Virus record (IMG/VR): IMGVR_UViG_3300008122_000012
Location: 1 to 20,175 of that record
DNA from: a virus
DNA: 20,175 bases
Direction: 5' to 3' (one strand)
Notes under the pieces: generated by a model
Seen by the model: only the letters and a program-made list of their open reading frames with translations
What the model was told of the DNA's origin: nothing
The model's database searches: none
Shown here: piece by piece, positions 1 through 20,175 of the stretch
Layout: every line of letters begins with the position of its first letter
How positions within the stretch are numbered: the first letter of the stretch is position 1
Program-made: the position numbers and the translations under genes

Positions 1-786
1 GTTTTGCCAATGGCAGACACGTATAAAGCAGGAAAATCATGTAATTTTATTTTAGGTGTACAATTAGAAATTAGAGATAATAATGGTATTATAAGAACCC
101 CAAAATCATATATTGGAACTACTCCATATGCAACTACTAGCTTTCCTACTATTGGTGACTATATAATACCAATACATAATAAAAATAAAAGTAAAATTAA
201 TAATATTGATAATAAGTTATTATATCTAAGTATATGTCCTGGCACATTTTATAAACACTATAAAAATCCAAACGTTCCAGGTATATATGGTAGCACATCT
301 AATAGTAGTTATAATTATGGATGTTTTATAAATTTTATTTTTAGACGATATGAAAATGGACATTATCTTTTTATAAGTAATGCTAGTGTATATCTTTTCG
401 ACACATTAAGAAATGAATCATCTAGTTTCGGTTTTACAAAAATTTATAATTATCCTACTATTCAATATAGTAATTCAGATAATTATATATTAAATAATCT
501 TACATTTTTTTCAAATTCTTATGTATCTATGGCTGACTTTTATAATGCTAAAAAATTATATGCGTTTCCATTAGAATATTATGTACCAGGCGGTGATGAT
601 AAAATGATATCGGACGATTTATTATTAGTTGGAAACAGTAAGTTATTTCCTGAATCAATTAATGCATTAATAAATATTAATATGGATGAACATATAACAA
701 AAAAATATATTCCGTTAAGTACAGGATATACAAATATGAAATTAAATGCTGACTCCGATATAACATTATTAATGGTTGACGAATGA
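1..786 (+). CDS. Probable tail-fibre-associated structural protein, 5' end possibly outside the window
   Basis: I do not recognise this protein. The frame is open to the left edge, so the true start may lie upstream; in-window candidates are TTG at 4 and ATG at 10, neither with a visible ribosome-binding site. The product is rich in Tyr, Asn, Ser and Ile, with no signal peptide, membrane segment or coiled coil, which fits a beta-rich virion protein. Its stop codon overlaps the start of the next gene (ATGA at 783-786), so the two are translationally coupled and probably serve the same structure. A role as fibre or baseplate-peripheral protein is inferred only from position in front of lectin-domain genes. 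Confidence 0.6.
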   Translation, partial: VLPMADTYKAGKSCNFILGVQLEIRDNNGIIRTPKSYIGTTPYATTSFPTIGDYIIPIHNKNKSKINNIDNKLLYLSICPGTFYKHYKNPNVPGIYGSTSNSSYNYGCFINFIFRRYENGHYLFISNASVYLFDTLRNESSSFGFTKIYNYPTIQYSNSDNYILNNLTFFSNSYVSMADFYNAKKLYAFPLEYYVPGGDDKMISDDLLLVGNSKLFPESINALININMDEHITKKYIPLSTGYTNMKLNADSDITLLMVDE

Positions 787-3518
787 GTAAAATTTTAAAT
801 AGTCCATTTTATAGCAATAAATTACATCAAACAGGTAAAACTGTATATAGTACACCTGATCATATATATACAATTGTTGATTATAACTATAGTTATGAGC
901 CAATATTTAGCGCGTCTTTATATCATAAAACTATTGATCAAATATATCCAATTCGTACAAAATATTTATATTCATCAGTTAAATTAGAATCGTTTGAAAA
1001 TATTGATGCTAATCAAAAAGATTCCTATCCAATTAAATATGAGTTATTGTATAGATCAAATGATCGCTATATTAAAATTGAAGAAGCTGTATCAGAAAAT
1101 GGTAAAGCTTCTTTTACAAACCTAATTAAAGGCTATACATATTATATTAAAGCAATTGATACAACTGGCAAATATCAAAGTAAAATGGTGCAATATATTC
1201 CAACTGAATATGATAATACACAAGAGCCTCAATTATTAGTATCATATAAAAATCTTTCATATGAAAAATTTCAATATTACTTTATCACCGCAAATGCTTT
1301 AGGTGAGAAATATGTATACCTGGAAAATAATAGCGATCATATCAAATTAGAAAAACTAGATGATAAGCGATATAAAATATCTTTGACAGAAGTTAAAAAT
1401 CGGGCAGACGAATTTGACTTAGTATATGAAGAATATCGTGACGAAAATATTATAAAAAAAGTAGAGCGCATTTATATTAATGATGGGTTCAGTACAGCTT
1501 ATGATATATCTATAAATTTTACAGAAAACGGATCTGCAATTTTTAAATGGAAAGGCGATGGTAAAATTGATTATTATAATGTTTATTTAAAAGGATCCAC
1601 TAATTCAAATGATTTACCCATAACATCAACTGGATTGAATACTTATATTACCAATGAATATCCTTTAGATAAAACTCGATATTTATCTATTGGATCAGTG
1701 AGAAATGGTAAAGAAAAATTACCAGTTGATATTGTTATTCCTGGCGTTGATCTATACTTAGATAAAGTTGAACTTTTAATTTTCGCCAATTATGGTAACC
1801 CAATAAAAGACACATCTTCAAAAAATACAAGTTTTACAATAAATGGAAATACAACAATTGTAAATAGCAATAAATTTGTAGATAATGGCGCTTTATATGT
1901 TGATGGTAATGGGGACGGTATTGTTATCCCAATTACTCCGTTAGGTGAATCAGATTTTACATTTGAATATTATTTTTCATTGTCATCTTATACCGGTACG
2001 CCACGTATGTTTGAATTTGCTGAAAGCAGCGGCTATAACCAATTATGTGGCGTATTTTATAATAATACTAATATACCATACTTAGCATATAAAAATAATA
2101 ATGTATGGGCTGATTATGGTAAAGATATAAAAACTATTCCAACAAATGAATATCATCATTATTGTATAATGAGAAAAAATAATGTCATTTATTATTTTAT
2201 TGATGGCGTATTATTAACTAAAATTACTGATACATTCCCATTAGTAGCGACACATTTATATCTTGGTCAATCACATATAAACGCTTCATATATTACTGGT
2301 TATTATAATTCGATACGATTAACTCGTGGAGTGGGTCGATATAATATAGATGGTTTTACTTTAAATGATGTTAGTATTACTGCACTTAATAAAATAACAA
2401 AACCAGATAGCATATCATACAATATAAAATCCAATAATGATTTAAGTATTACTATTAATCATGCAAGTAATAATGTAGATAATTATTCTATATATATGTC
2501 AGATGCTGAAATTACATCAGTTAATGGTCTAACACCAATAGCAAAAGATACAACTAATAAATCATTAGTTCTTCCTAATTTTGACGTTTATAATAATTAT
2601 GATAAAACTCTTAAACTAGTTGCTACTACAAATAAATATAATCATCAATATCTAAGCGATAATAAAGATATATATGTTGCTTATGATTGGACACCAGATA
2701 ATATATTAGGAAGAGTAGTTTGGTTAGATAGTAATAATATTGTATCTACTAATAATAAAATATCATCTGCTTTAGATATAAGTGGAAATAAAAATAATTT
2801 TTCCGCAGAGGCAAATGAAATGCCAACGTTATTATATGATTCTTCAGTAAATAGTAATGTTATTAGTTTTAATGGTATTGATACATTGATGAAATCTACA
2901 ATATCATTTAATAATTTATCTAGAGGTGCAAATAAAATATGGTTTTTTGCAGTATATAAGAAAACAAGCGATTTTGAAAACTCTCGTGCTCACGCATTGA
3001 TGCAATATAAAAGATCGAATGATAGTGTTTCAGCTGCTTTAACAATATCAGCTATTTCAACACTGGATATTTCAGGAAAATCATATATTCTAATTAGACC
3101 ATTAGATGATAATCCAGATTTATCATATTTAGGAGCATCAAATCCTGTCCTAAATAATAAATATCATATTTGTTTTTCTTATTGGGACGGTTCAAATAAA
3201 AAATATATGATAAGTTTCGATGGTGTTATTAATGAATCTTCAGATGGATCAATTGCCTCTGCTATAAGTTCAGCTCAAACAAGTTATCCTGCTATTTTAG
3301 GTTCTTCTGGATTTAGCGATTTTTGTTCAGCAAATTTATTAACAGTTATGTCGGGAATAGGATCAATTCCAACATTAAGCGTTATACGAAAATTAGAAGG
3401 TTGGGCTGCTCATAAATATGGATTAACTGATAATCTTCCGTCTGATCATCCATATAAAAATAGAAAACCAGTAATTGATCATACTCCATATAATTTATCA
3501 GCAGAATTTAAAAAATGA
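783..3518 (+). CDS. Tail fibre/adhesin with LamG-like and concanavalin-type lectin domains
   Basis: A 911-residue protein with a modular look. After an N-terminal part of unknown fold come fibronectin-like stretches. A LamG/concanavalin-A-like domain spans about residues 390-530, with the motif HHYCIMRKNNVIYYFIDG and the ending RLTRGVGRYNIDGFT. A second lectin-type domain runs from about 636 to the end: it begins RVVWLDSNNIVSTNNKISS and closes with KLEGWAAHKYGL, LPSDHPYKN. That closing signature recurs in phage and marine bacterial surface proteins. Such domains usually bind sugars, so cell-surface recognition is the likely job. The start overlaps the upstream stop and the stop overlaps the next start (ATGA at 3515-3518). 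Function is inferred from domains; which fibre it belongs to is unknown. Confidence 0.75.
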   Translation: MSKILNSPFYSNKLHQTGKTVYSTPDHIYTIVDYNYSYEPIFSASLYHKTIDQIYPIRTKYLYSSVKLESFENIDANQKDSYPIKYELLYRSNDRYIKIEEAVSENGKASFTNLIKGYTYYIKAIDTTGKYQSKMVQYIPTEYDNTQEPQLLVSYKNLSYEKFQYYFITANALGEKYVYLENNSDHIKLEKLDDKRYKISLTEVKNRADEFDLVYEEYRDENIIKKVERIYINDGFSTAYDISINFTENGSAIFKWKGDGKIDYYNVYLKGSTNSNDLPITSTGLNTYITNEYPLDKTRYLSIGSVRNGKEKLPVDIVIPGVDLYLDKVELLIFANYGNPIKDTSSKNTSFTINGNTTIVNSNKFVDNGALYVDGNGDGIVIPITPLGESDFTFEYYFSLSSYTGTPRMFEFAESSGYNQLCGVFYNNTNIPYLAYKNNNVWADYGKDIKTIPTNEYHHYCIMRKNNVIYYFIDGVLLTKITDTFPLVATHLYLGQSHINASYITGYYNSIRLTRGVGRYNIDGFTLNDVSITALNKITKPDSISYNIKSNNDLSITINHASNNVDNYSIYMSDAEITSVNGLTPIAKDTTNKSLVLPNFDVYNNYDKTLKLVATTNKYNHQYLSDNKDIYVAYDWTPDNILGRVVWLDSNNIVSTNNKISSALDISGNKNNFSAEANEMPTLLYDSSVNSNVISFNGIDTLMKSTISFNNLSRGANKIWFFAVYKKTSDFENSRAHALMQYKRSNDSVSAALTISAISTLDISGKSYILIRPLDDNPDLSYLGASNPVLNNKYHICFSYWDGSNKKYMISFDGVINESSDGSIASAISSAQTSYPAILGSSGFSDFCSANLLTVMSGIGSIPTLSVIRKLEGWAAHKYGLTDNLPSDHPYKNRKPVIDHTPYNLSAEFKK

Positions 3519-5041
3519 CTAATAGAATTGAACTAAAATGGAATTTAGATTACCCAGTTGATGAGCAGCGTTACTACTGCTCTGAGACACCGATAGATAT
3601 TGAAAATTTACCGGTGCCAAAAGCAATTATTGCAGCTGATGCAATTGGTTATATAGATACGGATATAGTGATTGATCAGAGTTACTATATAAGAATTGGA
3701 TCTGTAAAAAATGGTATAGAGAAAATTAGTAATGAAATTCATGTCATTACAGCGGATATTTATTTTAATTCTGTTGATTTATTGCTTATAGCAGATCAGG
3801 AAAATGGGACGAGCTTGTTGCGTGATTATTCAATCAAGAACCGATCAGTCACGACAATAGGTATTCGGCAGGCTAGACCAAAATTTAATAAGTCGTGTTG
3901 CTATTTTTCTCAAGGGGATAGCTTTAGTGCAACAATAAGTACATTAGGAATATCGGATTTTACGATTGAAAGCTGGTTTGCACCGAACGATGACTTATCA
4001 GAGGGTTGGTGTCGATTATTTCAAATTGGCGTTGAAGGGGCTGGATATATTTCGCTTTTTAGAAACGATTCGACATCACCAATGACATATACATTACATG
4101 CACGAGATGCAAGCAATACATCATTATCATTGATTACAACATCGCCGCTTCATTCAAAATCATATAGCTATAATCACATTTGCGTAATGAGAAAAAATGG
4201 TATATTTTATTTATTTATTGATGGTGTTTTAGCAGGGTCAAATGCGAACTATGTATCACTTAGTATTAATTTAAATACTTTATATTTATTAAGATCAGCA
4301 ACTAGACATTATATGTCAGCTATTCTTGATAGTTTTGCTGTATCAAAAGTAGCCAGATATGAAGTAACAGGATTTACTCCACAAGAACTGTCGGTGAGTG
4401 ATACAAAATTTAGTGATTTTGATTTGCTAATAATTTTTAATAATCTAAATATCGGACAGACAAGTTTTTTAGATTCATCTAGTAATGCACGAGCACTTTC
4501 AAAAGTAGGGAGTCCACTTGTATTAAAAGAATATATTTCTGATGGTTTTTTTGTTCAAGACAAAGCAACATCAAGCTGCAATATCTCTGCAACAGTTGAC
4601 AGTCTGGGTACGTCTGATTTCACAATAGAAATATTTTGCACACTGATTACTCTTATTTCGAATACCGATGGTAGTATTTTCCAACTCGGAGATGATTCGG
4701 TTGCAGGAAATATTCGCTTATATTTAGAAACAAGTACAAATAAACCAATATTATCTTTATATACAAATTCGGTAGTGTACCCGATAGCAGGATTACCAAT
4801 TATAGATAATAATTTTCACCACATTTGCGTAATGAGAAAAAATGGTATATTTTATTTATTTATTGATGGTGTTTTAGCAGGTTCAACTGCTGATTATGCT
4901 AGTTATTTAATTACACATAATATATTATATATTATGAATCGACCATCATTATCAAAAAAAGCCCCAATGTTATTGGATAGCTTTAGATTAACAAAAGTCG
5001 CTAGATATAATGTTACGGGATTTGCCCCATCTGAGTTTTAA
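3515..5041 (+). CDS. Adhesin/tail fibre protein with two LamG-type domains
   Basis: A 508-residue protein translationally coupled to the preceding gene. An N-terminal segment (YYIRIGSVKNGIEKI) resembles part of the upstream protein (YLSIGSVRNGKEKL), so the two genes share a module. Two LamG/concanavalin-like domains follow, at about residues 148-286 and 369-508. Each contains HICVMRKNGIFYLFIDGVL and ends in a KVARY-x-VTGF-type strand. The core of both domains is encoded by an identical 62-base stretch, pointing to recent duplication or gene conversion. Base composition is visibly less AT-rich than in the two genes before it, suggesting separate acquisition. Glycan binding at the fibre tip is the likely role, inferred from domain type. 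Confidence 0.75.
   Translation: MTNRIELKWNLDYPVDEQRYYCSETPIDIENLPVPKAIIAADAIGYIDTDIVIDQSYYIRIGSVKNGIEKISNEIHVITADIYFNSVDLLLIADQENGTSLLRDYSIKNRSVTTIGIRQARPKFNKSCCYFSQGDSFSATISTLGISDFTIESWFAPNDDLSEGWCRLFQIGVEGAGYISLFRNDSTSPMTYTLHARDASNTSLSLITTSPLHSKSYSYNHICVMRKNGIFYLFIDGVLAGSNANYVSLSINLNTLYLLRSATRHYMSAILDSFAVSKVARYEVTGFTPQELSVSDTKFSDFDLLIIFNNLNIGQTSFLDSSSNARALSKVGSPLVLKEYISDGFFVQDKATSSCNISATVDSLGTSDFTIEIFCTLITLISNTDGSIFQLGDDSVAGNIRLYLETSTNKPILSLYTNSVVYPIAGLPIIDNNFHHICVMRKNGIFYLFIDGVLAGSTADYASYLITHNILYIMNRPSLSKKAPMLLDSFRLTKVARYNVTGFAPSEF
4175..4236 (+). repeat. 62-bp direct repeat, copy 1 (LamG core)
   Basis: This stretch is identical base for base to 4820-4881, and both flanks differ immediately outside. 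It encodes the HICVMRKNGIFYLFIDGVLAG strand pair of the first LamG domain. Confidence 0.9.
4820..4881 (+). repeat. 62-bp direct repeat, copy 2 (LamG core)
   Basis: Second identical copy of 4175-4236, in the second LamG domain of the same gene and in the same reading frame. Identity at the DNA level, while the surrounding domain sequence has diverged, suggests gene conversion or recombination between the domains. Confidence 0.9.
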
Positions 5042-5105
5042 AAATATTAAATAAATATTAATCTGACCAATCATTAAAGACAAAAGGCTATTTTTAATGA
5101 CGATT

Positions 5106-5305
5106 TTATAAGGGATGTGTGCCTGAAATAGGGCCACGTACAATCAATAATGGAACGGTAAAATTGAATCTATTCATAAATACATTAAATTGATTCCGGC
5201 CAGAAGATGTTTTATCCACAAAGGATATAGATACATCAATTGAGCTAGCTCTACCGTAATCACTTTAGGATTAAACCGAGTAATGATTATCGGAGAATCA
5301 ACTAT
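5106..5305 (-). pseudogene. Probable decayed gene remnant on the minus strand
   Basis: Read on the minus strand, 5264 to 5106 is open for 52 codons and ends in TAA. It has a protein-like composition (DYGRASSIDVSISFVDKTSS, then FNFTVPLLIVRGPISG), using Gly, Pro, Arg and Cys/Gly-rich codons unlike random AT-rich sequence. Just upstream, in another frame, comes a fragment reading DSPIIITRFNPKVI that could continue into it if one frameshift is allowed. No start codon or ribosome-binding site joins them. The strand is opposite to the surrounding genes. I cannot assign a family. A chance open frame remains possible. Confidence 0.4.
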
Positions 5306-5369
5306 TTACAGATGTACTTTCAAATATAAATTAAAGTTTGTTGTGTTTTATGATTTAAATCATGTGCGT

Positions 5370-5377
5370 TATAAATG
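5370..5377 (+). promoter_or_regulatory. Late-promoter-like box TATAAATG
   Basis: Seven of eight bases match the T4 late consensus TATAAATA. A gp55 homologue is encoded in this window, so such boxes are expected. Transcription would begin near 5388 and read the gene at 5447. A second weaker box, TATAAACC, lies at 5391-5398. Confidence 0.35.
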
Positions 5378-5397
5378 GTGATTGATATCCTATAAAC

Positions 5398-5433
5398 CTT
5401 TTATTCTTTTTAAATATATTTAAAGAATAAAAG
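5398..5433 (+). promoter_or_regulatory. 12-bp perfect stem in the leader of the gene at 5447
   Basis: The arms CTTTTATTCTTT (5398-5409) and AAAGAATAAAAG (5422-5433) pair perfectly around a 12-base A/T loop. The stem ends just before the GTGGGGA ribosome-binding region, which stays outside it. It may protect or shape the 5' leader, or act as a weak terminator; the sequence does not decide. Confidence 0.45.
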
Positions 5434-5446
5434 TGGGGAAATAAAA

Positions 5447-5974
5447 ATGAATCAGTATTGGTATGACAATAATCCGGCATTAACTTTATTTTATAAAAAT
5501 ATTATTCTCTTAGAAAAATCATATCAGTTCTTTATAGATGATGCTCTTGTTTCATTAAAGTACAATGTATACGAATATAGATGTGATAATGAAATACTTT
5601 TAGAAAAATTTAAAAAATCAGATGCCGAAGATACTCTTATTTCGGCATTTACATATATGACAAAGCGCCAACGTATATTACTCGCATTAAAAGTTAATAA
5701 ATTAATAAATGGATATTTAAAAGCCGTTGATAAAAATAAAATTGACAAAATAGCATTTGAATCTATTGTTCAAATATCAACCAGATTATCTGAAGAACAA
5801 TATATGCTAGAATCTATTGCAGCAATTAGTAAATTTTCTGATATGGTCACAAATGGCGTGATGAAGATAATAATGTATAAGATATTTAAACAATGGAAAA
5901 ATTTAATGTCAGAAGATTATCACGGCTATCATGGATTAAAAAAAACATTAAAAATTATCAAAAAATCTCACTAA
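5447..5974 (+). CDS. Hypothetical helical phage protein, 175 aa
   Basis: I do not recognise this protein. It looks mostly helical, rich in Lys, Ile, Leu and Tyr, with no signal peptide, membrane segment or metal-binding motif. The C-terminus is basic (GLKKTLKIIKKSH). The ATG at 5447 follows a GGGG-containing ribosome-binding region at good spacing and comes directly after the leader hairpin. The next gene starts 36 bases later with its own GGAG site, so the two probably share a transcript that ends at the terminator at 6421-6446. Confidence 0.7.
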   Translation: MNQYWYDNNPALTLFYKNIILLEKSYQFFIDDALVSLKYNVYEYRCDNEILLEKFKKSDAEDTLISAFTYMTKRQRILLALKVNKLINGYLKAVDKNKIDKIAFESIVQISTRLSEEQYMLESIAAISKFSDMVTNGVMKIIMYKIFKQWKNLMSEDYHGYHGLKKTLKIIKKSH

Positions 5975-6010
5975 ATAAAGTAAAAAAATACATTTGATTG
6001 GAGAAAAATA

Positions 6011-6421
6011 ATGTCTTTTGAAACTTATATTAATGAAAACAAACTTGGTATTACACCAGAACAAAAAGCTGCCGTAAAACAATTTTCTAAAGAATTGGTT
6101 GATGCGGGTCAGCGTTTAAAAGCTAAACTTAAAGTATTGCCAGTTGATATTGATACAAAATACATGGTTGTTAAAGTAGGATTCGATACTTTTGCAATTA
6201 AAGGTATTCCATCGCTACGCGTACATTCAACACATGGTTACTATGGTAAAGATAAAAAAGATATCGAAATTAGTCAATCAACCACTGATTTTACTCGTGA
6301 ATCTCTTAAACAGTATGCTGATGCTCTTAAAGAATTACATGATAATTATGATCTAATTGTAGAAGTTTTGGCTGATGTTGAAGATATCCGTAAAAAATAT
6401 CGTGATGCTTTAAATCACTAA
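6011..6421 (+). CDS. Hypothetical protein, 136 aa
   Basis: I do not recognise this protein. It is charged, with helical ends (the start is ETYINENKLGITPEQKAAVK and the C-terminal third is helical and Lys/Glu/Asp-rich) and a central beta-like stretch (YMVVKVGFDTFAIKGIPSL). There is no signal peptide or membrane segment. The ribosome-binding site GGAGA lies about 8 bases before the ATG. The codon usage is more regular than in neighbouring small genes, suggesting good expression. The stop codon runs straight into a bidirectional terminator shared with the convergent gene. Confidence 0.75.
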   Translation: MSFETYINENKLGITPEQKAAVKQFSKELVDAGQRLKAKLKVLPVDIDTKYMVVKVGFDTFAIKGIPSLRVHSTHGYYGKDKKDIEISQSTTDFTRESLKQYADALKELHDNYDLIVEVLADVEDIRKKYRDALNH

Positions 6422-6446
6422 AAAAAGGGCCGCAAGGTCCTTTTTT
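6421..6446. terminator. Bidirectional Rho-independent terminator
   Basis: AAAAAAGGGCC, loop GCAA, then GGTCCTTTTTT form an 11-bp stem with one G-U pair, a GNRA tetraloop and a U run on either strand. It lies between convergent genes, and the minus-strand gene's stop codon overlaps it. Confidence 0.9.
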
Positions 6447-6738
6447 AATGTAACTGTATCCCAAATTTTTTGATTCTTTGCTCTAAAAATGCTGGAAAAT
6501 CAATATTTGGGATATTTAAATATGGCTTTTCACATGCTTCAATTAAATCACTTAATAGAATTTCTGGCCATGCTAATTTAAGAGTATCATAAGCGTCTTC
6601 TATACTGTCAGACCTAATGTATGCTTTACATGTATCTTTTTCTTGCCACCAACAAATAATATTTTCTGTAAGATATATCATTGCGGTAGGCTTTAAATTA
6701 AATTGATTTCTCCAGTGATATAGATAAATCTGCGACAT
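6445..6738 (-). CDS. Hypothetical protein, 97 aa, minus strand
   Basis: I do not recognise this protein. It is acidic to neutral, with aromatic residues (YLYHWRNQF, ICWWQEKDTC) and a helical middle (SIEDAYDTLKLAWPEILLSD). No signal peptide, membrane segment or metal cluster is evident. The start is supported by AGGA about 7 bases upstream and by an extended -10 box at 6759-6767. The gene is convergent with the preceding gene and divergent from the next, so it forms its own one-gene unit, ending in the shared terminator. It may be an early protein directed at the host, but that is inference from layout only. Confidence 0.65.
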   Translation of the reverse strand: MSQIYLYHWRNQFNLKPTAMIYLTENIICWWQEKDTCKAYIRSDSIEDAYDTLKLAWPEILLSDLIEACEKPYLNIPNIDFPAFLEQRIKKFGIQLH

Positions 6739-6758
6739 CGTTTAATCCTAAAACATTG

Positions 6759-6767
6759 ATAATATCA
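6759..6767 (-). promoter_or_regulatory. Extended -10 promoter for the 6445-6738 gene
   Basis: On the minus strand the sequence reads TGATATTAT, an extended -10 (TGN plus TATTAT). The predicted start lies about 14 bases before the ATG. The -35 region is poor, as is usual for extended -10 promoters. Confidence 0.5.
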
Positions 6768-6780
6768 TACTATTATAGTA
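6768..6780. promoter_or_regulatory. 13-bp palindrome in the divergent promoter region
   Basis: TACTATTATAGTA is a perfect palindrome about one central base. It sits directly upstream of the minus-strand -10 and just before the plus-strand TTGACA at 6783-6788, where an operator shared by both directions would lie. Confidence 0.3.
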
Positions 6781-6827
6781 CCTTGACAAATTATTGTACA
6801 TACATGCTAAATTGTGTATAAAAGCGC

Positions 6828-6856
6828 TTTACTTTCGTTAAAAAATATGATTATAT
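6828..6856 (+). promoter_or_regulatory. Promoter for the gene at 6887
   Basis: TTTACT, a 17-base spacer ending in TGA, then TTATAT make a -35/extended -10 pair. Transcription would start near 6863, about 24 bases before the ATG. A perfect -35 hexamer TTGACA at 6783-6788, with a weaker TAAATT 19 bases downstream, could be a second start. Confidence 0.5.
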
Positions 6857-6886
6857 AGACACATCTTAGTTTATGACTATACATAA

Positions 6887-7807
6887 ATGCAACAATACAA
6901 TCTGTTTTATAACAAGTGGACTAATAATAAATCTGATGTGATTTATATTGGCTCGCTAGCGTGTCAACCTACTTTATTACAGTATGAATTAATTTGTGGG
7001 ATGATGGATAATATAGAAGGACTTAATCTTTTAATAAGCAAAACCCATCTTTATCCGTTTTTGGCACACAATATACAAACAAAATTTATGTGTGTTAAAG
7101 CTAATATTTTAGTGGATCCATTGAATAGATCTATTAAAAAGCAAAAATCTATTCTTTTTAAAGAATTATCTAATTTAAATGTAAATTATAAAAAAATTTG
7201 TGATTATGCATGTATAGAATTTGCTAAAAGTCATAATCTAGATTCTGATATGGTGATTGATTTATATAATCAGACTGCAATTAACGGTCTTAATATAAAA
7301 TATTCATTCTATAAATCAACGTCATTAGATACTTTTTATAAAAACCTACGTGATATTGCTGCAGCAAAATTTATTAATGCTATTAATATTAAAAATAATA
7401 TAGAAGGTTATTATAATGACGGTACATTTAATATCAAATATCCACCTATTGAAATAGTTGATATAGATGTAACTTTAAATGAAGAATTTATTGAATCGAT
7501 TAAGAATATTAGTAATCGACTTGATATGAGCAATAATTTTATTTACGATAATTTTTTTGAGCATATTTCTAATGAATTAAATGTACCAGCTGCACTAATA
7601 AAACAGATGTATTTAAATGATACATGGCAATCTTATTATTCAGATATTCCAATTATTAAAATGCGTACTTATATAAATCGTTTAAAGCCTTTCATACAAG
7701 ACTTTTTATTTGAACGAGATGCAAATGGTTATACATTAATGGTAATTCCAAAATATAATTTTATTCAATATATAGATCATTCATTAATCACATTTTTTAA
7801 GGGATAA
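6887..7807 (+). CDS. Hypothetical protein, 306 aa
   Basis: I do not recognise this protein. It is a mixed helix/strand protein with no signal peptide or membrane segment. The first 90 residues contain several Cys (SLACQP, ELICGMM, FMCVKAN) and the C-terminal half is helical, ending in YIDHSLITFFKG. No catalytic motif can be named. The ATG has no clear ribosome-binding site, but a good promoter lies about 24 bases before the predicted message start. The next gene begins 5 bases after the stop, so at least three genes (to 9595) look co-transcribed up to the terminator at 9608-9635. Confidence 0.7.
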   Translation: MQQYNLFYNKWTNNKSDVIYIGSLACQPTLLQYELICGMMDNIEGLNLLISKTHLYPFLAHNIQTKFMCVKANILVDPLNRSIKKQKSILFKELSNLNVNYKKICDYACIEFAKSHNLDSDMVIDLYNQTAINGLNIKYSFYKSTSLDTFYKNLRDIAAAKFINAINIKNNIEGYYNDGTFNIKYPPIEIVDIDVTLNEEFIESIKNISNRLDMSNNFIYDNFFEHISNELNVPAALIKQMYLNDTWQSYYSDIPIIKMRTYINRLKPFIQDFLFERDANGYTLMVIPKYNFIQYIDHSLITFFKG

Positions 7808-7811
7808 AATA

Positions 7812-8426
7812 ATGAATTTTACACGTGAAATTTCATTAACTGATATTACTAATTTAAATATTAGCAGTTCTATTAATGTAGAATATGTTAAATCGGATAA
7901 TCAATATGCTATTGCGATGAGCGATACGCAAAAGGGATTAGACTTAATTGAATTAACACAAAACGGTGATAATTTAATTATTTCTCAAAATGCAGATGAA
8001 GTGGTAGTAAAACGATCTTTTTTTGGAACAACTACTATTATTACAAATACGCCATCACATAAATCTAAAGTTATTATTGGTATGCCATATTTACCCAATA
8101 CTAAAATTAGTGGATCAGGCTCTTTAAATGGATCTGATCTATCACAAAGCTCTGTAAAGCTATCTGTAAGTGGATCAGGTAATATTAAATTACAAGGCGA
8201 CATTTTTGAATTAAAAACTACAGTTCAAGGTTCTGGTAATATTAATATCGCTGATTTAAAATGTAATACATTAATTGCAAATGTAAAAGGATCAGGTAAT
8301 ATTAAATGTTTTGTAAGCGAATTAATCGAAGCTAATATTACTGGTTCTGGTAGCATTAATATTAGCGGTAAGCCTACTCAACGTAATATATCTAAAACTG
8401 GTTCTGGCAATATTCAATTTAATTAA
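7812..8426 (+). CDS. DUF2807-like beta-repeat protein (head GIN domain)
   Basis: This 204-residue protein has the pattern of the DUF2807 / putative auto-transporter adhesin, head GIN domain family. Repeated GSG turns spaced about 15-25 residues apart (SGSGSLNGSDLSQ, VSGSGNIKLQGD, VQGSGNINIADL, VKGSGNIKCF, ITGSGSINISG, KTGSGNIQ) suggest a right-handed beta-helix. Bacterial members usually carry a signal peptide; none is visible here, so the protein should be cytoplasmic or a virion component. The ribosome-binding site AAGGGA lies inside the end of the preceding gene. The family's biochemical role is unknown. The next gene starts 11 bases later behind TAAGGT. Confidence 0.7.
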   Translation: MNFTREISLTDITNLNISSSINVEYVKSDNQYAIAMSDTQKGLDLIELTQNGDNLIISQNADEVVVKRSFFGTTTIITNTPSHKSKVIIGMPYLPNTKISGSGSLNGSDLSQSSVKLSVSGSGNIKLQGDIFELKTTVQGSGNINIADLKCNTLIANVKGSGNIKCFVSELIEANITGSGSINISGKPTQRNISKTGSGNIQFN

Positions 8427-8437
8427 GGTAATTTATC

Positions 8438-9595
8438 ATGTCAATCAAATTAATTAATCCATCAAAAACTAAATTTATTAATGACGATATGCCTCGCCAT
8501 TATAACTCTGATATTAATGTTTCATTATTATTAGATGGTCGTGCTATTAACGAAAAAACAAAAGTTTTCATTAATACTAAGGATAATTTTAATATTTCAT
8601 TTAATAATACCGAAGATAAAGCGAATACAAGCTTTTCTGCATTATTCTGTGCAATGTATAATATTAAAAAAGTTGATCGTTATAAAACAGTTTTAATAAA
8701 TAAAAAATACGGATGGCTTCCTACAAATGTAACGCATTTAAGTCCACAAATTATTGGTTTAGCAAATAAAAATCAATTTTTTAATGGTTTAATTATTATT
8801 TGTTCACAAATTCAATATAATATTGTTATTAATATGCTCAGCGTAATGGGATATACTAATAAAACTATTAACTATAGTGATAATATATTAGGCGTTTATT
8901 TTGATTCAGATGGTATTATTTCATCATATGCAACAAAAAATAAACATGCTGAATTATCATTTAATCAAGTATGCGGTTTATATACGTATCATCAATCTAT
9001 TCATAGTAAATTGACGACCAATACACAAAATGATGAATGTGATAAAGATGATACCCAGTATGTAAATGAAACATATGTTAAAGAATCTGTAAATGAAAAT
9101 CAGCCAATCATTGAAGCTGATCCGATCAAATCGCCAGAAATTAAATTTACGAAATTAACATTAGATGACATTCATATTTTTAAAAATAACGGTGTAGCGT
9201 TTATTACTGAAGATTTTGCTTCATTTGATACAGAAGAAGAAGCAAATAAACATCAAGATAACGTTGATAAAGGTAAAGAAGCGGCAGAAATTATTATTAC
9301 TCGTAATGGTGGTCATGCATTAGCGCATGAAATTTATAATTTATTTGTAAAATATCCAAATAATAAACGACCTTATGAACACTTCAGACATGTATTAGAA
9401 AATAATAACGGTATTAAAAACCAAAATAAAGTTGATACATACGAATTTGAAGACGGTAATCATTTAGGTAAATTCCGTGACCAATTATTAAATAAAGCCT
9501 TTAAGAAAGATGATATTATTAAAATTTCAAAATCGCTTGTGGAAATTAATAATTGTACAAATATGATTAATGAAATCTTAATCAATCATAATTAA
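8438..9595 (+). CDS. Hypothetical protein, 385 aa
   Basis: I do not recognise this protein. The first 190 residues look like a mixed alpha/beta domain (TVLINKKYGWLPTNVTHL, GLIIICSQIQYNIVINML). An acidic, Asn/Gln/Glu-rich linker covers about 196-232. The C-terminal 150 residues are a second, mainly helical domain containing ITRNGGHALAHEIYNLF and FEDGNHLGKFRDQLLNKAF. The two-domain shape with a low-complexity linker suggests a structural or scaffolding-type protein, but no family can be named. The ribosome-binding site AAGGT is well placed. It is the last gene before a bidirectional terminator. Confidence 0.7.
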   Translation: MSIKLINPSKTKFINDDMPRHYNSDINVSLLLDGRAINEKTKVFINTKDNFNISFNNTEDKANTSFSALFCAMYNIKKVDRYKTVLINKKYGWLPTNVTHLSPQIIGLANKNQFFNGLIIICSQIQYNIVINMLSVMGYTNKTINYSDNILGVYFDSDGIISSYATKNKHAELSFNQVCGLYTYHQSIHSKLTTNTQNDECDKDDTQYVNETYVKESVNENQPIIEADPIKSPEIKFTKLTLDDIHIFKNNGVAFITEDFASFDTEEEANKHQDNVDKGKEAAEIIITRNGGHALAHEIYNLFVKYPNNKRPYEHFRHVLENNNGIKNQNKVDTYEFEDGNHLGKFRDQLLNKAFKKDDIIKISKSLVEINNCTNMINEILINHN

Positions 9596-9607
9596 TATCT
9601 TTATTAA

Positions 9608-9635
9608 AAAAAGGACTCAATTAAGAGTCCTTTTT
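9608..9635. terminator. Bidirectional Rho-independent terminator
   Basis: AAAAAGGACTC and GAGTCCTTTTT form a perfect 11-bp stem around the loop AATTAA, with U runs on both strands. It serves the convergent genes ending at 9595 and 9650. Confidence 0.92.
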
Positions 9636-9649
9636 ATTTTATATATTTC

Positions 9650-9880
9650 TTATTTTTCAGTAGCTTCTTTAACTACGGTCAAACCAGAATATGAACGAGC
9701 CAACAATGTTAAGGCACCTAATACCATGGTAATTACACCTTGGTATTCAGCTGGTAATTGAGCAGTGATGAAATTTAATTGGTCTACTGCGCCCAAGAAT
9801 ATAGTAGCTATTGCTAGCCATACAATTTTTGATTTATAAAATGGTTTTTTCTCTACAACAGCAACATCTTGATTAGCCAT
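9650..9880 (-). CDS. Holin-like small membrane protein, two transmembrane helices
   Basis: This 76-residue protein has a charged N-terminus and two hydrophobic segments (about 19-36 and 46-61) joined by a short loop LPAEYQG, then a charged tail. The pattern KSKIVWLAIAT...LPAEYQGVITMVLGALTLLAR resembles small phage proteins often annotated as holins, which form pores in the inner membrane to release endolysin. The start has a strong AAGGAG at 9888-9893. The gene stands alone on the minus strand behind a TATAAATA late promoter, which fits a lysis protein made late. No endolysin is adjacent, so holin function is inferred; another membrane role is possible. Confidence 0.6.
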   Translation of the reverse strand: MANQDVAVVEKKPFYKSKIVWLAIATIFLGAVDQLNFITAQLPAEYQGVITMVLGALTLLARSYSGLTVVKEATEK

Positions 9881-9916
9881 TTTGATTCTCCTTAAATAGT
9901 ATTATCCCTACAACTA

Positions 9917-9924
9917 TATTTATA
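9917..9924 (-). promoter_or_regulatory. T4-type late promoter TATAAATA
   Basis: An exact match to the T4 late consensus on the minus strand (TATTTATA on plus). By T4 spacing, transcription would start near 9911, giving a leader of about 30 bases to the holin-like gene. It lies in the 48-base gap between two divergent genes and overlaps the upstream edge of the terminase start. Confidence 0.7.
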
Positions 9925-9928
9925 AAAA

Positions 9929-10873
9929 ATGGCCGAAAAATTAGAAACTAAATCAAAAATTTATGTTGAATATTACCCTTATGCCATACCTTTCGACCCG
10001 GAAGATGGGATGGACGTATTTAGTCCAACTGATGTAGCACCTGAAGTCGAAGATGTAGATCGTGAATTTAAATTAGTAAATTGTTATAATAACAACGTTT
10101 CTATTATGAAAAGCGGCGTAGAATATCCTTATACGGAACAACAACTTATTGAATTAAAAAAATGTAGTAGCGATATTTTATATTTTATCGTCAATTATTG
10201 TAAGATTGTTACTCTTAAACACGGCGTACAAAAATTTAAATTATTCCAGTATCAAAAAAATGCTATTAAGGTAATGCATGAGAATCGGTTTAGTATTTTC
10301 AAATTTCCGAGACAGATGGGTAAATGCTTAACTGGCGATACAAATATTTGTATTCGTATTAATGGCGATGAACTAACCTTAACAATGGCACAATTATATG
10401 ATCTTATTGAAATAGATAATCATGTTGAATCATATACGCCAAATGACGATTATCAAATTCTTACAGAAGATGGTTTTAAAGACTTTGATGGTATTACTTC
10501 TCGATATACAGATGTAGTATTAATGATTACTACAGATGATGGTAACCACGTTAAAGTAACGCCTGAGCATGAAGTTAAATTATATAATGGAACGTTCATT
10601 AAAGCTCATGAATTAAAAGTTGGTGACACATTAGGTATTAAGTCACCAAATATAATTACAGACATTATAGAGCTTACAGGTGAGTTTAAAGTAGCAGATA
10701 TGATATCGGTTAAAGATACACGTTCATTTGCTGTTAATGATATGTCGGCAATATTAAGTAACTGTATTGATGGTGATTCTATGGTGACATTACAAGATAA
10801 TCATACAGGCGAAATATTTGATATTCATGTTTCAGAATTGTATGATTATTTATTGAAAGGTAGTCAGCAATAA
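9929..10873 (+). CDS. 17: Large terminase (gp17) N-terminal part, broken at Walker A by two adjoining inteins
   Basis: gp17 is the ATPase/nuclease motor that packages DNA into proheads. Residues 72-132 match T4 gp17 (LKKCSSDILYFIVNYCKIV, then FQYQKNAIKVMHENRF, then the Walker A piece PRQMGK; T4 has SRQLGK-T). After K132 the sequence leaves the terminase. Residues 133-278 form a complete mini-intein, and residues 279-314 look like the N-terminal piece of another intein, followed by TAA. The rest of the ATPase and the nuclease domain are absent from this window. Splicing in cis and then in trans would be needed to rebuild gp17. The ATG at 9929 lacks a ribosome-binding site; ATG at 10010 follows GGAAG and is an alternative start. 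The alternative view, a dead gene copy, is less likely because all intein motifs are intact. Confidence 0.85.
   Translation: MAEKLETKSKIYVEYYPYAIPFDPEDGMDVFSPTDVAPEVEDVDREFKLVNCYNNNVSIMKSGVEYPYTEQQLIELKKCSSDILYFIVNYCKIVTLKHGVQKFKLFQYQKNAIKVMHENRFSIFKFPRQMGKCLTGDTNICIRINGDELTLTMAQLYDLIEIDNHVESYTPNDDYQILTEDGFKDFDGITSRYTDVVLMITTDDGNHVKVTPEHEVKLYNGTFIKAHELKVGDTLGIKSPNIITDIIELTGEFKVADMISVKDTRSFAVNDMSAILSNCIDGDSMVTLQDNHTGEIFDIHVSELYDYLLKGSQQ
10325..10762 (+). mobile_element. Mini-intein (146 aa) inserted in the gp17 Walker A motif
   Basis: The insert begins with Cys133 (CLTGDTNICIRI, block A). It has a block B with a T-x-x-H motif (VTPEHEV, Thr211 and His214), then HELKVGDTLGI. It ends with block F VKDTRSFAVND and block G AILSN, with Asn278 last and Cys279 as the +1 residue. 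There is no room for a homing endonuclease domain. The penultimate residue is Ser rather than the usual His, which can slow Asn cyclisation but is tolerated in some inteins. The site between Gly-Lys and the next residue of Walker A is a typical intein target, a conserved catalytic motif. Confidence 0.85.
10763..10870 (+). mobile_element. N-terminal fragment of a second, split intein (36 aa)
   Basis: Directly after the first intein comes CIDGDSMVTL...IHVSELYDYLL, then GSQQ and TAA. It has the block A pattern Cys-x-x-Gly-Asp-(Ser/Thr) and aligns well with the start of the first intein (CLTGDTNICI...LYDLI). Its length suits the short N-part of an atypical split intein; the known AceL-TerL intein of environmental phage terminases has an N-part of about 25 residues. 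Cys279 would be both the +1 nucleophile of the first intein and the first residue of the second. The C-part is not seen in this window. Confidence 0.7.
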
Positions 10874-10883
10874 TATAAAAATA

Positions 10884-10892
10884 TGATAAAAT
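10884..10892 (+). promoter_or_regulatory. Extended -10 promoter for the gene at 10922
   Basis: TGATAAAAT (TGN plus TAAAAT) lies 11-19 bases after the terminase fragment stop. The -35 region is poor. Transcription would start near 10899, ahead of a GGAG ribosome-binding site at 10913-10916. Confidence 0.5.
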
Positions 10893-10921
10893 ATAATGTA
10901 GCATAAATTACCGGAGCTAGC

Positions 10922-11452
10922 ATGACTGATTATATCGATTTAGGTGAAATTATTTTAACACCAATTGAACCTAATATAATGAATGATAATATAATCCCAA
11001 TTGAAACTGTATTTGATGGTATTCGTAAAGTTATAAATGAATTAACAGAAGATAATATAATTAAAGAAGATGAAGATACATTTTTAAATATTATCGCACA
11101 TGAAGAAACGTCTATATATTTATTGAGTGATTTTCTTAAGTCGCTACCACCAAATGTTAAATATAGTGTTTCAATTATGCTACATTATAAAATAATTAAT
11201 TTAAGTGGTGCATTAAATTATAGAGCCCCAATGATTGTATTACATAATGGTATTGACTTAAATGTAAACAATATGATGTTATATATTTTTTCAACTATGT
11301 CATACCGTTTTACTAAACCAACATACGTAACTTTATTTGAAAACGAATATTCTCAATATCCAATTTTAAATACTTGGGCAAATTCGTATACTGGATATGG
11401 CAAATCGGACGAAAATAATACAAATGATTACTGGAATATAAAATACGAATAA
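10922..11452 (+). CDS. Hypothetical protein, 176 aa
   Basis: I do not recognise this protein. The N-terminal half is acidic and helical (VFDGIRKVINELTEDNIIKE), the middle has a hydrophobic strand region (GALNYRAPMIVLHNGIDLNV) and the C-terminus is Asn/Tyr-rich. It has no signal peptide or metal motif. The start is supported by GGAG 6 bases upstream and by an extended -10 promoter. It is the first gene after the broken terminase, but it has no block F/G (HN-Cys) signature, so it is not the missing intein C-part. Confidence 0.7.
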   Translation: MTDYIDLGEIILTPIEPNIMNDNIIPIETVFDGIRKVINELTEDNIIKEDEDTFLNIIAHEETSIYLLSDFLKSLPPNVKYSVSIMLHYKIINLSGALNYRAPMIVLHNGIDLNVNNMMLYIFSTMSYRFTKPTYVTLFENEYSQYPILNTWANSYTGYGKSDENNTNDYWNIKYE

Positions 11453-11487
11453 AATAAGATGTACGAAACAATAAAAGTAATTTACAA

Positions 11488-11507
11488 TTGTTTTATACCG
11501 AATATAT
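11488..11507 (+). promoter_or_regulatory. Possible promoter element upstream of 11514
   Basis: TTGTTTTATACCGAATATAT resembles the TTTGTATATAC-type elements at 13521 and 17562. TTTACA at 11481-11486 lies 16 bases before TATATG. The match is weak and the start point uncertain. Confidence 0.3.
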
Positions 11508-11513
11508 GAGTTT

Positions 11514-12464
11514 ATGGTTATGGGTGGTAGATTATTTTATTCAGAGCGTTTAGATAATACTCGCATGGATCAGACGACATATAATAATGTCGTCTCTTTT
11601 TTAACCTCTAAATTGACTGAATATAATATTAGTCATAAAGTAGTCCCATATATTACTGAAAAAAATACATTTGGTGATATTGATATTATCATTGAGCCAG
11701 TTTCAATTGATGTATTACGCAAGATAGTTGGCGAATTCGTACCATATTCACGAAACTCAAATATTCATAGCTTTTTATTCCAACATAAATATCAAATCGA
11801 TTTTATTTTTTCAGAAAAAAATAAGTTTAATATGACTTCATTTTTTTATGGATATAATGATTTTGCGTGGATGATTGCTAAGCTATTAGAAAAAGGTAAT
11901 GCATATAAATTATATGAAAATGGTTTATATTATATTTATCATTCTAATTACAAGAATCATAATATTTTATTGACAGATAATCCAGATTTAATTTTGGAAG
12001 TATGCCAATTGAATCCATCCAGATATAAAGACGGCTTCAAAACATATACTGATATGTTTGATTATATTGGTGAATGTCCTATTTTGGGTTCATCATTATA
12101 TGCATTAGAAAGTATGTCACATAATAATCGGAAGATCTATAAAAATAGAACTACTTATAAAAAGTTTTCTAAATGGATGGACAAACATAATGTACCAGTT
12201 ACATCATATGGTAAATTAATTAGTCCTAATATTAAGTTTAATAATATTGTTAATCAATCGATTAATGAAATTGACTCTCAATATGAAAAAAATAAAACCT
12301 TTAAACAATCGTTTAATGGAAATTTAGTATCAAATTTGACAGGATTAAAGCATCATGAGCTAGGAAAATTTATGGCGTATATTCGTAAAAAATATACAGA
12401 CGAACAGTTAATTGAAAATGCGGCAACTATTATTTTACAAGAATTTAATGAAGGGAATATGTAA
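11514..12464 (+). CDS. Nucleotidyltransferase-fold protein (pol-beta-like)
   Basis: This 316-residue protein shows the carboxylate pattern of the DNA polymerase beta-type nucleotidyltransferase superfamily. FGDIDIIIEP supplies Asp55 and Asp57, and KYQIDFIF supplies a third carboxylate, Asp96. Phage and large-virus members share this GD-(L/I)-D layout and the following FYGYNDFAWMIAKL helix. It should transfer a nucleotide from NTP or dNTP to an unknown acceptor (nucleic acid, protein or small molecule). The usual Gly-Gly/Gly-Ser before the first Asp is replaced by TFG. The start may be ATG 11514 or 11520; neither has a clear ribosome-binding site. The stop overlaps the next start (TAATG), so the nuclease-like gene is coupled to it. 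Confidence 0.6.
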   Translation: MVMGGRLFYSERLDNTRMDQTTYNNVVSFLTSKLTEYNISHKVVPYITEKNTFGDIDIIIEPVSIDVLRKIVGEFVPYSRNSNIHSFLFQHKYQIDFIFSEKNKFNMTSFFYGYNDFAWMIAKLLEKGNAYKLYENGLYYIYHSNYKNHNILLTDNPDLILEVCQLNPSRYKDGFKTYTDMFDYIGECPILGSSLYALESMSHNNRKIYKNRTTYKKFSKWMDKHNVPVTSYGKLISPNIKFNNIVNQSINEIDSQYEKNKTFKQSFNGNLVSNLTGLKHHELGKFMAYIRKKYTDEQLIENAATIILQEFNEGNM

Positions 12465-13252
12465 TGGATCTTTCTATTTTACCTAAGAATTTTGAATATG
12501 CTTCACCAATGCAATTACGTTTTTTTAAAACAGCTACTATTCGTGAAATCTGCGAGGCTTATAACAAATATAAGACCCAACGCGATAATAGCAAATTGAA
12601 AAAGTCAATCCAAACAACTCGTAATTTATTAGAGATTTTGGAAGGCCAAGGATATGTATATTCATATATTGATGCATCAAGCTCATGGTTATCATTTGAT
12701 ACCATTGATATTAATATTAAGCAACAACTTCAACCAATAGCAGAAAATATGCAAATTAAAAATTCGCAACCAGTCGTTGAATCAGCCCCACCTGAATTAA
12801 CAGATTTTTCAACCATCCAAGTTGGTACTGAAGATGAATTGATGGAACAGTATGAGCCTAACTTAAAAGTAAATAACCCATTATTATGGGATTTAAAAGT
12901 TGCAACTAAATATACCAATATTATACGTTCAGCGGTTAAACGTGAATTAGATTTTAATTTAGATCTATCAGATGTAGAAGATTTAATTAGTCAACGTCGT
13001 TGCTTTTATACAGGTGTTGAATTTGACAGCACTAATGTTTTAACATTTGACCGCATTGATCATGATTTTGGTTATGTTAAAGGTAATGTCGTTGCTTGTA
13101 CAACACAAGCAAATGCCTTGAAAAACTCACTATTTGAATTAACTAATGGTGTATTTAAAGACATCACATCATTAAAACGCTTTGTTGATATTGTTTACTT
13201 GGGAATGTCTAAGTCAAATGATCCGCTACAAGACTTGTTACTTTTCAAGTAA
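12464..13252 (+). CDS. HNH-like endonuclease with an N-terminal helical extension
   Basis: The C-terminal part (about residues 176-225) carries a beta-beta-alpha nuclease pattern typical of phage HNH proteins: RRCFYTGVEF, then LTFDRIDHDFGYVKGNVVAC, then ANALKNSL. The catalytic region would use Asp196-Arg197-x-Asp199 and Asn217. The N-terminal 140 residues are helical and polar with no named domain, and may bind DNA. Such proteins are often free-standing homing endonucleases; others are housekeeping nucleases. Its place a few genes after the broken terminase recalls published fractured phage genes with an endonuclease gene between split-intein halves, but no C-half is seen downstream here. The start overlaps the preceding stop by one base. 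Confidence 0.65.
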   Translation: MDLSILPKNFEYASPMQLRFFKTATIREICEAYNKYKTQRDNSKLKKSIQTTRNLLEILEGQGYVYSYIDASSSWLSFDTIDINIKQQLQPIAENMQIKNSQPVVESAPPELTDFSTIQVGTEDELMEQYEPNLKVNNPLLWDLKVATKYTNIIRSAVKRELDFNLDLSDVEDLISQRRCFYTGVEFDSTNVLTFDRIDHDFGYVKGNVVACTTQANALKNSLFELTNGVFKDITSLKRFVDIVYLGMSKSNDPLQDLLLFK

Positions 13253-13287
13253 TTTTATTAAATAAAGGAAAAAAAGGAAAATTTAAA

Positions 13288-13482
13288 ATGGCAGATGATG
13301 CAGATTTGGCGCAGAGTTTTATCCCTGAAGTTGACGCTACAGAAATTTCAAAAAAATTTTTGAAACCTTCGGAAGAGTTTTGTATTGATTGTGGGGATGA
13401 TATTCCAGCGGTACGCCAAAAATTGGGTGGGGTGGAACGTTGCATTCACTGCCAAACAGACTTTGAAAAGTACAGTAAGTAA
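13288..13482 (+). CDS. TraR/DksA-family zinc-finger protein
   Basis: This 64-residue protein has the four-Cys zinc finger of the TraR/DksA family: FCIDCGDDIPAVRQKL followed by GGVERCIHCQ (Cys32, Cys35, Cys52, Cys55). The N-terminus MADDADLAQSF matches the acidic N-terminal helix of F-plasmid TraR (MSDEADEAY), which reaches into the secondary channel of RNA polymerase. TraR acts without ppGpp to repress ribosomal and activate other promoters. The same control of host polymerase is therefore likely. A strong AAAGGAAAA ribosome-binding region precedes the ATG. It sits between the HNH-like gene and a UUCG terminator. At 64 residues it is slightly shorter than TraR (73). Confidence 0.85.
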   Translation: MADDADLAQSFIPEVDATEISKKFLKPSEEFCIDCGDDIPAVRQKLGGVERCIHCQTDFEKYSK

Positions 13483-13490
13483 TAAAAACT

Positions 13491-13517
13491 AAAATAGTCC
13501 TTCGGGACTATTTTTTT
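13491..13517 (+). terminator. Rho-independent terminator with UUCG tetraloop
   Basis: AAAATAGTCC, loop TTCG and GGACTATTTT form a perfect 10-bp stem, followed by further T residues. It ends the unit that includes the TraR-like gene. Confidence 0.93.
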
Positions 13518-13520
13518 ATA

Positions 13521-13550
13521 TTTGTATATACGATATAATATATTTTTTTA
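13521..13550 (+). promoter_or_regulatory. Repeated promoter-like element, copy 1
   Basis: TTTGTATATACGATATAATA followed by a T-rich tract matches 17562-17591 at 27 of 30 positions. Both copies lie just behind a terminator and ahead of a gene. It contains a perfect -10 TATAAT (13534-13539) with no sigma70 -35, so it may need an activator. The gene at 13570 follows. Confidence 0.5.
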
Positions 13551-13569
13551 ATATAAAGAGATAACCGAT

Positions 13570-13929
13570 ATGAATGCATATGCAACATATAATATAAAAG
13601 ATATGACTATTATTGTAAGTTCAGTTACGGGCTTGCATGCTAAGATTGAATTATTGTTAAAAAAGGCTAGCTTATTTATGGCAAAATACGAATATAATGT
13701 ACCCACACCTTGGTGTGCACAAGAACTACAAGACGGACTATATTCATTAATTACAGATAAGTCAAAATATACAATATCACAAATTGTCAATTTTAATAAT
13801 GATCTTACTAAATTTATTATTTCATTTGCAAATATAATTAAATTTAGTGACAGTCAACAACCGACTTCAATTTCAATTGATATTAATTTATTAGAATATA
13901 TCTTTTTCTTAAAAATTCATACTTTATAA
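13570..13929 (+). CDS. Hypothetical protein, 119 aa
   Basis: I do not recognise this protein. The N-terminal half has a strand-helix pattern (DMTIIVSSVTGLHAKIELLL), followed by helical, hydrophobic stretches (LTKFIISFANIIKF and LLEYIFFLKIHTL). These are too polar to be certain membrane segments. The ATG follows AAAGAGAT and the repeated promoter-like element, so the gene is likely to start its own transcript. Read-through from it would enter the spanin region, where the hairpin at 13937-13982 would block translation. Confidence 0.6.
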   Translation: MNAYATYNIKDMTIIVSSVTGLHAKIELLLKKASLFMAKYEYNVPTPWCAQELQDGLYSLITDKSKYTISQIVNFNNDLTKFIISFANIIKFSDSQQPTSISIDINLLEYIFFLKIHTL

Positions 13930-13936
13930 CGATTAA

Positions 13937-13982
13937 ATTTTATCCATCCTATAAATATAATAATAAAAAGGATGGATAAAAT
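13937..13982 (+). promoter_or_regulatory. RBS-sequestering hairpin with a late promoter in its loop
   Basis: The arms ATTTTATCCATCC (13937-13949) and GGATGGATAAAAT (13970-13982) pair perfectly over 13 bp. The right arm contains the GGA of the spanin ribosome-binding site and the first bases of the start codon. The loop holds TATAAATA (13950-13957), an exact T4 late consensus. By T4 spacing, transcription would start near 13963, after the left arm. Read-through messages would fold and hide the start; late messages would not. Confidence 0.75.
13950..13957 (+). promoter_or_regulatory. T4-type late promoter TATAAATA
   Basis: Exact match to the consensus recognised by gp55-bound RNA polymerase. 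It reads the spanin pair, and the predicted start near 13963 leaves AAGGA and a leader of about 18 bases. Confidence 0.75.
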
Positions 13983-14490
13983 GAATTATTTAAAACTTAT
14001 ACCTTATCTTATAATTATTATTCTTTTAGCTGTTATTGGTTATTTACAATATACTTTTCATAAAAATATAATATCTGTTCAATCACAATTAAATGAATCA
14101 CACAAATCATTTGCTGAATATCAATTAAAGCAAAAAGAAAATCAACTTCTTATCATTACCGCAATTAATGATGCAAATAATAAAAGAGTGAGCGAATTAA
14201 ATGATGCAATTAATAAAATTAATGTTATTACCAATAATAATCGCACCGCTATTAATGAGCTGCGCCAAGAAACAGCCACCGCCGAAACCAACTACAATAA
14301 TCTTAGCGAAGCCACCCGAAAGCATTATACAGAAACCGTTAATAGACTATTCAACGAAAGCGCAGAACTTCTTGTTGAATTCTCGGCAGCAGCTGATAAA
14401 AGCACAGCAGCCGCGATAACATATCATGGTATGCTTAATGATCAATATGAAATAGTAAACAAGTATAATGAAGAAATAGTTAATAAATAA
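13981..14490 (+). CDS. Rz-like inner-membrane spanin (i-spanin)
   Basis: This 169-residue protein has an N-terminal transmembrane segment (about 4-22, LKLIPYLIIIILLAVIGYL) and a long helical, coiled-coil-like periplasmic domain rich in Asn, Glu, Ala and Lys. That is the layout of lambda Rz. Together with the lipoprotein encoded inside it in the +1 frame, it should span the periplasm and fuse inner and outer membranes at the end of lysis. ATG 13981 is chosen because AAGGA lies 8 bases upstream; an in-frame ATG at 13972 lies inside that ribosome-binding site. The late promoter and hairpin just upstream predict strictly late synthesis. Sequence alone does not exclude another coiled-coil membrane protein, but the embedded lipoprotein makes the spanin call strong. 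Confidence 0.85.
   Translation: MNYLKLIPYLIIIILLAVIGYLQYTFHKNIISVQSQLNESHKSFAEYQLKQKENQLLIITAINDANNKRVSELNDAINKINVITNNNRTAINELRQETATAETNYNNLSEATRKHYTETVNRLFNESAELLVEFSAAADKSTAAAITYHGMLNDQYEIVNKYNEEIVNK
14201..14419 (+). CDS. Rz1-like outer-membrane lipoprotein spanin (o-spanin), fully embedded in the i-spanin gene
   Basis: This 72-residue frame lies entirely inside the i-spanin gene, one base out of phase. It encodes a lipoprotein signal: Lys6, a hydrophobic stretch LMLLPIIIAP, then the lipobox LLMSC with Cys21 as the lipidated residue. The mature part starts AKKQPPPKP and stays Pro-rich, as in lambda Rz1. After lipid attachment it would go to the outer membrane and bind the i-spanin C-terminus. 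Start codons at 14201 and 14204 follow GAGTGAG-like sequence at 14186-14192; ATG 14222 is too close to the lipobox. The dual coding explains the local GC-rich run near 14260-14320. Translation is probably coupled to the i-spanin. Confidence 0.85.
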   Translation: MMQLIKLMLLPIIIAPLLMSCAKKQPPPKPTTIILAKPPESIIQKPLIDYSTKAQNFLLNSRQQLIKAQQPR

Positions 14491-14491
14491 G

Positions 14492-14520
14492 TTTACTTTT
14501 TTATAATGTAATTATAAAAT
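14492..14520 (+). promoter_or_regulatory. Promoter for the gene at 14552
   Basis: TTTACT (14492-14497), a 17-base spacer and TAAAAT (14515-14520) form a -35/-10 pair like those at 6828 and 15736. Transcription would begin near 14527, close to the end of the left arm of the hairpin at 14518-14557. Confidence 0.5.
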
Positions 14521-14557
14521 CATATTATAATTTATCCCCCTTGGTTATAATATGATT
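14518..14557 (+). promoter_or_regulatory. Hairpin covering the start codon of the gene at 14552
   Basis: AATCATATTATAA (14518-14530) and TTATAATATGATT (14545-14557) pair perfectly over 13 bp around the loop TTTATCCCCCTTGG. The ATG at 14552 lies inside the right arm. Transcripts arriving from the spanin gene would hide this start; transcripts beginning at the promoter overlapping the left arm would mostly lack that arm. Confidence 0.6.
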
Positions 14558-14839
14558 CCTTATATTAGTTCAATTACACATACTTCAGCACTTAAATATC
14601 AGCTTGAAATTTATATGAAAGGGTCACACGAACAAGAACGTGTAGACGAATTATTAATTATACATAATAATTCAATTTTATGTAAAGTATATGTTGACGG
14701 TGATAGAACTGGTATCAATGTATTTGATGATAGAATTAATTTAAAAGAATTAAATTTTAATATTACTTCAAATAAACGGGTTCGTAGCATGTGCCGTATT
14801 ATTGGATTATCTATTGGTGTAGACACAAATGACATTTGA
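14552..14839 (+). CDS. Hypothetical protein, 95 aa
   Basis: I do not recognise this protein. It looks beta-rich in the middle (LLIIHNNSILCKVYVDGDRTG), with a basic Cys-containing stretch (NKRVRSMCRIIGLS) near the end. No ribosome-binding site precedes the ATG; the leader instead reads CCCCCTTGG, so translation may be weak or nearly leaderless. The only upstream in-frame codons before a stop are non-start codons, so 14552 is the natural start. The end overlaps the next gene by 11 bases, indicating coupling. Confidence 0.6.
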   Translation: MIPYISSITHTSALKYQLEIYMKGSHEQERVDELLIIHNNSILCKVYVDGDRTGINVFDDRINLKELNFNITSNKRVRSMCRIIGLSIGVDTNDI

Positions 14840-15272
14840 TTTAAAAAATATGATTCATGCATTACACGGTATTACCTGGACTGTACGTTTTCCATCTAAA
14901 AATAATCCACATCGAAGAGACGCTATTCGAGTTGGTATGATGACTGATAAATCAGGCGTTATTATCCCGGCTGAACCGTGTAATGAAATGATTGGTGGAT
15001 TTATACCTCATTTATTAAAATGGCATATGCAATGTCAAAATGAGAACGCTGTACCGTTAATTAAATACATTGAATCATATTATAAAGGTGATATTCCAGA
15101 ATTTTTGGCTGAAGAGCTAAAATATTTTTCTGATACAGAATATAAGGCGGTAGAATATTTTCCATATATTTATCAAAAGGTATTTTTACATCAGCTGAAT
15201 GAATTCAGAGCCAAGGACACAGAATCACTAAATGCTGAATTAGCAAAATATAATTTTACAGGAAACGAATAA
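14829..15272 (+). CDS. Hypothetical protein, 147 aa, upstream of uvsY
   Basis: I do not recognise this protein. It has a basic N-terminal third (WTVRFPSKNNPHRRDAIRVG), a loop with IIPAEPCNEMIGGFIPHLL, and a helical C-terminal half with many aromatic residues (YSDTEYK-type segments, VEYFPYIYQKVFLHQLNEF). Size and layout recall small baseplate-assembly proteins of T4-like phages, and T4 carries baseplate genes 25 and 26 beside uvsY, but I see no residue-level match strong enough to name it. It overlaps the preceding gene and ends 3 bases before uvsY, so the three form one unit. Confidence 0.65.
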   Translation: MTFDLKNMIHALHGITWTVRFPSKNNPHRRDAIRVGMMTDKSGVIIPAEPCNEMIGGFIPHLLKWHMQCQNENAVPLIKYIESYYKGDIPEFLAEELKYFSDTEYKAVEYFPYIYQKVFLHQLNEFRAKDTESLNAELAKYNFTGNE

Positions 15273-15275
15273 ATA

Positions 15276-15704
15276 ATGAAGCTAGAAGATATTCAATCGG
15301 AAGCCAATAATGATTTATTGATTGATAAATCTAAACTTATTGATGCCAGTATTGAAACGCCCACTCTTGTTAATAAGTATTATGGATATCTTATTCAAGA
15401 AGGTCGAATTCTTAAAATGATTGAAAGTAAATTATTTGAAGTATATAAAGACTTATATGACTATTATTTACATTTAGCTCCACCAGAAGCATATGTGACA
15501 AAACCATTTAATCGTAAAGTATTAAAAAGTGATGTTGATATGTATATTCAGGCGGACCCAAAATATACTGAAATTGTTAATAAAATTGAGGCTCAAAAAT
15601 ATAAAGTAAAATATGTCGAAGAGATAATTAAACAATTAAATCAACGAACATATAATATTAAAAATATGATTGAATTTGAAAAATTCAAGAACGGCGGATA
15701 TTAA
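15276..15704 (+). CDS. uvsY: UvsY recombination mediator
   Basis: UvsY loads the UvsX recombinase onto gp32-coated single-stranded DNA in recombination-dependent replication and repair. This 142-residue protein (T4: 137) starts MKLEDIQSEANNDLLIDKSKL, matching T4 MRLEDLQEELKKDVFIDSTKL. It ends YNIKNMIEFEKFKNGGY, matching T4 FAIKHIQDMRAFEAGK. The middle is helical, as in the hexamer-forming family. AGGAAA precedes the ATG. It sits just upstream of uvsW; these genes are neighbours in T4 too, although in the other order. The stop codon lies in the loop of the terminator that follows. Confidence 0.85.
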   Translation: MKLEDIQSEANNDLLIDKSKLIDASIETPTLVNKYYGYLIQEGRILKMIESKLFEVYKDLYDYYLHLAPPEAYVTKPFNRKVLKSDVDMYIQADPKYTEIVNKIEAQKYKVKYVEEIIKQLNQRTYNIKNMIEFEKFKNGGY

Positions 15705-15717
15705 TATCCGCTTTTTT
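15694..15717 (+). terminator. Rho-independent terminator after uvsY
   Basis: GCGGATA, loop TTAA and TATCCGC form a perfect 7-bp stem followed by six T residues. The uvsY stop codon lies in the loop. Confidence 0.9.
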
Positions 15718-15735
15718 GTGCGCGCTTAATAATAA

Positions 15736-15763
15736 TTTACAAATATAACAAATATGATAAAAT
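15736..15763 (+). promoter_or_regulatory. Promoter for uvsW
   Basis: TTTACA (15736-15741), a 16-base spacer ending in TGA, and TAAAAT (15758-15763) make a good -35/extended -10 promoter. The leader to the ATG at 15856 would be about 85 bases. Confidence 0.6.
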
Positions 15764-15855
15764 AACTATATATATTAACTCTCGTATATGCTTTTCATCT
15801 CATTAATAAGTAATTAAATAATATAAAGCGAGCAGAATTTTGGTAATTAAATTAG

Positions 15856-17529
15856 ATGGAAAACAAGTACGTAGATATTACTGTACAGTATGTGGATGAA
15901 ATACGATGCCGTATTTTAACTCGAAAAGAAATATTATACAGTTTAAAAACAGAGTTTTCATTCTTTGCGAATGGATATAAGTTTCATCCTTTATATAAGC
16001 AAGGTCGTTGGGATGGTCGCATCTCTATGATTGATGGTAAAGGCTTATTTTATAATGGTCTATTAAAAGCGCTATTGACTCATTGTAAAGAACGTGGTTT
16101 GTCAATTAAAGTAGAAGACATTCAAAAATATATGCCAACTAAAATTGAAGATTCAGTAATCGATCAATTAAGTTCATATATTAAATTCCCACCGTATGAC
16201 TATCAACAAAGATCGGTAAAAGAAGCATTATCAAAAAGAAAATTATTGATTTTAAGTCCAACTAGCTCTGGTAAATCATTAATTGCTTATATGCTTTACC
16301 GCTATTGTGTAGATAATAATTTACCTCTTTTAATTACTGTTCCTAGTGTTGGCCTGGTAACACAATTATTATCTGATTTTGAAAGTTATGTTTCAGATGA
16401 TCATAATGTCGCAGAAAATGTTCATACAATTTATACAGGTCAAGAAAAAATAACTGATAAATTATGTACTATTTCTACATGGCAGTCATGCACGAATATG
16501 GACAAAGAATGGTTTAGCCGTTATAAATTCTATATTTGTGATGAAGCACACGGCAGTTCAGCAAAAGAAATTTCAGCAATTATTGATAACTTAAATAATT
16601 GTCCACATCGTATTGGTATGACTGGTACTTTAAACGGTACAAATATTCATGAAATTGAAATGCATGCTCGCTTTGGTGAAATCTTTAAAATGGTTACTAC
16701 ACGCGAACTTATTGATCGTGGCTTGGTAACTGATATTGATATTAATTGTGTACGATTAATACATGATAAAATTGAAATTGATAGATTCCATGGGTTTTGT
16801 AAAAACGATTATCAGCGCGAAATCGATTATTTATTGAATTCGACTGAACGTAATGATTATATTATTAACCTGGGTTTAACTTTACCTAATACCACTTTAA
16901 TGTTGTTTAATCGCATTGAAGGTCATGGTATGAAGTTAATGGAACAGCTTGAAGAAAAAGCTTTGCAATATAGAAAGAAAGTATTTTATATTGCCGGTTC
17001 TGTTAAAGCCAAAGAGCGTGAACGTATTCGTAAGCAATTAGATGGTGAAATGCCTTTATTTCATGTAATTACATTTAATGATGGTAGTACAGCAACTATT
17101 GATGCAAATGCTATTAGCCATGATGATCTTGTCGTATATCGCGATAAATCGCTCCCATTGGACCTTTTAGATGAACAGTATATGTTTATCCAACCAGGTA
17201 CAAATAATCGTACGGTGACGAATATAGAGCTTGTGGAAGGATCATATATTCTATTAGCTTCATACGGTACCATGTCAACCGGTATTTCTATTAAGAAATT
17301 GCATAATCTTATTTTCTGTCATCCATTTAAGGGCAAGATTTTGAATCTACAAAGTATTGGCCGTATCTTACGTAAGTCTAATGACAAAAATAAAGTTTAC
17401 TTATATGACTTAATTGATGATTACCGTAAAGGTAAAAAGATTAACCATACATATAAACATGGTACAGCTCGAATGGAAATTTATGAATCCGAAGAGTTTA
17501 ACTATGAGTTAATTGAACAAAAGATATAA
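15856..17529 (+). CDS. uvsW: UvsW-type DNA/RNA helicase with an extra segment in RecA domain 2
   Basis: UvsW is a superfamily 2 helicase that unwinds R-loops, branch-migrates recombination intermediates and helps T4 switch from origin- to recombination-dependent replication. This 557-residue protein has the family's small N-terminal domain (FSFFANGYKFHPLYKQGRWD matches T4 FSFEADGYRFNPRFRYGNWD). It also has Walker A SPTSSGKS (134-141), DEAH at 229-232, motif III TGT (256-258), motif V ASYGTMSTGISIKKLHN (468-484) and motif VI QSIGRILRK (499-507). Between residues 399 and 462 it carries about 64 residues absent from T4 UvsW. No clear ribosome-binding site precedes the ATG. The gene is alone between two terminators with its own promoter. 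Confidence 0.93.
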   Translation: MENKYVDITVQYVDEIRCRILTRKEILYSLKTEFSFFANGYKFHPLYKQGRWDGRISMIDGKGLFYNGLLKALLTHCKERGLSIKVEDIQKYMPTKIEDSVIDQLSSYIKFPPYDYQQRSVKEALSKRKLLILSPTSSGKSLIAYMLYRYCVDNNLPLLITVPSVGLVTQLLSDFESYVSDDHNVAENVHTIYTGQEKITDKLCTISTWQSCTNMDKEWFSRYKFYICDEAHGSSAKEISAIIDNLNNCPHRIGMTGTLNGTNIHEIEMHARFGEIFKMVTTRELIDRGLVTDIDINCVRLIHDKIEIDRFHGFCKNDYQREIDYLLNSTERNDYIINLGLTLPNTTLMLFNRIEGHGMKLMEQLEEKALQYRKKVFYIAGSVKAKERERIRKQLDGEMPLFHVITFNDGSTATIDANAISHDDLVVYRDKSLPLDLLDEQYMFIQPGTNNRTVTNIELVEGSYILLASYGTMSTGISIKKLHNLIFCHPFKGKILNLQSIGRILRKSNDKNKVYLYDLIDDYRKGKKINHTYKHGTARMEIYESEEFNYELIEQKI

Positions 17530-17531
17530 TT

Positions 17532-17557
17532 AAAAGGACCTCTTGAGAGGTCCTTTT
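17532..17557 (+). terminator. Rho-independent terminator after uvsW
   Basis: AAAAGGACCTC, loop TTGA and GAGGTCCTTTT form a perfect 11-bp stem. The U run is short (four), so some read-through is likely. Confidence 0.88.
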
Positions 17558-17561
17558 AATA

Positions 17562-17591
17562 TTTGTATATACCAAATAATATATATTTTTA
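17562..17591 (+). promoter_or_regulatory. Repeated promoter-like element, copy 2
   Basis: TTTGTATATACCAAATAATA plus a T-rich tract agrees with 13521-13550 at 27 of 30 positions. Like copy 1, it comes right after a terminator. It would start a transcript with a leader of about 200 bases to the gene at 17802. Confidence 0.45.
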
Positions 17592-17801
17592 TTACGCATT
17601 AATAGCAAATATGATAATATTAATACTATAAGTTAATACCACATTAACGACCATATGCCATCACATCTATTAATCATTTTATATTGATTATTTTATAATA
17701 ATATTTTTATATTATCTACTTCATTTATAAGGTCTAAATATGATTTAAGTAATCATAATCTAATTGTAAGACTATAATATAGACGAAGGAGAGAGTTTCG
17801 T
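17592..17801 (+). promoter_or_regulatory. Long AT-rich leader ahead of the gp55 operon
   Basis: About 210 bases hold no gene. They contain an extended -10 (TGATAATAT, 17612-17620) and a second possible -10 TATAAT near 17776, close to the GGAG ribosome-binding site of the gene at 17802. Several start sites are therefore possible. I see no riboswitch or small RNA signature, though several weak A/T inverted repeats could fold. Confidence 0.4.
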
Positions 17802-18260
17802 ATGAACTCAACCACGAATGATCCAATTGATATCACGGATGTAGAAGCTAAAGCTGTTATTGAATATATAGATACATATATCGATGCGTATATGGACGAA
17901 GAATTTAATATTATGTGTGTTGAACTATATAATGGTGAAAAAGTATTATGTATGTATGATGCAAATGAGCCGACCGTTTTATATATGCCGATTCATTTAA
18001 TTGAAAGTGTAAATTCTGACGAATATACATATAAAATTTCATATCTATTATATCCATATCATAACCTGGCTAGTGAATGTAGTGAACTGATTTTAGATGA
18101 ACCACCTAAAGTTATGTTCGCACCAAAAAGTCTTCTATTATTCAGATACATGGGATATTGGAATGATATTAAAACAGCTTATTCAAAAGTATTATCTAAT
18201 CAATTAGAAGAAGAAACTGAAATAGATTATATTGAATCACAATCAAACGTGCCTTCATAA
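17802..18260 (+). CDS. Sm-like-domain phage protein, 152 aa (tentative)
   Basis: The core FNIMCVELYNGEKVLCMYDA, then TVLYMPIHLIES, then YLLYPYHN, then a beta strand with FAPKSLLLFRYMGYWNDIKTAYSK resembles small Sm-like beta-barrel proteins seen in T4-like marine phages (xx-L-xx-GE-xx-x-xx pattern, then a YPW-like turn and an ending -Y-xx-A). Their function is unknown. N- and C-terminal ends are acidic tails. GGAG sits well before the ATG. It is directly upstream of gp55 (12-base gap) and so co-expressed with the late sigma factor. The family call rests on pattern only and could be wrong. Confidence 0.5.
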   Translation: MNSTTNDPIDITDVEAKAVIEYIDTYIDAYMDEEFNIMCVELYNGEKVLCMYDANEPTVLYMPIHLIESVNSDEYTYKISYLLYPYHNLASECSELILDEPPKVMFAPKSLLLFRYMGYWNDIKTAYSKVLSNQLEEETEIDYIESQSNVPS

Positions 18261-18272
18261 GGATTAAAAATA

Positions 18273-18947
18273 ATGCGTACAACAGACGAACATATAGATG
18301 AAGAATTAAATGACTGGAGTAATGACTTTTTTGATAAAGCACAAGACCACGATGAAGAATTCGACGAAGAAGGCAACTTTGTAGAAAAAGTTGAAAAAAA
18401 TGAAGACGTTGCATATAAACGTGTTGGTGACGACGAACAAGTAGTTGATACAGGCAGTATTGAACTATTCAATGTAGAACGTACTTCAGATGTAACTGGT
18501 AAAAAAGTTACTAACTACGTAGATAATGATGGTTTTTGTAATGCTGTAATTGCATGGAATGAAGCGTGTCGTACTGCTGCAGAAAATGGTGCACCAAAAC
18601 CGCCAATGCCTGATGTTATTGGACTTCAAATGCTTCTTATGGCCGAAGGTTTATCACGTCGCTATAATTTCCGTAACTACACATATATCGATGAAATGCG
18701 TGAAGATGCTGTCTATATGGCAATCCGAGCAGTTAAAAACTTTGACCCTACTAAATCAAGTAACGCATTCGGATATTTTAACCGTGTAATGTGGCAAGCT
18801 ATGACTACTCGTATTAAAACCGAAAAAGAAGAAAATGACGTTAAAATGTCATTATTAAAAGATCCAATGTATTTGGGTTATACATCGGAATCATCCGATA
18901 ATAATCAAGTGGATAAAGATCGTTTAATTTCAGTATATGATAATTAA
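18273..18947 (+). CDS. 55: Late-transcription sigma factor gp55
   Basis: gp55 binds RNA polymerase core and recognises late promoters (TATAAATA) together with gp33 and the sliding clamp. Residues 80-185 match T4 gp55: VIAWNEACRTA; PDVIGLQMLLMAEGLSRRYN (T4 [20 protein letters not shown]); VKNFDPTKSSNAFGYFNRV (T4 LHNFDETKYKNPHAYITQA); and RIKTEKEE (T4 RIKKERKE). The first 78 residues are an acidic extension (Asp/Glu runs) absent from T4. The C-terminus is shorter than in T4 and ends RLISVYDN, a hydrophobic-acidic tail that could serve as the clamp-binding motif. Two exact TATAAATA boxes elsewhere in the window are its likely targets. AAGGAT precedes the ATG. Confidence 0.92.
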   Translation: MRTTDEHIDEELNDWSNDFFDKAQDHDEEFDEEGNFVEKVEKNEDVAYKRVGDDEQVVDTGSIELFNVERTSDVTGKKVTNYVDNDGFCNAVIAWNEACRTAAENGAPKPPMPDVIGLQMLLMAEGLSRRYNFRNYTYIDEMREDAVYMAIRAVKNFDPTKSSNAFGYFNRVMWQAMTTRIKTEKEENDVKMSLLKDPMYLGYTSESSDNNQVDKDRLISVYDN

Positions 18948-18959
18948 AAATTAATATAT

Positions 18960-18991
18960 ATTATCCGAGTTTATAATTATTCTCGGATAAT
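18960..18991 (+). terminator. Hairpin between gp55 and gp47 genes, weak terminator or processing site
   Basis: ATTATCCGAG (18960-18969) and CTCGGATAAT (18982-18991) form a perfect 10-bp stem with a 12-base A/T loop. No U run follows, so it is more likely an mRNA-stabilising or processing hairpin than a full terminator. The loop contains TATAAT. Confidence 0.5.
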
Positions 18992-19023
18992 TAATTTAAA
19001 AGATAGATAGGTAATTTAATATA

Positions 19024-20091
19024 ATGAGTAAGCATATCTTTATTACAGATATTCATTTTGCAGTTCGTAATGGCTCCCCATATTATATCGAAAGATATAA
19101 ATTATTTTTTAAGAACGTATTTTTCCCATATATTGATAAACATGATATTAAAACCGTTTATTGCTTAGGTGATACTTGGGAAGATCGTAAAAATATTAAT
19201 ATCAATGCATTAAAAGAATCTCGTGATATGTTCTTTAATGAATTAGAAAAGCGTGATATTAAATTCGTGGCGATCTTAGGTAACCATGATGTATTTTATC
19301 GTAACACCAATAATATTAACTCAATGGATATTATTGAATCATCTTATAAAAATGTTCATATTATTGAAGAATATGAAGAAATAAAAATAGGTCCAAAAGT
19401 GTTTGGATTTATGTCATGGGTAAATAATGAAAACCTGGAACGTAATTTAGAGCGTATTAATACTACATCTAATGCTGACTTTCTATGTGGTCATTATGAA
19501 ATCACCGGCTTTGAAATGACTAAAGGTAATATTGCAGAAAAAGGCTTCTCGCAAGAAATCTTTAATCGATTTGAAATGGTTTTATCAGGTCATTTTCATA
19601 TTAAAAATAAGATTGGTAATATTTATTATATTGGTAATCCATTCCAAACTAACTGGGATGATTATAATTCTGACCGTGGTTTTCATGTATATGATGATGA
19701 AACTAATGAAATTTTATTTATCAAAAATACATATGAAAACTTTGATGTAGTTATTTATGAAGATAGTGTCAATATTGATACTTTTAATTTTGATAAATAT
19801 AAAGATAAAAAAGTTAAAATTCTAGTTAATAAAGTAGCTCAATTAAAACAAGCATCTTATTTGACATTTATTGACAAATTAAATGACGTATGTTTTGAAT
19901 TTACAGTTGTTGAAATAAATGAAGAAGTTTTAAATGAGAATTCAACTGCTGCATTAACTATTAAATCTAATATCGATATGATCAAAGATTACGTAGATAC
20001 ATTAACTATTGAGCAAAATAGAAAGTCTGCTGCGATTAATATTATGCTTGATTTATATAAAGAAGCAACCAATTTAAGAGAAAGTAATTAA
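19024..20091 (+). CDS. 47: Recombination nuclease subunit gp47 (SbcD/Mre11 family)
   Basis: gp47 is the nuclease subunit that with the gp46 ATPase resects DNA ends for recombination-dependent replication, homologous to SbcD/Mre11. All five metallophosphoesterase motifs are visible: ITDIHFA (Asp9, His11), LGDTWEDRKN, LGNHD, CGHYE and SGHFHIKN. The length, 355 residues, is close to T4's 339. The capping region resembles T4 gp47 (CGHYEITGFEMTKG against T4 VGHWELNGFYFYKG). The start at 19024 has AGG some 12 bases upstream. The hairpin at 18960 separates it from gp55. A short gene with a strong AAGGAG follows instead of gp46, which is not seen in this window. Confidence 0.93.
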   Translation: MSKHIFITDIHFAVRNGSPYYIERYKLFFKNVFFPYIDKHDIKTVYCLGDTWEDRKNININALKESRDMFFNELEKRDIKFVAILGNHDVFYRNTNNINSMDIIESSYKNVHIIEEYEEIKIGPKVFGFMSWVNNENLERNLERINTTSNADFLCGHYEITGFEMTKGNIAEKGFSQEIFNRFEMVLSGHFHIKNKIGNIYYIGNPFQTNWDDYNSDRGFHVYDDETNEILFIKNTYENFDVVIYEDSVNIDTFNFDKYKDKKVKILVNKVAQLKQASYLTFIDKLNDVCFEFTVVEINEEVLNENSTAALTIKSNIDMIKDYVDTLTIEQNRKSAAINIMLDLYKEATNLRESN

Positions 20092-20102
20092 GGAGTAGTT
20101 CC

Positions 20103-20175
20103 ATGTATTTTGTATTTAAACGTTTTGGTGAAACTGGTGCAGAAGTATCATATTCAGTAGTAAATTTATTATGTA
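20103..20175 (+). CDS. Start of a gene cut by the window end
   Basis: An ATG at 20103 behind a strong AAGGAG (20090-20095) opens a frame for the remaining 24 codons (MYFVFKRFGETGAEVSYSVV). It does not match the start of T4 gp46, so it is probably a small intervening gene, but too little is visible to say more. Confidence 0.55.
   Translation, partial: MYFVFKRFGETGAEVSYSVVNLLC

What the first reader, a model, noticed from the sequence alone, without database searches (positions are those of the whole stretch)
10325..10873. Terminase fractured at Walker A by two inteins joined with no extein between them
After PRQMGK the frame runs through a full mini-intein (Cys133-Asn278) straight into CIDGDSMVTL, a second intein start, and stops 36 residues later. 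One Cys would be both the +1 nucleophile of intein 1 and the first residue of intein 2. A functional gp17 needs cis-splicing, then trans-splicing with a C-part encoded elsewhere. Short N-parts are known in atypical split inteins from phage terminases (AceL-TerL), but a complete intein abutting a split one at the same site is, to my knowledge, undescribed. The two intein starts resemble each other (GDT...LYDLI and GDS...LYDYLL), suggesting stacked related insertions at one target.
Basis: partly seen in the sequence, partly recalled or inferred. Interest (0 to 1): 0.93.

Follow-up and report, generated by a model that had tools for sequence, protein, structure and literature searches.

The report
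Phage motor protein in four genes
A giant phage spreads its essential DNA-packaging motor over four separate genes that three different protein-splicing pairs appear to stitch together, and at the first seam a complete self-removing intein sits directly on the split one and borrows its first cysteine.

Summary
Window ORF 9929-10873 encodes the TerL (gp17) N-part ending PRQMGK, then a complete mini-intein (Cys133-Asn278), then with no extein residue between them the 36-residue N-fragment of a second intein, then a stop. The same gene, with the same stop, occurs in a 381-kb phage contig (98% identity). A diverged relative has the same stack plus a third, class-3-like LAGLIDADG intein in front. 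The 381-kb contig holds the predicted C-part, and more: TerL is encoded by four genes over about 290 kb. The seams are GK|T, VN|C and EIN|C, each flanked by matching intein fragments. Joining the four exteins on paper gives a 568-aa TerL with no gap at any seam, 45-47% identical to intact TerLs and matching T4 gp17 (E 3e-91). No intact TerL exists in that contig. Split intein 1 belongs to a widespread family at the GK|T site, and another phage carries the same four pieces side by side. Most likely one cis-splice and three trans-splices rebuild TerL. Nothing has been shown biochemically. I found no description of intein stacking or of a natural four-piece protein, but the literature available was limited.

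The parts
9929..10324 (+). TerL (gp17) N-extein, residues 1-132, ending in the first half of Walker A (PRQMGK, 10307-10324)
   Evidence: PHROG terminase large subunit E 2.6e-18; 44-45% identity to the N-terminal parts of intact TerLs; 396/396 bases identical to G001
10325..10762 (+). Intein A: complete 146-aa class-1 cis mini-intein, no endonuclease domain
   Evidence: C1, TPEH, block-F Asp, terminal Asn, Cys+1; Pfam/PDB intein matches; Hint fold by AlphaFold and Foldseek; dN/dS 0.16-0.18
10760..10765 (+). Shared junction Asn278|Cys279: last residue of intein A directly followed by Cys1 of the split intein, which also serves as +1 nucleophile of intein A
   Evidence: Read directly; LSN|CIDGDS invariant in three contigs
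10763..10870 (+). IntN1: 36-aa N-fragment of split intein 1 (partner IntC1 heads the P2 gene in G001)
   Evidence: Clusters with GK|T-site TerL inteins when joined to IntC1; dN/dS 0.18
10871..10873 (+). Stop codon of P1, conserved in G001; no intein sequence continues in frame behind it
12464..13252 (+). HNH endonuclease-like / Srd-like gene 1.6 kb downstream; may be a free-standing homing endonuclease linked to the site (inference)
   Evidence: phrog_3118 HNH endonuclease E 3e-22, phrog_1400 Srd 2.9e-23; homologue also downstream of P1 in L002

Best explanation
The gene encodes fragment 1 of a four-fragment terminase large subunit. Intein A splices out in cis, joining Lys132 to Cys1 of IntN1. 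IntN1 then pairs with IntC1 on fragment 2 (TerL 133-216) and trans-splices GK to TT, restoring Walker A. Two further split inteins join fragment 2 to 3 (VN|CLYIDE, Walker B) and 3 to 4 (QEIN|CSFLGSS, nuclease domain). One cysteine does double duty: it is the +1 nucleophile of intein A and residue 1 of the split intein. In the branched intermediate of intein A, the N-extein hangs as a thioester on that cysteine. After Asn278 cyclises, this is chemically the same species as the first thioester of split intein 1, so the acyl group could be handed on without making a peptide bond first. Shown: all four pieces, the seams, conserved catalytic residues, purifying selection, no intact copy in the contig. 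Inferred: that splicing happens, its order, the thioester hand-over, and orthogonality of the three pairs.
For: Four TerL pieces and no other TerL in the 380,997-bp contig G001. The paper splice is a 568-aa TerL without gaps at the seams, 45-47% identical to intact TerLs, hits both TerL Pfam domains and T4 gp17 (3EZK E 2.8e-91). Three IntN/IntC pairs have class-1 residues and C/T at +1. A second lineage has P1 (L002), P2 and P3 (contig G003, same metagenome) at the same sites. Locus L190 has all four pieces collinear in 5 kb at the same three sites. Intein A is conserved and selected with a Hint fold.
Against: No biochemical, proteomic or RNA evidence. Intein A has Ser instead of the penultimate His and, in this phage, Arg instead of the block-F His (His in L002), which may slow Asn cyclisation. 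IntC2 ends KN (RN in lineage 2). The window is a 20-kb fragment, so pieces 2-4 are seen in its 98%-identical relative and not in the window's own phage. P4 of lineage 2 was not found in the fragments held.
Confidence: 0.85

Rival explanations
1. Same parts, reversed order: split intein 1 trans-splices first, carrying intein A along as part of the N-extein, so that intein A then has Thr133 of TerL as its +1 residue and splices out last.
For: Chemically possible; Cys1/Thr+1 inteins exist (12% in the survey cited in PMC11766414). The end product is identical.
Against: The residue after intein A is Cys in all three contigs, the usual partner. Inteins fold and splice in cis without waiting for a partner protein.
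Confidence: 0.2
2. Intein A never acts alone: Cys133 makes the thioester and the whole 182-aa stretch (intein A plus IntN1) is discarded as one oversized N-intein when P2 arrives.
For: Loss of the penultimate His and block-F His could disable intein A's C-terminal cleavage. A long IntN exists in phage SCTP-2 (95 aa).
Against: C-terminal block and terminal Asn are invariant and intein A is under purifying selection. In L002 a further intein ending HN|C sits in front. Acyl transfer would have to cross between two separate Hint active sites.
Confidence: 0.1
3. No splicing: the four polypeptides assemble non-covalently into a working terminase, like the genes-in-pieces ribonucleotide reductase reported for a phage (cited in PMC10448857).
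For: Split enzymes can work without splicing.
Against: Every seam carries matching intein halves with catalytic residues retained over deep divergence. Walker A would be cut between GK and T with 30-180 extra residues attached on each side.
Confidence: 0.05
4. Assembly artefact or dead gene, with an intact TerL elsewhere.
For: The window is only a fragment of its phage.
Against: Identical structure in independent contigs and in two diverged lineages; no intact TerL in 381 kb; purifying selection.
Confidence: 0.02

Closest known systems
Atypically split TerL inteins (AceL-TerL, GOS-TerL, consensus Cat)
   Same: Phage terminase host; short IntN (25 aa AceL, 37 aa GOS; PMC11766414) versus 36, 33 and 47 here; IntC3 matches the Cat intein structure 6DSL (E 8e-10); the third seam (QEIN|CSFLG) appears to be the AceL-TerL insertion site (from my knowledge of AceL, not tested here).
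   Different: Described as one split intein per terminase. Here three act in one protein, at GK|T, VN|C and EIN|C, plus a cis intein stacked on the first.
Fractured genes (Dassa et al. 2009, cited in PMC6892783 and PMC11766414; not held, so known here by citation and from my own knowledge)
   Same: Phage gene broken by a split intein; collinear relatives L190, L174, L193, L198 and others keep the pieces near each other, with endonuclease-like genes in some of the gaps.
   Different: In the 381-kb phage the pieces are unlinked (37.8, 194.9, 197.8 and 327.6 kb), three breaks hit one gene, and no endonuclease gene was seen between halves.
Salicola phage SCTP-2 (MF360958) TerL
   Same: Isolated jumbo phage whose TerL lies in three unlinked genes joined by two split inteins, one at the same GK|T site.
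   Different: No stacked intein at GK|T; the rest of TerL is in one piece carrying an extra cis intein. Annotated only as 'terminase large subunit' on the middle piece.
Ackermannviridae TerL cis intein (Klebsiella phage Magnus)
   Same: Same insertion site GK|T; split intein 1 groups with it.
   Different: Single cis intein, TerL gene intact.
Class 3 DnaB-type inteins (e.g. M. smegmatis DnaB, 6BS8)
   Same: The extra front intein in L002 lacks Cys1, has the WCT triplet and LAGLIDADG motifs, and matches 6BS8 (E 6e-17).
   Different: It sits directly on another intein, using that intein's Cys1 as its +1 residue.

Membership tests
Class 1 intein (intein A) | Cys/Ser/Ala at position 1, block B TxxH, block F Asp, terminal Asn, C/S/T at +1 | tested here: met
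   C133, TPEH, D257, N278, C279; retained in three contigs
Class 1 intein (intein A) | Penultimate His | tested here: not met
   Ser277 in all three; a common but not obligatory feature of inteins
Class 1 intein (intein A) | Hint fold | tested here: met
   AlphaFold pLDDT 74; 50 of 50 best PDB matches listed are inteins/Hint, TM 0.3-0.64
Class 1 intein (intein A) | Self-splicing activity | not testable with these tools
   Needs expression of P1
Atypically split intein (split intein 1) | Short IntN at the end of one gene, IntC at the start of another gene of the same genome, exteins continuous | tested here: met
   IntN1 36 aa; IntC1 117 aa starting Met, ending LSHN|TT in G001
Atypically split intein (split intein 1) | IntN and IntC belong to the same intein lineage | tested here: inconclusive
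   Joined sequence groups with GK|T-site TerL inteins, support 0.98, but IntN and IntC were not tested apart
Fractured gene (Dassa type) | Free-standing endonuclease gene between the two halves | tested here: not met
   G001 pieces are unlinked; met in the collinear relative L190 for its first two gaps by reading of the ORFs
T4-type terminase large subunit (spliced product) | Walker A, Walker B, RNase H-like nuclease acidic triad, Terminase_6N and _6C domains | tested here: met
   PF03237 1.4e-18, PF17289 1.3e-10; D/E/D of the nuclease aligned with gp17 3EZK
Class 3 intein (front intein of L002) | No Cys1; WCT triplet (definition in PMC7891396) | tested here: met
   Starts Asn; NHDW, SYCITV, PTHN; 6BS8 match
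   19% identity; separate branches

The most novel reading that the evidence does not exclude
Inteins can accrete head-on-tail at one splice junction because a resident class-1 intein's Cys1 supplies the +1 nucleophile a newcomer needs. The stack works as a thioester relay, in which excision of the front intein directly leaves the activated thioester of the next. Here the relay gates assembly of a terminase from four unlinked genes by three mutually orthogonal split inteins.
Probability: 0.35. Interest if true: 0.92.

Novelty: new variant of a known kind. Interest (0 to 1): 0.82.

Why it matters
An essential molecular motor assembled from four separately encoded polypeptides by three natural split inteins would be a natural version of the multi-segment tandem trans-splicing that chemists now engineer (two inteins, three segments in PMC12707363). 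It should yield a co-evolved set of orthogonal split inteins, because fragments 2 and 3 carry IntC and IntN at opposite ends and would cyclise or mis-join if pairs cross-reacted. Stacked inteins that share one cysteine raise a direct mechanistic question (thioester relay) and suggest an evolutionary rule for how mobile elements pile up at an occupied site. It also means that terminase-based phage classification will miss such phages: SCTP-2's annotated terminase is only its middle piece.

Tried and rejected
AlphaFold of the whole P1 with a three-sequence alignment was useless (pLDDT 40); intein A alone with nine rows worked. Alignment A3 misplaced the IntN rows and started L002 three residues late, so it was dropped. 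T4-late-promoter-like TATAAATA motifs lie upstream of P3 and P4 in G001 but not of P1 or P2: inconclusive. Net charges of the IntN/IntC pairs do not explain orthogonality. A scan of bacterial and archaeal genomes found no relatives of P1. A scan for other stacked junctions found only the two known contigs besides the window, and no stacked pair showed among 80 GK|T-site loci. Intein A differs from the G001 allele at 17 of 438 bases while its immediate flanks are identical (Fisher p 2e-6), but other 250-base stretches of the locus reach 3.6%, so I do not claim allele replacement. In-frame readthrough of the stop is excluded, since no intein sequence follows it.

Full report
WHAT IS THERE. The ORF 9929-10873 (314 aa) has four parts: TerL N-extein 1-132 ending PRQMGK, a 146-residue mini-intein Cys133-Asn278, a 36-residue intein start Cys279-Gln314, and a TAA stop. 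The N-extein matches terminase families (PHROG E 2.6e-18). No extein residue separates the two inteins: the codons run ...ILSN|CIDGDS.... The window is a 20,175-bp virus fragment, so the other pieces had to be sought in relatives.

THE STRUCTURE IS REAL. A 380,997-bp contig (IMGVR_UViG_3300011242_000001, called G001 here) carries the same gene at 98% identity with the same stop. A second, diverged lineage (L002, 64% identity) has the same two-intein stack. It also has a third intein of 327 aa inserted exactly between Lys and Cys of intein A: it starts Asn, not Cys, has the class 3 WCT triplet, contains LAGLIDADG_3, and best matches mycobacterial DnaB class 3 inteins (definition of WCT in PMC7891396). 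Intein A is under purifying selection (dN/dS 0.16 and 0.18), as is the 36-aa fragment (0.18). Its model is a Hint fold.

THE REST OF THE TERMINASE. Searching G001 with intact TerLs gave exactly four strong pieces and no complete TerL. P1 is 327568-328512 minus. P2 is 197750-198460 plus: IntC1, then TTVAAGYIVHQ...SVRGQSVN, then IntN2 CIDINTMITV.... P3 is 194938-195825 plus: IntC2 ...FLVKN, then CLYIDELGF...SVDQEIN, then IntN3 CIAANTII.... P4 is 37754-38860 plus: IntC3 ...NNILSHN, then CSFLGSSNTL... and the nuclease domain to the end. Coordinates are stop-to-stop frames. Joining the exteins on paper gives 568 residues that align to intact TerLs without a gap at any seam (45-47% identity over more than 510 residues). 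The product hits Terminase_6N (1.4e-18) and Terminase_6C (1.3e-10) and T4 gp17 3EZK at 2.8e-91, with the nuclease D, E and D residues aligned. In an intein-profile scan of G001, the TerL pieces and a cis intein in ribonucleotide reductase were the only hits (the profile was trained partly on these sequences).

INDEPENDENT SUPPORT. In the second lineage, P2 and P3 lie in contig G003 of the same metagenome at the same sites and in the same relative order as in G001, so dispersal of at least these pieces predates the split of the lineages. A scan with the GK|T-site IntC returned more than 550 relatives. In the 80 kept, a TerL broken at GK|T is common. Several are broken twice: L174, L183 and L204 at GK|T and near residue 216; L193, L198 and L216 at GK|T and at 309. 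L190 is broken three times, with all four pieces collinear in 5 kb at exactly the three sites used in G001, and by reading of its ORFs endonuclease-like genes fill the first two gaps. This suggests a collinear, thrice-fractured ancestor whose pieces later scattered in the jumbo phage lineage. Isolated phages show intermediate stages: Campylobacter phage NCTC12673 (TerL in two unlinked genes), Vibrio phage vB_VmeM-32 (two unlinked genes plus a cis intein) and Salicola phage SCTP-2 (three unlinked genes, two split inteins and a cis intein).

THE STACK. On a tree of 18 TerL and related inteins, split intein 1 joins the GK|T-site family (SCTP-2, VmeM-32, Magnus, G005; support 0.98). Intein A falls elsewhere, nearest split intein 2 with weak support (0.78), and shares only 19% identity with split intein 1. 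So the two are not products of a recent duplication. Parsimony suggests that split intein 1 is the older resident and intein A a later arrival in front of it, with the class 3 intein of L002 later still; the order is inferred. Each newcomer sits immediately before the Cys1 of the resident, which gives it the +1 nucleophile it needs.

MECHANISM. Established intein chemistry says that intein A forms a thioester on C133, transfers the N-extein to the +1 side chain (C279), and cyclises Asn278. At that moment the N-extein is a thioester on Cys279 with a free amino group, which is exactly the linear thioester of split intein 1. With IntC1 bound, the acyl group could pass on to Thr133 of fragment 2 directly, or after an S-N shift and reactivation. 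This relay is inference. The reverse order (trans first, intein A last with Thr as +1) gives the same product and is not excluded. Fragments 2 and 3 carry IntC and IntN at opposite ends, the topology that cyclises if the two match, so the three pairs must be mutually selective; that is a prediction and was not tested.

NOVELTY. Split inteins with short N-parts in terminases (AceL-TerL 25 aa, GOS-TerL 37 aa; PMC11766414) and fractured genes (Dassa et al. 2009) are known. I found no description of a natural protein assembled by three split inteins, or of inteins abutting without extein, in ten searches. Most subscription papers and Dassa et al. itself are not held, so absence from the literature is not proven. 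I file it as a new variant of a known kind.

Noticed in passing
L132 (MF360958, 256428-257321) with L136 and L138: Salicola phage SCTP-2 encodes TerL in three unlinked genes joined by two split inteins plus a cis intein; the annotated 'terminase large subunit' is only the middle piece.
   Followed up: partly
L190:2607-7527: TerL broken three times within 5 kb, with endonuclease-like ORFs (by eye, one GIY-YIG-like) in the first two gaps: a collinear version of the scattered four-piece TerL.
   Followed up: partly
L134 and L167 (GU296433): Campylobacter phage NCTC12673 TerL is two unlinked genes (46 and 73 kb) with split-intein ends at DE|CAF; the C-part frame carries no annotated gene there.
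   Followed up: partly
L002:3534-4415: GIY-YIG/NUMOD3 I-TevI-like endonuclease gene ends about 15 bases before the P1 gene of the second lineage.
   Followed up: partly
L011:166-3072 (G001:114935-117838): Ribonucleotide reductase with a cis mini-intein followed by an odd stretch that looks like an eroded second intein.
   Followed up: no
window 1-5316: The window matches the 381-kb phage locus only from base 5317 on; the large genes upstream, possibly tail or surface proteins, are different.
   Followed up: no
window 18273-18947 and 19024-20091: T4-type late sigma factor (gp55-like) and SbcD/gp47-like nuclease: a T4-related jumbo phage.
   Followed up: partly
L132, last 95 codons of gene 267 (5959-6852): SCTP-2 fragment 2 ends in an unusually long (95-aa) IntN while its partner IntC is also full length (112 aa), so the halves overlap.
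   Followed up: no
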